Part shown: in pieces, positions 1-64,000 of the stretch
Layout of the letters: each line of letters opens with the position of its first letter
Numbering within the stretch: the stretch's first letter is position 1
Source: Victivallis vadensis
GTDB taxonomy: Bacteria > Verrucomicrobiota > Lentisphaeria > Victivallales > Victivallaceae
Assembly (NCBI RefSeq): GCF_003096415.1
Contig: NZ_QEKH01000011.1
Location: 1 to 64,000 of the forward strand
Direction of reading: 5' to 3'
DNA: 64,000 nucleotides
Translations under genes and position numbers: made by a program
The notes under the pieces: generated by a model
What the model was told of the DNA's origin: nothing
The model's database searches: none
The model's input: only the letters and a program-made list of their open reading frames with translations

Positions 1-31
1 ATTCCCTTTATGTTGAGATTTTGAGTTACTC

Positions 32-60
32 AAAATAAAAGGCAGATGCAACCTTGTCAA
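32..60 (-). promoter_or_regulatory. Sigma-70-type promoter reading out of the window to the left
   Basis: On the minus strand TTGACA (60-55) and TATTTT (37-32) are separated by exactly 17 bases. A hairpin ATTTTGAG-TTA-CTCAAAAT overlaps the -10 side (about 19-37) and could be an operator. The gene it would drive lies beyond the left edge, so this is inferred from the boxes alone. The rest of 61-298 is AT-rich and shows no credible gene. Confidence 0.4.
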
Positions 61-298
61 ACAACACATCCCATCACAAAATTTGGGACATTATCAAAAG
101 TTTACAAAATCAAAAATATATTACACCTTAATCTGTTTTTAATCAATGGATAACGCCAGAATATGATAAATCAGAAACGCCATGTAATTTTTAAAATAAA
201 ACTTGCAGTGCAGCGGGTTCCGCAACCGTCCCTTGCATTTCCCCGATACTTCGGCTATATTCTCACGATAACTCTCATTCAAGCAGGAGACAAAGAAC

Positions 299-733
299 AT
301 GCTCAAAGGTATTTCCCCGCTGATCAGCCCCGAACTGCTCAAAACGCTGGCCGAAATGGGCCACGGCGACGAGATCATCCTGTCGGACGCCCACTTTCCC
401 GCCCATTCGATGGGGATTCCGGTGCTCCGCGCCGATGGAATCCGGGTGGCTCCGCTGCTCGACGCGATCCTGCCGCTCTTCGAACTGGACGCTTATGTGG
501 ACGCCCCGGTGGTGATGATGGCCGCCGTCCCCGGCGACACCCTTGACCAATCGCTGCTCGACGGTTACCGGGCCGCAATCGAAAAGCACGCGCCCGACGC
601 TCCGGCAACCGCCCATATCGACCGCTTCGACTTCTACGAACGCGCCCGGAAGGCATTCGCGGTCGTGGTCACCGGCGAGACCGGCAAATACGGCAACATC
701 CTGCTGAAAAAGGGCGTAACGCCGGTCAAATGA
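299..733 (+). CDS. fucU: L-fucose mutarotase (RbsD/FucU family)
   Basis: A 144-residue protein of the RbsD/FucU fold, the usual length for FucU. These enzymes interconvert the alpha and beta anomers of fucose in the cytoplasm so that fucose isomerase receives its preferred form. Visible family features are the start [26 protein letters not shown]-type region with its conserved Asp/His, the [10 protein letters not shown] segment, and the C-terminal [10 protein letters not shown] good ribosome site (AGGAG) precedes the ATG. No other fucose gene is adjacent, so fucose is assigned by resemblance to FucU rather than by context; RbsD-type ribose pyranase activity is the alternative. Confidence 0.88.
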
Positions 734-796
734 CCCCGGTTCCCGCCACTTCTTACCGGAAATTGAAAAAAATATCCGTAAAAAACAGCAAAGAAA

Positions 797-824
797 GTTG
801 CAAATGCTCCCGATCCGGTTATAT
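797..824 (+). promoter_or_regulatory. Probable promoter of the DUF4870 gene
   Basis: TTGCAA and TATATT are spaced by 16 bases, about 57 bases upstream of the ATG at 881, which itself has a GGAGAAGGA ribosome site. Inferred from sequence only. Confidence 0.4.
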
Positions 825-880
825 TCCGTGGCAGCACACGGCGATAAACGGCGTCTGCGGTAACAATTCTGGAGAAGGAT

Positions 881-1234
881 ATGTCGGAAGAAATGAAAAA
901 GGTTGAACAGGGAAGCATCACTCCCGAAGAACGGACTCTGGGACTGGTCTGCGTCCTGCTGCAATTCCTGACGGTGGTCGGGCCGCTGATCGTGTGGCTG
1001 ATCAAGAAAGATGAATCCGCCTACCTCAATGCGCTCGGCAAGGAGACGATCAACTTCCAGCTCACGCTGCTGATCCTCTATGTGATCTGCGGAGTGCTCA
1101 CGATCATCGTGGTCGGCGCGCTGCTGGCGCCGCTGGTCGGCCTCTTCGGGTTGGTGATGATCATCGTGGCGGCGGTCAAGGCGAACGAAGGGATCATCTA
1201 CCGGTATCCCTTCTGTTTCCGCTTCCTCAAGTGA
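881..1234 (+). CDS. DUF4870 / Tic20-like small membrane protein
   Basis: A 117-residue membrane protein with a short acidic N-terminus, then hydrophobic segments at roughly 20-42, 58-80 and 78-100. The DUF4870 family pattern is visible: a helix followed by a polar stretch that ends in LGKETINFQ and then a second helical hairpin. Members are widespread, with no established biochemical role. It is a single gene with its own promoter-like boxes. Its last 8 bases overlap the 3' end of the convergent pbpC gene. Confidence 0.75.
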   Translation: MSEEMKKVEQGSITPEERTLGLVCVLLQFLTVVGPLIVWLIKKDESAYLNALGKETINFQLTLLILYVICGVLTIIVVGALLAPLVGLFGLVMIIVAAVKANEGIIYRYPFCFRFLK

Positions 1235-3443
1235 CCGGATCTGCCGTTCCGGCTCCGGGGCCCGATGGTTCCGGGGCCTTTTTTCTTTCCGCGTTCCGCG
1301 GCGGCAATACCCGGATTTCCATTGAGGCGGCCCGATAGCCGTCGCCGCCCCAGAAGAGCAGCCGGTGCGTTCCCGGCGCGAGCATAAGATCGCTCCCGGC
1401 GGCAATCTTCCCCTGATAGCGGTTGTCGAGGTAGAAATGAACTTCGGCGGGAGTGCAGTCGAGCCGGAACCGGACTCCGCCGCCCGCTTCGGCCCGGTAG
1501 GTGCCGGGGGCGGGAGTGACGACGGCGGTCGGCTTCGGAGCTTTCGCATTGGCTTCCCTGCGGCAGTCGCGGCAGCTTTGCAGCGGAATGCCGCGCACGA
1601 CGGCGCCGGGAAAGGTTTCGCCGCAGAACATGCCGGGACGCAGGCCGCTGCGGCGGCAGAGCGCGGTGATTTCGCGGTGCGCCTCAGGCCACTCCGGAGG
1701 CGGAGCGTTGCGGTAAAGCGTCCGCATCATGGCTCCGGCGGCGGGGGCTGCCAGCGGACCGCCGACCAGATCGGGCGACGGCGTGCCGTCCTTGTTGCCG
1801 AACCAGACGCCGACCGTCCACTCCGGGGTGAACGCGATACACCACGCATCGCGGTTGCCGTTGGAAGTGCCGGTTTTCCACGCGACCGGCAGGCCGCCTG
1901 CCCCCGGCAGCGCCCGGCTGCGCAGCATCGACGCGAGCATTTCGCAGCTCCCGGCGCTCCACACCGCGGTTCCGGCGGGAGCGGCGGTATCCTCCAGCAG
2001 CAGAAACGGGCGATGGATACCGCCGGAGGCGATCGCGCGATAGGCGTTGGCGAGGTCGAGCAGCGTCACATCGAGGCTGCCGAGCGCCAGAGAAAGACCG
2101 AGCTTGTCCGGCGCGGGAGCGCCGGGACGCCACAGCCCGAACCGGGAAAGCGTCCGTTTCACCCGCTCCGTGCCGAGCGATCGCAGCAGCCGGACCGCCG
2201 GGGTGTTCAATGACTCCGCCAGCGCCGTCTCCGCCGAAACCCGGCCGCGGAACGTGCCGTCGAAGTTTCCGGGGCGGTAGCCGCCGTAAAGCAGCGGCGA
2301 ATCGTCGAGCACGGTGTCGCCGGCCAGCATCCCGCCTTCGACCGCCTCTCCGAACAGGAACGGCTTCAGCGCCGAACCGGGCGAGCGATACGCGACGGCG
2401 GCATTCACCTGCCCGGCGGGAAGCGCCCCGAAGTCCAGGGTACCGACCAGCGCCCTCACCTTGCCGGTGCGGTTCTCCAGCACGGCCAGCGCCCCGTCAT
2501 GAACCGAGGGATGAAGCGCAACGCTCCGCTTCAGCAATGCCAGCGCGGCGTCCTGAAGTTCAGGGTCGAGAGTGACCGTCACCCGTTCCGGCAGCGGGGC
2601 TTCCGCGCTCCGCTCGGCCAGCTCGAAAAACTGCGGATCGGCGGCGCGCCGCCACAGCGGCAGCGAAAAGTCCCGGTAACGCAGCGGTTCTTCGGCATAA
2701 ATCCGTCCGGCCTCCCCGGCGGTCAGCAGCTTGCGGCGGACCAGCATTTCCAGAACGGTTTTCTGCCGCCGGCGCGCCGCTTCCGGGTGCCGGTCGGGAC
2801 GGAAGCGGTTGGGGCGCTGCGGGATTCCGGCGAGCAGCGTGCATTCGGCGAAGTTCAGCTCCGACGCGGACCGCCCGAAGTAGTAGCGCGCCGCCGCTTC
2901 GACGCCGTAGAGCTTGCCGCCGTAGGGAAGATAATTGAAGTACGCTTCGAGGATTTCGCGTTTGGAGTGCTTTTTCTCCCAGCCGCGCGCCAGCTCCATC
3001 TGGCACAGCTTGTTGAACCACGAGCGGGGCCGCCGGTCGGCCAGGTTCATCAGCTGCATCGTGACCGTGGAGGAGCCGGAAACGATCCGGCCGTGTTTTA
3101 AAAGCTGCCAAAACGCCCGCGCCGACGCCGCCAGGTCGACACCGTCGTGCCGGTAAAAGTTGCGGTCCTCGACTGCGAGCGTGATTTCGACCAGATGCGC
3201 GGGAAGCGCATCGAGCCGGACCGGGAAACGCCACTCGTAGTCGAAGCCGGGCCGGGAATGCAGCAATCTCCCCGCCCGGTCGAAGAACCGGCGTGCCGGA
3301 ATCCGGCGCGCCAGCTCCTCCTCCGGCAGCGGCACGCAGTACGGCAGCACCCATTGGCGGAACGCGGCAGCCGCCGCGAAAACCGCCGCTAGGATGGCCG
3401 CGCCGGCCGCCAGACGCCTCCGGTTCAGGACAATCCGCCGCAT
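1227..3443 (-). CDS. pbpC: Penicillin-binding protein 1C (bifunctional glycosyltransferase/transpeptidase)
   Basis: A 738-residue class A PBP. A single N-terminal membrane anchor (about 12-30) is followed by a GT51 transglycosylase domain with the EDRNFYRHDG motif and the SGSSTVTMQ segment, then a transpeptidase domain with the serine of SALK at about residue 357, an SLN-type motif (AESLNTPAV) and KTGTS. The PBP1C-specific C-terminal domain follows. It polymerises and cross-links peptidoglycan in the periplasm. It starts 8 bases after the alpha-2-macroglobulin gene. In E. coli pbpC and yfhM are likewise neighbours, and the two act in a shared defence/repair role. Confidence 0.93.
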   Translation of the reverse strand: MRRIVLNRRRLAAGAAILAAVFAAAAAFRQWVLPYCVPLPEEELARRIPARRFFDRAGRLLHSRPGFDYEWRFPVRLDALPAHLVEITLAVEDRNFYRHDGVDLAASARAFWQLLKHGRIVSGSSTVTMQLMNLADRRPRSWFNKLCQMELARGWEKKHSKREILEAYFNYLPYGGKLYGVEAAARYYFGRSASELNFAECTLLAGIPQRPNRFRPDRHPEAARRRQKTVLEMLVRRKLLTAGEAGRIYAEEPLRYRDFSLPLWRRAADPQFFELAERSAEAPLPERVTVTLDPELQDAALALLKRSVALHPSVHDGALAVLENRTGKVRALVGTLDFGALPAGQVNAAVAYRSPGSALKPFLFGEAVEGGMLAGDTVLDDSPLLYGGYRPGNFDGTFRGRVSAETALAESLNTPAVRLLRSLGTERVKRTLSRFGLWRPGAPAPDKLGLSLALGSLDVTLLDLANAYRAIASGGIHRPFLLLEDTAAPAGTAVWSAGSCEMLASMLRSRALPGAGGLPVAWKTGTSNGNRDAWCIAFTPEWTVGVWFGNKDGTPSPDLVGGPLAAPAAGAMMRTLYRNAPPPEWPEAHREITALCRRSGLRPGMFCGETFPGAVVRGIPLQSCRDCRREANAKAPKPTAVVTPAPGTYRAEAGGGVRFRLDCTPAEVHFYLDNRYQGKIAAGSDLMLAPGTHRLLFWGGDGYRAASMEIRVLPPRNAERKKAPEPSGPGAGTADPVT
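1251..1284 (+). terminator. Rho-independent terminator after the DUF4870 gene
   Basis: GGCTCCGG pairs with CCGGGGCC (one G-U) across a 12-base loop and is followed by six T. It lies inside the antisense of the last codons of pbpC, so the convergent genes share this DNA. Confidence 0.7.
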
Positions 3444-3450
3444 TATACCG

Positions 3451-6400
3451 TCATTTCACCTCAAAAAGGCCGTCCGTGACGGAGACCGCCTTGAGTTCGG
3501 GGCGGTACATCGATTCGATCTGCACCGCCGGAATCGCGAAGCGGCCGCGCTGCACCGCGCGCACCCGGTAGGTGACGACGGCTTTGCCGGCATGGATGTC
3601 GCCGAACAGCAAAAAGCGGTCGTCGCGCCGTTCCAGCATCCGGGCATCCACGCCGGAGTCGACACGCTTGTCGAATACCGCATTGCGGGTCGCCAGACGC
3701 TCGTCCTCGATTTCGAGGCCGCCCGGCAGCAGGTCGCTGATCACGATGTTTTCGCATCCGGCGGCGGCGGTCACGGTGATCCGCGCCTCCAGCAAATCGC
3801 CGGAGTTGCAGCATCTGACCGGCTTGGCGTCGGCGTCGAAGTATTCGCGGCGGATCGTGAAGCCCTCGGCAACTTCCCTGCCCTCTTTCGGCAGCCCCCG
3901 GCTGCTCACGTAGACGTAAAGCGGGGCTTCGCCGCTGTTCACGACCGTGAACTTCGCCGGTACGGCGAAGTCGGCCCGGAGTGCGGAGCCGCCGTCAAGC
4001 GTCCGGTCGGGTTGGCCGGAGACCTGAAGCGTTCCCTTGCAGGCTCCCTTCGCATGGCGGGCGGCCCAGCGCGACAATCCGAGCGCGGCCCACGCGTTGT
4101 TCTGGGTGGAGCCCCATTCGCCTTCGGGACGGATCTTCTGCTGCAGCAGCGCGGCAAGCCGGGTCACGGCCGGATTCTCCGGCGCGAGATCGCCGAGAAT
4201 CCACAGCGCGAGGCCGAGGCGGCGTTCTTCGGAGTCGAGCGCCCCGCCGGAACGGCGGCTGTAAAGGTGGAAGGGATGATTCAGCAGCGGCCCGATCACC
4301 CTGGCGCCGTCCGCGGCGAAGTTGGCGCGGATCAGCGCGGCTCCGGCGAGGAAACGGCTGAACAGCTCGGGATTTTCCGAAATCACCGCGCGGGCGGGAG
4401 CCTCCGCCGAGGCCGGATCGGCCAGCGCCAGCAAATAGCAGGCGTAACCGCGCTCCTCGGCGGAGTTGCCGCGGTCGTTCACATACCGGCGCAGCTGCGT
4501 GACGATCTGCCGTTTCTCCTCCTCCGGCAGCGGATAACCGGCCAGCTCGGCTTCGAGCAGGAAATGCCACGCAAAGAAACTCCCGGCCATCCACGAGGCG
4601 CGTTCGCCGGGCCACATCGAATAGCAGCCGTCATATCTGCGCATCGCCTGAATCCGCGCCAGCGCGGAGCGGAGCTTGAGATCGGCATCCGCGCCGAAAC
4701 CGGCAGGCAGGATTCCGGCCTCCTCCAGCGGCTTCACCGCGAGGAACGGGAAAGCGCCGGCGACGGTCTGCTCCAGACAGCCGTAGGGATACTCGTTCAG
4801 CCAGCGCAGCGCACCGGCGACCGAAAGCGCCGGGGAGCCGATCTCGACCGCCGCCTTGCCGAACGTCAGGTCGAAGTCGGGGTGCGCGGTGTCGAACGTG
4901 GCGCTTCTGCCCGGTTCGACGGTGTGGATCACGGTCCGGTTTTCGGCCTGCCGGGGCGGGCGCACCGTGAAGCTCTCGCTGCCCCGGACGACCGTGCCGC
5001 CGAGTTTCAGTTCGGCCCGGACCGTCACCGCGCCGGGCAGCTTCGACGCCCGGACCGGGATGGTCACGACCCGGCGCTCCCCTTTGGCCAGCTCCAGCTT
5101 GCCGGAAGCGGCGGCGACCGGTTCGAGCGCCCCTTCGACGGTGATGCTCCAGTCGGCGGCGCTCTGTGCAAGCTCGTGGTTGAAACAGGTCAGCGCGAGT
5201 TGGAACTCATCCTGCGGCGCGACCGCGCGGGGAGCGGCGATCTGCACGGTCGCCGGTTCGCGCAACACCAGCTCGCGTTCGGCGGAACCGGTCTGCTCCT
5301 TATCCGAAGCGATCGCCATCAGCAACAGCGCCCCGGTGTGGTCTGGCAGCTGCAACTGATATTCGCCGCTGCCGGAAGCCGGCACGGAAACGGTCCGCAT
5401 CGCGACGACCGCCGGAGCCTTCAGCGCGGCGGCGAACGGCGACAGGAAACCGGCGAGCTTGTCGCCGCCGCCGATCCTGCCGTCCACCACCTGCAATGCC
5501 GGATAGAGCTGCCTGTAGGTGTCGCCGAAGCGGAACGGGCAGTTGACTTCGCCGAAGAAGAACTTCCACGGGTCGGGCGTCTTCCAGTCGGTCAGCGCCA
5601 GAATGCCCCGGTCCACCGCCCAGAGCTGCAGTTCCGCCGGAACCGGCTGCCCCGCGAAGTCGCTGACCTCCGCCCGAACCGTGACGGCCTCGCCGGGACG
5701 GCTGACGGCAGGAGCATGAAGTTTCACATCGAGCCGCCGGGAGTTCTGGTCCACCGGAATCCGCACGAGGCCAGAAAGCCGCTTCGGAATTTTCGGGTCG
5801 TCCGACGGATCGGTCACCACGGTGACTCCGGCGAAATAAGTCCCCTGCGCCAGATCCGCCGGTACCGGAATCTCGATCGCATTCCGCCCCGCCTTCACCC
5901 GGTGGGAAGTGATGGAACGGATGCGGTCGGCTCCGGCCGTGACCACCGCCTCCCCCGCCGCCGGGGCGTTGAAGGCGAACTGCACGGTTTCGCCCGGCTG
6001 GCAGGATTCGGCGTCGAGTTCAAAGGCCAGCACCGACGGATTGCGCGACCGTTCGCCGCTCTCGCCCGCATAGTGCCAGAATTCGGTTTCGGCCAGCAGG
6101 TCCCCCGCCTTGTCCGCGACGCGGAGCGTGAAGTCGCCCTCCTGCGGCATTTCGATTTCGCAGCGGTAGATGCCGCGCCCTTCGGGAACAAGCGCCAGCT
6201 TCCGCGCCGGAAACTCCTGCTGAAACTGCTGCCACTGATAGTTCCAGCGGCCGTCCTCTTCGACCAGCCGGTAGTCCCAGTCCCTGCGGATCAGGATGCC
6301 GGAGAGGGCGGGTTCCTTCAACTCATACGGCTTGCCGTCCGGCGTCACCGCCGCGATGCGGAACACGCGGCGATTCCCCTGCGCTCCGCCGTCCTGCAAA

Positions 6401-8244
6401 CCAAGATAGTGGTCGCGGTAGTGGCAGAACGCCCGGACGGTGCCGGAAACGCTCCGCCCCACCGGCGGTCTGGCGGTCGCGACCACGACGATTTCGACCG
6501 GCAGGACGGGCTTGTACGCCAGCTCCGGGATCTCGAAGCTGTCGTTGAACGCCCCGCGGCTGACCTCGCCGGAGCTGCGGAAGGTGCGCGCGGAACTGCG
6601 CTCCACCGCGGCGCGGGTGCCGAAGGTGAAGCCGCGCCAATCCTGCGGCCTGAATTCCGCGACCGCTTCGCGCACATTCAGGGTGACCGGGCCGCTCTCC
6701 AGCGGCACGCCGAAATAGTAGTCGACCCGCCCTTTCACGCGAAGCGTTTCCCCCGGCGCAAGCGTTTCCTTTTCGGCGCGGAACTCCATCTTGAGCTGAT
6801 CCGGCACATATTCGCCGACCAGAAAACGGGTGGAGCCGTAACACTGCGCCGCCGCCCGGTCCTCGCCGGGAGCGCGCAGCCGGACGGAGTAGGCACCGGT
6901 CGCCGCCCCCGCCGGAATCTCCACTCCGGTTTGATAGAAACCCGAAGCACTGCCGGTCACCGGCCGGGAACAGAAGAGCTTCCCCGACGGAGCGGTCACT
7001 TCCAGCACCAGCGGCACTCCGCCCGCCGCGTTCAGCTTCCCGGCGTCGCGCAGATAGCCGAAAACGCCGATGGTTTCACCGGGGCGGCAGATGCCGCGCT
7101 CCGGGAACAGAAACGCGCCATATCCGGCCTGCCGGGCAACCGGCAATCCCCGGTCCGCCTTGCGCAGGTCGGAGCGGTTCAGTTCGGAGAACGGCAGATA
7201 GGTCACATCCTCGCCCTGAATCGCGACCAGCAGCGCCGGCTGATCGTCGGGATCGGCCAACGGCTCAAATTCGATCTTCCCGAATCCTCCCGCATCGGTT
7301 TCGGCTTCGCCGAGCGGCTGCAGCTTGCGGCTGTAGAGCTGCACCACCGCGCCGGAGACCGGACGGTTCCCGGCCAGCGACCGCACCGCGAAACCGACCT
7401 CCCGTTCACCGGCGACCGCCTGAAGCGCCAGGTCGGTCAGCACCACCAGCCGCGAATCGCTGCGGGAGGCGTCGGGCGAGGAAATCCGCAACTGATACAC
7501 ACCGGGAACCCGCTTCAGGCCGAGCGCGTCGAAGGGCAGCGCGATACAGTTGCTCCGGTTGCGGGCGGCGGGAGCGTCCAGCGTGACGGTGCGGAGGCTC
7601 CGGGAACAGTCGCTCCACGGGGATTGCAGAAAATCCAGCAGCCGGTTCGGGTAGACCTGAGACAGCTCCACCTGGACCTTGCCGGTGTTGACCGTTTCGA
7701 CCGGCAATTCCCAGACGGAGCCGGAAACCGGGAAGAAGGAGCCGTTGCTGAGGAAATTGATCCGGGGCGGCAGTTCGGAAGCGATGAAGCCGGGGCGTTC
7801 GGTCCGTTCCAGCGGCGGAGCACCGCCGGCAGCGGGCAGGCCCTGCTTTACCGTGAACTGGTAGAATTTGCCCGGCTCGAATCCGGCGGAGATGTACCAG
7901 CGGTCGCCGCTGCTGTTCACATTCAGCGCCAGCGGCGGAGTCACGCTCAGGAACTCCGCCGCCTTCTCCGGCTGCGGCGGCGCGCTGAACCGGATTTCAA
8001 AGCGGGAATTGTCCGCGTCATACCGCGTTGAGAGAATCCGCAGCGGTTCCGGGGCGGTGGCGACCGGCGGCTTCGGCAGCGGCTGCGGAGCCGGAACCGG
8101 TTTCGGCGGTTCGGCGGCCGGGGCGGGGGTCGGCTTCTCCCTGTTCCGGGAATAGAGTTGGATGGCGAGACCCGCATTGAGGGCAAGTGAGGCGAGAATG
8201 ACCCCTCCTGCGGCGTACCGGACGACTGTTTGCTGTTTACCCAT
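3451..8244 (-). CDS. Bacterial alpha-2-macroglobulin (YfhM-like)
   Basis: A 1597-residue envelope protein with an N-terminal signal anchor (about 9-30) and no lipobox cysteine. MG/A2M domains follow, and a thioester motif GCLEQ with the cysteine at about residue 1156 sits in the alpha-helical TED domain. Bacterial alpha-2-macroglobulins trap foreign proteases in the periplasm by covalent attachment through the thioester and are paired with PBP1C. The start chosen is the ATG at 8244 preceded by AAAAAGG; a further 20 codons are open upstream. Transcription is probably from the strong boxes at 8287-8314, and pbpC follows after 7 bases. Confidence 0.93.
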   Translation of the reverse strand: MGKQQTVVRYAAGGVILASLALNAGLAIQLYSRNREKPTPAPAAEPPKPVPAPQPLPKPPVATAPEPLRILSTRYDADNSRFEIRFSAPPQPEKAAEFLSVTPPLALNVNSSGDRWYISAGFEPGKFYQFTVKQGLPAAGGAPPLERTERPGFIASELPPRINFLSNGSFFPVSGSVWELPVETVNTGKVQVELSQVYPNRLLDFLQSPWSDCSRSLRTVTLDAPAARNRSNCIALPFDALGLKRVPGVYQLRISSPDASRSDSRLVVLTDLALQAVAGEREVGFAVRSLAGNRPVSGAVVQLYSRKLQPLGEAETDAGGFGKIEFEPLADPDDQPALLVAIQGEDVTYLPFSELNRSDLRKADRGLPVARQAGYGAFLFPERGICRPGETIGVFGYLRDAGKLNAAGGVPLVLEVTAPSGKLFCSRPVTGSASGFYQTGVEIPAGAATGAYSVRLRAPGEDRAAAQCYGSTRFLVGEYVPDQLKMEFRAEKETLAPGETLRVKGRVDYYFGVPLESGPVTLNVREAVAEFRPQDWRGFTFGTRAAVERSSARTFRSSGEVSRGAFNDSFEIPELAYKPVLPVEIVVVATARPPVGRSVSGTVRAFCHYRDHYLGLQDGGAQGNRRVFRIAAVTPDGKPYELKEPALSGILIRRDWDYRLVEEDGRWNYQWQQFQQEFPARKLALVPEGRGIYRCEIEMPQEGDFTLRVADKAGDLLAETEFWHYAGESGERSRNPSVLAFELDAESCQPGETVQFAFNAPAAGEAVVTAGADRIRSITSHRVKAGRNAIEIPVPADLAQGTYFAGVTVVTDPSDDPKIPKRLSGLVRIPVDQNSRRLDVKLHAPAVSRPGEAVTVRAEVSDFAGQPVPAELQLWAVDRGILALTDWKTPDPWKFFFGEVNCPFRFGDTYRQLYPALQVVDGRIGGGDKLAGFLSPFAAALKAPAVVAMRTVSVPASGSGEYQLQLPDHTGALLLMAIASDKEQTGSAERELVLREPATVQIAAPRAVAPQDEFQLALTCFNHELAQSAADWSITVEGALEPVAAASGKLELAKGERRVVTIPVRASKLPGAVTVRAELKLGGTVVRGSESFTVRPPRQAENRTVIHTVEPGRSATFDTAHPDFDLTFGKAAVEIGSPALSVAGALRWLNEYPYGCLEQTVAGAFPFLAVKPLEEAGILPAGFGADADLKLRSALARIQAMRRYDGCYSMWPGERASWMAGSFFAWHFLLEAELAGYPLPEEEKRQIVTQLRRYVNDRGNSAEERGYACYLLALADPASAEAPARAVISENPELFSRFLAGAALIRANFAADGARVIGPLLNHPFHLYSRRSGGALDSEERRLGLALWILGDLAPENPAVTRLAALLQQKIRPEGEWGSTQNNAWAALGLSRWAARHAKGACKGTLQVSGQPDRTLDGGSALRADFAVPAKFTVVNSGEAPLYVYVSSRGLPKEGREVAEGFTIRREYFDADAKPVRCCNSGDLLEARITVTAAAGCENIVISDLLPGGLEIEDERLATRNAVFDKRVDSGVDARMLERRDDRFLLFGDIHAGKAVVTYRVRAVQRGRFAIPAVQIESMYRPELKAVSVTDGLFEVK

Positions 8245-8286
8245 GATGACCTTTTTCTTCGACGATGGAGATTGGCGTGGAGTGGT

Positions 8287-8314
8287 ATTATACAGGGTTT
8301 TCACAGGATTTCAA
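8287..8314 (-). promoter_or_regulatory. Promoter of the alpha-2-macroglobulin/pbpC operon
   Basis: On the minus strand TTGAAA and a perfect TATAAT are spaced by 16 bases, about 43 bases upstream of the chosen start codon. The neighbouring nfo gene diverges. Confidence 0.65.
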
Positions 8315-8406
8315 CTGCCGGAAACAAGTTTTTCCGAAATCATTTTTTCTCCCGGAAAAATCCGGAAAAACCGGCCCAAAGGGCGCCTCCCCGATCCTGA
8401 TGCGAT

Positions 8407-8435
8407 TTTACTTTTCCGGCAAAGCAGGTTATATT
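8407..8435 (+). promoter_or_regulatory. Possible promoter of nfo
   Basis: TTTACT and TATATT are spaced by 17 bases, about 40 bases upstream of the nfo start. The -35 box is weak. Confidence 0.35.
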
Positions 8436-8475
8436 GCCTTATCGTACAAAATGTTTTTTCCGGAGGAGAATTTTC

Positions 8476-9342
8476 ATGAAATATATCGGTGCACATGTCA
8501 GTATTTCCGGCGGCGTCGAAAACGCGCCGCTGAACGCCCATGAACTCGGCGCCACCGCTTTCGCGCTGTTCACCAAGAACCAGCGCCAGTGGCACGCCGC
8601 TCCGCTGACCGCGGAGTCGATCGCCGCCTTCAAGGCCAACTGCGAAAAATTCGGGTTCAAACGGGAAATGATCCTGCCGCACGACAGCTATCTGATCAAC
8701 CTCGGCCAGCCCGACCCCGAAAAGCGCAAAGCCTCCATCGCCGCCTTCACCGATGAGATGAGGCGCTGCCATCAGCTCGGACTGGTCAAACTGAACTTCC
8801 ACCCCGGCAGCCACCTGAAACAGGTCTCCGAGGAGGAGGACATCCGGCTGATCGCGGAAAGCGTCCGCGAAGCGATCGACGCCGTCCCGGAGGTCGTCGC
8901 CGTATTCGAGAACACCGCCGGGCAGGGCAGCAACATGGGCTATCGTTTTGAACAGATCGCCGCCATGCTCGAACAGGTCGACCGCCCCGGCCGCGTCGGC
9001 GTCTGCCTCGACACCTGCCACACCTTCGCCGCCGGTTACGACCTCGCCACCCCGGAGGGCTGCGAAGCGACCTTCAAACGCTTCGACGAGCTGATCGGCT
9101 TCAATTATCTGGCGGGCATGCACCTGAACGATTCCAAAAGCAAGCTCGGCGGCAAGCTGGACCGGCACAATTCGATCGGCAAGGGCGAACTCGGCTGGGA
9201 AACGTTCCGCCGGCTGATGGCCGAGCCGAGGCTCGACAATATTCCGCTCGTGCTCGAAACAATCGACGAAACCCTCTGGAAACAGGAAATCGCAATCCTT
9301 CAGGCCTTCAGCCGCAACGAGAACCCGGAACTGCCATGGTAA
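8476..9342 (+). CDS. nfo: Deoxyribonuclease IV (endonuclease IV, AP endonuclease)
   Basis: A 288-residue TIM-barrel zinc enzyme of the AP endonuclease 2 family. It cuts DNA 5' of abasic sites during base-excision repair. Visible signatures are the N-terminal [56 protein letters not shown] and the C-terminal [22 protein letters not shown] segments, which carry the zinc-binding His, Asp and Glu residues. The ATG at 8476 is chosen because GGAGGAG lies directly upstream. It stands alone, divergent from the alpha-2-macroglobulin operon. Confidence 0.96.
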
Positions 9343-9352
9343 ATACCTGGCG

Positions 9353-10405
9353 TCAAAGCGATACGCTCAATGCGGAACGCAGGAAGACGGCTTCGACGGG
9401 GCCGTATTTCTGCAACGAATAGTCAAATGCGGCGGCGCGGGCGGCGAGTCCCATCGCGGCACACAAGCCGGAGTCGGAGGCGAGCTGCTTCAGGGCATCC
9501 GCCCATTCCGCCGGGGAATCGGCCAGAAAACCGGTCACGCCATGCCGTATGACTCTGACGTTTTCGCCGACGGGACTGGCGATGGCGGGAAGTCCCGCGG
9601 CCTGATACTGAATCAGCTTGTATGCCGATTTGCCGCGCGAAAACGGATCATCCGTCAACGGCATGATCCCGGCATGGCACTGCAGCAGCAATCCGGCTTC
9701 CGCGTCGGCGGACCAGTCGGCAAAACGCATCCGCACGCCCGGGATCGCACGGGCTTCGAGATCGCGCCGCGCAATCACCAGCAATTCAAAATCCGCCGCC
9801 CGGCTCATCGTGCGAAGCGCCCCGGCGGCCTGTTCCAGATAGGAGTAGGTGACCGGGGTGCCGATCCAGCCGACCGTAAAGCGGGGAAATTTTTTCACTC
9901 CGGCGGGATCGTAAGCGCCGAGATCCACGACGGTCGGAATTTTGATTGCGTTGGGGTTCAGGGCTGCCACCCGTTCCAGCAGGAAGTCGTTGGCGGCGAT
10001 CACGCCGTCGGCCCGCCGGATCAATTCGTCATATTTACCCGCCAGCCGGGGCCTGGAAGCATACTTCTCCCACACATTGTCGTCGAAGTTCAATATGTAA
10101 CGGTGGCGGCGCAGAAATTTCAGCTCGAATGCGGCGGAAAGCTCGGGCAGCAGCTCGTATTCGACCAGCAGCCGTTCCGGCAGGCGGGGCAGCAGTGCAA
10201 GCCGGCGCAGCAGCGCTCCCGCCGCCAGCAGCCGCGATTTCCCCTGCCCCGCGTAAAGCCTCCTCAGATACGCGGCACGGAAAAAAGGATGGTATTCCGG
10301 CCGGAAGCCGCCGTTTTCCAACGCGTTACGGAACAGGTAATAACGCAGGCGGCTGGAAGCTCCCATCTCGTCATACCGGGTCAGAACCCCCAGCGGAATA
10401 CTCAT
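9353..10405 (-). CDS. Glycosyltransferase, GT4/GT-B type
   Basis: A 350-residue cytoplasmic GT-B fold protein. The N-terminal half holds the acceptor domain (MGASSRLRYY). The C-terminal half carries a GT1-type donor domain with TVGWIGTPVTYSYL and the KLIQYQAAGLPAIASPVGENVRVIRHGVTGFL signature in two segments. These enzymes transfer a sugar from an NDP-sugar to a glycan or lipid acceptor; the substrate cannot be read from the sequence. The start at 10405 gives the typical N-terminus, although 15 more codons are open. Its stop lies 10 bases from the nfo stop (convergent). It is downstream of prfA, with about 88 bases between. Confidence 0.8.
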   Translation of the reverse strand: MSIPLGVLTRYDEMGASSRLRYYLFRNALENGGFRPEYHPFFRAAYLRRLYAGQGKSRLLAAGALLRRLALLPRLPERLLVEYELLPELSAAFELKFLRRHRYILNFDDNVWEKYASRPRLAGKYDELIRRADGVIAANDFLLERVAALNPNAIKIPTVVDLGAYDPAGVKKFPRFTVGWIGTPVTYSYLEQAAGALRTMSRAADFELLVIARRDLEARAIPGVRMRFADWSADAEAGLLLQCHAGIMPLTDDPFSRGKSAYKLIQYQAAGLPAIASPVGENVRVIRHGVTGFLADSPAEWADALKQLASDSGLCAAMGLAARAAAFDYSLQKYGPVEAVFLRSALSVSL

Positions 10406-10492
10406 AAAACGTCGCCTTCCAGTTTGAATGCTGCCGATGCCGTCATTCAATATAGCGCGTTTTCCGCAAAAGTACAGGCCCGCGCGGAAAAA

Positions 10493-11581
10493 CTACGCCT
10501 GCCGGAGCTGGTCGAGGCGGCGTTCGCAGGCGATCATCAGAATCTGGTCGAGGATCAAATCCAGCTCGCCCTCCATCAGCTTCGGCAGGTCGAACGTATT
10601 CACATTGAAGCGGTGATCGGTGACGCGGTTCTGCGGGAAATTGTAGGTCCGGATGCGTTCGCTGCGGTCGCCGGTGCCGACCTGGGAACGCTTGTCCGCG
10701 GCCTGCTTGTCGGCCTCCTCCTGCTGCTTATGTTCGAGCAGCCGGGCGTAGAGAATGCGCAGCGCGATCTCCTTGTTGCGGTGCTGGGACTTCTCCTGCT
10801 GGCTGGCGACCGCGATTCCGGTCGGGATATGGGTCACGCGCACGGCGGAGTCGGTGGTGTTCACGCACTGGCCGCCGGGGCCGCTGGAACGGAACACGTC
10901 GAAACGGAGGTCTTCGGGGCGGATGTCAAGCTCCACTTCCTCCGCCTCCGGCATCACCGCGACGGTCACGGTGGAGGTGTGGATGCGGCCGCCGGCCTCG
11001 GTGGCAGGCACGCGCTGCACCCGGTGCACGCCGGACTCATACTTCATCAGCGAATAGACTTCGTCGCCGGAGAGTGAGAAGGAGACGTCCTTGATCCCGC
11101 CGAGTTCGGTGTCGGTCTGGTCGAGCACTTCGATGCGCCATCCCTTCTTTTCCGCGAATTTCATATAGGCGCGGAAAAGTTCGCCCGCGAAAAGCGCGGC
11201 CTCGTCGCCGCCGGCGGCGGGTTTGATCCCGACGATGATATTCTTGGCGTCGTTGGGATCGGGCGGCAGCAGCGAAATCTGAATGTCAGCTTCGAGTTTC
11301 TGCGCCCTCTCCTCCAGATCGGCGATGTCGGCGGCGATCAGTTCACGCAGCTCGGCGTCGGTTTCGGCGGTCAGCATCTCGCGGTTGTCGGCAAGTTCGG
11401 CAAGCGCCTTGCGCCAGTCGTCGAACTTCCGGAACAATGTTTCGAGTTTGCGGTGTTCCTGCGATACCCGGCGGCACTCCGCGCCTCTGGCGTAGATGGC
11501 CGGATCCGCCAGCGCGGCCTCGAGCTCCGCGAAGCGTCCGTGCAGGTTTTCGATATATCCGGCGATGTCTTCAGGTACCAT
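10493..11581 (-). CDS. prfA: Peptide chain release factor 1
   Basis: A 362-residue class I release factor. The GGQ loop ([17 protein letters not shown]) hydrolyses peptidyl-tRNA. The PAT tripeptide in [14 protein letters not shown] marks it as RF1, which reads UAA and UAG, and not RF2, whose motif is SPF. It lies 75 bases downstream of rpmE with a strong terminator between them, so part of its expression may be readthrough from the rpmE promoter. The rpmE-prfA order is common in bacteria. Confidence 0.97.
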
Positions 11582-11596
11582 TTGCAGTCAAATCCC

Positions 11597-11632
11597 AAAA
11601 AAGGCCTGCCGGGAAAAAGCTCCGGGCAGGCC
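11597..11632 (-). terminator. Rho-independent terminator between rpmE and prfA
   Basis: On the minus strand GGCCTGCC pairs with GGCAGGCC across a short loop and is followed by TTTTTT. It should attenuate transcription passing from rpmE into prfA. Confidence 0.8.
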
Positions 11633-11656
11633 CATGAATTCCATAAAGCGAGCGGA

Positions 11657-11860
11657 TCAGCCCTGCTTCTTGTAGCGGCGGTTGAACTTGTCGATACGGC
11701 CCGCCGTGTCGACGAACTTCTGCTTGCCGGTGAAGAACGGGTGGCACTTCGCGCAGATACCGACCTTGTACTCCGGACGGGTCGATTTGATGTGCCAGAC
11801 TTCGCCGCATGCGCAGGTGACGACAGCCTCACCGTACTTCGGATGCAGATCCTTTTTCAT
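11657..11860 (-). CDS. rpmE: 50S ribosomal protein L31 (zinc-binding type)
   Basis: A 67-residue L31 with the start MKKDLHPKY and four cysteines arranged CAC...CAKC, the zinc-binding (C+) form rather than the zinc-free paralogue. It bridges the large and small ribosomal subunits. It is first in a minus-strand unit with prfA, behind promoter-like boxes at 11887-11916. Confidence 0.97.
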
Positions 11861-11886
11861 TTGTCATAACTCCATGTTCAGGTTAT

Positions 11887-11916
11887 ATTATGTAAATTGT
11901 AACAGATCGTTTTCAA
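11887..11916 (-). promoter_or_regulatory. Probable promoter of rpmE
   Basis: On the minus strand TTGAAA and CATAAT are spaced by 18 bases and end about 27 bases before the rpmE start codon. A second TTGACT lies just upstream. Confidence 0.45.
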
Positions 11917-11992
11917 TCAAAAGTCAAGTATAAAACATATCACGCTTCCGGGAAAATTCAAGCGCGGTATCAAAAAAACAGGAGACAAAGTC

Positions 11993-13270
11993 ATGCTGCT
12001 GGCCGAATTCATCCGCCGGACGGGTTTTACACCGGAATTTGCCGATACGCTTTCCTCCAACTGGCAGGAAGTGCCGGACACGGAGGCGCTGCCGGAATGT
12101 TTTACGGATGGCTTTTTCGAACGTTACGCGGAAAAGCTGGCGGTCCCGACGCCGTTCGCCCCGGAACTGCCGGAATTGAACGCGCGGGTCGCGGCGGAAC
12201 CGGCGCTGCGCGTCTACGCGAATCTGATCATCGACGCGGCATTCCGGCGCGATGAACCCGGTCTGGGAAAGTGGCCGGCGCCGGAAAAGCTGCTGACGCG
12301 GCGGCAGTGCGGCCTGTTTCAACTGCTGACGGCGATGTCCGCGCTGCCGCTGATCGCGGCAAGCTACCGGAAAATCGGGCTGCCGCCGGAGTATGCGGAC
12401 GGTCCGGCGAAGTGGATCGGCGGAACCATTGCGATCTACGCCGCCGCGCATGACGGCAATCCCGGCCACGACCTGCAGCAGATTCACTGGCTGAAGCACT
12501 ATATGGAAAACCGCCTGTTCCGGGTGGGGCGCTTTGAATTTCTGGTCCACAGCGCGCCGGAGTGGCTGCCGGCGATCTACCGCAGCCGGAAATCGGGGCG
12601 GACCGTTGCCCTCTGCCGGGACGGCTGGGTCCTGACGCAGGAAGGTTTCCGGGCCCGCAACGGGGCGGTCGGAGTCGCGGGCGGCGAAGGGTATCCGGTC
12701 CGCCCGGAAGCAGCCGGAATCCAGATTGCGCACCTCGACGAGGCGGACGGCAAAGTGACCGGAATCCCGATCAATCCGGCCACCGGGCGGGCCGAACCGG
12801 AACAACGCGAAACGCTGGACCTGACGGAATACGCTCCGGTGCTGTCGGCGCACGAGTGGGTGCCGAGTTTGCACATTCCGGGCGGCGGCGGCATGACGCC
12901 GGAGCTGGCGAAGGAGTCGCTGTGCCGGGCGGTGGAATTTTTCCGTAGATATTTCCATAAGGAACTGCATGCGATCTGCTGTGAATCGTGGATACTGAAT
13001 CCGGACTGGATGGCGGAGCTGCCCGGTTCCAATCTGGCGCGCTTCATGGAGGAGGTCTACCTGACGCCGATGCCGGAGGTGGACCGGGCGGGCCTGTTCT
13101 TCGTCTACGGGCGTTCGGAGGGAAAGCTTTCGGAATACCCGGCGGACAATTCGCTGCGCCGGGCGTTCCGCCGGATCATCGACGCCGGCCGCCCGCTGCG
13201 GATGGGAGGCATGTTCATCCTGACGGCCGACCTGGACCGGTTCGGCACGGGAACCTACCGGAACCGCTGA
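11993..13270 (+). CDS. Acyltransferase-like protein (DUF5596 / GNAT-like C-terminal domain)
   Basis: A 425-residue soluble protein. The N-terminal half (about 1-130) is helical. The C-terminal half (about 275-410) holds a GNAT-like region with the segment WVPSLHIPGGGGMTPE, a helical stretch and HAICCESWILNP, which I associate with the DUF5596/GNAT-like acyltransferase proteins of gut bacteria. The substrate is unknown. A GGAGAC ribosome site precedes the ATG. It is a single gene between the divergent rpmE unit and tRNA-Phe. The family call is from memory of the motif pattern and is moderately sure. Confidence 0.5.
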   Translation: MLLAEFIRRTGFTPEFADTLSSNWQEVPDTEALPECFTDGFFERYAEKLAVPTPFAPELPELNARVAAEPALRVYANLIIDAAFRRDEPGLGKWPAPEKLLTRRQCGLFQLLTAMSALPLIAASYRKIGLPPEYADGPAKWIGGTIAIYAAAHDGNPGHDLQQIHWLKHYMENRLFRVGRFEFLVHSAPEWLPAIYRSRKSGRTVALCRDGWVLTQEGFRARNGAVGVAGGEGYPVRPEAAGIQIAHLDEADGKVTGIPINPATGRAEPEQRETLDLTEYAPVLSAHEWVPSLHIPGGGGMTPELAKESLCRAVEFFRRYFHKELHAICCESWILNPDWMAELPGSNLARFMEEVYLTPMPEVDRAGLFFVYGRSEGKLSEYPADNSLRRAFRRIIDAGRPLRMGGMFILTADLDRFGTGTYRNR

Positions 13271-13341
13271 AAAGTTGCAAAAAAATCGGATACCAGGCTT
13301 GAAAAAATAAAAAACGGGTGTCCATTATAGACTATGCAGGT

Positions 13342-13417
13342 GGCAGGATAGCTCAGTCGGTAGAGCAGGGGACTGAAAATCCCCGTGTCCCCAGTTCGAT
13401 TCTGGGTCCGGCCACCA
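13342..13417 (+). tRNA. tRNA-Phe (anticodon GAA)
   Basis: A 76-base cloverleaf with encoded CCA. The D arm is GCTC/GAGC, the anticodon stem GGGGA/TCCCC with loop CTGAAAA (anticodon GAA, tRNA positions 34-36), the variable loop GTGTC, and the T arm CCCAG-TTCGATT-CTGGG. The acceptor stem GGCAGGA/TCCGGCC contains one A-G mismatch at position 4:69. The 13418-13694 stretch downstream contains no credible gene. Confidence 0.96.
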
Positions 13418-13694
13418 TTCTTTTTGCCTTCTTTCGGGGAGCCCCCCTCAAACAGCTCCCGAACGATGGATCGAGCAGATCCGAATACGATGAGGAAATA
13501 CCGTTCCTCCGCTTCGATAAAGTATCGATAAGTTATCGCATTTCTTTATCAATATTACACTTTCAGCCCCGTCATCCCGGCTCTCCTGTTTCAAAGTCAG
13601 GACAAAAGTACCGGCAGGAAACGGAAAAAACTTGCAAACCACCAACCCGATGATATCTTACGAGCAGAGGTTTCTGTAAACCGGGAGGTTTTTC

Positions 13695-14147
13695 ATGCAA
13701 GATCTTGTCTGTTCCTCCGATCTCCGCTGGATGCGGGCCTTGAAAGCCGTGGCATGGTTCTTTATCGTGACCGGCATATTCGGGGTTCTGGCGACAATCT
13801 GGTCGGCTGTTTTTTACGACCGGCTTGTATTGGACTTTGGAAATCTCCTCAACCTGTTCGCCGGATACGGCCTGCTCCGTCTCCGTCGGGGCTGGCGTCT
13901 TTATCTGCTGGTCTATTTATGGATAACAGTTCCCGGCGGCGGCATTCTTCTGGCTCTGTTTCCGTGGCTTCCACTGGATCAGGCTTATCGCAACTGGCAT
14001 TGGCTGTTGTTCGGCGGCCTGCTCCTGATTGAACTGCTTCTGGCCTCCTGCCTTGTCGTTCTTCTTCAGCCGAGGGTAAAAGCACTGTTCCGAACCGATA
14101 TCAACCGGCTTGGATGCCGCGCAAATCAGGAGAATCAAGAATGGTGA
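13695..14147 (+). CDS. Hypothetical four-helix membrane protein
   Basis: A 150-residue protein with hydrophobic segments near residues 16-38, 48-62, 66-88 and 103-125 and a charged cytoplasmic-like tail; I do not recognise a family. A GGGAGG ribosome site precedes the ATG. It is the first of three tightly packed genes: its stop overlaps the start of the next small gene at 14141, which points to translational coupling. It probably works with the pseudopilin-like protein two genes downstream. Confidence 0.65.
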   Translation: MQDLVCSSDLRWMRALKAVAWFFIVTGIFGVLATIWSAVFYDRLVLDFGNLLNLFAGYGLLRLRRGWRLYLLVYLWITVPGGGILLALFPWLPLDQAYRNWHWLLFGGLLLIELLLASCLVVLLQPRVKALFRTDINRLGCRANQENQEW

Positions 14148-14281
14148 AGTTTTTCAGGAAGCCGTGGTTCTGGATATTGCTCCTTGACGTTCTCTATCTG
14201 CTGATTGCAGTTTTTCTGTACTCTCCTTTGCATTGTTTCCAGATGCCGCTTATTCCGATTGGGAGGAGTTTTATATCATGA
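14141..14281 (+). CDS. Single-pass membrane microprotein (46 residues)
   Basis: A 46-residue open frame starting at the ATG at 14141, 7 bases before the end of the upstream gene, with CAGGAGA as a ribosome site. It reads MVKFFRKPWFW and then one strongly hydrophobic helix with LLLDVLYLLIAVFL. It ends in an ATGA overlap with the following gene. Its packing between two coupled membrane genes supports it as real. It is too short for family assignment. Confidence 0.55.
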   Translation: MVKFFRKPWFWILLLDVLYLLIAVFLYSPLHCFQMPLIPIGRSFIS

Positions 14282-14796
14282 AATGGCGCGACAGCGCCAT
14301 TCGCTCCCTCTACTCACTTTTCACTTTCCTGATTTCGCTTGCCTGCTGCATCATCACGCCGTTTCTTCGGAAAACCGCTGTCAGAGCAAAAGCTGCATCG
14401 ATGTTCATTTATCTGCTGCTGGCTCTCTTTTCGCTGGGCTTCCTGATGCCGTCATTCGAAGCGGCACGGGAACCAGCCCGACGGATTTCCTGCGGCAGCA
14501 ACCTCAAACAGATCCGGATATGCCTCGAACAGTATGCGGAAGATTTCAATGGCTTTCTGCCGCCGGACCTGCCGACTCTTTTCGAGTCGGCGTATCTGTC
14601 GGATGCGGCAATCTACCGGTGTCCGGGCAGGCGGGAATCACACACGGATTTCTCCGACTACCTCTATTACGGAGCAAACCGCAGGATTGATGAAAAACCG
14701 CCGTTCCTCCTCCTGAAGGATCGCGCGAGAAATCATCCGGGAAAGTATGGCAATCTCATGCTGTCGAACGGCAATCTGCAGCACGAAAGAGATTGA
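14278..14796 (+). CDS. Pseudopilin-like membrane protein lacking the prepilin leader
   Basis: A 172-residue protein. Two hydrophobic segments (about 14-34 and 42-65) replace the usual single FTLIELL helix. The region after it looks like the lentisphaeral/planctomycetal pseudopilins: AAREPARRISCGSNLKQIRICLEQYAEDFNG, then a CPGRR-type cysteine segment and an end resembling the H...DG tail (NLMLSNGNLQHER). The start at 14278 has GGGAGGAG and overlaps the small upstream gene. The role is unknown. The loss of the prepilin peptidase motif with retention of the globular part is odd. Confidence 0.6.
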   Translation: MKWRDSAIRSLYSLFTFLISLACCIITPFLRKTAVRAKAASMFIYLLLALFSLGFLMPSFEAAREPARRISCGSNLKQIRICLEQYAEDFNGFLPPDLPTLFESAYLSDAAIYRCPGRRESHTDFSDYLYYGANRRIDEKPPFLLLKDRARNHPGKYGNLMLSNGNLQHERD

Positions 14797-14820
14797 GAGC
14801 TTATCCCTGAATAAAGAATA

Positions 14821-15642
14821 TCACTCCCCCCTCCCCTGCCGCCCGACGGAATCTTTCAGGCGTTTGGGATAGTTGGTCGTGATCGAATCGACGCCGAGGG
14901 CTGCGTAGCGCAACGCTTCCATCGGAGAATCCACCGTCCAGACATGGAGTTCAAGCCCGCCGTCGCGGATCGCTTTGACCAGTTCCGCGTCGAGCTTCGG
15001 GTGCCGGCAGAGGTCGAGTCCGTCCGCGTTGATCGCGCGGGCCAGCCGGATCAGTTCTTCGGCGGAAGGCGTGGGGCGGCCGGTGGCGCGGTCGGTGCCG
15101 AGCCCGCGCAGATAATAGGTCTTGCAGTCGGGCATCTGCTCCTTGGCCAGTTTCAGCAGTGACGGATGAAAGCTGATCAGGCGAATCCGTTCCATCGGCA
15201 CCCGGGACTTCTTCAGTTCCTCCTTCACCAGCGGCAGAATCAGCGGATCATCCTCCTTGAGTTCGATATAGACCAGCTGTTCCGGCGTCACGACCCTCAA
15301 AAGCTCGGAAAGCTGCGGCAGCGCCTCCCCCTTGAACTCCTCGCCTTTGAATTTGCCCGCGTCAAGCCGGCGCAGCTCGGCCAGGTTGGATTCGCTGATT
15401 TTCAGGTCGACGCCGGTGGTCCGCTTCGTGTTCGGATCGTGACAGATGACCAGCCGGTTGTCTCTGGTGCGGTGGATATCGCATTCGACCCCGTCGGCCA
15501 GTTGGCGGCCGGCCAGCTTGAACGCCGCCAGCGTATTTTCGGGCGCCTCCCCGGAGGAGCCGCGATGGGCGATGTAGAGCGGGGCGGCGTGAAGAGCCGG
15601 CAGAAGCATGACGGCGGCCAGCGGGAGAAATCCGAGTTTCAT
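14821..15642 (-). CDS. Secreted glycerophosphodiester phosphodiesterase
   Basis: A 273-residue protein with a signal peptide (cleavage after about residue 19, ALHA-APL) and a GDPD TIM barrel. The motifs AHRGSSGEAPENT, DGVECDIHRTRDN and VICHD carry the metal-binding His, Glu and Asp residues. It hydrolyses glycerophosphodiesters to glycerol-3-phosphate outside the cytoplasm. The chosen ATG at 15642 starts the signal peptide and has AGGA upstream. It ends 24 bases from the upstream operon, convergent. Confidence 0.9.
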   Translation of the reverse strand: MKLGFLPLAAVMLLPALHAAPLYIAHRGSSGEAPENTLAAFKLAGRQLADGVECDIHRTRDNRLVICHDPNTKRTTGVDLKISESNLAELRRLDAGKFKGEEFKGEALPQLSELLRVVTPEQLVYIELKEDDPLILPLVKEELKKSRVPMERIRLISFHPSLLKLAKEQMPDCKTYYLRGLGTDRATGRPTPSAEELIRLARAINADGLDLCRHPKLDAELVKAIRDGGLELHVWTVDSPMEALRYAALGVDSITTNYPKRLKDSVGRQGRGE

Positions 15643-15858
15643 GGACAGAATCCTTTCTGTGTCTGTGGCGGTTTCAGTTCGCATAACATATCATCCCAAA
15701 CAGGATTGTCAACCGCCCGGAAAACGCGGCTTTCCATACCGGTTTTACAATTTTTACCATTTCTCCGGCCGGAACGGATCAATTTTGTAAAAAGCCCCCC
15801 GCCTTTAGTTGCAATACAATTCATTGATCATCAAAGCAATAGCCGAAAATCAGACGAC

Positions 15859-15875
15859 TTGGCACGAGGATTGCT
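15859..15875 (+). promoter_or_regulatory. Sigma-54 (-24/-12) promoter of the P-II/amt operon
   Basis: TTGGCACGAGGATTGCT matches the sigma-54 consensus (TGGCACG, four bases, TTGCW) at every conserved position. It lies about 54 bases before the P-II start codon. Such promoters are activated by NtrC-type enhancer-binding proteins under nitrogen limitation. I see no clear NtrC palindrome upstream. Confidence 0.88.
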
Positions 15876-15928
15876 TTTCTTCCGGCATACGGTTTCCGTC
15901 AACAATCATTCAGAAACACAGGTGTAAC

Positions 15929-16270
15929 ATGAAACTAATCATCGCCTACATCAAGCCGGAACGGTTGAATCCGGTGAAACAGGAGCTTTACAAGAGGAAC
16001 ATCTTCAAGATGTCGGTCAGCAACGCGCTCGGCTGCGGCCAGCAGAAGGGATACGTCGAAGCCTACCGCGGTGCGATTTCCGAGGTGAACCTGCTCAAGA
16101 AGGTGCGGCTGGCGATCGCGGTGAACGATGAATTCGTACAGCCGACCGTGGACGGCATCATCGCCGGGGCGCGCACCGGGCACATCGGCGACGGCAAGAT
16201 TTTCGTGCTGCCGATGGATCAGTGCATCCGCATCCGCACCGGGGAAACCGGCAGCGAAGCGATCGGGTAA
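15929..16270 (+). CDS. glnK: P-II nitrogen regulatory protein without the uridylylation tyrosine
   Basis: A 113-residue P-II protein. The N-terminal strand [13 protein letters not shown], the T-loop region [17 protein letters not shown] and the C-loop signature [11 protein letters not shown] are all present. P-II trimers sense ATP, ADP and 2-oxoglutarate and plug the ammonium channel. In the T-loop the residue aligned with Tyr51 of E. coli GlnB/GlnK is serine (RGAIS instead of RGAEY), so uridylylation at that site is not possible. It is co-transcribed with amt 36 bases downstream behind a sigma-54 promoter, which supports the GlnK role. Confidence 0.93.
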
Positions 16271-16306
16271 GGCAATTCAATGATTTCTTTCGGAGGATAT
16301 TTCATC

Positions 16307-17647
16307 ATGAACAGTTTGAAAACAATATTGATCCCCTTCCTCGCCGTCGCCGGGACGGCGCTCGCCGCCGGGGAAACCGCCGCCGTGCTGACTCCGGCGC
16401 AGGAGGCGATCTTCACGATCAACAACGTCTGGGTGCTGATCGGCGGCATGCTGGTCTTTCTGATGCACCTCGGCTTCGCGACACTCGAAGCGGGCCTCTG
16501 CCGGGCGAAGAACTGCACGAACGTACTGTTCAAAAACACGCTGGTTCCGGCGATCGGTTTCATCACCTACGCGGTCTGCGGATTTTCGCTGATGTATCCC
16601 GGTGAAGCCAACTGGCTGCTGGGCAAGGTGATCGGCTTTGCCGGATTCGGCATGGGGGCCGACCCGGAGGCCTCCATCGCCGCGGCCTACGCCTACAACG
16701 GCGGCAAATTCACCTACTGGAGCGACTTCTTCTTTCAGGGGATGTTCGCGGCGACGGCGGCCACGATCGTCTCCGGCGCGGTCGCGGGCCGGGTGAAGGT
16801 GAACGCCTATCTGGTTTTCACGCTCTTTTACGTGTCGATCGTCTATCCGATCATCGGTTCGTGGGGATGGGGCGGCGGCTGGCTGGCGGGAATGAACTTC
16901 CATGACTTCGCCGGTTCGACCTTCGTGCACAGCGTCGGCGGCTGGGCGGCGCTGGCCGGGGTGATCCTGCTCGGCCCCCGGATCGGCAAGTACGTGAACG
17001 GCAAGGCGATGCCGATCATGGGGCACAGCATGCCGCTGGCGACGATCGGCACCTTCTGCCTGTGGCTGGGGTGGTTCGGCTTCAACGGCGGCTCGATCCT
17101 GAGCGCCGAACCGACCAAAATCTCCTACGTGCTCTGCACCACGATGTTCGGGGCGAGCGCCGGAGTGATCGGCGCGATGCTGTCCGGCATGGCGATCCTG
17201 CGCAAGCCCGACCTCTCGATGACCCTGAACGGCTGTCTCGCCGGACTGGTCGCGATCACCGCCGGAGCCGACTGCGTCAGCCCGACCGCGTCGATCCTGA
17301 TCGGCCTGATCGGGGGAGTGATCGTGGTGCCGTCGGTGCTGATTTTCGACAAGCTGCAGCTTGATGACCCGGTGGGCGCGCTGTCGGTCCATCTGGTGAA
17401 CGGCGTCTGGGGCACGCTGGCGGTCGGCATCTTCGCCTTCCGTGAAACCGGCTACACCTTCCTGACGCAGCTGACCGGCGCGGTGACGGTCGGACTGGTC
17501 GCCTTCCCGTGCGCATTCGTGATCTTCTACGCGGTGAAAAAGACGATGGGCATCCGGGTCAGCACCGAGGAGGAACTGCGCGGCCTCGACCTCGGCGAAC
17601 ACGGCATGGAAGCCTATCCCGGCTTCCAGTTCTTCAGCAACCAATAG
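16307..17647 (+). CDS. amt: Ammonium transporter
   Basis: A 446-residue Amt/Rh channel with a cleavable signal sequence and eleven expected helices. The family motifs NVLFKNTL, FHDFAGSTFVHSVGGWAAL and LSVHLVNGVWG contain the twin pore histidines. It carries ammonium across the inner membrane under the control of the adjacent P-II protein. The ATG at 16307 is chosen for its GGAGG site; nine further codons are open upstream. It is followed by a strong terminator. Confidence 0.96.
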   Translation: MNSLKTILIPFLAVAGTALAAGETAAVLTPAQEAIFTINNVWVLIGGMLVFLMHLGFATLEAGLCRAKNCTNVLFKNTLVPAIGFITYAVCGFSLMYPGEANWLLGKVIGFAGFGMGADPEASIAAAYAYNGGKFTYWSDFFFQGMFAATAATIVSGAVAGRVKVNAYLVFTLFYVSIVYPIIGSWGWGGGWLAGMNFHDFAGSTFVHSVGGWAALAGVILLGPRIGKYVNGKAMPIMGHSMPLATIGTFCLWLGWFGFNGGSILSAEPTKISYVLCTTMFGASAGVIGAMLSGMAILRKPDLSMTLNGCLAGLVAITAGADCVSPTASILIGLIGGVIVVPSVLIFDKLQLDDPVGALSVHLVNGVWGTLAVGIFAFRETGYTFLTQLTGAVTVGLVAFPCAFVIFYAVKKTMGIRVSTEEELRGLDLGEHGMEAYPGFQFFSNQ

Positions 17648-17670
17648 AGGAGCGGGAGTCCCCCTTCCCC

Positions 17671-17713
17671 AACCGGAACCGATTGCTTTCAACCGGTTCC
17701 GGTTTGCTTTTTC
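17671..17713 (+). terminator. Terminator of the P-II/amt operon
   Basis: AACCGGAACCG pairs with CGGTTCCGGTT across a loop of about 12 bases and is followed by a T-rich run (TGCTTTTT). Confidence 0.75.
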
Positions 17714-17724
17714 CACAAAACGGA

Positions 17725-17743
17725 TTATAGTTCTTTACTATAA
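17725..17743 (+). promoter_or_regulatory. Palindrome upstream of copA, possible operator
   Basis: TTATAG and CTATAA are separated by 7 bases, 32 bases before the copA start. It could be a metal-responsive repressor site or overlap the -10 box (TATAGT). No copper-regulator gene is adjacent, so the role is inferred. Confidence 0.3.
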
Positions 17744-17774
17744 GGAACAATGCCGCAAGAGGAGTGGAAGCAAT

Positions 17775-20204
17775 ATGGAAAAATGGACTTTCGATGTAAA
17801 AGGGATGCACTGCGCGAGCTGCGCCGCCAATGTTGAAAAGGCGGTCAAAAAGCTCGAAGGCGCTTCCGAGGTCTACGTGAATTTCGCCGCAAACCGTCTG
17901 GCGCTCGACGCCGATCCGGCCAAACTGACGCAACAGCAGGTGATCGACACCGTCCGCGCGGCGGGTTTTGAAGCCTCGCTGCCGGAAAGCGCCGGTTCGG
18001 AGCCGGTCAAAATCAACTTCGACGTCAAGGGGATGCACTGCGCGAGCTGCGCCGCCAACATTGAAAAGACGGTCGGGAAGCTCGACGGCGCTTCCGATGT
18101 CTATGTGAACTTCGCCGCCAACCGCCTGACCCTCAGAATGATACCGGAAAAGCTGACCAGCCGGCAGGTGATCGACGCCGTCCGCGAGGCCGGTTACGAG
18201 GCCTCGGTCGCGGAGGCGAAGCAGAGCGCGGCGAATGAGGAGGAGGAAGCCTCCGAAGCGAAGCGCGAATTGTTCCGTTTCGTGACCGCGGTGGTGTTCG
18301 CGGCGCTGCTGTTCTACACCGCGATGCACGGCATGCTCCATTTGCCCTTCTTCCCGATATCGGACAAGGCGCGGGCGCTTCTGGAAATCGTGCTGCTGAT
18401 TCCGGTGGTCTGGGCCGGGTTCCGCTTCTATACCAGCGGCTTCCGTTCGCTGTTCCGGGGCGCGCCGAACATGGATTCACTGATCGCCTGCGGCACCGCT
18501 GCCGCGGCGGCCTACAGCTTCTATCTGTGCGCGCAGGGTGAATTCAAGCATCTCTACTTCGACACCGCCGGGATGATCGTCGCACTGATCATGCTCGGAA
18601 AATTCCTCGAAGGCCGTTCCCGCCGCCGCGCCTCCGGCGCGATCCGGGAGCTGCTGGAACTCGCACCGGAAACCGCCGTACTGGTCACGCCGCAGGGGGA
18701 CCGGGTGGTTCCGGCCGCCGAAATCCAGCCGGGCGACCGGCTGCGGGTCAAGCCCGGCGAACGCATCCCCGTGGACGGCGTGGTCGAGGAGGGTGAAACC
18801 AGCATGGACGAGTCGATGCTCAGCGGCGAATCCATGCCGGTCGAAAAAGCCCCCGGCTCCGAAGTGACCGGCGCGTCGGTGAATAAAAACGGTTCGATCG
18901 TGATGAAGGCGACCCGGGTCGGCAGCGACACCGTGCTCGCCCGGATCGTGCAGCTGGTGCAGGATGCGCAGGGCTCGCGCCCGCCGATCGCCCGGCTGGC
19001 CGACCGGATCTCCGGCTGGTTCGTGTGGGCGGTGCTCGGCATTTCCGCCGTGACGTTCCTCGCATGGCTGCTGGCCGGAGCCGGTTTCCCGGCGGCGCTG
19101 AGCTTCGCGCTGGCGGTGATGGTGATCGCCTGCCCCTGCGCCCTCGGGCTGGCGACGCCGATCGCGCTGATCGTCGGCATCGGCCAGGGGGCGAAATCCG
19201 GCATCCTGATCAAGTCCGGCGCCGCGCTCGAAACCGCCGGCAGGATCAGCACCGTGGTCTTCGACAAGACCGGCACGCTGACTGTCGGGAAACCCGCCGT
19301 CACCGAGGTCAGGGTGATTCCGGGGGCCGGTTTCGACGCCGACCGGATGCTCGCGGCGGCAGCCTCCGCCGAGGCCGGTTCGGAACACCCGCTCGCGCAG
19401 GCGATCGTGACCGCCGCCCGCGAGAAAAAGCTCGAATCGTGGAAGGCCGAACAGTTCACCGCCCGCCCCGGCTTCGGACTCTCCTGCCGTCTCGGCGGCG
19501 CGGAGTGGCTCTTCGGCAACGCCAGGCTGATGCGCGCGGTCGGGCTTGAACCGGAGGTCCCGGAGCTGAAACTCTCCGGCGCCGGTTCCGTCGTCTACGC
19601 CGCCCGCAACAAAAAGCTGATCGGCGTGATCGGCATCGGCGACCGGCTCAAGCCCGGCGCGGCGGACGCCGTCGCCCGGCTCAAATCCCTCGGCATCAGA
19701 AGCGCGATGCTGACCGGCGACAACAACGCGGTCGCACAGGCTATCGCCGCGGAACTCAAGCTCGACGAATTCCGCGCGGAGCTGCTCCCCGGCGACAAGG
19801 CCAAGGCGCTCAGGGAGTTCCAGGCCGCCGCGAACGGCGGAGCGGTCGCGATGGTCGGCGACGGCATCAACGACGCGCCCGCGCTGGCGCAGGCCGATGT
19901 CGGAATCGCGATCGGCTCCGGCACCGCGATCGCGATGGAGGCCGCCGACGTGGTGCTGATGAACAGCGACCTCGCCGAAGTCCCCGCCGCGATCCGCCTG
20001 TCGCGGGCGACGATGCGGATCATCCGTGAAAACCTTTTCTGGGCGTTCTTCTACAACGCGATCGGCATTCCGCTCGCCGCCGGGGTGTTCTACGCGCTTT
20101 TCGACGGCCCCATCCTGAACCCGGTTTTCGGGGCGCTGGCCATGGCGGCCAGCTCCGTCTCCGTCGTGCTCAACGCCCTGCGGTTGCGCGGCTTCCGCCC
20201 CTGA
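17775..20204 (+). CDS. copA: Copper-exporting P1B-type ATPase with two metal-binding domains
   Basis: An 809-residue P1B-1 ATPase. Two N-terminal HMA domains each carry GMHCASC (cysteines near 13/16 and 89/92). The actuator domain has the TGES equivalent (SGESMPVE), the transmembrane CPC motif is at about residue 453, DKTGT lies near 497, and the MVGDGINDAPAL hinge follows. It pumps Cu(I) out of the cytoplasm. The two HMA domains are nearly identical at the protein and DNA level, a sign of recent duplication. It is transcribed alone and ends 33 bases before the convergent PIG-L gene. Confidence 0.95.
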   Translation: MEKWTFDVKGMHCASCAANVEKAVKKLEGASEVYVNFAANRLALDADPAKLTQQQVIDTVRAAGFEASLPESAGSEPVKINFDVKGMHCASCAANIEKTVGKLDGASDVYVNFAANRLTLRMIPEKLTSRQVIDAVREAGYEASVAEAKQSAANEEEEASEAKRELFRFVTAVVFAALLFYTAMHGMLHLPFFPISDKARALLEIVLLIPVVWAGFRFYTSGFRSLFRGAPNMDSLIACGTAAAAAYSFYLCAQGEFKHLYFDTAGMIVALIMLGKFLEGRSRRRASGAIRELLELAPETAVLVTPQGDRVVPAAEIQPGDRLRVKPGERIPVDGVVEEGETSMDESMLSGESMPVEKAPGSEVTGASVNKNGSIVMKATRVGSDTVLARIVQLVQDAQGSRPPIARLADRISGWFVWAVLGISAVTFLAWLLAGAGFPAALSFALAVMVIACPCALGLATPIALIVGIGQGAKSGILIKSGAALETAGRISTVVFDKTGTLTVGKPAVTEVRVIPGAGFDADRMLAAAASAEAGSEHPLAQAIVTAAREKKLESWKAEQFTARPGFGLSCRLGGAEWLFGNARLMRAVGLEPEVPELKLSGAGSVVYAARNKKLIGVIGIGDRLKPGAADAVARLKSLGIRSAMLTGDNNAVAQAIAAELKLDEFRAELLPGDKAKALREFQAAANGGAVAMVGDGINDAPALAQADVGIAIGSGTAIAMEAADVVLMNSDLAEVPAAIRLSRATMRIIRENLFWAFFYNAIGIPLAAGVFYALFDGPILNPVFGALAMAASSVSVVLNALRLRGFRP

Positions 20205-20237
20205 CCGGAACGCAGGCCGTCTTCCGGCGCTCCGTTC

Positions 20238-21062
20238 TCAGTCCGGGAACAGGGCGCGGAATTCCGCCGGGGCAGGCTGTGCGCCGTAAGGGGAGAGTTC
20301 AAACAGTTCGGCCCTCCGGATTTCATCGCCCCGCGCTCCGTAACGCTCGCGCAGGGCTTCACGGGCAAATTCCGCGGCCTGCCGGTCGCGGCCTCCCCAA
20401 TGGCGGTCGAGATACTCCTGCCGCTCCTGCCGGCTCATGCGATCCGGCTCCGGCGCTTCCAGCCCCATGTTCCACGGCAACCACTCGTAGAACTGGGAAC
20501 GGTGGCAGTCGAGCATCCGCAATTTGGTTTCCGCCACCGAATCGATCTCCGTCACCGCGTCGGCGCGGATCGGGCGCGGATCGGTGAAGGCGTCATATCC
20601 GTATGCGAAAACCGGGTCCTTCCGCGGAATCGGCGTATCGGCGCAGTACATCGGCACCCGGACCAGATACGCACAATCCATCACGCACTGGGCGGTCGCG
20701 CGGTGGTCGGCATGGTAATCGCAAAGGCGGTGGGAGATCACCACATCCGGCCCGAAATCCCGGATCACCCGGATCAGTTTTTCACGCAGTTCCAGCGTGC
20801 ATACGACATGGCAGTCGGGTACATCCAGAATCTCATATCCGGTCAGCCCGGCGACCTTCGCCGACTCCTGCGCTTCCCGGTGCCGCCGCAGCGCCAGCGC
20901 GGCAGGCTCCATCGCATAGTGTCCGCAATCGCCGCTGCTGACGGAGACGAATTTCACCCGGTGTCCAGCCTTCAGCAATTTGACCGCGCATCCTCCGAAC
21001 AACAGATCCGGGTCATCCGGATGCGCCCCGATCACAAGATAATTCCTCACCATTTCAGCCAT
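20238..21062 (-). CDS. PIG-L family deacetylase
   Basis: A 274-residue LmbE-like zinc hydrolase. AHPDD near residues 13-17 and the SHRLCDYHADHRAT segment supply the zinc ligands. The family removes N-acetyl groups from GlcNAc-containing small molecules or lipids; the substrate here is unknown. No signal peptide is seen, so it acts in the cytoplasm. It stands alone, next to a repeat-rich intergenic region. Confidence 0.88.
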   Translation of the reverse strand: MAEMVRNYLVIGAHPDDPDLLFGGCAVKLLKAGHRVKFVSVSSGDCGHYAMEPAALALRRHREAQESAKVAGLTGYEILDVPDCHVVCTLELREKLIRVIRDFGPDVVISHRLCDYHADHRATAQCVMDCAYLVRVPMYCADTPIPRKDPVFAYGYDAFTDPRPIRADAVTEIDSVAETKLRMLDCHRSQFYEWLPWNMGLEAPEPDRMSRQERQEYLDRHWGGRDRQAAEFAREALRERYGARGDEIRRAELFELSPYGAQPAPAEFRALFPD

Positions 21063-21447
21063 CTTTTTCCATCTCCGGTAAAAATCAATTCCATCCGTTT
21101 CAGAAGATAGCCCCTCCGGCTTCCCTTGTCAAGTTCCCGGTTCCTTAAGGAAAAGCAACCAACTCGAAGTCCATCCAATTTTGTCCCAGTGAACTTGCAG
21201 AGCCTTCTGTGCCAGTCCGTGGGTACAATGCCCGGAAAGGCAGAGTGGCAATCTTGGAGTGCGGAGATTCATCTCCGCTTTCAAGTCGCACGTGAACTTT
21301 ATATTCAACTTTGCATTGCATCAAGAACAGGCGAGGCTGCCCGGAGGGAAGTGAGCACCGCACCTCCGGCCTGCGGATGGGTCCGGGGGACGTCGCGCAC
21401 GTCCCCCGGACCCCCTCGCCGGTGGCGGAAGCCGGTCCGATTGCAAG
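21063..21447. other. Non-coding region with a 34-base dispersed motif and a long hairpin
   Basis: No credible gene. It contains a 34-base motif at 21256-21289, with a GGAGAT-TC-ATCTCC hairpin, that recurs with one difference at 34243-34276. A perfect 15-base-pair hairpin spans 21379-21413 (GGGTCCGGGGGACGT and its complement around CGCGC). Confidence 0.6.
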
Positions 21448-21813
21448 GCACTTCCGCTCGCGGGCGCGGCTTCGCCGCTTACTTGTCCGCCTGCGGCGGC
21501 CAACCCCTTCAACGCCCGCGTTGCGGGCTACGCCAGGGGGGGCTTCGCTCACTACGTTCGGCTTCGTCACTACCGTTCCTCGTTACTTGCTACCGCAAGT
21601 AATTCCCTCACATGCGTTCGCGGCGCTGACCGCGCTTATTGTGCGCCGCGTAAAAGGCAGCACGGCCTTATTATGCGCCGCGTAAAAGGTGACGTGGCCT
21701 TACTTATGCACCCAAAATGGTTTTGGTGACCGACCGATGCTTGGCATGTGCCCACCGCCGCACGCCCCCCGAAGGGGCATTGGCGTGCGCACCCGGCAGC
21801 GGCACCTTGCCGC
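21448..21813 (+). repeat. Left arm of a long imperfect inverted repeat around the GntR-type gene
   Basis: About 366 bases related in inverted orientation to 23189-23523. The match is strongest over 21541-21680 and at the end GCGGCACCTTGCCGC. A hairpin TTACTTGC-TACC-GCAAGTAA (21583-21602) corresponds to a differently sequenced but still paired hairpin in the other arm. Confidence 0.8.
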
Positions 21814-21855
21814 CCGCCTGTGCGACCCCGGAGAACGTAGAGCGCGTACTCGGCA

Positions 21856-21870
21856 GCGGCACCTTGCCGC
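21856..21870 (+). repeat. Short hairpin repeat GCGGCACCTTGCCGC
   Basis: A second copy of the hairpin that ends the left arm. Related hairpins with a conserved loop and changed stems occur at 21799, 23189, 37492, 54971, 55568, 59904 and 60283. It is followed by degenerate CTTGCCGCACTTGCCG-type repeats. Confidence 0.6.
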
Positions 21871-21945
21871 ACTTGCCGCACTTTGCCGTACTTGCCGCCC
21901 GCCGTCAAAATTCGCAATTTTTTCCGATTATTTCCGCTTCAGGGG

Positions 21946-21974
21946 TTGACATTTCATCTTTTCTATTGCATAAT
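21946..21974 (+). promoter_or_regulatory. Promoter of the GntR-type regulator
   Basis: A perfect TTGACA and CATAAT are separated by 17 bases, placing transcription start near 21981, about 23 bases before the ATG. Confidence 0.75.
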
Positions 21975-21976
21975 TA

Positions 21977-22016
21977 ATGTACAAACAGAAACGGAGATTG
22001 TACATGAATTATACAA
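21977..22016 (+). promoter_or_regulatory. Candidate autoregulatory operator
   Basis: ATGTACAA (21977-21984) and TTGTACAT (21998-22005) form a perfect inverted repeat spanning the predicted transcription start and the start codon, and TTATACAA follows at 22009-22016. TTGTAC half-sites recall those of AraR, a repressor with the same GntR-plus-LacI domain architecture. Binding by this protein is inferred. Confidence 0.5.
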
Positions 22017-23167
22017 ACACCGCCATCTGCTCTCCGCGCGAACAGGTGATCCGGAATGTGATGGCCCTGATCCGGGAGCGGGAGCTGCCGCCGGATGCCG
22101 AAGTTCCGGCGGAAAACCTGTTGGCGGAGCGGTTCGGCGTTTCGCGCGGCACGGTTCGTTCGGGGCTGGCCGTGCTGGCGGAACGCGGCGTGCTCGAAAA
22201 GCGCGGCCGCCGGATGCACGTGGTTCCGAAGCCGAAGGGTTCCGGTTCCTCGCTGATGAATCGGACCATCATTCTGCTCGGCCCCTCCGACAAGGACGAT
22301 GCGATCCGCAAGCGCAACTCCGGTTTCATGGATGCGATTCAGGCGGGAGCGCTTGAGGAGGTGATGGCCCGGAATATGCACTCTCTCTGGCTGAACGCCT
22401 CCCAGCTGCACGGCGGAGAACTCGAAGAACTCGCCCAGATCCGCCCCGGCGGGGCGCTGCTGTTCACTCCGGCTCATCCGACTCCGGCCTTCGACGCGGC
22501 GGCCCGGCGGCTCGCGGCGTCCGGGATTCCGGTGGTTTCCTCGGTTCACAGTACGCTCTACGAGAAGATCGACCATGTGCTGCCCGACCACGCCGAAGGC
22601 ACCCGACAGCTGACGGATGAACTGCTCCGGCGCGGCTGCAAACGCATCCTCTGCTATCTCGCCCGGGGACGCGCCGAATACTGGGTCGCCGCCCGTTACC
22701 GGGGCTACAGCGCCGCAATGCAGGCGGCCGGCCTCACTCCCGAACCGCTTCCCGAAAACTGTTACTGGGGCTGTAACTACGATGCCGAAGATGCGTGGCA
22801 GGAGTCCCGGTTCCACGAGGAAGTCCGGCTGGCGGCGGGATACCTGCTCGATTACTTCAGGCCGGGTGCGCCCGCGCCGGATGCGCTCCTCGCCAAGACC
22901 GACTGGGACGTGCCGATTCTCGCAGCGGCGCTCCGACTGCTCGGCCGCACTCCCGGCAAAGATGTGGTAATCGCCGGATACGACAACAAGATCGCTTTCA
23001 ACGGCTGGTCCCGACTGGAAAATTACACGCCTCCGCTGACCGTGGATAAAAGGAATAATGAAATCGGCCGCCGCATGACCGCCCGGCTGCTGACCCATAT
23101 CGACTCCCCGGAAACTTGGAAACCGGAAAATATTCTGGTAACTCCAGAGCTGATTACAATTTCATAA
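22004..23167 (+). CDS. GntR-type transcriptional regulator with LacI-like sensor domain
   Basis: A 387-residue regulator. A GntR winged helix-turn-helix occupies about residues 8-75 (VPAENLLAERFGVSRGTVRSGL). It is joined to a periplasmic-binding-protein-like sensor domain (about 85-385) of the LacI type, the architecture of AraR-like sugar regulators. It likely controls the downstream beta-helix/GH110-like genes in response to a sugar. The ATG at 22004 is chosen for its GGAGA site. The gene is bracketed by long inverted repeats, and TTGTAC palindromes overlap its start, suggesting autoregulation. Confidence 0.85.
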   Translation: MNYTNTAICSPREQVIRNVMALIRERELPPDAEVPAENLLAERFGVSRGTVRSGLAVLAERGVLEKRGRRMHVVPKPKGSGSSLMNRTIILLGPSDKDDAIRKRNSGFMDAIQAGALEEVMARNMHSLWLNASQLHGGELEELAQIRPGGALLFTPAHPTPAFDAAARRLAASGIPVVSSVHSTLYEKIDHVLPDHAEGTRQLTDELLRRGCKRILCYLARGRAEYWVAARYRGYSAAMQAAGLTPEPLPENCYWGCNYDAEDAWQESRFHEEVRLAAGYLLDYFRPGAPAPDALLAKTDWDVPILAAALRLLGRTPGKDVVIAGYDNKIAFNGWSRLENYTPPLTVDKRNNEIGRRMTARLLTHIDSPETWKPENILVTPELITIS

Positions 23168-23188
23168 CTCACGGTTATTTCGGCATAA

Positions 23189-23523
23189 GCGGCAAGGTGC
23201 CGCTGCCGGGTACGCGCTCTATGCCCTTCGGGGGGCGTGCGACCAGGCACAGGCAAGGCATCGGTCGGTCTGCATAACCACTTAAACGGCATGCAAATAA
23301 GGTCGCACAACCACTTACGCGGCGCACAACAAGCGCGGTCAGCGCCGCGAACGAATGTGAGGGAATTATTTTGCGGCAGCAAAATAACGAGGAACGATAG
23401 TGACGAAGCCGAACGTAGAGAGCGAAGCCCCTCCGGCGTAGTGAGCGCAGCGAACGATGAGGAGTTGACGGGCGCAGCCCGGCAAGTAAGGGGCGCTAGC
23501 CCCGCCCGCGAATGGAAGTGCTC
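23189..23523 (-). repeat. Right arm of the long inverted repeat around the GntR-type gene
   Basis: About 335 bases, the inverted counterpart of 21448-21813, beginning with GCGGCAAGGTGCCGC. Its hairpin TTATTTTGC-GGCA-GCAAAATAA (23366-23387) keeps pairing although the stem sequence differs from the left arm. No gene is visible from 23168 to 23811. Confidence 0.8.
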
Positions 23524-23811
23524 CGCAAGTCAACGGGAGTTCCGAGGCGAGCGGGGAGGTCCGGACGGGCGATCGTGCACGCCACAGGCGGGCAGGCCTT
23601 GAAAAAGGCCCTCCGGAGCCATCCGCAGTTCAAAGCGCAACCAGTTTGTTGCCTGGAATGGCATGGGAAGGTAGCTAAGCGTATGAGTGACTGCATGATT
23701 GCGTGCGACTTGACATCGGACGGCATTGGGCCGGACAAGTAAACATCGCCTTTGAGTTGTTGCCGGTAACGGCCCTGAAATAAAAAGCGACCTGTGAACA
23801 AAGGAGAAAAT
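23524..23811. other. Non-coding leader before the pseudopilin gene
   Basis: No gene seen. It contains small GC-rich hairpins and a TTGACA near 23709 with no good -10 box. The ribosome site AAAGGAG lies just before 23812. Confidence 0.4.
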
Positions 23812-24642
23812 ATGTATAACATGAGAAAGGATAAGCAGATGCAACACGAAAATTCGGCAATTTCTCTTAACATACCCGGTATTATGCGCCGGAATTTTAC
23901 TCTTATTGAGCTGCTCGTTGTGATAGCGATCATCACCATTCTCGCTTCCATGCTGCTTCCGGCGCTGAACTCGGCGCGGGAACGGGCGCGCTCTGCCAAA
24001 TGCCTGAGCCAGATCAAGCAGAACACTTTCGACATCATCAACTACGCGGACGATTACAGCGGTTATGCGCCGGTCTGCGTCAAAATGGGTGGTCTCAGCT
24101 ACGCCTGGCCCCGGTTGCTCTGGAAGCTCGGTTATTCCAAACCTCAGATGTTCGTCTGCCCTTCCGCGCAGGGCTACAACCGCGGCACCGAACTGCTCGG
24201 CCCCAAGTTCAATAACGACGGCAACAACTGGACTGCCGGCTGCCATTACGGAATGAACCGCTATTTCGGCACCTACGGAACCGGCGGCAACAAGTATTAT
24301 TATTTCCCGGATGATGCGGCAACCATCATCGGTAACAAGATTTATCCGATCAAAGTCACCCGCAGGGGATCGGAAACCATCATGCTGGCGGATTCCGTGG
24401 TCGCCCACGGCGCAACCGGGATTCCGGATGTGGAAGCCTACGGCGTTCCCTTCGGCACTCCGGCTCTCTCCCGGTCCAAGACCGTGCTGGACAATTGCCC
24501 CTACATGATCGATTCCCGCCACTCCGGCAATGCCAATGTATCATTCGTCGACGGCCATGCCGTGAGCAGACAGCGGGCGATTTTCGTCTATCAGGTCACC
24601 GACAAGCTCGACCGGTATTTCCTGCCGACCTTCAATCAATGA
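23812..24642 (+). CDS. Pseudopilin with prepilin-type cleavage/methylation domain (DUF1559-like)
   Basis: A 276-residue protein. A leader of about 28 residues precedes the type IV pilin-like motif [12 protein letters not shown], whose glutamate is E5 of the mature helix; the residue before the phenylalanine is Asn instead of the usual Gly. The globular part has conserved CPSA and a C-terminal SRHSGNANVSFVDGHA, the H...DG tail of this family. It is expected to be an inner-membrane-anchored pseudopilin. It heads a tight group with two secreted beta-helix proteins; the next start is 8 bases downstream. Confidence 0.88.
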   Translation: MYNMRKDKQMQHENSAISLNIPGIMRRNFTLIELLVVIAIITILASMLLPALNSARERARSAKCLSQIKQNTFDIINYADDYSGYAPVCVKMGGLSYAWPRLLWKLGYSKPQMFVCPSAQGYNRGTELLGPKFNNDGNNWTAGCHYGMNRYFGTYGTGGNKYYYFPDDAATIIGNKIYPIKVTRRGSETIMLADSVVAHGATGIPDVEAYGVPFGTPALSRSKTVLDNCPYMIDSRHSGNANVSFVDGHAVSRQRAIFVYQVTDKLDRYFLPTFNQ

Positions 24643-24650
24643 GGTATGAA

Positions 24651-26141
24651 ATGAAATTTCTGCTGACACTCTCCGCACTGCTGGCCGGAACGCTGCTGAC
24701 GGCGGCTCCGACGCTGTATGTGGACAACCTCAAAGGCAGCGACGCCAACGACGGCTCCCGGGAGAAGCCGCTCGCTTCGATCGAACGCGCCTGCAAACTG
24801 GTCAAAACCGGCGGGCGGATCGAAGTCGCCGACACCGGAACGCCCTATTCGCTTCCCTACGGCGGCCCCGGCAAGGAACGGGGATTGCGGCTGCTGACCG
24901 GCGGCACGGCGGATTCGCCGCTGGTGGTGGAGGGCAACGGAGCGGTGGTTTCGGGGCTGGCGGTAATTCCGGCGGAAGCGTGGAGCAAGGAGGCCGACGG
25001 CGTCTATTCGCTGCCGTTCGACCCGATGAGCAACTTTTTCCGCCGGGACATGAGCAAAAACTACTGGCTGCCCGGCACGCAGATCTGGTTTGTGAACGGC
25101 AAGGCCGCACCGAACCTGCTCGACCGTGAAACGCTGGAAAAAACGCCCAACGGCTTCTGGTGGAACAAAAAGGAGCGCAAGGTCCTCTACCGGTTGCCGG
25201 AGGGCAGACAGCTCTCCGACCTGAAAATCGAACTCCCCGCCAACTACGGCTTCTACATCCACCGCGACCACACGATTGTGCGCAACTTTACGATGATGTT
25301 TTCCTGGAACGACGGCTTCGACGCGGCGGAAACGCCGAAAAGTGCGATGTACCTCAACTGCCTGGCCTACAACAACTGCGGCCAGGGAATGTCGATCCAC
25401 GACGCGAGCAGCGTCTACTATCAGGATTGCGGCGCGGTGAACTGCGCCAGCTCGGCGGTCTGCAACGTCGGGCAGAGCAATGGAGTTTACAAACGGTGCG
25501 TGCTGATCGACAGCACCTTCGAGGCGGCGGTGTTCCTGAACAACGATTCGAGCGCGCTTTTCGAAGAGTGCCTGATCGCCGATGCGGAACCGGCGGAACT
25601 GGTCTGGCAGCGGGGCCGGTCGAAGATCACCTTTTCCAACTGCGTGCTGATCGGAAACGGGAAGAACAATCTGGCGATGCTGGAAGCGGGGGCGCTCTCC
25701 TTTTTCGGCTGCACGATGCGCAACGGCACCGGCTTCCTGTCGCTGGAGCCGCGTTCCGCGACCGGTTCGCTGAGCGTAGAAAAGTCGCTGCTGCGCGGCT
25801 TCGCCCGTTACTATGTGAAGCTGCCGGACCAGCCGGCCGCGCTGCGCGTCAACCTCGCCGGCAACCGGTACGCGCCGAATGCGGGGCACTGGTACAAAGG
25901 AAAATCCGAAGTTCCGGGGACCTCCCCCGCCCTGACGGCGCTGAAACTGGACCGAGGTTCCAAAGCCGAGGAGTTCCGGCTCACGGGGCGCAAGTCCAGT
26001 GAAAACCCCGGCGCTCCCGGCCGCCGTTCGCAGCGGATCGGCGCCCAATTGCCTGAACCGGTCTGGCAAATTTACGACCGTCTGAAAAATTATCAGGCCA
26101 CACCGGCCGGAATCGTCAAAAAAGGAGCTGTTTTAAAATGA
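24651..26141 (+). CDS. Secreted right-handed beta-helix protein
   Basis: A 496-residue protein with a signal peptide (LLAGTLLTAAP) and a DUF1565-like start TLYVDNLKGSDANDGS, then parallel beta-helix coils with recurring NCLAYNN, DCGAVNC and NCVLIGN rungs. Such folds are typical of polysaccharide lyases and glycoside hydrolases acting on extracellular glycans; no catalytic residues can be assigned with confidence. The ATG at 24651 with GAGG is chosen over a long upstream open frame that overlaps the pseudopilin gene. It overlaps the next gene by ATGA. Confidence 0.8.
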   Translation: MKFLLTLSALLAGTLLTAAPTLYVDNLKGSDANDGSREKPLASIERACKLVKTGGRIEVADTGTPYSLPYGGPGKERGLRLLTGGTADSPLVVEGNGAVVSGLAVIPAEAWSKEADGVYSLPFDPMSNFFRRDMSKNYWLPGTQIWFVNGKAAPNLLDRETLEKTPNGFWWNKKERKVLYRLPEGRQLSDLKIELPANYGFYIHRDHTIVRNFTMMFSWNDGFDAAETPKSAMYLNCLAYNNCGQGMSIHDASSVYYQDCGAVNCASSAVCNVGQSNGVYKRCVLIDSTFEAAVFLNNDSSALFEECLIADAEPAELVWQRGRSKITFSNCVLIGNGKNNLAMLEAGALSFFGCTMRNGTGFLSLEPRSATGSLSVEKSLLRGFARYYVKLPDQPAALRVNLAGNRYAPNAGHWYKGKSEVPGTSPALTALKLDRGSKAEEFRLTGRKSSENPGAPGRRSQRIGAQLPEPVWQIYDRLKNYQATPAGIVKKGAVLK

Positions 26142-27793
26142 AATATTCATTGTTTTTCGCCCTGCCGCTGCTGGCCGGGACGCTGGCGGCCGCCCCGGTC
26201 GGACTGCAGCAGGAGATCGCCGCCGGAATTTCCTCCGGCAAAAAGGAGATCGTGCTTACGCAGCCCGAATACCGTTCCGGCCGCACCGTCGAACTGAAAA
26301 AACTCGACGGCGTGACCATCGACGGCAACGGCGCCAGACTGGTGATGACCGACCTGAAACACGCGGTCCGGCTGAGCAACTGCCGCAATGTGACCGTCAA
26401 AAACCTGACGGTCGACTACGACCCGCTGCCTTTCACACAGGGGGTGATCACCTCGGTTTCGCCGGATTCCCGGATAGTGGAGTTCACGATCGACAAGGGC
26501 TATCCCGACCTGACCGGCCCCTACGCGGTGGGGCGGATGCACCTGTTCACCGCCGACGGCAAAGAGTGGAAGCGCGATGCCGCCGACCTCTACGGCAGGA
26601 CCGAAATCATCGACGCCCGGCACGGCCGGTTCCGCGCCTCGAAACCGGAGCCGGCGTTCGCCGCGGGGGACCGGGTCGCGCTGAACCAGCGCAAGAACGG
26701 CGCGTTTTACCTGACCGGCTGCGGACCGGTGCGCTTTGAAAACATCACCATCCACACCTGCCCCAGCCTCGGTTTCTGCAACCGCTTCAGCGAGGGCGGC
26801 GACGAATTGATCAATGTGAAACTGGCGCGCGGCCCCAGACCGGCGGAGGCCGACGCGGAGCGGCTGCTTTCGACCTGCGCCGACGGGCTGAACTACGCCT
26901 ATATCCGGCGCGGCCCCAAGCTGGTCAACTGCGACTTCTCCTTTATGGGGGACGATTCGGTGAACCTGCACTCCGTCGCGCTGCCGGTCGTCCAGTTGCT
27001 GGATGAAACCACCTTCGACACACTCCGCCCCTATAAGCACGAGGAGTTCGCCAAAGTGGTCCGCCCCGGCGACAGACTGCGGCTGCTCGATCCTTCCGAT
27101 TATTCCGTCGTCGGAGAAGCGGTGATCAGAAGTTTCCGCCCCTCCCCGCGCAAGTATGACCGGGAAACGCTGAAGAAGTTCTACTTCAACCGCGGCGACG
27201 GGCTCAAGGACTGGACCGCCTATGAAATCACCCTCGAACCCGGCGGCGCTCCGGTGAAGGCCGGCCTCTTTTTCGACATTCCCGCCATCGGCGCGAACGG
27301 CTTTGAAATCCGCGACTCCCGCTTCCACGACCATCGCGGGCGGGCGCTGCGCATCATGGCCTCCGACGGCGTGATCGAAAACAACCGTTTCGAGCGGATC
27401 AAACACGCCGCGATCACCGTCGGCGCCGAATACGGCTACTGGCGCGAAGCGGGCTGGGTGGAGAATATTCAGATCCGCAATAACAAAATCCGTGACGTCG
27501 GCTGCAATATGATGCTCCAGCCGGACTCCTATGCCAACGGCGCGATCAGCGTTTTCGCCCGGCTGGAAGATTACTCCGGCACCTTCAAGGGCAACCGGAA
27601 CATCACCATCACCGGGAACTCCGTCGACACCTGCCCCGCCGCCGGAATTTTCCTCTTTGCCGCTGACGGCGTCACCCTCAAAGACAACCGTCTCGTGAAC
27701 ACCGCGTTCGGCAAAAAGACGCCGGGCCGCGACTGCGGCTTCACCGGCCTGAAACCGGTCTGGATCATCAACTCCGCCAACGTCACCCAATAG
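26138..27793 (+). CDS. Secreted GH110-like beta-helix glycosidase
   Basis: A 551-residue protein with a signal peptide (LLAGTLAAAP). Its beta-helix core resembles GH110 alpha-1,3-galactosidases: a TIDGNGARLV start, STCADGLNYAYIRRGPK and FSFMGDDSVNLHS, then repeated N..I..N rungs near the end. GH110 enzymes remove terminal alpha-1,3-galactose from blood-group-like glycans in an inverting reaction. The assignment is by motif pattern; another beta-helix hydrolase family is possible. Its start overlaps the preceding stop (ATGA), so the two secreted proteins are probably made together. A terminator follows. Confidence 0.7.
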   Translation: MKYSLFFALPLLAGTLAAAPVGLQQEIAAGISSGKKEIVLTQPEYRSGRTVELKKLDGVTIDGNGARLVMTDLKHAVRLSNCRNVTVKNLTVDYDPLPFTQGVITSVSPDSRIVEFTIDKGYPDLTGPYAVGRMHLFTADGKEWKRDAADLYGRTEIIDARHGRFRASKPEPAFAAGDRVALNQRKNGAFYLTGCGPVRFENITIHTCPSLGFCNRFSEGGDELINVKLARGPRPAEADAERLLSTCADGLNYAYIRRGPKLVNCDFSFMGDDSVNLHSVALPVVQLLDETTFDTLRPYKHEEFAKVVRPGDRLRLLDPSDYSVVGEAVIRSFRPSPRKYDRETLKKFYFNRGDGLKDWTAYEITLEPGGAPVKAGLFFDIPAIGANGFEIRDSRFHDHRGRALRIMASDGVIENNRFERIKHAAITVGAEYGYWREAGWVENIQIRNNKIRDVGCNMMLQPDSYANGAISVFARLEDYSGTFKGNRNITITGNSVDTCPAAGIFLFAADGVTLKDNRLVNTAFGKKTPGRDCGFTGLKPVWIINSANVTQ

Positions 27794-27818
27794 GGGATTT
27801 CGCTGCAGTTCAAGAGAA

Positions 27819-27876
27819 TTGCCGCCTCCCGCCGGATATGGCACATCGCCTGTCCCGGCAGGAGGCGGTTGTTTTT
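27819..27876 (+). terminator. Terminator after the GH110-like gene
   Basis: GCCGCCTCC...GCCGG pairs with CCGGC.GGAGGCGG, with one mismatch, across a loop of about 22 bases, followed by TTGTTTTT. Confidence 0.7.
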
Positions 27877-27879
27877 GCA

Positions 27880-28088
27880 GCCCATCCGCTGCCGCAACGG
27901 TATTATTTCATAAAGTTTCAACTTGACAAAAGTTCACAACTGCAATCGTCACTGATAATTGCAACGATGATTCTTATTGACGGCATTTGACGGATTTTAT
28001 TTCATATTGTCACAGCATCACATCATATCGTATTAATTACTTGAATCCATAAGCGAATGATATTTCCATTAATCTTATTGACCTCCTA
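27880..28088. other. AT-rich intergenic region upstream of the RHS promoter
   Basis: No gene seen. It is strongly AT-rich compared with its flanks, with an isolated TTGACA near 27924 that lacks a -10 box at proper spacing. Confidence 0.4.
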
Positions 28089-28117
28089 TTGAAATTCATT
28101 ATTTTTTATGGTATAAT
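28089..28117 (+). promoter_or_regulatory. Promoter of the RHS toxin gene
   Basis: TTGAAA and a perfect TATAAT are spaced by 17 bases, in an AT-rich context about 93 bases before the proposed TTG start. Confidence 0.7.
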
Positions 28118-28209
28118 AACAAGGAACTGAATGAACAGACCGGAAGTGCGGAGGGGGAGGCAAAGGTCTGTTCACCGACAGTTTGAAAAACCCGATAGAG
28201 AGGTGTAAA

Positions 28210-31200
28210 TTGTCTTTTGCAAGGAGAATCAAATGTTGGGCCATCGGTTTGACGATGGCGGCGGGGGGCCTGATGGGGTACGGAGCGGAACAACTGAACT
28301 TTCGTTCGTCGCCGATGACGGCGGGGAAGGCTTCGCTGAGCGAAAACGGCTACATCGTGAGCCGGGAGCTGGGCGGAGCCAATTTTTCGCCCGAATTGCG
28401 GTATCCGGTGCAGCTGATCTACCGTTCGGATTCGGCGGACGCGGGGCTGTTCGGGACTTCGTGGCGCAGCCCGCAGCTGGAAAGTTCGGCGATTCCGGAA
28501 AAGGACGGCGTGCTGTGGACGACTCCGTGGGGAGAGAAAATCCGCTTCTTCGCCAAGACCAAAGACAAAGACATCCTCGACCTCTACAAAGACGCGATGA
28601 AGGGGCCGAAACCGTACTTTTCGCCGTATTCGGAGTGGGAGGCCGACGGCAAAGAAGGGAACTGGATCTTCTACGGCAAGCGCACGCTGGAGGGCTGGAA
28701 ACTGGCCTACCGCGACGCGAAGCTGATCGCAATCACGGCTCCGTCGGGGCGCAAAATCGAGTTCAGCTACTACGACGGCCGCCCGACGGCGGTGACGCAG
28801 GACGGCAAGGCGTTCCTCGAACTCTCCTACGAGGGCAATCTCGTCAAGGAGTTGAAAATCAACGGGGTAGCGCACCAACTCGCCTACGCTTCGGGCAAGC
28901 TGCTGGTGCTGCCGGAGACGGTGAACGGCAAGGCGGCGGAACTGATGCGCGCGCGGCTGACCGCGATCGCGTCGACGGGAACCGCTCCGGTGCAGTTCGG
29001 TTATGACAAGGACGGCTATCTCGCTCTCATCAAACAGGATAAGTTCGTTGATAAGCTTGCGGTGGAGCATGAAACCGAGGCGCAGCGGCTGAACTACCTG
29101 AAAGCGGTCGCCGAAAAGGAGAAGCCGCAGCGGGTCGCGGTGGCGGGCCGGATCAAGGCGGACCGCTTCTTCAATTACCGTTATCTCTCCGACAAGCCGG
29201 GGCAGCTGGTGCTGACCGACCGGGCGAAACGCGAGGCGAAATTCGACTACAACGCCGAGACCGGCATCTTCAAAACCACCGGTTTCAACGGCCTGACGCA
29301 GACGATCTATTACTTTAAGCGTTATGATGTTGCGTACAACGGCAAGGTGCGGCAGATCGTGGACGGGCGCGACCGGGTGGTGGTCAGTTACCGCTATGAC
29401 AAGCTGACCGGGCAGGTCAGCCGGATCCGCGACATCGCGGGCAACGAAATCTACTTCACCTCCAACAAGTTAGGCGAAGTGGAACTGGTGGAGCGCCGCG
29501 CGGCGAACCAGCTCAAGCGCGAACCGGTGGCGGCGTTCCGCTACGATGCGAAGCGCAACCCGATCGCCTCCATGCAGTTGGACCAGTCCGGCAAGTCGGC
29601 GGTCGAAACCCGCATCCGCTATAATGCCTACAATCAGCCGACCAACGTAAGTGACGGCCAGAGCGAGACTTCGATCGTGTACAACCGCAACGGCTATCCG
29701 AGCCGGGTCGGCAATGTGTTTGAACAATTTACCTCTTTTGAATACGACCGCTACAACCGCTTGATTTCGGCGACCGCGCCGAACGGCGTGACCACGAAAT
29801 ACGCCTACGACGAGGCCGGGCGCATCGCGAAAATGGCGCGTCTCGACGGCGAAGAGCTGTTGAGCAGCCTCGAAATCGCGTACAACGCGCAGGGGCTTCC
29901 GGCGCAGTACCGCGACCACAAAGGGCGGGTCAAGTCCGCTGAATACAACGAGTTGGGCAAGGTGGTCAAGGAGTTCCTGCCGAACGAAACCAGCGTCGAA
30001 TATCTGTACGACAGCATCGGCCAGCTCGCCAAGGTGCTGGACCAGAACCGTCACGAGATCAACTTCAACTACAACGGCTTCGGACTCGCGGGCAAGCGCA
30101 CCGCCGAAAACCAGCTGACCAGTTACCTGCATGACAAGAACGGGATGCTGAGCGCGGTGATTTCGCGTTTCGCGGATCAGAAGCAGGCGGATCGCAAGAT
30201 CGGTTACGAATACGACGACTGCGACCGGCTGGTCAAGGCGGACTACGGCAAAGGGCAGGTCGAAACCTTCCAATACGACAGTTGGGGCAAACTGATCGCG
30301 AGTTCCAAGGTTGATGCAACTGCAAAGCGCAGCGCGACTTACGCCTACGATTACTTCGGCAGGATGACTGAAAAGATCGAAACCGCCGTCGAAAACGGCA
30401 AGACGAGCAAGACGGTCAGCCGCTACGCGTACAACAACTACGGCCAGCGCATCGGCCGCGTGACCACCGCCGACGGCGTGACGTTCAGCGAAAAGCGCGA
30501 ATACGACGAGTTCGGCAGACTCGCGAAGATCGTATCCGGTTCCGATACCGTCACTTATGCGTACAACACGAAGAATCAGCTCGTGACCCGCACCACCAAC
30601 GGCATCGCCGTCCGGTACAGTTACACCAAACTCGGACAGCTCGCCGCGAAGAGCATCGCGGGCATGGAGGATGCAGCAAGTTTGAAGTATTTCTATGACA
30701 AGGATGGAACGATCAGCGGCCGCGAAGTCGGCGGCGTAAAGCAGAGCTACAAGTACGACAAGATCGGCCAGCTGCTTGCGGTCATCGATCCGGCGGGCAA
30801 GGAGGTCGAGAAATATGTGTACGATCCGGCGGGCAATATCCTGAGCAAGACTGTCGCGGGCAAAACCACGACCTACACCTACGACAAGGCGAACCAGCTG
30901 GTCAGCAGCAAAACCGCCGACGGCAAAGTCACGAAATACGAATACGACGCGGCAGGCCGCATGGTCAAAGAGGGCGAAAAGACCTTTGCCTACGGATGGC
31001 TCGACAAGGTGATGCAGGTCGCCGAAAACGGCAAGACCACGCAGACCTATACCTATGATATGCTCGGCCAGCTTGCTACGGCAGACTACGGCGACAGCAA
31101 AGAAACCTTCCTGTGGGACGGCCTCGCGCTGCTGAGCCGCAACAACCTGAAATACGTGAACGAGCCTGCCGTAACCGGAGGCAATCCGATCCTCGCCGGA

Positions 31201-31959
31201 GACAAAATGCTCTTCGACGACATGCTCGGCAACACCCTCGGAGTAAAAGACAGCGAAAAGTTCAGCGCCATCGACCGCGACGCTTTCGGCGAACTCAAGC
31301 CCGGCGAGAAGCCCAACCTCGCGGTAAACTTCTTCACCGGCAAGCCCGAAATCGACGGATTGGGGTATAGCTTCCTGTTCCGCAACTACCGCGCGGATTT
31401 GGGGAAATGGCAGACCACCGATCCGCTCGGGTATCCTGACGGCTGGAATAATCTCGCGTATGTCAATAATGGCGTGACCATGAATATCGACTGGCTGGGA
31501 GGGAAAATCAAATTTTCGAGGACTGTCTCACCAAGTGATCAAGCCAAATTTAATGCAACAATTGCAGCAATAGAAGCACGAACGGATTCCAGCGGGGCCG
31601 CCCTAGTAAAGGCAATTAAAGATAGCGATAAAGAGATTATTGTTATGCCTGACTCTTGGAATGGCGGAAAAGCAGGCTTAATGCCGATGGGGACTGCAGG
31701 AGAAAAAGCGACTTTTTATTATACTTTTGATGAAAGTCAACTTAAAGATAAGTATAGTGAAAATGACGGTTATTATCCTGATGATGAAGCGCTTATGCTA
31801 CATGAATTGACTCATGCAAAGCAGTTTATAGATGGAAGATTGGATGATATGGATGACAAGACGAGAGAATTAGAAGCCTGTAAGGAAGAAAATCAATATT
31901 GGAAAGATATTGGTTCTGATAAAAGACGAAAAACGTATGGAAAATATGTAATAGAGTAA
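28210..31959 (+). CDS. RHS/YD-repeat protein with C-terminal HELTH metallopeptidase toxin domain
   Basis: A 1249-residue secreted polymorphic toxin. A signal peptide (WAIGLTMAAGGLMGYGA) is followed by a long RHS shell with many YD repeats (from about residue 400) and the RHS core ending in DWLGG near 1100. The last 150 residues are a separate domain with HELTH at about 1198-1202, the zinc motif of a metallopeptidase. This domain is AT-rich, unlike the GC-rich shell, as expected for an exchanged toxin tip. The TTG at 28210 is chosen because GAGAGG lies upstream; the next ATG with a good site (28233) is out of frame. Confidence 0.85.
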   Translation: MSFARRIKCWAIGLTMAAGGLMGYGAEQLNFRSSPMTAGKASLSENGYIVSRELGGANFSPELRYPVQLIYRSDSADAGLFGTSWRSPQLESSAIPEKDGVLWTTPWGEKIRFFAKTKDKDILDLYKDAMKGPKPYFSPYSEWEADGKEGNWIFYGKRTLEGWKLAYRDAKLIAITAPSGRKIEFSYYDGRPTAVTQDGKAFLELSYEGNLVKELKINGVAHQLAYASGKLLVLPETVNGKAAELMRARLTAIASTGTAPVQFGYDKDGYLALIKQDKFVDKLAVEHETEAQRLNYLKAVAEKEKPQRVAVAGRIKADRFFNYRYLSDKPGQLVLTDRAKREAKFDYNAETGIFKTTGFNGLTQTIYYFKRYDVAYNGKVRQIVDGRDRVVVSYRYDKLTGQVSRIRDIAGNEIYFTSNKLGEVELVERRAANQLKREPVAAFRYDAKRNPIASMQLDQSGKSAVETRIRYNAYNQPTNVSDGQSETSIVYNRNGYPSRVGNVFEQFTSFEYDRYNRLISATAPNGVTTKYAYDEAGRIAKMARLDGEELLSSLEIAYNAQGLPAQYRDHKGRVKSAEYNELGKVVKEFLPNETSVEYLYDSIGQLAKVLDQNRHEINFNYNGFGLAGKRTAENQLTSYLHDKNGMLSAVISRFADQKQADRKIGYEYDDCDRLVKADYGKGQVETFQYDSWGKLIASSKVDATAKRSATYAYDYFGRMTEKIETAVENGKTSKTVSRYAYNNYGQRIGRVTTADGVTFSEKREYDEFGRLAKIVSGSDTVTYAYNTKNQLVTRTTNGIAVRYSYTKLGQLAAKSIAGMEDAASLKYFYDKDGTISGREVGGVKQSYKYDKIGQLLAVIDPAGKEVEKYVYDPAGNILSKTVAGKTTTYTYDKANQLVSSKTADGKVTKYEYDAAGRMVKEGEKTFAYGWLDKVMQVAENGKTTQTYTYDMLGQLATADYGDSKETFLWDGLALLSRNNLKYVNEPAVTGGNPILAGDKMLFDDMLGNTLGVKDSEKFSAIDRDAFGELKPGEKPNLAVNFFTGKPEIDGLGYSFLFRNYRADLGKWQTTDPLGYPDGWNNLAYVNNGVTMNIDWLGGKIKFSRTVSPSDQAKFNATIAAIEARTDSSGAALVKAIKDSDKEIIVMPDSWNGGKAGLMPMGTAGEKATFYYTFDESQLKDKYSENDGYYPDDEALMLHELTHAKQFIDGRLDDMDDKTRELEACKEENQYWKDIGSDKRRKTYGKYVIE

Positions 31960-31966
31960 AGTCATT

Positions 31967-32007
31967 CACTTCTTCCGGGTTATTAATTTAATAAACCGGA
32001 AGAAGTG
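31967..32007. terminator. Long hairpin between the toxin gene and the putative immunity gene
   Basis: CACTTCTTCCGG pairs perfectly with CCGGAAGAAGTG, and the interior TTATTA/TAATAA pairs too. There is no T run on either side, so it may be an attenuator or mRNA-stabilising element more than a plain terminator. Confidence 0.5.
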
Positions 32008-32029
32008 ATCAAAATATGAAGATTTTAAT

Positions 32030-32755
32030 ATGAATATGAGATTTTTTTTCTTTTGGGTTATCATGGGATTGTTTACTTCTACTCTTGCAATGGAAAATAT
32101 GCCTTTACCTGCTATAGAAGAGCTGCAAACTGTGCTGAACCAAAATAACAATTCTTCTTCATATTCTGATAACTCGCTGTCAAATCCCGAAAATGGACAG
32201 TTGCCGATCCGAGATAAGATTATTCATTTTTATAAAAATGAACTAAAGAATAACCATGACGGCCCGCGTGTTTTGGTTGAAGGCCTTGTAAAAAGTGGGC
32301 AAAAGCCTTCCTGGTTATCAAGTACTTTGTTGACAGAGCAGTTTTGTTATCATTTCTTTATTGATTATAACAGAAATGAAGTAGAGTTATGGCAAAGTAA
32401 GCTTGATGAAGAAAACCAAAAGAAATTAAAAATTTGCTGGCAAAATATTGCATCCATCAAAAAATCTCTCCTATCATGGGAAGATATCATCAGTGAAACC
32501 CATCCTTTCAAACCAGAATTAGAGGAATATTTAAACGGTGGTCGATTGATATTCTTTTGCACCGTATGGAATAAGACTAATGGAAGGCATAGTTTCCCCT
32601 TCGCAATTTGGGGGCCTGTTCTATTAAATGAAAAAGGAATTTCAAGCGAACAAATATTTCTATCTGAGTTTTCCGAATATCTGGAACTCATGCGTAAGCG
32701 TGATAAAAATGCCAGATTAAAATTATCGCTCTCTGAATTTCAAGAGAAATGGTAA
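32030..32755 (+). CDS. AT-rich secreted hypothetical protein, candidate immunity protein
   Basis: A 241-residue protein with a signal peptide (FFFFWVIMGLFTSTLAM). I recognise no domain. It directly follows the RHS toxin tip and shares its low GC content. Because the toxin is a predicted metallopeptidase and this protein would be exported, it may neutralise the toxin in the periplasm. The ribosome site is weak. The immunity role is inference from position and composition. Confidence 0.55.
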   Translation: MNMRFFFFWVIMGLFTSTLAMENMPLPAIEELQTVLNQNNNSSSYSDNSLSNPENGQLPIRDKIIHFYKNELKNNHDGPRVLVEGLVKSGQKPSWLSSTLLTEQFCYHFFIDYNRNEVELWQSKLDEENQKKLKICWQNIASIKKSLLSWEDIISETHPFKPELEEYLNGGRLIFFCTVWNKTNGRHSFPFAIWGPVLLNEKGISSEQIFLSEFSEYLELMRKRDKNARLKLSLSEFQEKW

Positions 32756-33087
32756 TAGAACCAGCTTTTATACACCAGAACCCAAACAAGCTCTGTATTC
32801 TTTATTCTGTAAATTCTATCAGAAAAAATTGAAAAGTGCCAAGTTACTGGATTCTCAGTGAAAGTTTTGCAATCTTTCTCGGCATGACATCGGATGAATA
32901 GAGCAAGAAACAGTTGTTATCATGGATCTCACTACACATCAATAATTTGAAACCGTTGCAAGATTTTGATTTACTCAGATATTTGAGCTACAGAATATTG
33001 CAAAAGGAACCATTGCCTATTATCTTTATAAAAAGTAATCTCGAAGACCATCAACGGCGATGTCATAGATTTCAGCCAACAAGACAG
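32756..33087. other. AT-rich gap between the two putative immunity-region genes
   Basis: No convincing gene. It could be the remnant of a displaced toxin-tip or immunity cassette. Short open frames exist, but none has a ribosome site. Confidence 0.3.
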
Positions 33088-33708
33088 ATGAATAACCAAG
33101 TGAAACTGAACAGCCTTCTGCTTTTATTTGCTATATGTATGATACCTGTATGCATGGCAGAGGATTTTTTGATAGAACAATCTCTGAAAAAATCCATTGA
33201 ACATTACTGTTCAAAACCATTTTTCGATGAGAAAAGAGAAAATTTGGAACGCACTTATGAGATTTGGAACTCCATTGTCAAACCGTTTCTTCTGCGCCAT
33301 CATGTAGATAACCTTAAACTGGTTTTCATCTGGTTGGATAGTTCAACTCCGCAAACTCAATGTTGGCTTATCGCTGAGTCTATGATATATGAAATGAAGA
33401 TAGATAATAAAAATATCCATAACTTTACGATAAAGGAACGAAGAATACCCACTTCTATTTTCAGTATCATTGATCAGTTAAAGGAAGATACTGCAAATCT
33501 ATCTGATGACCACTTTCCCGTGCGAAGCAGTGGAAATGCCATTTTCCTTTATATTTTTCCAGAAAAGGAGAAGGAAGCTACTTGCCTGTATACAACTCCT
33601 CCTCATTCATACCAGAAAAACAGAATGAAATTACACATCAATTTCCTTCGTAATTTGGGAATGGAACTTCCCTTTATGAAGATATGGGAACAGGAAAATA
33701 AACAATAG
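33088..33708 (+). CDS. Second AT-rich secreted hypothetical protein near the RHS toxin
   Basis: A 206-residue protein with a signal peptide (LLLLFAICMIPVCMAE) and no recognised family. Its GC content matches the toxin tip and the first small secreted protein. Its sequence is not obviously similar to that protein, so it is probably a different immunity or accessory protein from an earlier cassette. The ATG at 33088 is chosen because it begins the signal peptide; the frame is open farther upstream without one. The ribosome site is poor. Confidence 0.5.
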   Translation: MNNQVKLNSLLLLFAICMIPVCMAEDFLIEQSLKKSIEHYCSKPFFDEKRENLERTYEIWNSIVKPFLLRHHVDNLKLVFIWLDSSTPQTQCWLIAESMIYEMKIDNKNIHNFTIKERRIPTSIFSIIDQLKEDTANLSDDHFPVRSSGNAIFLYIFPEKEKEATCLYTTPPHSYQKNRMKLHINFLRNLGMELPFMKIWEQENKQ

Positions 33709-33813
33709 GGCAAACAAGGCATTTCCCCTGCTAACAGGCACATTTGCCATTTCCAACAAGACGGGAATGCAGCTCCGGGGAGAAATCCCCGGAAGTGTTG
33801 ATTGAAACTTTTT

Positions 33814-33900
33814 GTCTGTCCGCCGGTACGCGATCCGGCATCACCTCCGCAGCACCCTGTGATCCCGACAATCGCAGGCCTCGCCGTACGGCGGACAGAC
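33814..33900 (+). repeat. Stem element copy 1
   Basis: An 87-base element closed by a perfect 12-base-pair stem, GTCTGTCCGCCG with CGGCGGACAGAC. It is preceded by TGATTGAAACTTTTT. It differs from copies 2 and 3 by paired substitutions in the stem. Confidence 0.65.
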
Positions 33901-34057
33901 TCCTTCAGAGTACGAAGTGAACTGTTTCTGGTCGACGGAGTTGTGAATGCAAGAGGCTGTCATTCACTGTTCAGGAGAAGCGGAAACCCGAAACCGTTTC
34001 GCTCCGTACTCTAAAGGAAATTCCCCGATACGGGGAGAGGCTGATTTGAAAATTTTT

Positions 34058-34182
34058 GTTTATCCGCCGATGAACGGAACGTCACCTCTGGAAGAAAGAA
34101 TTTCGATTTATTTATTCGGTCGCTCCCGGGTGGGAACGGCTATTCCGAAAGTCGTTACCGTTTCGCGAATCGGCGGGCAAAC
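34058..34182 (+). repeat. Stem element copy 2
   Basis: A 125-base element closed by GTTTATCCGCCGAT with ATCGGCGGGCAAAC (12 of 14 positions paired plus one wobble). It shares GATGAACGGAACG and AATTTCGATTTATTT with copy 3 and is preceded by TGATTTGAAAATTTTT. Confidence 0.7.
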
Positions 34183-34734
34183 AGCTTTGAAGCAGCGCAG
34201 GCTTCGACGCCCGGCTGCGCCTCCCCGATGCGAAGCATCTCTGGAGTGTGGAGATTCATCTCCGCTTTCAAGTCGCGCATCACTCTTATGCGGTCATGTG
34301 CATAAGCAGGGGAACAATGCGATTGGAAAGCGGAGCTGAAGTCGGCTTCGCCGACCCTACGGGCTCCGCACCGGGAGGTTGATCGTGCGCAATTCGGTCG
34401 CGCCTCCCCGACACGGGGAAAGGCTGATTTGAAAATTTTTCAAGGAATGAAAAAGCTTGGCGCAACTGTCGCGCGAAGCACTTCTTCTTCAAAAAATCGG
34501 CAATAACTCCGTCTCCGGGGTTGCAAAACACTCTCTGAAGCATTATGCTGATCAATAGGGAAAGGAAATTGCGTTTTTTATCTCCGTCAAATCATATTTT
34601 TATAATTATTTTATATTTTTTTGCAAATATAATCAGATTTCCGGTTGATTTCTGAAATTTTATCGTTATATTATTCAGTGTTGACTGAATAAGAAATCCA
34701 GTAACAGGTTTTCAGTCAGCGTTGATGAAAAGTT

Positions 34735-34863
34735 GTTTACCCGTCGATGAACGGAACGGTTCTTGCATTGGAATAGAATTTCGATTTATTTTTATTCAGT
34801 CTCTGGCGAGACTGAACTCCATTCCGATACATCGCCAGCCGGGCCGCGAGTCGGCGGGTAAAC
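34735..34863 (+). repeat. Stem element copy 3
   Basis: A 129-base element closed by GTTTACCCGTCGA with TCGGCGGGTAAAC (all paired, one G-U). It contains the inner hairpin TTCAGTCTC-TGGC-GAGACTGAA and lies just beyond the stop codon of the symporter gene. Confidence 0.7.
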
Positions 34864-34881
34864 TTTTTAATGCCATTTCTC

Positions 34882-36387
34882 TCATTCGGTGCGCGGCAGC
34901 GTCCAGACGGTCAGTCCGGTGAGGTCGCGGCGATTCGGAACAAGCCACGCCAGCACATACGCAACCACAAAGAGCAATGCATTCACCAGGATTGTGGTCC
35001 AGTAAGAGTGAACCGGCAATGCCAACCCCGGCGGCAGCCAGCCGAACGTGTTCAGCATCAGATAGAGATTGAAACAGAGCGCCACGGCGGTTCCGGCGAT
35101 GATCGCACGGTTTCCGACCCTCGTGGAGAAAAAGCCGAGCAGGAAAATGCTCAGGATGCCGCCGCCGAACAGCGAGCCGATGATCAGCCCGAAGTCATTC
35201 ATGCTCTCCTTGGGAATATAGCAGATCAGGATCGCCCCGCCGATCATCAGCACGCTTGCCGCTCCGGCGATCAGCTTGGCAATCACCAGATGCTCCCGGT
35301 CGGTGCGGGGACGGCCGAACCGCTTCACGAAGTCCACCGTGCAGATCGTCGAAATCGCGTTGATCGAGCTGGACTGCGACGACATCGCCGCCGCAAGGCA
35401 GGCCGCGATGATGGTTCCGCCGACAAACGGCGGGGTGCGGGTCAGGATGAAGTGCGGCAGCACCTCGTCCGCCGCCATCGCCGCGACCGCCGGTTCCGGG
35501 AACACGTGGTAAAACGCGAACATGCAGCTGCCGAGAAAGAAGAAGCTCATCCACGTCGGCACGCTCATGAACATGCAGATCAGCGTCGCCTTGCGCGCTT
35601 CGCGCAGCGACTTCGACGCGATGTAACGCTGCACCACATTCTGGTTGCTCGCATACTCGTTGGTGAAATTGACCAGCCCCAGCAGCAGCACCGCGAAGAA
35701 GGTGCGTTCGTTGAAGCCGCCCCGCATCGGGCCGAGGCTGAATTTGTTGAATTCCGTGCCGATTTCAATCACCTGCCCGAAACCGCCGGGCAGGTCCCAG
35801 ACCATCAATCCGAGGCAGAGCAGCCCGCCGCCGAGCAGGATGAAAGTCTGCACCACATCGGTCCAGACCACCGCTTCGATGCCGCCGAACACCGTGTACA
35901 AACTGACCACCACGCCGCCGACGATGATGATCCACAGGATCGGAATTCCCAGCATCCCCTCGATCGGAATCGACACCAGATAGAGGATCATCGCGAGGCG
36001 CACCACCTGCAGCACCAGAAAACTCAGCGCCGCATAGGAGCGGATCAGCACGCCGTACCGCTTTTCCAGATATTCAAACGCGCTGGTCATGTTCCCCTGC
36101 CGGAAGAGCGGGATAAAGAAGATCAGCGCGATCACCGCCACAAAAGGCAGCGCCAGATTCGTGACCGCCTGCCGGTAGTCCAGCACGTAAGCCGCCGCCG
36201 GAATCGCCAGAAACGTGACCGAACTGATCGAAGTGCCCAGCATCGAAATGCCGATCGCCCACCCCGGAAAGGAGCGGTTGCCGAGGAAGTACGCCTCCGT
36301 GCTGGTGTTTTTGCGGGCGAACCAGACGCCCATGCCCGCCATCCCGGCGAGGAACAGGACGACCGCGAGAAGATCGAGAATACGCAT
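34882..36387 (-). CDS. Sodium/solute symporter (SSS family)
   Basis: A 501-residue inner-membrane transporter with about 13 helices. The SSS/SGLT signature is seen in FFLIP-type core helices, GNRSFPGWAIGISMLGTSISSVTFLAIPAAAY and YTVFGGIEAVVWTDVVQ. SSS transporters couple uptake of sugars, sialic acid or similar solutes to Na+. It is the last gene of the AraC-side operon and most likely imports the sugar released by the operon's esterases and hydrolase. The exact substrate is unknown; a sialic-acid-type sugar is favoured by the neighbours. Confidence 0.88.
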   Translation of the reverse strand: MRILDLLAVVLFLAGMAGMGVWFARKNTSTEAYFLGNRSFPGWAIGISMLGTSISSVTFLAIPAAAYVLDYRQAVTNLALPFVAVIALIFFIPLFRQGNMTSAFEYLEKRYGVLIRSYAALSFLVLQVVRLAMILYLVSIPIEGMLGIPILWIIIVGGVVVSLYTVFGGIEAVVWTDVVQTFILLGGGLLCLGLMVWDLPGGFGQVIEIGTEFNKFSLGPMRGGFNERTFFAVLLLGLVNFTNEYASNQNVVQRYIASKSLREARKATLICMFMSVPTWMSFFFLGSCMFAFYHVFPEPAVAAMAADEVLPHFILTRTPPFVGGTIIAACLAAAMSSQSSSINAISTICTVDFVKRFGRPRTDREHLVIAKLIAGAASVLMIGGAILICYIPKESMNDFGLIIGSLFGGGILSIFLLGFFSTRVGNRAIIAGTAVALCFNLYLMLNTFGWLPPGLALPVHSYWTTILVNALLFVVAYVLAWLVPNRRDLTGLTVWTLPRTE

Positions 36388-36411
36388 TGTCTTTCTTTCC
36401 GTAGCTTGTTT

Positions 36412-37830
36412 TTATTTTCCCGGCCTGAGCAAGCCGGCCAGAAATTCATCGGTCACCCGGTCGAATTCCGGGTAGCTGCCGTGGATCGCCTGCGGGAAAT
36501 TCACGATCCGTTTCGACGCCGACGGAATCGAATTGAACGCCGCGTACACGCTCGACGGCACGCAGGTCGTATCGATGAAGCCGGTCAGCACCAGGCACTC
36601 CGCCCGCCTGATCCGCGCCGCGAAAAAGGCGCTGTCGTAGTAGGCCACCGCCCGCGCCACCGCCGGATCGGCCGGTTTGCCGCCCTTCATGCGGATAAAG
36701 CGCGGCCAGCCCGCCGTCCTGCCCGCCAGCGGCGCGCCGTGGTCGCACATCGCCGGTTCGTGGGCGATCACCGCCGTCACCGCCGGGTCCAGTCCCGCGG
36801 CGGCCAGCGCCTGTGCGCCCCCCTGACTGCCGCCGTACACGATCAGGGTCCGGCCGTCCCAGTCGGGGCGGGCTTTCAAATAGTCCAGCGCCCGGATCAG
36901 CCGCCGGTACATGCCGTTGAAATAGATTTTCTCCCGGTCATCGGCGCCTTCAAAGCGGTAATCCTTCATCGTGGTGCGGTAGAGCCGGACGTACTCCTCA
37001 TGGCTGCCGCCGTTGCCGATGCCGTGGGCGTTCACATCTAGCACCAGCAGCCCCATTCCGGCGAACCGGTACTGCGGCATCGCGCTGCGCACTCCGGCGG
37101 CGTGCCACGTCACCATCGCCGGGAACTTCCGCCCCGGTTCACCCGCGGGCCTGGTCAAATACGCCCGGACCGGCTTCGTGCCGGGAGTCGCCACGGTCAC
37201 GTCGAACAGCTCGAACCGGCCCCGGTACGGTTCTTCCACCTCAAGCGGCACCTCGCGCGGCGCTATCGCCCCGGCGCGGACCGCCCGCTTCTGTTCCTCC
37301 AGCGACAACTGTTTCAGATTGCTCAGGCAGCTCGCCTGATAAGCCGTCTCGCGCGCTTTGTTGAGTGCGGGCAGCAGCATGCTCGCCAGAATTGCGATGA
37401 TCGCTATCACCACGAGCAGCTCAATAAGGGTGAACGGCCTTAAGCGGCAGTATGCGGGGGGCGTGTCCGCCTCATGCCGCGCCCCCTGCGTCCGGCAAGG
37501 TGCCGGTGCCGGGTACGGGGCGGTCGACAGGCGGAGCAGCGGTCGCCCGGCGGGGAAAGAAGATCCGCAATAACGTGAAGTTCTCTTCCCGCTTTTTTGC
37601 GGAAAGACAACTTCACGTTTTTGCTCCGACTTGCCGCTTGCAGAGCATTGGCAAAGGCGTGAGAGCTTGCAGAAAGTAAGAGAAATGTTAAGAAGATTTG
37701 GTACGGGGAGAGACGCGGCGCAAATCGCCGCTTTCTCTCCCCCGAACCCCTCTCTTTTACGCAGAGCGGGAACGAGGGGACGGGGGAATATGTTCGCTTT
37801 TTGTGTGCGGGTTGCTGAATTTTGCTTCAT
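36412..37830 (-). CDS. Fusion of a pseudopilin N-terminus to an acetyl-xylan-esterase (CE7-type) domain
   Basis: A 472-residue protein. After a leader of about 131 residues it has [15 protein letters not shown] and about 30 more pilin residues ending in CLSNLKQLS. It then runs without a break into an alpha/beta hydrolase with GGSQGG (nucleophile), a [11 protein letters not shown] acid loop and HGSYPE (base), as in CE7 deacetylases. It would remove acetyl groups from glycans while anchored by the pilin helix. The ATG at 37830 has a perfect GGAGG site and the frame has no stop. The leader runs through repeat DNA and is far longer than a normal prepilin leader. It lies between the SGNH esterase and symporter genes. 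Confidence 0.8.
37440..37800. repeat. Hairpin-array DNA forming the leader of the pseudopilin-esterase gene
   Basis: It contains the hairpin repeat CCGGCAAGGTGCCGG (37492-37506), an 11-base-pair hairpin AACGTGAAGTT/AACTTCACGTT (about 37572-37618) with an inner CCGC-TTTTTT-GCGG, and GGGGAGA...TCTCCCC enclosing GCGGCG/CGCCGC (about 37705-37741). The same kind of DNA is otherwise intergenic in this window, which suggests an in-frame insertion. Confidence 0.6.
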
Positions 37831-37870
37831 GATGATACCTCCATTTTCAAGATGCTGTTTCATCGCAGGT

Positions 37871-40042
37871 TCATTCCCCGGTTCTGACCAGTACCGTCAG
37901 TTCGGCGTCGCTCAGGGTGCGGCCGGACTTCGAGCCGGTCCAGTCCGGATGCCCGGCGGGCGCATTGCCGATGCCGAGGTCGCATGACGCGCCTTCGCTC
38001 CAGTGGTTGTATGCGAATACCGTCCGGCGCTGCCGGTGATTGTGCAGCTGCATGCTGCCGTAGCCGGGCGAAGTGGAGAGGTTCATCCGGTCGCCGAAAT
38101 CACAGCGCCCGTCGGAAGCGCCGGGCAGTTTGCGGATATTGGCGCCGGAATAGTTGCAATCCCAGAATTCGATGCTGCATCCCTCCGGGAACAGGCCGTT
38201 TTCCACGCCGGGGACGTTGGAAATGATCCGGACGTTCCGCACATCCTGCTGAAAACGCGCCCTGCTCTCCCTGACCGGCACGCCCAGTTTCTTCGGGTCC
38301 GGTGAAAACGGATCCATCTCCGCGTACACGAACTGCTCCTCCCCCTTTTTCGGCCGAAGCCGCAGAAAGTAGGCGACCCGCTCGATCTTCCCGGACAGCG
38401 ACTCCGTCCGGTCCTGCGCATAACGGATGGAATGCCCGGAGGCGGCCTCCAGCGGCCTGACCCGGTAGAGAACCTGAAATCCCGCCGCCTCGGGAATCCG
38501 TTCCGACAACGGGTTGGCGAGCGGCGCTTCGCCCAGTTGGAAAATGCCGGCGGGCAGGCCGTGTTCGTTGACCAGATTCGGTTCGGCGACCAGACTCCAC
38601 GCAAAGCGGACCGCCTTCGGTTCCGGCGCATCCGGCGCACTCAGGATCACCCGGCAGCCGTCCAGCCGGGCCGCCGCCGCATGCCAGATGCCGCGGTTGT
38701 CGCAAAGCTCAAACCAGTCGGGAGCCTTGCCGTCGCGCGTCGCGAGCTTCGCCGCATTGCGGAAGGTCACCACGGCCTCTCCGCCCTCGACCTTCCAGCT
38801 CTCCGGCTCCGGAAATTCGGCGGGCACCTCCCGGCCGAAGGTCCGGCGCAGCGCCAGGCCGGCCAGCCGCTCCCCGACCGGCCGCTTCTTCACCGGATGG
38901 ATATCGCGCAGGTTGCCGACGTCGTTGATCACCGCCATGCCCGCATTCGGAATCTCCCGCGCCGCGCGGCTCTGCGCCGCCCACACCGACGCCAGCGCCA
39001 CCGGATTCTGCCGGGCGTAGGCGAACGGCGCCAGCTGCACCAGATAGAACGGCATCTCCGGCGACGCGAACTCCCGCCGCCAGCCGGTGGCCAGCGCCTT
39101 GAGTTTTTCCGCATAAACCAGGCCGTCGAGCCGGTTGGCCTCCCCCTGATACCAGATCGTTCCGCCGACCGCCAGCGGCGTCAGCGGCCGGATCATCCAG
39201 CGGAACAGCATCCCCACGTCGTCGCGCGATGCGCAGCGCAGTTCCGCCGGAAACTTCGGCGGCAGCGGCGGCGGCGATTTCCGCGCCAACGCCTCCTTCA
39301 CGGCGGCGTTGTAGGTTTCACAGGCGGCAAGCCACTGTTCCAGCCGCTCCCGGTGGGCGGCGGAGGCCGGATCGAACAGCTGCGCCTGCCGGTTCAGTTC
39401 CGCAAGCTGCGGATAGTTGCCCAATTCCGCCGGGCTGATCCACGGTTCGATCCGGGTGCCGCCCCACGACACGTCGATCAGCCCCACTGTGACCTCCAGC
39501 TCCGCCGCGAGCCTGCGCCCGAAAAAGTAACCGACGCCGGAAAACGTCCCGGAACTCTCCGGCGAGCTGACCCGCCATCTGCCGGTTCCCTGTTCCGGCG
39601 CGACCTGTCCCCAGTGGCGCTCCACCTGAAACAGCCGCAGCCGGGGATTCGCGGAGTCGCGGATCGCCTGCTCCGCCCCTTCGCTCTGGTTGAGCCGCCA
39701 CGCCATATTCGACTGCCCCGAACAGAGCCACACCTCCCCGATCATCACATCTTTGAAGCGCAACGTATTTTCACCGGCCACCGTCAGCTCGCAAGGGCCG
39801 CCCTCCGGGCGCGCCGGCAGCGTTACGCGCCAGCGGCCCGAGGCGTCGGCGACGGTTTCCGCCACGCTTTCCCCGAGCGTGACCTTCACCGCTTCCCCCG
39901 GCTCCGCCCAGCCCCAGACCGGCAGCGGACGGTTCCGCTGCAGCACCATCGAGTCGCCGAACACCGCCGGAGTCCGCACCGCCGCGCCGAGCGGCAGCGC
40001 CGCCAGCAGCCCCAACCACAGGAAATAACGTACCTTCCTCAT
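37871..40042 (-). CDS. Secreted sialate-O-acetylesterase-like SGNH hydrolase
   Basis: A 723-residue protein with a signal peptide ([14 protein letters not shown]). The SGNH catalytic pieces are CSGQSNM (Ser), the GGT region, WYQGEAN and DIHPVKK (Asp-His). An additional C-terminal domain of about 180 residues follows residue 540. Family members remove O-acetyl groups from sialic acids or other sugars outside the cell, unmasking glycans for hydrolysis. It lies 4 bases after the GH-like gene's stop and 40 bases before the pilin-esterase fusion, so it is part of one operon. Confidence 0.85.
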
Positions 40043-40046
40043 CTTC

Positions 40047-42602
40047 TCATCTCTTTTTCAGCCAGATTTCGGAAATGCAGGTGCTGACCGCCCGGCCCGG
40101 CACCTTGCGGAATTCGATCGCCACCTCGCCGCCGGACGCGGTCACTTCCGCCGGGATGTCCAGCGAGAAACGGGTGAAATCCTCCGGTTTTTCCGAGGCC
40201 GGGCTGAGCAGCCGCCGTTCGCGCCCCGGCTCTTTGGAGGTCGGGTTCACAAAGTGCATATTGTTCGGCACACACCTGCCGAGCAGCCGCCCGTTCGCAT
40301 ACACCTCGAACTCATTCGGGCTGTTCAAGGCGAAAGTCACACCGTCGGGATTCGGATAGGTGAACTCAACCTTGTAGGCCGCTTTCGGATCGACCGCCGG
40401 GTAGACGAACCGCAGCCCGTCCAGCGCCTCGCTGCTGAAGTTGTAGGAACGCTGCGAAGGCCGCGAATCCCGCACCATCCGGCCCGAACCGTAATAGACC
40501 TCGCCGGATTTCGGATCGAAGTGCGGCATCTCCCCCGGCGTGCCGCAGTTGTCGTAGTATTCAAGTTCGCCGACCCGGTCGTAATTCACCACGGCGTCGC
40601 ACAGTTTGCGGGCGGCGGCTTCGTCCGGCGCGGCGGCGATCTCCTTCAGCCGGGCGATCAGCCAGCCCGCGCCGACCTGATCCGGGCGGCTGTCGAGCCG
40701 CTTCAGCGCGATCGACCGCAGCCCGGCGGCGGCATCGAGCGCATCGTCGGTCCGCTGCATGATCTCGCGGTACGGCTTCAGCGCCGGAATCCGCCCGGCC
40801 TCCTCCAGTTCCGCAATCATCCGCTTCACCTGACCGGCGGAGGGGACTTTGCCGGAAAGCTGAGTCAGCACCCGGTCATAGACCCGCTTCTGCGCATCCA
40901 TCCGGGTCCACATCCACGCATCGAACGCGGCGCGCTGCCGGAAAAGGTCGAACCGCCAGTTGTTCCGCCGGTACGGCGCGGCCATCTTCCGGTACGCTTC
41001 TTCGACCATCCGGTGGCACTTCAGGATGTTTTCCCCGTTGGGCAGCATTGCCTGTTCGACATTCCGCTCATGCAGGAAGATCGCGTCGGTCAGCAGTTCC
41101 GCGACGTTTTCGCCGCAATAAAACGCCGCGTATTCACGGGTGATCTGCCGGTCGGAAAACTCCGGGCTCCACAGCAGCCGCAGCGTGAAGAACTTCGAGA
41201 AATCGTCGAAGATCGACTCCGAATACCCGATGCCGTGCTCGATGTACGGCAGCACCTCACGCCACACGCGCCCCAGCCGGACCGGGCAGGCGTTGAACGA
41301 GCGCCGCTCATAGGTTTCGGACCACGCCGGATCAAGCTCGGCCACGCCGGTCTGCGAACGCTTCCAGTGGCCGATATCCATAAACGCGAGTACCTGCTGC
41401 CCCGGCGCCAGATAGTTCAGCCGCGACTTCAGGAAGGCGCTGCCGGGGTAGACGCCCGGATAGCGGTCGAACGCCGGATTGGGCTTCACATAACCGTAGA
41501 AGGAGTTTTCACTGCTGCCGGGGCCGTAGGCGTAACCGGCGAACTCCGGGGATTTGTCCCGGTAGAAACGGTCGAACAGCAGCCGGTTCGCCTCGGTCCT
41601 GAACTCCTGGTTGGAGAAGAACACTTTGGCCTTCGGGTGATATTTGTGGATCGCCTGCGCCGTCTCCACCGCCAACTGGTAGTAGGTCAGCGCCCACGGG
41701 CGGCACTTCCCGCAGTCGCACCCCGCCACATCCCCCGGAAGCAGCATCACATAGTCGATGCGCGGCGTATGCCTGGCCGCGATCTCATGCCCCCAGATCA
41801 TCGCCTCGCGCGCCTCCGGAATCGACGGGCAGGCGTGCTGCCACGAGCGGTAACGGAACAGCAGCGCGCGCCACTCCGGCTTCATATTGTCCCGGCCGAT
41901 CCCGTTGATCGAGTGCGAAAGCACATAGTTCAGCCCGTATTCGTCGCAGAAATCCATCACAAAGGTACTGACCTGCTTTTTTTCGCCCCTGTAACGGTCG
42001 AGCACGACCGGCATTCCGCCGCCCCAGCCGTGGGTGTAGCCGTTCATGCCCTGCAGGATCAGCTCCTCCTGATAGTCGATCCCCTCCTGCTTCTCCCATT
42101 TGCGCGCGCCGGTGCCGGTGCGCATGCCGGAGTCCATATTGACCGGCCATCCCTGATTGACGCTGCGCAGCTCATAGCGCGGAGCGGAGGTCTCGTCACA
42201 GGCGTCAACGGAAAACCCGCTGCCGTCGAGCGCGGTTTTCCGGTAGAGTGCGCCGAGGCCGAACAGCGTGCCGAGCCGGTCGGCCCCGGTCACCTCCGCC
42301 ACCACGCCGCCGGCGGGAACGGATGCGATCCGCAGCCGGTAGCCCTCCGGGCCGGGCGACTTTTCCGCCGGGAAGTACGGCAGGATCTTCACCAGCAGTT
42401 CTCCTGCCTTCGGAGCGGCGGAGACAGCCTCCGCCTCGGCAAGCTGCGGCACGCGCGCCTTCATCCGCCGCAGGAACACGCCGGCGCTCTGCCGCAACCC
42501 GGCGTCCGATGTTTCCGGCAGTTCCAGCCGGAGCCGTTCGATCGGAGCGGCGGCCGCCGCCACGCAGAACGACAGCCCCAGAAACAGACAATATTTCAAC
42601 AT
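40047..42602 (-). CDS. Secreted glycoside-hydrolase-like protein (GH20-type N-terminal domain, DUF4838-like)
   Basis: An 851-residue protein with a signal peptide (LFLGLSFCVAAAAA). Residues about 20-135 resemble the alpha/beta N-terminal domain shared by GH20/GH67-type enzymes (VTGADRLGTLFGLGALYR). A TIM-barrel-like central part follows with a CDCGKCRPW cysteine motif, then a beta-sandwich near the C-terminus. This pattern fits the DUF4838-like group found in glycan loci. Catalytic residues are not identified, so the substrate is open. It is downstream of the pseudopilin and upstream of the SGNH esterase. Confidence 0.6.
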   Translation of the reverse strand: MLKYCLFLGLSFCVAAAAAPIERLRLELPETSDAGLRQSAGVFLRRMKARVPQLAEAEAVSAAPKAGELLVKILPYFPAEKSPGPEGYRLRIASVPAGGVVAEVTGADRLGTLFGLGALYRKTALDGSGFSVDACDETSAPRYELRSVNQGWPVNMDSGMRTGTGARKWEKQEGIDYQEELILQGMNGYTHGWGGGMPVVLDRYRGEKKQVSTFVMDFCDEYGLNYVLSHSINGIGRDNMKPEWRALLFRYRSWQHACPSIPEAREAMIWGHEIAARHTPRIDYVMLLPGDVAGCDCGKCRPWALTYYQLAVETAQAIHKYHPKAKVFFSNQEFRTEANRLLFDRFYRDKSPEFAGYAYGPGSSENSFYGYVKPNPAFDRYPGVYPGSAFLKSRLNYLAPGQQVLAFMDIGHWKRSQTGVAELDPAWSETYERRSFNACPVRLGRVWREVLPYIEHGIGYSESIFDDFSKFFTLRLLWSPEFSDRQITREYAAFYCGENVAELLTDAIFLHERNVEQAMLPNGENILKCHRMVEEAYRKMAAPYRRNNWRFDLFRQRAAFDAWMWTRMDAQKRVYDRVLTQLSGKVPSAGQVKRMIAELEEAGRIPALKPYREIMQRTDDALDAAAGLRSIALKRLDSRPDQVGAGWLIARLKEIAAAPDEAAARKLCDAVVNYDRVGELEYYDNCGTPGEMPHFDPKSGEVYYGSGRMVRDSRPSQRSYNFSSEALDGLRFVYPAVDPKAAYKVEFTYPNPDGVTFALNSPNEFEVYANGRLLGRCVPNNMHFVNPTSKEPGRERRLLSPASEKPEDFTRFSLDIPAEVTASGGEVAIEFRKVPGRAVSTCISEIWLKKR

Positions 42603-42630
42603 GGATATCCTCCCCCTTTTACGGATGTTT

Positions 42631-43410
42631 TCAGTACAGGTAACCGCGGTTGGCCCCGGTCATATAGTGGACGTTATTCACACTGTCGCCCGGATCGGTG
42701 TAATCTTTGCCCATCTCGGTCACATGGACGGTCCGGACGCTGCCGTCGAGGCAGGCGCGGTTGCTGTCCCGGATCATCCTGACCGCGACCGGAAACGCCA
42801 CGCCGGACGCGCCGGAAATCCCGCAATGGTTGAAATCCGCCTGCCCGTTCAGATAGAAGTTGCGGTCGGTGAACACCGCCTGGCGCGGTTTGCCGCGGCT
42901 GATCTTGGCCGGAGCGCCGGTCGGTTCGGTATCCTTGAAGTTGCTCGCCGCCCACTTGCGGCGCGGCATCAGCCCGGCCCAGTAACAGAAGCGGGCCGAA
43001 TACGCCTTACTGCCGCTGCTCCACGACGGACCGGGCGTATAATGTGACGGGATGGCCGGGCAGTGGAAGATCAGCAGTTTCGTCCGGTCCTGTGCTCCGC
43101 CCTCCAGCCCGGAAATCCCCAGATAACCGGCGAACGGCAGCATGAACGACCCGTACTGCAGATTGTTGGTAAAGGAGTTGTCCGCCGTGGCTCCTCCGAG
43201 CGGCGCAGCGTAATTATTCTCCAGCGCCTGATCGTTGTTGTCCCCGGCATACATCAGGAACGCCTGCGTCAGGTTCTTCAGGTTGCCGGTGCAGCGGGCG
43301 CGTTTCGCGGTCTCGCGCGCCTTGTTCAGCGACGGCAGCAGAATCCCGGCAAGGATCGCAATGATCGCCACGACGACCAGCAGCTCAATAAGGGTGAAAT
43401 TACGTTTCAT
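42631..43410 (-). CDS. Pseudopilin with prepilin-type cleavage/methylation domain
   Basis: A 259-residue protein with the very short leader MKRN before [15 protein letters not shown], then [21 protein letters not shown] and a globular part with conserved FHCPA. It lacks a clear H...DG tail but has a [10 protein letters not shown] segment near the end. The ATG at 43410 has GGAGG. The long open frame upstream is antisense to the aldolase gene and is not used. It is second in the operon, between the aldolase and the GH-like gene. Confidence 0.87.
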
Positions 43411-43439
43411 GGCCGGTTCCTCCGAGTTTTTGAATAACA

Positions 43440-44369
43440 CTACTTGCCTTTTCCCATTTTTTCCACATGCGAATGAAAAGTTTTCAACTGAATCAGCTGT
43501 TCGCCGGAGAGACGGTCGCACGCCACCCGGCAGAAGTCGGTCATCGGCACGCCGCACTCCTTCAAAAACAGCTTCGCCGAGCGCGGATACTTGAACTCCA
43601 CATGGCGCTGGACCAGATTGAAGAAATCCTGCAACTCCCGCGCCCGCGCCGGATCGCCCCGGAAACAGGCGCACTCCTCCGACAGCAAGCCGGGGTAGAA
43701 ATTCGCGGAGGTGCCGCTGTAACCCGCCGCACCCAGCTCCAGCGATTCGAGGCAGGTGGTCAGGTTCGCATTGTAGAGCTTGAGCCCGGTTCCGGCACAG
43801 GCCGCGAGTTTTTCCGCGATCACCGCCGCGTCGCAGCAGGTATCCTTCAGGAACGCGAGCCGCCCTTTCGCCATCCGGGCCAGTTCGCCGAGCAGCGCCG
43901 GAGCGACCAGCCGGTGGTAGGGAACCGGACACTCGTAAAGTCCGAGCCGGATCTCCGCCGTCGCCGCCAGCAGCCGCCCGAACGCCTCCCGGAACGCCGC
44001 GTCATCCGCCTCCTGCGGCACCAGCTGACAGGCCGGAATCACCACCGCGTCCACGCCGCAGGCGGCCATGTCGAACACCGACTGCAGTTTCTCCGCCTCG
44101 CTGTTGCCGAGGCAGCCGCAGGTCACCACCGGCACCCGCCCGGCGGCAACCGCCACCGCTTCGCGCGCCAGCTCCAGCCGTTCCGCCGCGGTGAGCTCGT
44201 ACAGTTCGCTGCTCAGGCAGACCGCGAACAGCCCGGTCACGCCGTTGGCGATATAATATTCCAGCAGCGCCCGGTAAGCCGGGAAGTCGATTTTACCGTC
44301 TTCGCGAAACGGCGTCAACACCACCGGCCACACTCCGTCTTTGAATTCGCGTTCATTCATGATGCTCAT
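43440..44369 (-). CDS. DapA/NanA-family aldolase with altered GTTGE motif
   Basis: A 309-residue TIM-barrel class I aldolase. The Schiff-base lysine (FLKDTCCD) and the tyrosine of [10 protein letters not shown] are present. The usual (G)TTGE/STGE motif is replaced by CLSSELYEL, so it belongs to a divergent subfamily. Family members cleave or make 2-keto acids such as N-acetylneuraminate or 2-keto-3-deoxygluconate. Being first in an operon with a sialate-esterase-like protein and a symporter suggests breakdown of an imported acidic sugar. The start could also be the ATG at 44360. Confidence 0.82.
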
Positions 44370-44400
44370 ATCCCCCGTTGATCGTTGTTATTTCTTCTAT

Positions 44401-44429
44401 TATTATGGCACAGACGATCCCCGGAAGCA
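44401..44429 (-). promoter_or_regulatory. Promoter of the aldolase-to-symporter operon
   Basis: On the minus strand TTGCTT and CATAAT are spaced by 17 bases, about 32 bases before the aldolase start. The AraC gene diverges, so its product may bind in the AT-rich 44430-44584 interval. Confidence 0.55.
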
Positions 44430-44584
44430 ATAGCAGTCCGTTTGCAAAAAATATCCGCAACTTTGCATTTTCTATAACCAAAAATCCATAAAACAGCCTG
44501 ACAAGAATTTTTTTACATTTTTAAAGCAAACAACTCTTGCAATTAAGGCAAAACGGCAAAATAGTAAAGGAGGAGAGCGAAACA

Positions 44585-45475
44585 ATGGAATTCCTGCTGA
44601 AACAACTGATCGCCGCGTGTCGCGAACTGCGCGAACCGGCCGGCTACTACCACGGCATCACCGGCGGACGGCAGGATATGCCGGACAACATCATCCTGCT
44701 GCACCGCTGCCGGGAAATGAAGATCAGCTTCGCACATAACGCAGACAAACTCTATCACAGCCGGTATGTGCTGACGCTGAACCTGAAAGCGGAGGGGCTG
44801 GTCTGCGTCAATGAGAAATCGTTTCCGCTGCCGGAGGGCTACGCCGCGCTGACCTACCCTTACCAGTCGCACTGCTATGTGGTGGACCAGAACGTCTTCG
44901 ACTGGCTGATCGTGACCTTCGAGCAGAACTGCCCGCTGGCTCCGGGGCTGATGTACCGCAGCACCCGGCTCAGCGCATCGTGCTGCGCCGTCGCGGAACG
45001 GCTGCTGGCGCTCTACCGGGAGCTGCTCGCCGCGCCCTCCGCCGCAGGGGCGGAGCTGCTGCAGTCACTGCTGCAGACACTGCTTTTCGAGCTGCTTTAT
45101 TCGACCGATTTCATCAATGCGGAAAACCGGCCGCACAGCGACAACAACCGCATCCACCTCTTTGAACAGCTCAACGGCTATATCTTCCAGCACCTTTCCG
45201 ATCCGGAGCTGTCGCTGGAGGAACTGGCCGCGAAACACTACATCTCTCCGGCGCTGCTGCATCTGATCTTCCGGCAGATGGCGGGCTGCACGCCGGGCAA
45301 ATACATCCGCGACATCCGGATCAAGCAGGCGCAGAAACTCCTCGACCAGCGCGAAACCCAGATCGCCGAAATCGCCGAACGGACCGGTTTTTCCTCGCCC
45401 GCCGTCTTCAGCCGCTGCTTCCGGCGGGAGGTCGGACTGTCGCCCAGCGAATATCAGTCGCGCCAGAGCGTGTAG
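44585..45475 (+). CDS. AraC-family transcriptional regulator
   Basis: A 296-residue regulator. The N-terminal cupin-like sensor covers about residues 20-150. The C-terminal AraC domain has two helix-turn-helices: LSLEELAAKHYISPALLHLIFRQMAG in two parts, then the IAEIAERTGFSSPAVFSRCFRREVGLSPSEYQ signature. It diverges from the aldolase operon and is its likely activator. The ATG at 44585 with GGAGGAG is chosen over an upstream TTG. Its 3' end overlaps the convergent CYTH gene by 22 bases. Confidence 0.9.
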   Translation: MEFLLKQLIAACRELREPAGYYHGITGGRQDMPDNIILLHRCREMKISFAHNADKLYHSRYVLTLNLKAEGLVCVNEKSFPLPEGYAALTYPYQSHCYVVDQNVFDWLIVTFEQNCPLAPGLMYRSTRLSASCCAVAERLLALYRELLAAPSAAGAELLQSLLQTLLFELLYSTDFINAENRPHSDNNRIHLFEQLNGYIFQHLSDPELSLEELAAKHYISPALLHLIFRQMAGCTPGKYIRDIRIKQAQKLLDQRETQIAEIAERTGFSSPAVFSRCFRREVGLSPSEYQSRQSV

Positions 45476-45942
45476 GGATTGCGGCTGAGGGCGCCGTTGG
45501 TATAGCGCGGATCGCCGGAAACCTCCGCACCGAGCCAGTCGGGACGCACGAACGCGGTCTCCTCGGCAGGCAGTTCGATTTCGGCGGTGAAAAGCCCGGC
45601 GTTGAGTTTGAAATACTCGTCGACCTCCCAGAACAGGCCGTCTCCGGCCGGAAAGGTGTAGCGGATCTTTTCGACGATCCGCGTACCGCAGAATTCCAGC
45701 AGCATCGCCTCGGCGTCGGCCACCGGAATCTCATATTCAAATTCACTGCGGCTGACGCCGGAGGGACGCCCCTTGACGGTCAGGAACGCCCGTTCCCCGG
45801 CGATTCGCACCCGGAGCGTCGGGGGCGGTGCGGTGCATATTCCGCTCTCGAAGTAGCCCTGCACCATGCGCACTCCCCTGCCCGCCGCCGCGCGCCAGCC
45901 GTCATTCGCGACCAGGAACTTGCGTTCGATCTCGGTCGCCAT
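45454..45942 (-). CDS. CYTH-domain protein, probable inorganic triphosphatase
   Basis: A 162-residue CYTH tunnel-fold protein. The diagnostic EIERKFLV start is followed by alternating charged strands (LRVRIAGERAFLTVKG, EFEYEIP, EKIRYTF, WEVDEYF, AEIELP). Many bacterial members hydrolyse inorganic triphosphate; the class also includes adenylate cyclases and thiamine triphosphatases. Its start overlaps the galM stop by one base (TGATG), so it is translationally coupled to galM. Confidence 0.9.
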   Translation of the reverse strand: MATEIERKFLVANDGWRAAAGRGVRMVQGYFESGICTAPPPTLRVRIAGERAFLTVKGRPSGVSRSEFEYEIPVADAEAMLLEFCGTRIVEKIRYTFPAGDGLFWEVDEYFKLNAGLFTAEIELPAEETAFVRPDWLGAEVSGDPRYTNGALSRNPYTLWRD

Positions 45943-46976
45943 CAGTTCCGCACGCCGAACTTGTAGACGGTGTACTGCTTGTATTCCCCGCCGGGATTCA
46001 GCCGGGCGCTCGGAAACTCCGGATGGTTCACCGCATCCGGCCAGAGCTGGGTTTCAAGGCAGAACGCGCTGAACTGCGGATAACTGCTCTCCGTCTTTCC
46101 CCTGAGCGTGCCGTCCAGGAAAAAGCCCATGTAGAACTGCACGCCGGGAGCGGTCGTGGAGCAGGCCAGCTCAATGCCGGTCCGGTCCGACCACGCCACC
46201 GCGACGTTCTCCTTGAAGCTCTCCGCCTCGTCGGAAAGTACGAAATTGTCATCGAAACAGTTCGGATTCTCCTCGTGGATCTTCGCAAAACTCTTGCCCG
46301 CGCGCAGGTCGTAAAAGGTTCCGGCGACTTCCGGATTGCGTCCGGTCGGGGCCAGGAATTCGTCGACCTCGGTGCGGCGGCCGGCCTGAATCATGATGGA
46401 GTGGTCGCCGCATTCGCCCGCCCCCTCTCCGTTCAGGTTGAAGTAGCTGTGATTGGTCAGGCTCAGCACGGTCGGCGCGTCGGAAGTGCCGGAGTAGGCG
46501 ATCGACAGCGCGTTGTCCTCGGTGATGTGGTAGACCACTTCGACCTTCACATTTCCCGGGAATCCGGCGTCGCCGTCGGGACTGTTCAACGTCAGCTTCA
46601 GCGTGTAGTCGTCCACCACCTCCGCCTCCCACAGCCGCCGGCCGTAGCATCGGCCGCCGTGCAGGGTGTTTTTACCGTTGCTGTCGTTCAGTTCCAGCTG
46701 ATAGGTCTTGCCGCCGAGCGTGAACCTGCCGTTGGAGATCCGGTTCGCAACCCGCCCGATCAGCGCGCCGAAGAAAGGGCCGTTTTCGATATAGTCCGCC
46801 GGCTCCGCGAAGCCGAGCACCACATCGACCAGCTTGCCGTTGCGGTCCGGCGTCAGCAGCCGCACGATCGCGCCGCCGAAATCGGTGATGTCCGCGCCGA
46901 AGCCGGAGCTGTTGCGCAACGAATACAGCCGGGCGGTCCGCCCGTCGGGAAGCTGGAAAAAGTCCTGAATTTTCAT
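45942..46976 (-). CDS. galM: Aldose 1-epimerase (galactose mutarotase)
   Basis: A 344-residue GalM. The NRISNGRF segment, the catalytic-region histidines in TLHGG and LTNHSYFNL, the glutamate in the FCLETQ segment and the C-terminal LNPGGEY are all visible. It interconverts alpha and beta anomers of hexoses in the cytoplasm. It overlaps rnhC upstream by 4 bases and the CYTH gene downstream by one, so these four genes form a coupled run with recR at the head. Confidence 0.95.
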   Translation of the reverse strand: MKIQDFFQLPDGRTARLYSLRNSSGFGADITDFGGAIVRLLTPDRNGKLVDVVLGFAEPADYIENGPFFGALIGRVANRISNGRFTLGGKTYQLELNDSNGKNTLHGGRCYGRRLWEAEVVDDYTLKLTLNSPDGDAGFPGNVKVEVVYHITEDNALSIAYSGTSDAPTVLSLTNHSYFNLNGEGAGECGDHSIMIQAGRRTEVDEFLAPTGRNPEVAGTFYDLRAGKSFAKIHEENPNCFDDNFVLSDEAESFKENVAVAWSDRTGIELACSTTAPGVQFYMGFFLDGTLRGKTESSYPQFSAFCLETQLWPDAVNHPEFPSARLNPGGEYKQYTVYKFGVRN

Positions 46977-47920
46977 CGTCGATCCTCCTCGTTCACCGGG
47001 ATTCCACCGGTCAGTTCACTGTAGGTTTTGAAATGCAGTTTCGCGCAGCGGGCGAATGCACCCGGCCCGTGTTTTTCCAGAATGCGCGCACCGGTTTCGC
47101 GCACCAGCGGCCCGGCCCCCTTCGGAAAAGTTTCGCCGAATTCCGCCGACAGCTTCTCCATGCCGCGCAGGAACTGTTCCCGCGCGAGGATGCTCGCCGC
47201 CGCAACCGCAACGTCGCTCTCCGCCTTGGTCCGCTGCTCCATACGGATCTGTTTGCCGCGCGTCATCAGCGCCCGCTTGATCAGCGACTCGTCGGCGAAC
47301 TTGTCCGACAGCATCCGCGGGCACTCCGGCACCTTTTCGAGCAGGTTCTCGATCACCCGGGCGTGTCCCCAAGCGAGCAGCCGGTTCAGGTTGCCGATCT
47401 TGTCGTAGAGGCGGTTGTAGGTCTCCGGCGGCAGGTTCACCACCGCATACTGATCGCGCGCGATCTCCCGGATTCCCTTCGCCAGCTCCAGAATCTTCTT
47501 CGGGCTTTTGATCAGCTTGGAGTCGCAACAGCCGAGCTTACGCAACTCCGGGCCGGTTTCGGCGTCGGCGTAGACTCCGGCGATGCACAGCGGCCCGAAG
47601 AAGTCCCCCTTGCCGCTCTCGTCGATGCCGCCGTGCGGCTCGACCGGTTCGTCAGCCGGATCGGGGTCCAGCCCGAATGTGAAAGTGTGCAGGATCTCCG
47701 GCTCCAGAATGAAACTCACGAAATCCTCCGTGCCGCCGCCCTGCACCGTCAGTTTGCCGGAGTTGTAGACCGCCACGTTGACCTTGTCGCCGACCGCCTT
47801 GTAGCGGGCGTACTGAAGCTGCCGGAACTCCCAGCCGCGCCGGTCGAGCAGTTCCCGGAGCGCGTCCGCCTGCTCCGGCGTGACGGTGCACACGTAGCTG
47901 GTCACTTTCTTACCGGCCAT
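46973..47920 (-). CDS. rnhC: Ribonuclease HIII
   Basis: A 315-residue RNase HII/HIII-type enzyme. A TBP-like N-terminal substrate-binding domain (about 1-85) marks it as HIII. The catalytic carboxylates are in GIDESGKGDFFGP and CCDSKL and near AESDVAVAAASILAR. It cuts RNA in RNA-DNA hybrids. The ATG at 47920 with GGAGGG is chosen; upstream codons are antisense-like. It overlaps the recR 3' end by 11 bases. Confidence 0.93.
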   Translation of the reverse strand: MAGKKVTSYVCTVTPEQADALRELLDRRGWEFRQLQYARYKAVGDKVNVAVYNSGKLTVQGGGTEDFVSFILEPEILHTFTFGLDPDPADEPVEPHGGIDESGKGDFFGPLCIAGVYADAETGPELRKLGCCDSKLIKSPKKILELAKGIREIARDQYAVVNLPPETYNRLYDKIGNLNRLLAWGHARVIENLLEKVPECPRMLSDKFADESLIKRALMTRGKQIRMEQRTKAESDVAVAAASILAREQFLRGMEKLSAEFGETFPKGAGPLVRETGARILEKHGPGAFARCAKLHFKTYSELTGGIPVNEEDRR

Positions 47921-48551
47921 ATCCGCCCTCCCCCAGAATCGTCCGCCCGGAGAGCGCGGCCGCGATGGTCGCGCCGTCGGCATAGGAGAGGTTCGCCCCC
48001 GCCGGCAGTCCCAGCGCCGGCTGCGTGACCCGCACCGGCGCGTCGCGCAGCAGCTCCGCCAGATAGATCGCGGTGGCCCGCCCCTCGACATCGGGACTCA
48101 GCGCCAGGATGATTTCACGCACCTGACCGGAGCGGGCAAGCCCGATCAGTTTCTCCAGATTCAGCCCGGCGCCGTTTTCGGCGTCGAGCGGCGACAGCCG
48201 CCCGCCGAGCACATGGTAACGCCCCCGGAAATTGCCGCTCGCTTCGATCGCGAACACCTGCGCCATCGTTTCAACCACGCAGACCAGCTGCCGGTCGCGG
48301 TCGGGCAGCCGGCAGACCGCGCAGAGTTCGCCGGCATTGGACAGCGCGCCGCACTCCGGACAGCTGCCGACCGTGGCCGGCAGCGTTTCGACCAGTTTGC
48401 CGAGATATTGCAGTTTCTCCGGCTCCCAGCCGAGCATGGACAACGCGAGCCGTTCGGCACCGCGCCGCCCGATGCCGGGCAGCTGCTTCAACGCGCCGAT
48501 CAGCTCCTCGACCGCATCCGGATAACTCAGATTGCCCGCCATGCCGCGCAC
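47910..48551 (-). CDS. recR: Recombination mediator RecR
   Basis: A 213-residue RecR. A helix-hairpin-helix (LKQLPGIGRRGAERLA) is followed by a C4 zinc finger (CPECGALSNAGELCAVC) and a Toprim domain (VCVVET, ALSPDVEGRATAIYLA). It helps load RecA in the RecFOR gap-repair pathway. The GTG at 48551 has GGAAGG at good spacing; an ATG three codons later is the alternative. It lies 12 bases after the ybaB stop, the common ybaB-recR order. Confidence 0.95.
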   Translation of the reverse strand: MRGMAGNLSYPDAVEELIGALKQLPGIGRRGAERLALSMLGWEPEKLQYLGKLVETLPATVGSCPECGALSNAGELCAVCRLPDRDRQLVCVVETMAQVFAIEASGNFRGRYHVLGGRLSPLDAENGAGLNLEKLIGLARSGQVREIILALSPDVEGRATAIYLAELLRDAPVRVTQPALGLPAGANLSYADGATIAAALSGRTILGEGGYGR

Positions 48552-48563
48552 CGCACCTTCCGC

Positions 48564-48887
48564 TTAAAAAATTCCGGGCAGGTCCATGCCGAGCCCGCCG
48601 GTCACTTCGGTCATCTTGGCCTGCGCAGCCGCCTTCGCCGCAATCAGGGCGCTGTTGGTGGCGAAAAGGACCGCCTCCTGAAGTTCGGCGGCATTCAGAT
48701 TCGCGTCCGGGGCGATTTCGACTCCCTTGACCATGAAGTCGCCGGAGACGGTCACCTTGACCAGGTTTCCCGCGCTGGAGGCGGAGAACTCCATGGTCGG
48801 CATCTCCTCCTTGAACTTCTTGAGGTTGGCCTGAATATCCTTCGCTTTGCTCATCAGTTTTGCCATTTCGGCGAGATTACCAAACAT
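48564..48887 (-). CDS. ybaB: YbaB/EbfC-family nucleoid-associated protein
   Basis: A 107-residue protein with a helical start MFGNLAEMAKLMSKAKDIQ, a central beta-sheet (FSASSAGNLVKVTVSGDFMVKGVEI) and a C-terminal helix, the standard YbaB/EbfC fold. Dimers bind DNA and may influence recombination. The start at 48887 is chosen because it gives the family length. It is head of the ybaB-recR-rnhC-galM-CYTH run, separated from secDF by a terminator. Confidence 0.92.
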   Translation of the reverse strand: MFGNLAEMAKLMSKAKDIQANLKKFKEEMPTMEFSASSAGNLVKVTVSGDFMVKGVEIAPDANLNAAELQEAVLFATNSALIAAKAAAQAKMTEVTGGLGMDLPGIF

Positions 48888-48912
48888 CGTACAAAAAACT
48901 CCAAAAACAGTT

Positions 48913-48948
48913 AAAAAAAGCCGGCTTGAAGCACTTCCCCAAGCCGGC
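48913..48948 (-). terminator. Rho-independent terminator of the yajC-secDF operon
   Basis: On the minus strand GCCGGCTTG pairs perfectly with CAAGCCGGC and is followed by seven T. It separates secDF from ybaB. Confidence 0.88.
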
Positions 48949-48960
48949 CGTGAATCGAAA

Positions 48961-51564
48961 TTATTTCTTACATTCGGCCGCGGCGGCTTCCTTCGCATTG
49001 TAATTGCGCCGCTGTTCCGCCCGGCGGTGCCACATCGACACCAGCGGAGCCGCGATGAAGATCGACGAATAGGTGCCGACCACGATGCCGAGCATCATCA
49101 CCAGCACGAAGTCGTTGATCGCGACGCCGCCGCCCAGGAAGAGCACGAACACCACGATGAAGGTGGTCAGACTGGTCAGGATCGTCCGGTTCAGCGTCTG
49201 GTTGATCGACAGATTCACGGTATCCACATAGTTCTTGCAGACCCCGAGGTGCACATTCTCCCGGATACGGTCGAACACCACCACCTTGTCGTTCATCGAG
49301 TAGCCGATCACGGTCAGCAGCGCCGCCACCACGGTCAGCGAAATAGTACGGCCCAGCAGCAGATAGATGCCCAGCACCACCAGCAGGTCATGCCCCAGCG
49401 CGATCAGGCTCGACAGCGCGTACACGAATTCATACCGCAGCGACACGTAAACCGCAATGCCGACCATCGACAGCGCGATCGCGATCAGCGCCGCCTTGGT
49501 GAACTCCCAGCCGATCAGGCCGCCGACGCTCGATTCGAGGCCGCCGGAGAGCTTCGCATCGGGGAACGCCTTGTTCAGCACCGCCGCGAGCTGGTCCTTC
49601 GGGCTGGAAGTGGCGCTCCGGCCGGTCAGGTCGCCGCGGATCAGCACCTCGACCTTGCGGTTTTCGGAGGCCGCAGCCGCATTCGCCTTATAGGTGACGG
49701 TCGCATCGTAACCGGCGGCCTTGAGCACCTTTTCCATCTCATCCTGCGGGATCTGCGCCTCATAGTTGAAGGAAACCGCCGTGCCGCCGGTGAAGTCCAC
49801 TCCGAGCACATCGCGGCCCTTGACGCAGAGCAGCACCACCGCCAGCAGGATCAGCGCGAGGCTGACCATCACGGTCTTGCTCCACATCCTGTCGAAATTG
49901 AAGTTGGTGTTTTTAAAGAACTGCATCATATGGATATGGTCGATCTTCGTATACCGGAAGATGTAGTCGAATCCCAGCCGGGTCACGAAGAGCGCCGTGA
50001 ACAGCGTCGTCAGAATACCGATGCTCAACGTTACCGCGAAACCCTTGATCGCGCCGGTGCCGACGTACATCAGGATCACCGAAGTGATCAGCGTGGTCAG
50101 GTTCGCGTCGAGCACGGCGGAAAACGCCCGGCTGTACCCGAGATCGATCGAGGAGCGCAGGCTCTTGCCGGTCGCCAGTTCTTCGCGGACGCGTTCATAG
50201 ACCAGCACGTTCGCGTCGACCGCCATGCCGATGGTCAGCACGATACCGGCGATGCCCGGCAGCGTCAGCGTGCAGTTGAACGCGGCCATCGCGCCGAGGA
50301 TCAGCACAATGTTCAGCGCCAGCGCCACCACCGAAACCACACCGGCGAGCCGGTAGTAGACAATCATGAACACCGCGACCAGCACCATGGAGATCACTCC
50401 GGCCCAGATGCCGTTGGCGACGTTGGAGGCGCCGAGCTTCGGGTCGGTGTCGAACACCGCGTCCACCTTGATCTGGAACGGGAAGCTGCCCGACACCAGC
50501 GCGTCGGAAATGCTCTTGGCCTCCTCGTCGGAGAAGCTGCCGCTGATTTCGGCGTTGCCGCCGAGGATCGCCTGCCTGATCGCCGGGGCGCAGTACAGAT
50601 GCCCGTCCAGCACAATCGCCAGCTGGCGGCCGACGTTTTCGCTGGTGACCCGACCGAACTGCTCAGCGCCTTCGGTGTTGAACCGCAGCTGGATCTTGCG
50701 CTGGCCGAACTCATCTTTGGCGGCCTGCGCGTGCGAAACGCCCTTTCCATCCATCTGGGCGCGGTTTTCGACGAAGTAGTATTCGACCCGCGGCGCCTGT
50801 CCGGCCCGGAACTCGCTGGTTTTCATCAGTTCGTAGCCGAGCGGAACGGTGAAATTCTCCGGGTTGGCCAAGTACTGCTGGACCAGCGCGGCATTGTCCG
50901 GATGCACCAGGCGGAAACGCAGCTTCGCGCTCATTTTGATCAGGTTCAGCAGCTTCACCTTCTCATCCTTGGCAACAACCGGCGCGCGCAACGCGACGTA
51001 GTTGCTGCCGGACGGGGCGATTTCCGCTTCGAAAATCTTCTGCCCTTCCAGACGTTTGCGGAGGATTTCGATCGCGATGTCGCGGTAGCGGTCGAATTCG
51101 GCCCGCATGCGCTTTTCGAGATCGGCGCGGCCCTCGCCGCCCTTGCCGGAATCCTCCTTGAGCTTGCTCAGGAACTCCTGATCCGGCACCAGCTGCAGAA
51201 TGAACTCCACACCGCCGTTCAGGTCGAGTCCGAGGCGGATCGAACTGGAAGCCTGTTTGCGGATCAGGCTCATCACATCCCGGTTGTCCTGAAGATCGTT
51301 GCCCTTGACCCGGCGGGTCAGGTCGATCCCCTTGTCGTCCGCCGCCTGCAGCAGCGCCTGCGACTGGTAAAGCTGCGGATTCTTCTTCTGGAGTTCACGC
51401 GCGGTTTCCACCAGCTCGACGGCTTCGGCGTCATCCTTATTCGTCAGCATTCCGAGAAAGGTCTCGTAGTAATCGCGCTGGAACAGCGGATGGATCGCTC
51501 CGGCAAACACCAGGACCACCACCACGGTGATCAGCGTACGCAGAATCAACGGTCGATTGTTCAT
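48961..51564 (-). CDS. secDF: Fused protein-export subunits SecD-SecF
   Basis: An 867-residue single chain. The SecD half has RLGLDLNGGVEFIL, a large periplasmic domain and AVDANVLVYERVREEL. The SecF half begins near residue 545, with VDFTGGTAVSFNYEA and SMNDKVVVFDRIRENV. The whole has twelve expected helices. It uses the proton or sodium gradient to aid late steps of Sec export. It follows yajC by 27 bases, the normal yajC-secD-secF order, with the two sec genes fused. Confidence 0.96.
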   Translation of the reverse strand: MNNRPLILRTLITVVVVLVFAGAIHPLFQRDYYETFLGMLTNKDDAEAVELVETARELQKKNPQLYQSQALLQAADDKGIDLTRRVKGNDLQDNRDVMSLIRKQASSSIRLGLDLNGGVEFILQLVPDQEFLSKLKEDSGKGGEGRADLEKRMRAEFDRYRDIAIEILRKRLEGQKIFEAEIAPSGSNYVALRAPVVAKDEKVKLLNLIKMSAKLRFRLVHPDNAALVQQYLANPENFTVPLGYELMKTSEFRAGQAPRVEYYFVENRAQMDGKGVSHAQAAKDEFGQRKIQLRFNTEGAEQFGRVTSENVGRQLAIVLDGHLYCAPAIRQAILGGNAEISGSFSDEEAKSISDALVSGSFPFQIKVDAVFDTDPKLGASNVANGIWAGVISMVLVAVFMIVYYRLAGVVSVVALALNIVLILGAMAAFNCTLTLPGIAGIVLTIGMAVDANVLVYERVREELATGKSLRSSIDLGYSRAFSAVLDANLTTLITSVILMYVGTGAIKGFAVTLSIGILTTLFTALFVTRLGFDYIFRYTKIDHIHMMQFFKNTNFNFDRMWSKTVMVSLALILLAVVLLCVKGRDVLGVDFTGGTAVSFNYEAQIPQDEMEKVLKAAGYDATVTYKANAAAASENRKVEVLIRGDLTGRSATSSPKDQLAAVLNKAFPDAKLSGGLESSVGGLIGWEFTKAALIAIALSMVGIAVYVSLRYEFVYALSSLIALGHDLLVVLGIYLLLGRTISLTVVAALLTVIGYSMNDKVVVFDRIRENVHLGVCKNYVDTVNLSINQTLNRTILTSLTTFIVVFVLFLGGGVAINDFVLVMMLGIVVGTYSSIFIAAPLVSMWHRRAEQRRNYNAKEAAAAECKK

Positions 51565-51591
51565 TTTAAGAAAATATCCTTGACTGTGGGA

Positions 51592-52002
51592 TTACTTCGC
51601 CGCCTTCGGGTCGGCTTCCTTCGGATCCACGGCGAGGTCGGCAATGCCGTTCTTCACCACTTCGACCTGGACCCGGTCGGCGATTTCCACCACGAAGCTG
51701 TTGCTTTTCACTTCGACGATGGTGCCGTACATGCCGGAATTCAGCAGCACCCGGGTCCCTTTCACCACCTGGTCGATCATCTGCTGGCGCTTCTGCGCCT
51801 GCTTTTTCTGCGACCGCATCATGAAGAAAATCATCACCGCAAACACGATGATGATCGGCAGCATGCCGGTCAGCATGTTCGGCTGCGGCTGGGCTGCGGC
51901 GCCCGGCGCGGCAGCGGCTCCGTCGGCGACGACGGTGGTAGTGGTCTGGGCAGCGGCGGGAGCAGCGGTTTCCGCTGCGGCGAGGATGGACATGAAACTC
52001 AT
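51592..52002 (-). CDS. yajC: Preprotein translocase subunit YajC
   Basis: A 136-residue YajC. An Ala/Thr-rich N-terminal stretch with a hydrophobic segment precedes the typical membrane helix MLPIIIVFAVMIFFMMRSQKKQ. The conserved VKGTRVLLNSGMYGTIVEV domain follows. It associates with SecDF. The N-terminal extension (about 45 residues before the helix) is longer than in E. coli. The ATG at 52002 has AAAGGAG and is chosen over a long upstream open frame. Confidence 0.93.
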   Translation of the reverse strand: MSFMSILAAAETAAPAAAQTTTTVVADGAAAAPGAAAQPQPNMLTGMLPIIIVFAVMIFFMMRSQKKQAQKRQQMIDQVVKGTRVLLNSGMYGTIVEVKSNSFVVEIADRVQVEVVKNGIADLAVDPKEADPKAAK

Positions 52003-52042
52003 TTTTCTGACTCCTTTGGGTATTTTGTCAATCTTTCGAGAT

Positions 52043-53572
52043 TTATTTGCACTGTCGTTTGCCGACTCCCAGAAGCGAGAGGTGACGGTCAAACCAACGT
52101 TCCAACGCAGCGTCGTACTCTTTTGAAAACCGGTGCATCGCCGCAAAAAAGCGGCCGCCCAGTTCTCCCTGCAGAATCGGACCGTAAGAGATATGCATCA
52201 GCTGGCGCTCCTCCGGCAGCTCCAGCAATTCCGGCAAAGCCGTGTCGGCGACTGCCTCAAGCGCGGGAATCCGGGCCGGATCGGCGGTGATGTGATAAAA
52301 CTGTTTCATTCTCCCGAAATTCTCCAGTGCACAGCGATGCATCTCCCGGTAGAGCGCCGGTTCGTGCGCGGCGATGACTCCCGCCGCCACCAGCCAGCTT
52401 GTCCCGGCCGTTTTCAGGTGAAAGCGGCCGCCGGTTTCCCGGCCGATGATCGGGAACACGCTGAACTTGTCACTGCCGGAGTGAATCGAGAGCTTATAAT
52501 CGCCGTAGGCGTGCGCGATCCGGACATGAAGCCGGAGCTGCCGCTCGAATTCGGCAAGGTTCCCGCGATAATCCACCCCTTTCTGGAATTCCCCGGGGAA
52601 ACAGGGGGCCAGAGAAGCAAGTTCCACCCCCCGCTTGCGCAGTTCACGCGCAATAAAAAGATGATGGGCCGGAACGGTTTCCACTCCGGTCTCGTCAAAG
52701 GAAAGCTCCAGATCAAAATCGCTTCCCCGCTTCGACTTCAGATATTGAAACACCTTCACCGCAAAATCCAGCGCGGCGCCGTACATCACCGCGCACCGGC
52801 GCGCCGTCGCGCCGTCCACGGCGACCTCGCTTTCCCCGACCACGAACACCTGATTCTCATATTCAGAGCGGATCCGCTCCTGTTCCGCCGGATCGCAGTC
52901 GCCGAAACGCTCGCTGACCTCGCCGTCCTCCCACGCCGCCGCGGCGGCGACAATCTGGTCGGAAAGATCCAGCGTCACCATCGGCATTCCGGCCGCCAGC
53001 GCCGGTTCAAGATCGGCAATCGTCTTCAGGTGGTCGCCATCCGCACCCCACCCTTCGCGCCAGTCCGCCTCGAACACCGAAAAGCAGGCGGCGTCAACCA
53101 CATCCTGAAACGAACGGTTCGTCATCGACAGCTCCCGCTTCGACTGCTGCGCCAGCACCGGCTTCACCTTGAACTTGCGGATCGAAGCGAGCTGCCCGCG
53201 ACCGGCCAGCCCGAGCCGGTCGCCGCAGCCGATCGTCGTGCGGCAATCGTGCAGGCTCGAAGGGGCAGTCCACGGGAAATGGCGGCGCAGGGCGGCGGCA
53301 TTGGCGGCCGAAAGCTTCCCCACCAGCGCCGCTCCGTCGGAGAGCCGGTGAAGCTCCCCCTCGAATCCGGCGGGAAGGACCTGCGGATAGTCGGCCACCA
53401 CCAGCAGAAAACGCCGCTCCGTTCCCTGCCCGATCATCACCAGCGCCTCGCCCAGCTTATGGACCGAGGATGCGGCAACGGAAACCGGGCCGCTTTCTTT
53501 TTTGAGCAGCTTTCTGGCTTCCGCCTCACTTTTTTTCAGAAGGGCAAGCGCGCTTTCTGCAATATTTATCAT
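52043..53572 (-). CDS. uxaE: Tagaturonate/fructuronate epimerase
   Basis: A 509-residue protein of the UxaE family. The recognisable segments are TTIGCGDRLGLAGRGQ near residue 115, MVTLDLSD, ELSFDETGVETVP, KLSIHSGSDKFSVFPIIG and KTAGTSWL. The His, Asp and Glu residues there are likely metal ligands. It converts D-tagaturonate to D-fructuronate, feeding galacturonate into the glucuronate route. No other uronate gene is adjacent. The ATG at 53572 is preferred over an upstream TTG. Confidence 0.85.
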   Translation of the reverse strand: MINIAESALALLKKSEAEARKLLKKESGPVSVAASSVHKLGEALVMIGQGTERRFLLVVADYPQVLPAGFEGELHRLSDGAALVGKLSAANAAALRRHFPWTAPSSLHDCRTTIGCGDRLGLAGRGQLASIRKFKVKPVLAQQSKRELSMTNRSFQDVVDAACFSVFEADWREGWGADGDHLKTIADLEPALAAGMPMVTLDLSDQIVAAAAAWEDGEVSERFGDCDPAEQERIRSEYENQVFVVGESEVAVDGATARRCAVMYGAALDFAVKVFQYLKSKRGSDFDLELSFDETGVETVPAHHLFIARELRKRGVELASLAPCFPGEFQKGVDYRGNLAEFERQLRLHVRIAHAYGDYKLSIHSGSDKFSVFPIIGRETGGRFHLKTAGTSWLVAAGVIAAHEPALYREMHRCALENFGRMKQFYHITADPARIPALEAVADTALPELLELPEERQLMHISYGPILQGELGGRFFAAMHRFSKEYDAALERWFDRHLSLLGVGKRQCK

Positions 53573-53846
53573 CTGAAATCGATCCGATTTAAGTGGCAAA
53601 ATAAAATCCAAACAGCTTAATATAACATCAACAACCCGATATTCAAGACAGCTTTCCGTCGATTTTCATTCCGGGAAATGATAAAATCCTGATTGCCCGC
53701 CGGTTCAACCATTCCGAAAACAATTCGACAAGCCCGCGGAAACCGGAGAAAAATCCGCCGGGATGCTTGAAAAACGCCTCGGAATCGATATATTAGCTTT
53801 CATTCTTATAATAAACGGCCTTATATCAATAGAGGAATGTTTCATC

Positions 53847-54893
53847 ATGATCAAGTGCGGGATCATCGGCTGCGGTGTGATTGCGCCGACCCATATCGAA
53901 GGCTACCAGGCTCTTTCTGACGTTCAGGTCGTCCATCTGTGCGATCTCATACCGGAACGGGCCGACAAACTCGGCGAAAAGTACGGTGTCGCGCGCCGTT
54001 CCACCGACTACCGCCGGCTTCTGGCCGATCCCGAAGTCGATCTCGTCAGTGTCTGCACCGATCACGCCAGCCACGCTCAAATCGTGGTCGACGCCCTGAA
54101 CGCCGGTAAACACGTAGTCTGTGAAAAATCCCTCGGGCGCGTTCCGGCCGACCTCAAACGCATGTGCGATACCGCCAAGGCGCATCCGGAGCTGGTCGCT
54201 TCCGGCATCTTTCAGCACCGGTTCCAGCCCGCCAACCGCACCCTGAAGCAGATGGTCGCGGCAGGCAAATTCGGCAGGATCATCGCGGTCAACCTCGCTT
54301 TCAGCTGCCTGCGCACCGATGAATATTACAACAAGGACGCCTGGCGGGGCACCTTCGCCGGCGAAGGCGGCGGCATCCTGATCAATCAGGCGATCCATCA
54401 CCTCGACCAGCTCCGCTATGTGTTCGGCGACATCAAACGGCTCGTCGCACGGACCGCCAACCTGACCCATCAGGGCGTGATCGAGGTCGAAGACACCGCC
54501 GCTTTCGTAATGGAATTCAAGTCCGGCGTCTTCGGTACCGTGGTGGCGACCAACTCCGCCGCTGTCGAATGGCGCAGTTTCCTGTCCCTGATCGGCTCCG
54601 AGCTCTGTCTCGAATACGCCAATGAGGTTCCGGTACACGTCGAAGGCAAGAGCGCCGAACTCGCCAAAGAAGTCGAAGCCGCCCTCACCGTCAAAAACGA
54701 CACCCCGGTTGTCGGCAAGAAGTATTACGGTGTCGGTCACACCGACCAGCTCGCCGATGTGATCGACGCGATCCGCGAACACCGCGCTCCCGCCGTCACC
54801 ATCGAAGACGCCGCCGACAGTTCGGCACTGGTCATGGCCGTCTACGAATCCGCCGCCAAAGGCGGCTGGGTCGATGTCCCCGACTATCGCTGA
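53847..54893 (+). CDS. Gfo/Idh/MocA-family oxidoreductase
   Basis: A 348-residue NAD(P)-dependent oxidoreductase. The Rossmann motif GIIGCGVIAPTHIEGY is at the N-terminus, and VCEKSLG in place of the usual EKP supplies the catalytic-region lysine. The second domain carries GGGILINQAIHHLD. Members oxidise or reduce sugars, inositols and sugar acids; the substrate is not determinable. GAGG precedes the ATG at 53847. It is convergent with lysS across a large inverted repeat. Confidence 0.9.
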   Translation: MIKCGIIGCGVIAPTHIEGYQALSDVQVVHLCDLIPERADKLGEKYGVARRSTDYRRLLADPEVDLVSVCTDHASHAQIVVDALNAGKHVVCEKSLGRVPADLKRMCDTAKAHPELVASGIFQHRFQPANRTLKQMVAAGKFGRIIAVNLAFSCLRTDEYYNKDAWRGTFAGEGGGILINQAIHHLDQLRYVFGDIKRLVARTANLTHQGVIEVEDTAAFVMEFKSGVFGTVVATNSAAVEWRSFLSLIGSELCLEYANEVPVHVEGKSAELAKEVEAALTVKNDTPVVGKKYYGVGHTDQLADVIDAIREHRAPAVTIEDAADSSALVMAVYESAAKGGWVDVPDYR

Positions 54894-54912
54894 ATTCTTT
54901 TTTCGCACTCCC

Positions 54913-55175
54913 CACTCCGACATCGGGGATTTCGCCTTCGGCGACCAAGGCGCTTCGCCCTTGGAACCCGACCGGCAAGGTGCCGGTGCCGAATACTTGA
55001 GATCCGGGAAAACCGTTCCGGTTTTCCCTCCGGAAGGGGGAGGCTCTGGTAGAGACAGGCAGGGTTGTACAGGAGCGGCACACCGCTCCGGTCGGCGCAA
55101 AGCCCGCTTTTTTGCGGGCTTTAGGCACTCCCTGCGCCTGCTGCCGCCGGAGGTCACGCGCGGAACCTCCAGATG
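54913..55175 (+). repeat. Left arm of a 263/261-base inverted repeat
   Basis: A near-identical inverted partner lies at 55381-55641. It contains at least five hairpins in series, including ACCGGCA-AGG-TGCCGGT (54971-54987), GGGAAAACCG-TTC-CGGTTTTCCC (55006-55028), GGAGCGG...CCGCTCC and AAAGCCCGC-TTTTTT-GCGGGCTTT (55099-55122). Confidence 0.9.
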
Positions 55176-55380
55176 TTAACCGGATGATGTGAAATTACAC
55201 TCATGGAGGCTGAACCCTCCTCCCTACCTTTTCATACAGGTAAGGTTCAGTAAGGCTCGTACTCAAAGATATGCTTGCCTGTGATGTGCCAGTTGTATTG
55301 TTGCCTGACCTCGCTTTGCGTATATCGGCAGATAAATTCTTATCAGCCTCCATCAGGGTATCTGTCTATTACCCGGTCAG
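55176..55380. other. Spacer between the inverted arms, possibly a structured RNA
   Basis: 205 bases with no gene. It holds a nested hairpin CTGAACC...TACCT...AGGTA...GGTTCAG (about 55211-55250) and CAGATA...TATCTG enclosing GATAA-ATTC-TTATC (about 55329-55365). It is less GC-rich than the arms. Confidence 0.45.
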
Positions 55381-55641
55381 CATCTGGAGGTTCCGAGCGT
55401 GACCTCCGGCGGCAGCAGGCGCAGGGAGTGCCTAAAGCCTGCAAAAAAGCAGGCTTTGTGCCGACCGGAGCGGTGTGCCGCTCCTGTACAACCCTGCCTG
55501 TCTCCAGCAGAGCCTCCCCTCCCCGGAGGAAAAGGCGGTACGCCTTTCCCGGCTCTCGTACCCGGCGCCGGCACCTTGCCGGTCGGGTTCCAAGGGCGAA
55601 GCGCCTTGGTCGCCAAAGGCGAAATCCCCGATGCCGGAGTG
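55381..55641 (-). repeat. Right arm of the 263/261-base inverted repeat
   Basis: The inverted partner of 54913-55175. Where it differs, several changes are paired within hairpins: AAAGCCTGC-AAAAAA-GCAGGCTTT (55434-55457) and AAAGGCG-GTA-CGCCTTT (55531-55547). It ends 8 bases before the lysS stop. Confidence 0.9.
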
Positions 55642-55648
55642 TGGAACC

Positions 55649-57166
55649 TTACTTTTTGAGCTTCATCTGGGGGAACAGGATCACGTCGCGGATGGATTCC
55701 GCACCGGTCAGGATCATGACCAGACGGTCGATGCCGACGCCCATGCCGCCGGCGGGAGGCATACCGTGTTCCAGGGCGACGAGGAAGTCTTCGTCCACCT
55801 TTTCGGCGAGCACATCGCCCTCCTGCTTGTTTTTCTCGAACTGCTCCATCAGGCGTTGACGCTGGATGATCGGATTGTTGAGCTCGGAGTAGGCGGGGGC
55901 GACTTCAACGCCGTTGATGCCGAGTTCAAAAACGTCCACATGGGTCGGATCGTCCGGGCAGCCCTTGGCGAGCGGCAGCAGTTCGACCGGAATGCGGGTC
56001 ACGAAAGTCGGCTGAATCAGGGTCGGTTCGACGAGTTTTTCGTAGAGTTCGTTGGTCACGTCGAGGTCGGACATGCCGGTGTGAACGTCGAGTTTCAGCT
56101 CCTGCCCGCGTTTGATCCGCTCCTCCGGGGTGAGCTGGAACCAGTCCGCCCCGCCCTTTTCCTCGCAGAGTTCGTTGTAGGTCGCGCGGCGCCACGGCGG
56201 GGTCAGGTCGATCACCTTGCCGTTGCCGTGGTCGATTTTCAACGTGCCGACGGTCTTCATCGCGACGGTGGTGATCAGAGATTCGATCAGCTCCATCATG
56301 GTGCGGCAGTCGCCGTAGGCCTGATAGATTTCCATCATCGTAAATTCCGGGTTGTGGCGGCGGTCCATGCCCTCGTTGCGGAAGTTCCGGCCGAGTTCGT
56401 AGACCTTCTCGAAGCCGCCGACCAGCAGCCGCTTCAGATAAAGTTCGGGGGCGATGCGCATGTACATCGTCGAACTCAGCGCCTCGTAATAGGTGGTGAA
56501 GGGGTTGGCCGACGCGCCGCCCGCGAGCGCCTGCAGCATCGGGGTTTCGACCTCCATAAAGCCGCGCCCGTTCATGAAATTGCGGATTTCGGCCAGAATG
56601 CGGCTGCGCAGCTTCAGCACCCGGAAACTCTCCTCGTTGGTGATCAGGTCGAGGTAACGCTGGCGGTAGCGCTGTTCGATATCGACGAGGCCGTGATACT
56701 TTTCCGGCAGCGGACGCAGTGACTTGGAGAGCAGCGTGCACTCGTGGACGCGGATGGTCAATTCCCCCATGCGGGTCACGAAAGTCGGTCCCTTGATGCC
56801 GACGATGTCGCCGATATCGAGCTTTTTGAAGATGGCGAACGCTTCCTCGCCGATCTCGCTCTTGCCGACGAAAAGCTGGATTTTGCCGGTGCTGTCCTTG
56901 AGGTCGGCGAAGATCGACTTGCCCATGCCGCGCTTGGCCATCAGCCGGCCGGCGACCACGACTTCGGGGCCGAATTCGCCTTCGGCGGGAGCCTTGAAAT
57001 CGGCGCGGACCTGTTCGATCATCTGTGCGCCGGGAAAAGCCTGGCCGTAGGGATCGATCCCGGCGGCTTCCAGCTCCTTGAGCTTGGCGAGGCGCTGGGC
57101 GAACAGTATGTGCATATCCGGTTCCGCCGGCTCCGCGGCCGGGACATTTTTCGTTTCATCGCTCAT
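55649..57166 (-). CDS. lysS: Lysyl-tRNA synthetase, class II
   Basis: A 505-residue class II synthetase. The N-terminal OB-fold anticodon domain (about 65-175) precedes motif 2 (RNFRNEGMDRRHNPEFTMMEIY) and motif 3 (GGMGVGIDRLVMIL). It charges tRNA-Lys. Single gene, divergent from hppA, with promoter-like boxes at 57223-57251. Confidence 0.97.
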   Translation of the reverse strand: MSDETKNVPAAEPAEPDMHILFAQRLAKLKELEAAGIDPYGQAFPGAQMIEQVRADFKAPAEGEFGPEVVVAGRLMAKRGMGKSIFADLKDSTGKIQLFVGKSEIGEEAFAIFKKLDIGDIVGIKGPTFVTRMGELTIRVHECTLLSKSLRPLPEKYHGLVDIEQRYRQRYLDLITNEESFRVLKLRSRILAEIRNFMNGRGFMEVETPMLQALAGGASANPFTTYYEALSSTMYMRIAPELYLKRLLVGGFEKVYELGRNFRNEGMDRRHNPEFTMMEIYQAYGDCRTMMELIESLITTVAMKTVGTLKIDHGNGKVIDLTPPWRRATYNELCEEKGGADWFQLTPEERIKRGQELKLDVHTGMSDLDVTNELYEKLVEPTLIQPTFVTRIPVELLPLAKGCPDDPTHVDVFELGINGVEVAPAYSELNNPIIQRQRLMEQFEKNKQEGDVLAEKVDEDFLVALEHGMPPAGGMGVGIDRLVMILTGAESIRDVILFPQMKLKK

Positions 57167-57222
57167 TTTTGTGATGACTCCGCTTATTTGAAGGTTGAAT
57201 GCAAAATAAAACAGACAAAATT

Positions 57223-57251
57223 AATGTAACACCATTCCCGGCATCTTGCAA
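57223..57251 (-). promoter_or_regulatory. Possible promoter of lysS
   Basis: On the minus strand TTGCAA and TACATT are spaced by 17 bases, about 57 bases upstream of the lysS start. Confidence 0.35.
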
Positions 57252-57448
57252 TTCAAAAAAATGAAACTATTGTAAATAAAACAAGTATTTCAACGGTGGA
57301 TTTTATGAGAATGACACGTCGATTGCCGAATTGTCCAGATAAATCACCTTTCCATCCATACTATTTCTTCCTCCGCAGCAGTATCATTAATCCGGGTGTC
57401 CGCATGGCGACTGCCATGTAACATAATAACCAAATCCCAGGGGGTTCT

Positions 57449-59887
57449 ATGAAAAAATTCCTGTCAGCGTGTCTGGTCATGTGCGGTCTCGCCGCGATGG
57501 CCGACACGGTCGTAACGGTGGAAGCCGTGGAAGAGATCGCGATCGGTGGCGGCGGCGAATCAGCCATGACCATGGCGCTCGGAATGCCGACGCTGTGGTG
57601 GAGCGCTCCGTTCGCGGCGGTGCTGGCGCTGCTGATGGCGGCGGTTTTCTACAAGAAAATGATCGCCGCCGATGAAGGTTCCGACCGGATGAAGGAGATC
57701 GCCGGGTACGTCCGCGAAGGCGCGATGGCTTACCTTTACCGCCAGTACAAGGTGGTGGGCGTGGTGTTCTTCGTGCTGTTCGTGATCTTCGCGGTGCTGG
57801 CGATCTTCAAGGTGCAGAATCCCTTTGTGCCGGTCGCGTTCCTGACCGGCGGTTTCTTCTCCGGCCTCTGCGGCTATATCGGCATGAAAACCGCGACCCG
57901 CGCTTCCAACCGGACCGCGCAGGCGGCCAGCGAGGGGCTGAACCGCGGCCTGCAGGTCGCGTTCCGTTCCGGCGCGGTGATGGGCATGGTGGTGGTCGGC
58001 TTCGGCCTGCTCGATATCTGTTTGTGGTACCTGATTCTCGACAAACTGGTCTATACAGCCGGACACATGGCGAACGGGCTGCATTTCCTCGGCATGGAGC
58101 TGGTTCCCGCCGGCTGTTCCGAAGTTGAAAAGCTGGTTCATATCACCACGACCATGCTGACCTTCGGCATGGGCGCTTCGACGCAGGCGCTGTTCGCCCG
58201 TGTCGGCGGCGGCATCTACACCAAAGCGGCCGACGTCGGCGCCGACCTCGTCGGCAAGGTCGAAGCGGGCATCCCGGAAGACGATCCGCGCAACCCGGCC
58301 ACCATCGCGGACAACGTCGGCGACAACGTCGGCGATGTCGCGGGCATGGGCGCGGACCTGTACGAATCCTATTGCGGTTCGATCCTCGCGACCGCGGCGC
58401 TCGGCGCGGCCTATGCCGCCCAGACCGCCGGAGCGACCACCGACATGGCGCTGAAGCTGGTGCTCTCCCCGATGATCGTGGCCGGTTTCGGCACGCTGCT
58501 GTCGCTGGTCGGCATCCGCATGGTCAGCTGCAAGGAAGGGGCAAGCCAGAAGCAGTTGCTCCGCAGTCTGCTGACCGGTACGCTCGGCAGTTCGGTGCTG
58601 ATCCTGATCGCGCTGCTGTTCCTGATTTTCATGGGCTTCATTACGTGGGGCATCTTCGGTTCGGTGGTTTCCGGCCTGCTCGCGGGCGTGATCATCGGCC
58701 AGGCGACCGAATACTACACCAGCGCGGAGTACAGACCCACGCAGGGTATCGCGTTCCAGGCCAAGATGGGCCCGGCGACCACCATTATCGACGGTCTGGC
58801 GACCGGCATGTATTCCGCCGGAGTTCCGGTGATCACGATTGTGGTCGGCATTCTGTGCGCTTACGGTTTCGCGGGCGGCTTCGCCCCGACCCCGGGAGCG
58901 TTTTCGATGGGACTCTACGGCGTCGGCTTCGCGGCGGTCGGCATGCTTTCGACCCTCGGCATCACGCTGGCGACCGATGCGTACGGCCCGATCGCGGACA
59001 ACGCGGGCGGCAATGCGGAAATGTCCGGCATGCCGCCGGAGGTCCGCCAGCGCACCGATGCGCTTGACTCGCTCGGCAACACCACCGCCGCGACCGGCAA
59101 GGGCTTTGCGATCGGTTCGGCGGCGCTGACCGCGATGGCGCTGCTGGCCAGCTATATCGAAGAGACCAAAATCTGGCTCGGCAAGTTCGATTCCGGCCTC
59201 GGTGCGGGCATCGACATGGCGGCGGCCAGCAAGATGACGATTCTGCAGTTCGTGGATAAAATGCAGTTGACCATCATGAACCCGCTGCTGCTCGGCGGAC
59301 TGTTCATCGGCGGCATGGCGGCGTTTTTGTTCTGCGCGATGACGATGAAGGCAGTCGGCCGTGCGGCCGGTTCGATGGTGGAGGAAGTCCGCCGCCAGTT
59401 CAAAGAGAAGCCGGGCATCATGGAGGGCAAGGATCTGCCGGACTATGCCCGCTGCGTCGCGATTTCGACCGCGGGCGCCCAGCGTGAGATGCTGGTGCCG
59501 TCGCTGCTGGCGATCGTGATTCCGGTGGCGACCGGCCTGATCCTCGGCATTCCGGGGGTGATGGGGCTGCTGGCGGGCGGTCTGGCGACCGGCTTCGTGC
59601 TGGCGACCATGCTGAACAACGCCGGCGGCGCGTGGGACAATGCGAAAAAATACATCGAAAACGGCGCGCACGGCGGCAAGAAGCTGCCGGACGGCTCCAA
59701 GAATCCGACTCACGGCGCGGCGGTGATCGGCGACACGGTCGGCGATCCCTGCAAGGACACCAGCGGTCCGGCGCTGAATATCCTGATCAAGCTGATGAGC
59801 ATGGTGTGCATCGTGTTTGCTCCGGTGTTCATCAAGTTCTCGCCGATGATCCAGGGCTGGTTCGGAATCAACGGGATTCTGCAGTAG
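57449..59887 (+). CDS. hppA: Membrane-bound cation-translocating pyrophosphatase (K+-dependent type)
   Basis: An 812-residue pump with about 16 helices after a signal-peptide-like start ([15 protein letters not shown]). The substrate-binding segments are [35 protein letters not shown] (in parts) and [16 protein letters not shown]. The motif [16 protein letters not shown] has alanine at the position that is lysine in K+-independent enzymes, so it should need K+. It resembles Na+-pumping relatives. It couples pyrophosphate hydrolysis to Na+ or H+ export. GGGGG precedes the ATG. Confidence 0.95.
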
Positions 59888-59895
59888 GGGAAAAT

Positions 59896-59920
59896 ACTCC
59901 GCGCCGGCACGTTGCCGGTC
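59896..59920 (+). repeat. Left copy of a perfect 25-base inverted repeat
   Basis: Starts ACTCCGCG and contains CCGGCACGTTGCCGG; its exact inverse complement is 60281-60305. A hairpin GGGGGCGAAGCGCCCC follows, the counterpart of AGGGCGAAGCGCCT in the 54.9-55.6 kb arms. Confidence 0.92.
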
Positions 59921-60111
59921 TGGGGTTCGGGGGCGAAGCGCCCCGACCGTCGGAGACACTTGTGCGCGCAGCGCCCAGCCCCCGGAGCCTGATTGTAAAT
60001 CAGGCCGCGTAGCGCACAAGGTCTGCCGCCCGAAGGGCAGGCAGACCTTGCCTGCCTTTAAAATGGCAGGCTTTCCCCCGACGATAAAGCTCAAAAAGTA
60101 AACAGAATCAC

Positions 60112-60150
60112 AAAAAGCCTCACGAGAAACTCCGTGAGGCTTTCACTTTT
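60112..60150. terminator. Bidirectional terminator between the pyrophosphatase and phosphoesterase genes
   Basis: AAAGCCTCACG pairs perfectly with CGTGAGGCTTT across an 8-base loop, with A and T runs outside. It serves both convergent genes. The rest of 59888-60304 is hairpin-rich and shows no gene. Confidence 0.85.
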
Positions 60151-60280
60151 CATGATTCTGCGAGATGGGAAGCCATGCCGCTTTCGCGGCAGGCAGGTCT
60201 TACGGCCTTACGGCCTCCAGACCTCATGCGCTACGCGCATGGGCAGCCTCCGGCGGCCAGCGCTTTCGCCGCTGGACCAC

Positions 60281-60305
60281 GACCGGCAACGTGCCGGCGC
60301 GGAGT
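60281..60305 (-). repeat. Right copy of the perfect 25-base inverted repeat
   Basis: The inverse complement of 59896-59920. It reaches the stop codon of the phosphoesterase gene. Confidence 0.92.
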
Positions 60306-61144
60306 TACGCGACCTCGATTTCGCGTGCGCGGCCGAGAAAGCTGCCGGCGGTTACGTACTGGGTGACGTCCCCGTACAACGGTCCTTCCCAGTCATAGTG
60401 CAGATGCCCCGCCAACACCGCCTTCACCAGCGTCTGCCCCTTCAGGAAGTCGATGAATGCCAATGTATCCGCATCGGGGCATTGAGCGTCGTTCCGGGCC
60501 GGATGTTCCGCCGGGCAGCCCATCAGCGAAGCGGATTCCGCCTTGCGCACTTCGATCTGCTCCCGGTACAATTCCCGGGTGTAGAGCGGCACGTGAAGCA
60601 GCAGCAGAATCGGATACCCTTTCGCGATTTCCGCCCGGAACCGTTCCAGCTCCTGATGCCGAACTTGTCCATAGGTATTGTCGACGGCGACGAGGTTCAC
60701 GCCGCCGGCCAGACGGGCCGCGAAGCGCAGGTCGTTCGGAAACGCGGGGGCGACCAGCGGCAGGCTGTCGAGCTTGTACGCTTCGTCCTCTTGCGCCTCC
60801 CCGACATACTTGCTGAATTCATGGTTTCCCGCCGCGAAGAAGCAGTCGACCGAGGAAAGCTTTTCGCGGGCGAGTTCGAGGTTGCGGTATGACACGAAGT
60901 CGATCAGGTCGCCGGTGTGCAGGACCGGTTCATTGCGGCGGCGGGCGTAGTCGAACGCCGCGTCGAGGCCGCGCCGGCAGCAGTCGAAACCATGTTTGTC
61001 ATAGGCTTCGCGCCGCTGCCGGGCGAGTTCGCGCTTGCGTTCGCTGTCGCGCTCATCGGCGGAGATGAGGTGCGAATCGGTTACGTGGAGAAAGCGCAGC
61101 GGCTTTGCCACGCCGACGGTGATGCGGGTATGGATCGGAGTCAT
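60305..61144 (-). CDS. Calcineurin-like metallophosphoesterase
   Basis: A 279-residue cytoplasmic phosphoesterase with the five metal-binding motifs: HVTDSHL, HTGDLIDF, AAGNHEF, LLHVPLY and LAGHLHYDW. The substrate is unknown. It lies just downstream of the esterase gene, with only 16 bases between, so it is probably the last gene of the GH5-esterase operon. Confidence 0.9.
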   Translation of the reverse strand: MTPIHTRITVGVAKPLRFLHVTDSHLISADERDSERKRELARQRREAYDKHGFDCCRRGLDAAFDYARRRNEPVLHTGDLIDFVSYRNLELAREKLSSVDCFFAAGNHEFSKYVGEAQEDEAYKLDSLPLVAPAFPNDLRFAARLAGGVNLVAVDNTYGQVRHQELERFRAEIAKGYPILLLLHVPLYTRELYREQIEVRKAESASLMGCPAEHPARNDAQCPDADTLAFIDFLKGQTLVKAVLAGHLHYDWEGPLYGDVTQYVTAGSFLGRAREIEVA

Positions 61145-61160
61145 TTGGATTTCTTTTTTC

Positions 61161-62807
61161 TTATTTACAATATGTGGTCTGCGGCGTTTGCCGTTCGTCG
61201 AAAGCCGGGTAAACGGCGTGATCGCGTCCCTGATACATGGTCAGCCTGGCGGGCGCTTTCAGGCTGTTGTAGAGCACCCACACGCCGGAGGGGGGACAGA
61301 CCCAGTCGCTCAGTCCGGCCCTGATGGTTACCGGAGCCTTGACCCGTCCGGCGAAATTCACCGTATCGAAATAGCCCAGTCCGGGCCGGAGGTTCGGCCG
61401 CCAGCCGCGAATACGGCCGATGTTGACGCCGCCGAGGTCGCAGAGCCACGGCACCTCAAGCGAACAACTGCTGATCCCATCTGACAGCGCTGCGACGGCC
61501 ACCGTCTGGAAGGCACCCTGGCTGCCGCCGGAGAGATGGATGGTTTCGCCGTCCCATTCCGGCAGGGTGCGGCAGAATTCCAGTGCGCGCAGGTCGCGCA
61601 GAATCGTTCCGTTGAAGTAGCTGCTCTCCGGCCTGGCGTTCTCCCGGTCGCTGAAGCCGTAACTTCTCAATTCGCCGTTGGCAAGCGCGATGTAGTATGC
61701 CTGTTCCCGGCCGTTTTCAATCCCGTGCGGATTGACGGAGAAAGTGAGTTCATCCGGGTTTTCCTGCTCCGCTGCGCCGGCGATGCCGTATCCCTGATAG
61801 AAGATCCGCAGCGGCAGCGATTTCGGTTTCGCGGTCCGGGGGACAGCGAGATAGCCGGATACCGGCCGCCTGCCGGCACAGGCGATTTTCAGGTCGTAAA
61901 TCAGGCAGTGCTTGCTCTCCCTGACGAATTTTTTCTCCAGCACTTTAAGTGGAACGGCGGCGAGCGCCCGCTTCTGTCTGACCCAATAAGCGTCGAAATC
62001 CTCCGGCTCCGGCTCTCCGGGTTTCAGGGTATCCGCGGCCACACCGCCGCCCAGACCGTATTGGATGGGACGGCCGCCGCTTTGGGCGGGAGTTCCGTAG
62101 GCGGTGAGCAGCGTGGCTTTGGCCATTGCAAAACCGGGCCGGGCGAGTTTCCGGGTCACGACGGCGGTTCCGGCCTTGTCGAGCTTCCGGCAGAGCGTTT
62201 CGCTTCTGCCGTCGTCACCCGCGCAGACGATCTGAAGGAAGCCGGAAGCCGGTTTGCCATCTCTGGTGAGCCGGAAGGTGAATTTCATCTCCTCACCGGC
62301 CCGGTATTCGGCGTTGGCCCGGTCGACGGAACCGGTGAGCCGGTAGCCGCGGCAGTCGGCCGGAATATCTTCGATGATCCGGACATTGCGGAACCGGGCT
62401 GTCCCGGAAACCTCCTCCAACGCGAGTTCGATCCGCGCGGAACTGATATCGGCGGGGACTGTCACAGCGACCGCGTGCGGCGTCCACGGCCGGGTTCCCG
62501 AAAAATTTCCGGCCTGCGGGTAGCCGGCTTTGCCGTCGGCATGGTTCAGGACCAGCATCAGCTTCACACCGTTCCAGTAATTGGGTTTGGCCGAAACGTC
62601 CTGTTGTTCGATTTCAGCGGCGAGCATCACTTTTTTCCCGGCGATCCGTTCCACCGGAACCGGAATGGACGCCGCGCTGCGGCGGCCCGGTTTCGGCAGC
62701 GACACGCTCCACTGTCCGGCCGGTCCGGGATCGGGGGCGAACAGTACCGTTTCGGCCGCCAGAGACGCGGCGGACAACAGGACAAGCAGCAGCGGCAACA
62801 CTTTCAT
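61161..62807 (-). CDS. Secreted acetyl-xylan esterase (CE7-type) with N-terminal beta domain
   Basis: A 548-residue protein with a signal peptide (LPLLLVLLSAASLAAE). A carbohydrate-binding-like beta domain spans about 20-150, a linker domain follows, and an alpha/beta hydrolase starts from about 265. GGSQGAF gives the nucleophile, LSDWVCPPSG the acid and GRDHAVYP the base. It deacetylates glycans such as xylan. The ATG at 62807 has GGAG. It overlaps the GH5 gene by 4 bases. It is a distant relative of the pseudopilin-fused esterase at 36.4 kb. Confidence 0.87.
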   Translation of the reverse strand: MKVLPLLLVLLSAASLAAETVLFAPDPGPAGQWSVSLPKPGRRSAASIPVPVERIAGKKVMLAAEIEQQDVSAKPNYWNGVKLMLVLNHADGKAGYPQAGNFSGTRPWTPHAVAVTVPADISSARIELALEEVSGTARFRNVRIIEDIPADCRGYRLTGSVDRANAEYRAGEEMKFTFRLTRDGKPASGFLQIVCAGDDGRSETLCRKLDKAGTAVVTRKLARPGFAMAKATLLTAYGTPAQSGGRPIQYGLGGGVAADTLKPGEPEPEDFDAYWVRQKRALAAVPLKVLEKKFVRESKHCLIYDLKIACAGRRPVSGYLAVPRTAKPKSLPLRIFYQGYGIAGAAEQENPDELTFSVNPHGIENGREQAYYIALANGELRSYGFSDRENARPESSYFNGTILRDLRALEFCRTLPEWDGETIHLSGGSQGAFQTVAVAALSDGISSCSLEVPWLCDLGGVNIGRIRGWRPNLRPGLGYFDTVNFAGRVKAPVTIRAGLSDWVCPPSGVWVLYNSLKAPARLTMYQGRDHAVYPAFDERQTPQTTYCK

Positions 62808-64000
62808 TTTCGTTCTCCGTTCTTCCTGAAGGCCTCCAGCAGGACGCGCTTGCGGTCGGTGTCCCGGGCGGGGACCGGGTGAGCGCCGTCGGGACCGGCA
62901 TGTTCGACGCTCCAGTAGTGAGATTCGCGGAACGCATGGTAACTCCAATCCCAGCCGTATTCCTCGAAGATGGAAATCACATCTTTCAGGTATTGTGCGC
63001 CGCCGGGGGCGTAGCGGGCAACGGAAAATTCACCGCAGTAAATCCGCGCACCGTATTTTTTCTGGAATTCCACGACCGGTTTCAGGTACTTTTTCAACAG
63101 TTTTTTATCCGCATACACTCCGTCGATCATTCCGGGATAACGGGTTCCCATCCGGGCGTTTTTGAATATTCCCTGATGGGTGTAGGTTCCCGGATCATAG
63201 AAATGGGTCTGGTAGACGAGGTTTTTGAGCGGAAGCGGCGTGAGGCCGGCAAAACCGCCGGGACCGCCCCAGTTGTTCGGGCTGATCACGATCATGCGTT
63301 CGGGATCGATCTCGCGAATCGCCCGGGCCGCGTCATACTGGATCGAAAGATAATCGTGCGGCATTTCACAACTCTGCACCGGCTCGTTGAAGAGGTCGTA
63401 TCCCATCACGATCGGGTACGGCTTGAAACGGCGGGCGATTTTCCGCCAGGTGTCCAGATAAGCCCGGTAGTATTTCTCCACGCCGAGCGCCCGGTTGGCG
63501 GCGGCATTGCCGTAGGCGGCGACCGCCTCCTCGCCGGCGGTGCCGAGCGGGCCGGCGTAATCGATGCGTCCACCCGGCAGCAGGTGCATGTCGATGATGA
63601 TATGAATGCCGTTCCGCTCAAAGGCGGGCAGCAGTTCTTCCAGCCGGTTCAGCTGACGGTCGATCAGGTTGTTGTAGACTTCGAGGTCGACTGCCTGTTC
63701 GTTGCTTCCTTTCAACTGCCAGCGGATGTTGGTCGCGCCCCATGAACCGAGGTCATCGACATCCTTTTCCGTGACCTTCAACGGATCGGGACTCATCACA
63801 CCGCGGGTTATGGGACGGGCGAGAAATTCCGGGGTATATTCGCAGCGGAAACCGGGCGGCAGCTCCACCGGCGGCTTCAGGAAACCACCCTGGCTGATCA
63901 TGAAGTTGCGGAACCATACCTTGCCGGAGGTTTCCTGCAAACCGGCGACCAGCTCGCCCGATATCGCATCCTGCGGCACCTGAACCTCGAAACTCAGTTT
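62804..64000 (-). CDS. GH5-family glycoside hydrolase (5' end beyond the window)
   Basis: 398 residues are visible and the frame stays open to the right edge, so the N-terminus is missing. The start of the visible part (ETSGKVWFRNF) looks like the end of a carbohydrate-binding domain. The TIM barrel follows with YDLFNEPVQS, whose glutamate is the acid/base, and YCGEFS, whose glutamate is the nucleophile. GH5 enzymes cut beta-glucans, mannans or xylans. It overlaps the esterase gene (ATGA), so debranching and chain-cleaving enzymes are made together. Confidence 0.88.
   Translation of the reverse strand, partial: KLSFEVQVPQDAISGELVAGLQETSGKVWFRNFMISQGGFLKPPVELPPGFRCEYTPEFLARPITRGVMSPDPLKVTEKDVDDLGSWGATNIRWQLKGSNEQAVDLEVYNNLIDRQLNRLEELLPAFERNGIHIIIDMHLLPGGRIDYAGPLGTAGEEAVAAYGNAAANRALGVEKYYRAYLDTWRKIARRFKPYPIVMGYDLFNEPVQSCEMPHDYLSIQYDAARAIREIDPERMIVISPNNWGGPGGFAGLTPLPLKNLVYQTHFYDPGTYTHQGIFKNARMGTRYPGMIDGVYADKKLLKKYLKPVVEFQKKYGARIYCGEFSVARYAPGGAQYLKDVISIFEEYGWDWSYHAFRESHYWSVEHAGPDGAHPVPARDTDRKRVLLEAFRKNGERK

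What the first reader, a model, noticed from the sequence alone, without database searches (positions are those of the whole stretch)
21448..23523. A sugar-sensing regulator gene bracketed by long inverted repeats
Arms of about 366 and 335 bases face each other around the GntR-type gene and its promoter. One internal hairpin covaries between arms (TTACTTGC/GCAAGTAA versus TTATTTTGC/GCAAAATAA). Homologous recombination between the arms would flip the regulator with respect to the downstream glycan genes, giving a possible on/off switch; alternatively the segment moved in as a cassette.
Basis: partly seen in the sequence, partly recalled or inferred. Interest (0 to 1): 0.62.

Follow-up and report, generated by a model that had tools for sequence, protein, structure and literature searches.

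The report
Repeat pair beside a flip-type switch
The two facing repeats are members of a common hairpin-rich repeat family, and one of them lies inside a stretch of DNA that, at sister genes of this bacterium and its relatives, appears to flip over to turn surface-protein genes on and off.

Summary
The inverted arms are real (75.5% identity over 371 aligned columns), but they are two of at least 51 dispersed copies of a hairpin-chain repeat in this genome and among the least alike pairs of the family (rank 46 of 49). Recombination between them is a poor candidate for a switch. The right arm belongs to a subtype (B) that sits between a sugar regulator and a pseudopilin gene. At sister loci this B segment, which carries the pseudopilin's ribosome-binding site, start codon and leader, lies between short inverted dif-like sites. 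The central hexamer is identical within 15 of 15 pairs in one congener and 19 of 20 in another, and both ON and OFF arrangements occur. At one locus of the window's own genome the assembly holds both junctions. In the window only one site survives (23867-23888) and the pseudopilin reads through it with its own start, so this copy is probably locked ON. Best reading: a bank of invertible start regions for surface proteins, probably driven by XerC/XerD.

The parts
21254..21898 (+).
   Evidence: Comparison with the other copies; ends estimated by comparison, not proven
23181..23779 (-).
   Evidence: B-type arrangement regulator - B - pseudopilin; ends estimated
21946..21974 (+). Promoter-like site TTGACA-17-CATAAT for gntR, outside the A repeat
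   Evidence: Consensus scan
21977..23167 (+). Regulator: GntR helix-turn-helix plus LacI-type sugar-binding domain
   Evidence: Pfam GntR 2.1e-10, Peripla_BP_3 8.7e-13
20238..21062 (-). PIG-L family deacetylase, divergent from gntR
   Evidence: Pfam PIG-L 6.2e-26
23801..23806 (+). Ribosome-binding-site-like AAGGAG of the pseudopilin gene, on the segment that flips at sister loci
   Evidence: Sequence
23812..24642 (+). Pseudopilin gene (leader MYNMRKDKQMQHENSAISLNIPGIMRRN, then [12 protein letters not shown]...)
   Evidence: NCBIfam TIGR02532 above its cut-off; translation
23867..23888 (+). Intact dif-like site TTAACATACCCGGTATTATGCG inside the pseudopilin leader codons; 28-bp dif format spans 23865-23892
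23177..23189 (-). Probable remnant of the second dif-like site: the tail reads CCGCTTATGCCGAAAT where sister tails read CCGCTTAACATACTNGGCATTATGCGAAAT (about 15 bases missing between two TTA repeats)
   Evidence: inferred
24645..26141 (+). Right-handed beta-helix protein downstream of the pseudopilin
   Evidence: Pfam Beta_helix 9.9e-09
26138..27793 (+). Second beta-helix/NosD-like protein
   Evidence: Pfam Beta_helix 3.4e-12

Best explanation
The arms are two diverged members (A and B) of a dispersed hairpin-chain repeat. The B member fills the space between a sugar regulator and a pseudopilin gene of a phase-variable type. At intact loci the B segment also carries the pseudopilin's ribosome-binding site, start codon and leader codons, and is bounded by two inverted dif-like sites: one inside the leader codons, the other next to the regulator's end. 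Strand exchange at the two sites, which need the same central six bases, flips the segment. In one orientation start and leader are fused in frame to the pseudopilin body (ON); in the other the leader runs into a short dead end and the body has no start (OFF). The most likely enzymes are the cell's own XerC and XerD (inferred). In the window the outer site next to gntR has been lost, apparently by a small deletion, so the copy is probably locked ON (inferred). Shown: site pairs, matching central hexamers, ON and OFF arrangements, and one locus with both junctions in the assembly. Not shown: inversion in living cells, the enzyme, and the role of the hairpins.
For: Type B copies lie between a gene whose 3' end meets the tail and a pseudopilin whose 5' end meets the head: 17 of 24 non-A copies by gene calling, all 17 matching pilin families. 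Of 17 tail-side neighbours examined, 7 match GntR, 4 LacI, 3 AraC-type HTH. Dif-like sites (up to 3 mismatches) flank 14 of 24 non-A copies and 0 of 27 A copies. Pattern search of 25 genomes: 20 sites in G000, 33 in G005, 46 in G007, mostly inverted pairs, against 0-3 (usually one, the likely chromosomal dif) in the other 22. Central hexamer identical within 15 of 15 pairs (G005) and 19 of 20 (G007), 0 of 10,000 shuffles as high in either; 5 of 6 pairs in G000. States: G005 3 ON, 10 OFF, 2 unassigned; G007 5 ON, 10 OFF, 5 unassigned. Both junctions in one assembly: contig C8 carries the same 73 bases outside both sites, and contig C45 shares its first 161 bases, site included, with C8 and then continues into the pseudopilin body. 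Strong Xer-type recombinases: switch-bearing G000, G007, G067, G069 and G075 have just two each, as do most switch-less genomes (12 of 15 genomes examined have two). In G000 these match XerD (over the cut-off) and XerC (best hit, under the cut-off).
Against: No reads were available; the C8/C45 junctions could be a mis-assembly, and G007 is a MAG that may mix strains. The window has only one site, so it is not itself a working switch. Two loci of G000 (L092, L093) have sites whose central hexamers differ and would not be expected to recombine. G000 also has 13 matches to the phage-integrase family and 6 matches to the serine resolvase family, and G005 has four strong tyrosine recombinases, so another enzyme is possible. 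Six of nine genomes of the genus lack the site arrays.
Confidence: 0.78

Rival explanations
1. One reading: the arms recombine homologously and flip the regulator gene relative to the glycan genes.
For: Arms are inverted and about 370 columns long.
Against: 75% identity, longest shared stretch 23 bases; the partner arm ranks 46 of 49 among relatives of the left arm and 44 of 49 among those of the right, so most other copies are better recombination partners. The gntR promoter-like site lies between the arms with the gene, so it would flip together with it and expression need not change.
Confidence: 0.04
2. The dif-like sites mark mobile Xer modules (like pdif modules or IMEX), so the B segments are cassettes that move by XerC/D rather than switches.
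For: Inverted dif-like pairs around short segments resemble Acinetobacter pdif modules (PMC12907356, abstract); the repeat family is dispersed.
Against: In the ON form the leader on the segment is in frame with the flanking gene body, and OFF forms keep that body start-less; I saw no cargo gene in the segments; in G007 19 of 20 pairs are 104-106 bp apart, start to start; C8/C45 shows inversion, not gain or loss.
Confidence: 0.12
3. A switch by inversion, but driven by a dedicated tyrosine recombinase rather than XerC/XerD.
For: 13 matches to the integrase family in G000, several of them weak; many known invertons have invertase genes nearby (PMC11892184, passages).
Against: The sites resemble the genome's own dif (aattaacataa CATACA ttatgcgacgt); no strong extra Xer-type gene tracks with the switches in the 15 genomes examined, G005 apart.
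Confidence: 0.3
4. The arms are a structured RNA (leader or attenuator) and the inverted arrangement is incidental.
For: Stems keep pairing through compensatory changes: 98.7% of 1355 cells paired, covariation score 0.226 against 0.081 in shuffles; folds below shuffles on both strands, z -3.4 and -3.6.
Against: No Rfam match; both strands fold about equally; A copies lie in all gene orientations; a few discrete stem alleles could also come from template switching at DNA level; the 105-bp switches of G007 have no room for the array.
Confidence: 0.15

Closest known systems
Ureaplasma parvum mba and UU172 inversion loci, XerC-mediated (PMC3599477: abstract and passages read)
   Same: Short inverted repeats at surface-protein genes (for UU172 one lies in the 5' coding sequence); a Xer-family recombinase is the proposed inverter
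   Different: XerC bound those repeats while a different enzyme (CodV) bound the candidate dif; two loci only; here dozens of loci carry copies close to the chromosomal dif
XerCD/dif chromosome dimer resolution (PMC5357621 and PMC3025954: passages read)
   Same: 11-6-11 site layout; arms TTAACATA and TTATGCG as in the family's usually single-copy site; XerC and XerD genes present
   Different: Sites in inverted pairs at genes rather than one site at the terminus; central hexamer varies between loci but matches within a locus
Acinetobacter pdif/dif modules (PMC12907356: abstract read)
   Same: Segments bounded by extra dif-like sites, also on the chromosome
   Different: Those carry cargo genes and are held to move; here the segment holds a start region and its orientation sets the reading of a fixed gene
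Akkermansia cps1 inverton (PMC13343947: passages read)
   Same: Invertible element controlling a surface product in the Verrucomicrobiota, a phylum said there to be rich in invertons
   Different: Reported motif CGGATT..AATCCG, not dif-like; a capsule locus, not pseudopilins
REP/BIME-type dispersed hairpin repeats (recalled, no call)
   Same: Many intergenic copies, hairpin-rich
   Different: Much longer (about 600 bp), modular, with a B subtype tied to one gene family; a link to a RAYT transposase was not tested

Membership tests
Inverton (site-specific invertible on/off element) | Inverted short repeats bounding the segment | tested here: met
   Pairs in G000, G005, G007; in the window itself only one site remains, so the window copy does not meet it
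Inverton (site-specific invertible on/off element) | Both orientations in one population | tested here: inconclusive
   Seen in the assembly at one locus, C8/C45; no reads available, window locus not shown
Inverton (site-specific invertible on/off element) | Orientation changes expression of a gene | tested here: inconclusive
   Reading-frame logic gives ON and OFF forms; expression not measured
Xer/dif site | Two half-sites around a 6-bp centre, as in the genome's own dif | tested here: met
   tcttaacatac CCGGTA ttatgcgccgg against aattaacataa CATACA ttatgcgacgt
Xer/dif site | Same centre in both recombining sites | tested here: met
   15 of 15 and 19 of 20 pairs in G005 and G007; 5 of 6 in G000
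Xer/dif site | Bound and recombined by XerC and XerD | not testable with these tools
   Genes present; needs biochemistry
Acinetobacter-type pdif mobile module | Cargo gene between the sites | tested here: not met
   Segments of about 82-853 bp between sites hold leader, RBS and, in G000 and G005, hairpins; no gene seen
Rfam-described structured RNA | Match at gathering score | tested here: not met
   Only a tRNA in the window
Homologous-recombination inversion between long repeats | Long near-identical arms | tested here: not met
   75.5% identity, longest exact match 23 bases

The most novel reading that the evidence does not exclude
Several Lentisphaeria genomes have co-opted the housekeeping chromosome-dimer machinery (XerC/XerD and dif-like sites) to run a genome-wide bank of independent start-region inversions. 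Each flips the ribosome-binding site and leader codons of a surface protein (pseudopilins beside sugar regulators; similar pairs lie beside AIDA-type adhesins in related genera). The locus-specific central hexamers act as addresses that keep each switch from recombining with the others or with dif.
Probability: 0.5. Interest if true: 0.85.

Novelty: new variant of a known kind. Interest (0 to 1): 0.7.

Why it matters
If true, a system thought of as housekeeping (dimer resolution at a single dif) also drives multi-locus phase variation, and the flipped unit is a start region with part of the coding sequence rather than only a promoter. It would explain how glycan-degrading Lentisphaeria diversify a large pseudopilin family cell by cell. 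It also raises a testable question: how can many dif-like sites coexist with the real dif without harmful rearrangements? The locus-specific central hexamers suggest an answer.

Tried and rejected
Homologous recombination between the arms: rejected as likely. Structured-RNA family: no Rfam match; covariation is real but does not tell RNA from DNA. Orthologues of the window locus: none close in the genus, and a protein scan of genome contigs found none. A dif check by GC skew was dropped because the candidate dif lies 88 bases from a contig end. Contig breaks at the G007 sites were not counted as proof of inversion, because paralogous loci there are near-identical and would break an assembly too. 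The automatic pairing mis-paired two G000 loci (L090, L106), so G000 counts are taken. PMC12985086 (passages) surveys reverse-complement triplets in Victivallis vadensis and other genomes; the passages shown do not describe these repeats.

Full report
1. Observation. The two arms are present and inverted as described: 21448-21813 against 23189-23521, 75.5% identity over 371 columns. The covarying hairpin is real. A search of the window's own genome (G000, 5.2 Mb, 87 contigs, 99.5% complete) shows that the arms are not private to this locus. The left arm gives 86 matches at E <= 0.001, with only 40 of 254 candidates scored. The family's conserved 27-mer occurs at 51 places with up to 3 mismatches, against 0 for the reversed control.

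2. The repeat family. Fifty of the 51 copies were aligned over the core; one lies too close to a contig end. The repeat is a chain of hairpins whose stems change on both sides together: 126 of 1355 pair cells carry a double change, against a mean of 48 in shuffles, and 98.7% of cells pair. Both strands of the left copy fold better than shuffles (z -3.4 and -3.6, 20 shuffles each). No Rfam family matches. Upstream modules define two subtypes. In the script, 27 copies were typed A, 21 B, and 3 were left unassigned. A copies lie in every gene orientation (8, 7, 7 and 4 copies, plus one at a contig end). B copies mostly have a pseudopilin gene reading away from the head and a regulator gene running into the tail. 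Two copies typed B (L111, L116) lack a pseudopilin neighbour, and one typed A (L112) has one. In the window the left arm is A (between a divergent PIG-L deacetylase and gntR) and the right arm is B (between gntR and a pseudopilin). The two are less alike than most pairs: 82.6% over the core, rank 46 of 49 among the left arm's relatives, longest shared stretch 23 bases. This argues against recombination or gene conversion between them.

3. The switch. Reading the ends of B copies revealed a second, short inverted repeat outside the arms. Its head-side copy lies inside the pseudopilin leader codons (window 23867-23888, TTAACATACCCGGTATTATGCG). Its tail-side copy lies next to the regulator's end. 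In G000, 26 places match TTAACATACNNGGYATTATGCG with up to 3 mismatches, control 0. With up to 2 mismatches, 6 inverted pairs bound B copies, 581-875 bp apart, and 5 of the 6 share the central hexamer. L092 does not, nor does L093 when 3 mismatches are allowed. Sites with up to 3 mismatches flank 14 of 24 non-A copies and none of 27 A copies.

4. Relatives. A relaxed search of 25 genomes found, in most genomes, a usually single site with near-identical arms (TTAACATAA-six bases-TTATGCG), which I take to be the chromosomal dif (layout as in PMC5357621, passages). Three of nine genomes of the genus have arrays: G000 20 sites, G005 33, G007 46. In a stricter search of 78 genomes of the family, G067, G068, G069 and G075 also show inverted pairs about 131 bp apart. 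In G005, 15 of 15 pairs share the central hexamer; in G007, 19 of 20; shuffles gave means of 5.8 and 7.0, with 0 of 10,000 as high in each. Identity of the centre within a pair, and variation between pairs, is what recombination at the pair would require.

5. ON and OFF. For each pair I asked whether the side with ribosome-binding site, ATG and leader faces the FTLIELL body. G005: 3 ON, 10 OFF, 2 unassigned of 15. G007: 5 ON, 10 OFF, 5 unassigned of 20. In G069, read by eye, two loci are ON (L273, L278) and three OFF (L271, L274, L277). In G007 the sites are about 105 bp apart, leaving about 83 bp between them, so the segment holds little more than leader, start and ribosome-binding site. I infer that a start region, not necessarily a promoter, is flipped. 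In G067 and G075 pairs lie beside AIDA-type adhesin genes (3 of the 6 proteins tested from G067, G068 and G075 matched) and a TibC-like glycosyltransferase, so the targets may be surface functions more broadly.

6. Both orientations in one assembly. On contig C8 the 73 bases outside the right-hand site are identical, 73 of 73, to those outside the left-hand site. Contig C45 begins with 161 bases identical to C8, ending exactly at the site, and then continues into a pseudopilin body instead. The simplest reading is that the sequenced DNA held both orientations. A mis-assembly cannot be excluded without reads.

7. Enzyme. G000 has one XerD (NCBIfam TIGR02225, above cut-off) and one XerC-like protein (best hit TIGR02224, 318.9 bits against a cut-off of 335.15). 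Among 15 genomes searched for integrase-family matches at E <= 1e-20, 12 have two; G003 has one, G022 three and G005 four. So, G005 apart, no extra strong Xer-type gene goes with the switches. XerC/XerD is the favoured but unproven enzyme pair; 13 integrase-family matches of all strengths exist in G000.

8. The window locus. The pseudopilin (23812-24642) has an AAGGAG site and a leader that reads in frame through the intact dif-like site: the ON form. The expected second site is absent (the best other window matches have 3 or more mismatches and lie elsewhere). The tail sequence looks like the canonical end with about 15 bases deleted between two TTA repeats. I conclude, as inference, that this switch is locked ON.

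9. Role of the arms. I think the hairpin array inside the B segment most likely acts as a transcription barrier that insulates regulator and pseudopilin in either orientation, and that A copies are the same repeat spread elsewhere. The 105-bp switches of G007, too short for any array, show that it is not needed for switching as such. Confidence in this part is low, about 0.35.

10. Novelty. Xer-driven inversion of surface genes is known in Ureaplasma (PMC3599477, abstract and passages), extra dif-like sites bounding modules in Acinetobacter (PMC12907356, abstract), and invertons in Akkermansia (PMC13343947, passages). A bank of inverted dif-like pairs at pseudopilin leaders was not found in the searches made (44, 55, 56, 59, 62, 73, 84, 91; listings only, except the papers named), but two key papers are not in the library.

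Noticed in passing
window 54900-55040 and 55400-55650: A second hairpin-rich inverted repeat pair (copies ending in GCCGCCGGAGGTCACGC and facing each other); it contains GGCAAGGTGCCGGTGCC-like motifs similar to the tails of the main family.
   Followed up: no
L267, L268, L280 (G067, G075): Inverted dif-like pairs about 131 bp apart lie beside AIDA-type adhesin genes, and at L279 beside a TibC-like glycosyltransferase.
   Followed up: partly
L270 (G068) 1402-2748: A secreted-looking protein with no Pfam match begins inside a dif-like switch with a leader (SSNTSHNVYYA) like that of the G069 pseudopilins.
   Followed up: no
G000 C16:191, C26:1, C2:272084 (L086, L160, L168): Three contig ends carry dif-like sites with the same centre (TTGGCA) but three different outer flanks, two of them pseudopilin genes; perhaps one segment serving more than one gene.
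   Followed up: partly
window 37434 and 43398, minus strand: Two more pseudopilin N-termini (FTLIELL...) lie in the window without a good dif-like site nearby.
   Followed up: no
G024 and G036 (genus g17): The family's conserved box recurs as CATGCGTTCGCGGCCCTGACCGGGC, a double change that keeps the stem paired, often near contig ends.
   Followed up: partly

Follow-up and report, generated by a model that had tools for sequence, protein, structure and literature searches.

Behind a full-length Rhs gene of Victivallis vadensis lies a series of similar hairpins, and the question they raise is what these structures do and whether their pairing is kept at the level of RNA or of DNA. The first-pass annotation of the window—the whole stretch of 64,000 nucleotides analysed here, positions 1-64000 of contig C11—had described three copies of a stem and compared them with a family of small RNAs or a mobile element that depends on structure. 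The stems are real and structured, but they are not free-standing, and their context had been missed. The closing stem, S, belongs to a module, H0-S-T, that is repeated, covarying, present in one orientation and confined to Rhs arrays, at the ends of cassettes; its second long hairpin, T, had been overlooked.

The Rhs array and its hairpins

The features of the array are as follows.

28183..31959, + strand: full-length Rhs/YD-repeat gene of 1258 aa, the main gene of the array, with a variable C-terminal tip following the Rhs core
32030..32755, + strand: small secreted-type ORF of 241 aa, directly downstream of the Rhs gene
33088..33708, + strand: second small secreted-type ORF, 206 aa, with its stop 106 nt before S1
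33774..33793, + strand: short hairpin H0, TCCGGGGAGAAATCCCCGGA; the GTTGATT-type leader continues to 33813
33814..33900, + strand: hairpin S1, with a class a loop and arms at 33814-33825/33889-33900
33900..34019, + strand: T1, the second long hairpin, directly 3' of S1, from covariance model R1 and covariation
34022..34057, + strand: H0 hairpin and S2 leader, GCTGATTTGAAAATTTTT; direct repeat D2, 94% identical to 34405-34440
34058..34182, + strand: hairpin S2, with a class b loop and an imperfect closing stem; no T after it
34217..34398, + strand: W, a copy of a palindromic repeat dispersed genome-wide, from BLAST
34405..34440, + strand: extra leader copy, a direct repeat in the sequence, with no S stem after it (degenerate unit)
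34735..34863, + strand: hairpin S3, with a diverged class b loop and arms at 34735-34747/34851-34863; final unit of the array
34864..34868, + strand: TTTTT right after the S3 stem, an intrinsic-terminator-like array end
34882-36387, - strand: transporter gene (ORF), convergent with the array

The units thus run S1-T1-S2-(W)-leader without stem-S3. The Rhs gene matches Pfam RHS_repeat (1.2e-56) and NCBIfam YD_repeat_2x (2.3e-43), and its match to NCBIfam Rhs_assc_core (3.8e-7) falls just under the cut-off, which the C56 and C35 copies pass. At its C-terminal end, the attached tip contains HELTHAKQ, a zinc-metallopeptidase-like motif, which suggests a protease toxin. The ORF at 32030..32755 is, from its position, a candidate immunity or partner gene, and that at 33088..33708 a candidate immunity gene; neither has a family match in Pfam or NCBIfam.

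Much of the original description of the hairpins holds at the level of single bases. Copies 1 and 3 are recovered as inverted repeats at the positions first given for them, 34058-34182 aligns in register, and the quoted change from GTCTGTCC/GGACAGAC to GTTTACCC/GGGTAAAC is exact, amounting to three compensatory pairs between copies 1 and 3. The interior blocks said to be common to copies 2 and 3 are identical at 17/17 positions in AGAATTTCGATTTATTT. Two statements needed trimming: the stem of copy 2 (GTTTATCC/GGGCAAAC) pairs imperfectly, its outer eight positions including one A.C mismatch and one U.G, and the leader reported before every copy is strong at copies 1 and 2 but weak at copy 3, while the leader at 34405-34440 has no stem.

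Genome-wide distribution of the module

Using the stems as query, by BLAST and by pattern, we searched the 5.2 Mb genome (87 contigs) and found 14 copies of S, nine of which are followed at fixed spacing by T (eight intact, one truncated or damaged). Both hairpins occur solely on contigs C11, C26, C35, C53 and C56. Short BLAST matches of S3 at C3, C2 and C8 were coding-sequence matches without stems, and a perfect T-motif match at C3:225029 had no partner arm. Except for the shortest and most degenerate, the copies follow a common plan, in which H0 and a GTTGATT-type leader precede S and then T; the leader is recognisable ahead of most of the S copies outside the window as well. S has arms of the type GTYTGTCCGCCG / CGGCGGACARAC, loops that fall into unrelated classes, and a total length of 33 to 129 nt, while T has arms like TCTTTGGAGTACGGAGCG / CGCTCCGTACTCCAAAGA and measures 118-125 nt.

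The contigs that carry S and T also carry Rhs cores or Rhs-linked cassettes, with Rhs/YD repeats and core followed by variable tips. Every copy of S points the same way as the Rhs gene. Seven units have a gene immediately before them, and in these S starts 43-132 nt past the stop codon. C56 reads core plus tip, ORF, S-T, core plus tip, ORF and then S-T three times, so that two core-plus-tip pieces stand in series as further fragments downstream; C35 reads core plus tip, ORF, S-T, ORF, S-T and a 429-aa ORF ending in a Pfam Imm-NTF2-2 immunity domain (6e-11), and the arrangement in C53 and at the end of C26 is similar. The other small linked ORFs that were tested gave no Pfam match. In several units T is followed by related promoter-like stretches: TTGTAA-N17-TATGAT (C35b), TTGCAA-17-TATGAT (C56a) and TTGTAA-16-TATAAT (C53a). 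Orphan cassettes (L086:1180-1458 and L031:15791-17065, - strand) have in common a short peptide start, M(M)LQ.S.IRQ, which comes after a promoter-like stretch. The genome comes from one assembly, whose contigs are broken inside the Rhs core; C35, C38, C53 and C56 start or finish in Rhs core or cassette sequence, a pattern to be expected of repeats, which break an assembly.

The origin of such arrays is explained by what is known of Rhs loci, in which tips are displaced through recombination in the core (Jackson 2009, PMC2935791) and orphan toxins and cassettes occur (Koskiniemi 2014, PMC3967940). As in those loci, a full-length Rhs gene is followed by core fragments with variable tips and by small downstream ORFs. 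In contrast to them, the cassettes here end in a structured repeat; searching PMC2935791 and PMC3967940 by term for inverted, palindromic or terminator elements between cassettes returned none. Several cassettes here also open with their own start codon behind a promoter-like stretch, whereas the Salmonella orphan is without signals for initiating translation.

The phylogenetic reach of the module is narrow. A covariance search with T, the neighbouring hairpin, does find further copies, so that the outcome named in advance as refuting selection for structure did not come about, but across 78 genomes of the family these lie in its own genome only, with nothing convincing in the 77 others (a match in G056, E 0.003, was taken as chance). 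The T model also matched none of 41 named Lentisphaerota and related Rhs loci, hairpins of at least 12 bp in 41 other Lentisphaerota Rhs loci revealed no shared hairpin class, Rfam 15 gave nothing relevant either for the window at the gathering threshold or for the region at E<=1, and a literature search for Victivallis palindromes returned unrelated matches only. In these comparisons S-T is a lineage-specific repeat and not a known small RNA. Repeated non-coding segments also lie downstream of the core in other Rhs arrays of Lentisphaerota (70-220 bp, 70-98% identical), and since those in L144, L149 and L150, in L136, L138-L140 and L142, and in L146 fold no better than shuffles, repeated spacers may be common among Rhs arrays and hairpins special to this lineage. 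Strongly folding repeated non-coding segments (z about -7) were seen near Rhs loci of two other Victivallales/Lentisphaerota genomes, at L166:5878-6045 and 8182-8349 and at L155:692-866 and 3858-4055.

Covariation and strand asymmetry

Selection for structure, as first proposed, is supported. Against dinucleotide shuffles, copies 1, 2 and 3 fold with z-scores of -4.3, -2.6 and -6.5. When the S arms of the 14 copies are given permuted partners, permutation attains the observed score 5 times in 20,000, and 27 times in 20,000 once duplicate arm pairs are removed (11 distinct pairs). In T, 97.5% of outer-stem cells are paired, both sides have changed in 8 of the 20 outer pairs (22 cells), and the covariation score is 0.43 versus 0.24 +/- 0.03 when shuffled (0/500) and 0.06-0.14 with slid partners; the copies of S and of T are related to one another, which makes all these covariation figures indicative.

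More telling are the cells that escape Watson-Crick pairing, which bear on the level at which structure is kept. Read on the Rhs-sense strand across S, T and an inner S hairpin, they comprise 23 G-U versus 4 A-C (p = 0.0003), or 17 versus 4 when each combination of position and type is counted once (p 0.007), in a test that rests on few independent copies; an A-C on the sense strand is a G-U on the opposite one. Strand-biased mutation was rejected as an explanation of this surplus of G-U, since transitions in the inner regions show no excess of C/T (C/T 16, A/G 21). The asymmetry favours selection on the Rhs-sense RNA over cruciform DNA or template-switch repair. Covariance model R1 scores T1 at 115.6 bits sense versus 39.2 antisense.

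Possible roles of the module

We give a little better than even odds, roughly 0.55, to H0-S-T being an RNA module, specific to this lineage, at the 3' end of displaced Rhs toxin/immunity cassettes: a terminator or message-end block that insulates them. We infer that the module would be transcribed in the Rhs direction and folded as RNA, and that at the 3' end of a cassette message it would stop transcription or block message decay. Promoter-bearing cassettes would thereby be insulated from one another, and new copies would arise through cassette duplication or displacement by recombination, spreading with the cassettes, and not through transposition. Support comes from position, orientation, the RNA-type covariation and the T-runs that follow some of the S copies, with T5-T6 after the array-terminal copies S3 and C56f and after C53a. 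Like intrinsic terminators, the module offers a GC-rich hairpin soon after a stop codon, in some copies with that T5-T6; unlike them, it consists of two or three consecutive hairpins with long folded loops and mostly no U-tract. A T-rich tract follows S in C11c, C56e, C56f and C53a and is absent or mixed with other pyrimidines elsewhere, most S copies being followed by TCCTTC or CTCTTT with no real T-run, and T by AAAGGA. Judged by these flanking sequences S and T would be poor textbook terminators, and simple terminator scans neither picked them nor gave them a strong score. Also against this reading, efficient stopping at S would leave T outside RNA selection, and in the 12 kb covered the C38 Rhs tip is without a module.

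The alternative that survives best, although we consider it unlikely, is that S and T are functionless REP/MITE-like palindromes derived from the dispersed repeat W and amplified by duplication of Rhs cassettes, with paired changes left by template-switching during replication. W has 42 BLAST matches in the genome at E<=1e-3, and its motif TTTGGAGTRCGGAG occurs 30 times in this genome and in none of 8 congeners; some W copies adjoin pseudopilin-type genes. This dispersed, species-specific repeat adjoins S2 and has the arm motif in common with T (copy C56c), for which it is a plausible source, and S and T stand in tandem at 14.3-15.1 kb of C56. Template-switch repair is also a known source of compensatory change that can create and maintain hairpins (PMC8794818). 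Such repair at the DNA level would not, however, be expected to give a strand-asymmetric excess of G-U, and S and T, unlike W, are absent outside Rhs contigs and constant in position and orientation. E. coli BIMEs/REP are alternating palindromic units in intergenic or 3'-UTR positions that can stabilise messages or terminate transcription. The module resembles them in its alternating palindromic units and intergenic 3'-UTR position, and differs from them in its units of 33-129 nt, and its restriction to one locus type; no REP-associated (Y1) transposase gene was found in the genome. Nor, in the one genome of the species covered here, are there copies at unrelated sites of the kind expected of a transposable element or MITE, all of them lying in Rhs arrays.

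We think it improbable that H0-S-T is a dedicated cassette-boundary device, combining an RNA insulator that silences orphan toxins with a repeated downstream partner for whole-cassette exchange. The Rhs core would then be the upstream exchange partner and H0-S-T the downstream one. Published models rely solely on recombination in the core upstream (PMC2935791).

Improbable, too, is a separate small RNA, or a regulatory RNA derived from the 3'-UTR, spanning S-T and acting in trans or on cassette messages. The pairing is specific to the RNA strand, as such an RNA would have it, and complex loops are conserved, those of S-b being almost identical among C11, C56d and C56e although their arms differ. 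Against it, the Rfam comparison was blank, no distinct promoter was seen directly before S, and the loops belong to unrelated classes, which is unusual for a small RNA.

Integron-like sites, whose folded single-stranded hairpins would serve cassette excision and insertion, are very unlikely: like attC the module is a palindromic site after each gene, in repeating gene-plus-hairpin order and one orientation, with stems more conserved than its variable loops, but attC core sites are GTTRRRY/RYYYAAC, which the S arms GTYTGTCC, GTTTATCC and GTTTACCC do not fit, no integron integrase exceeds the family cut-off (the weak matches being ordinary tyrosine recombinases, as in 14/14 control genomes), and the cassettes hold promoter-like stretches. 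Homologous recombination within the core, moreover, already accounts for Rhs tip displacement (PMC2935791). With no enzyme found, and no copies found outside Rhs contigs or in relatives, neither the mobile element first suggested nor an integron-like reading is supported.

The 3'-end RNA module we prefer speaks to how displaced Rhs cassettes are silenced and what marks their downstream boundary, for which this structured repeat at cassette ends is a candidate both as insulator and as boundary. It also provides an example in which covariation within one genome, combined with strand asymmetry, tells RNA-level from DNA-level structure.
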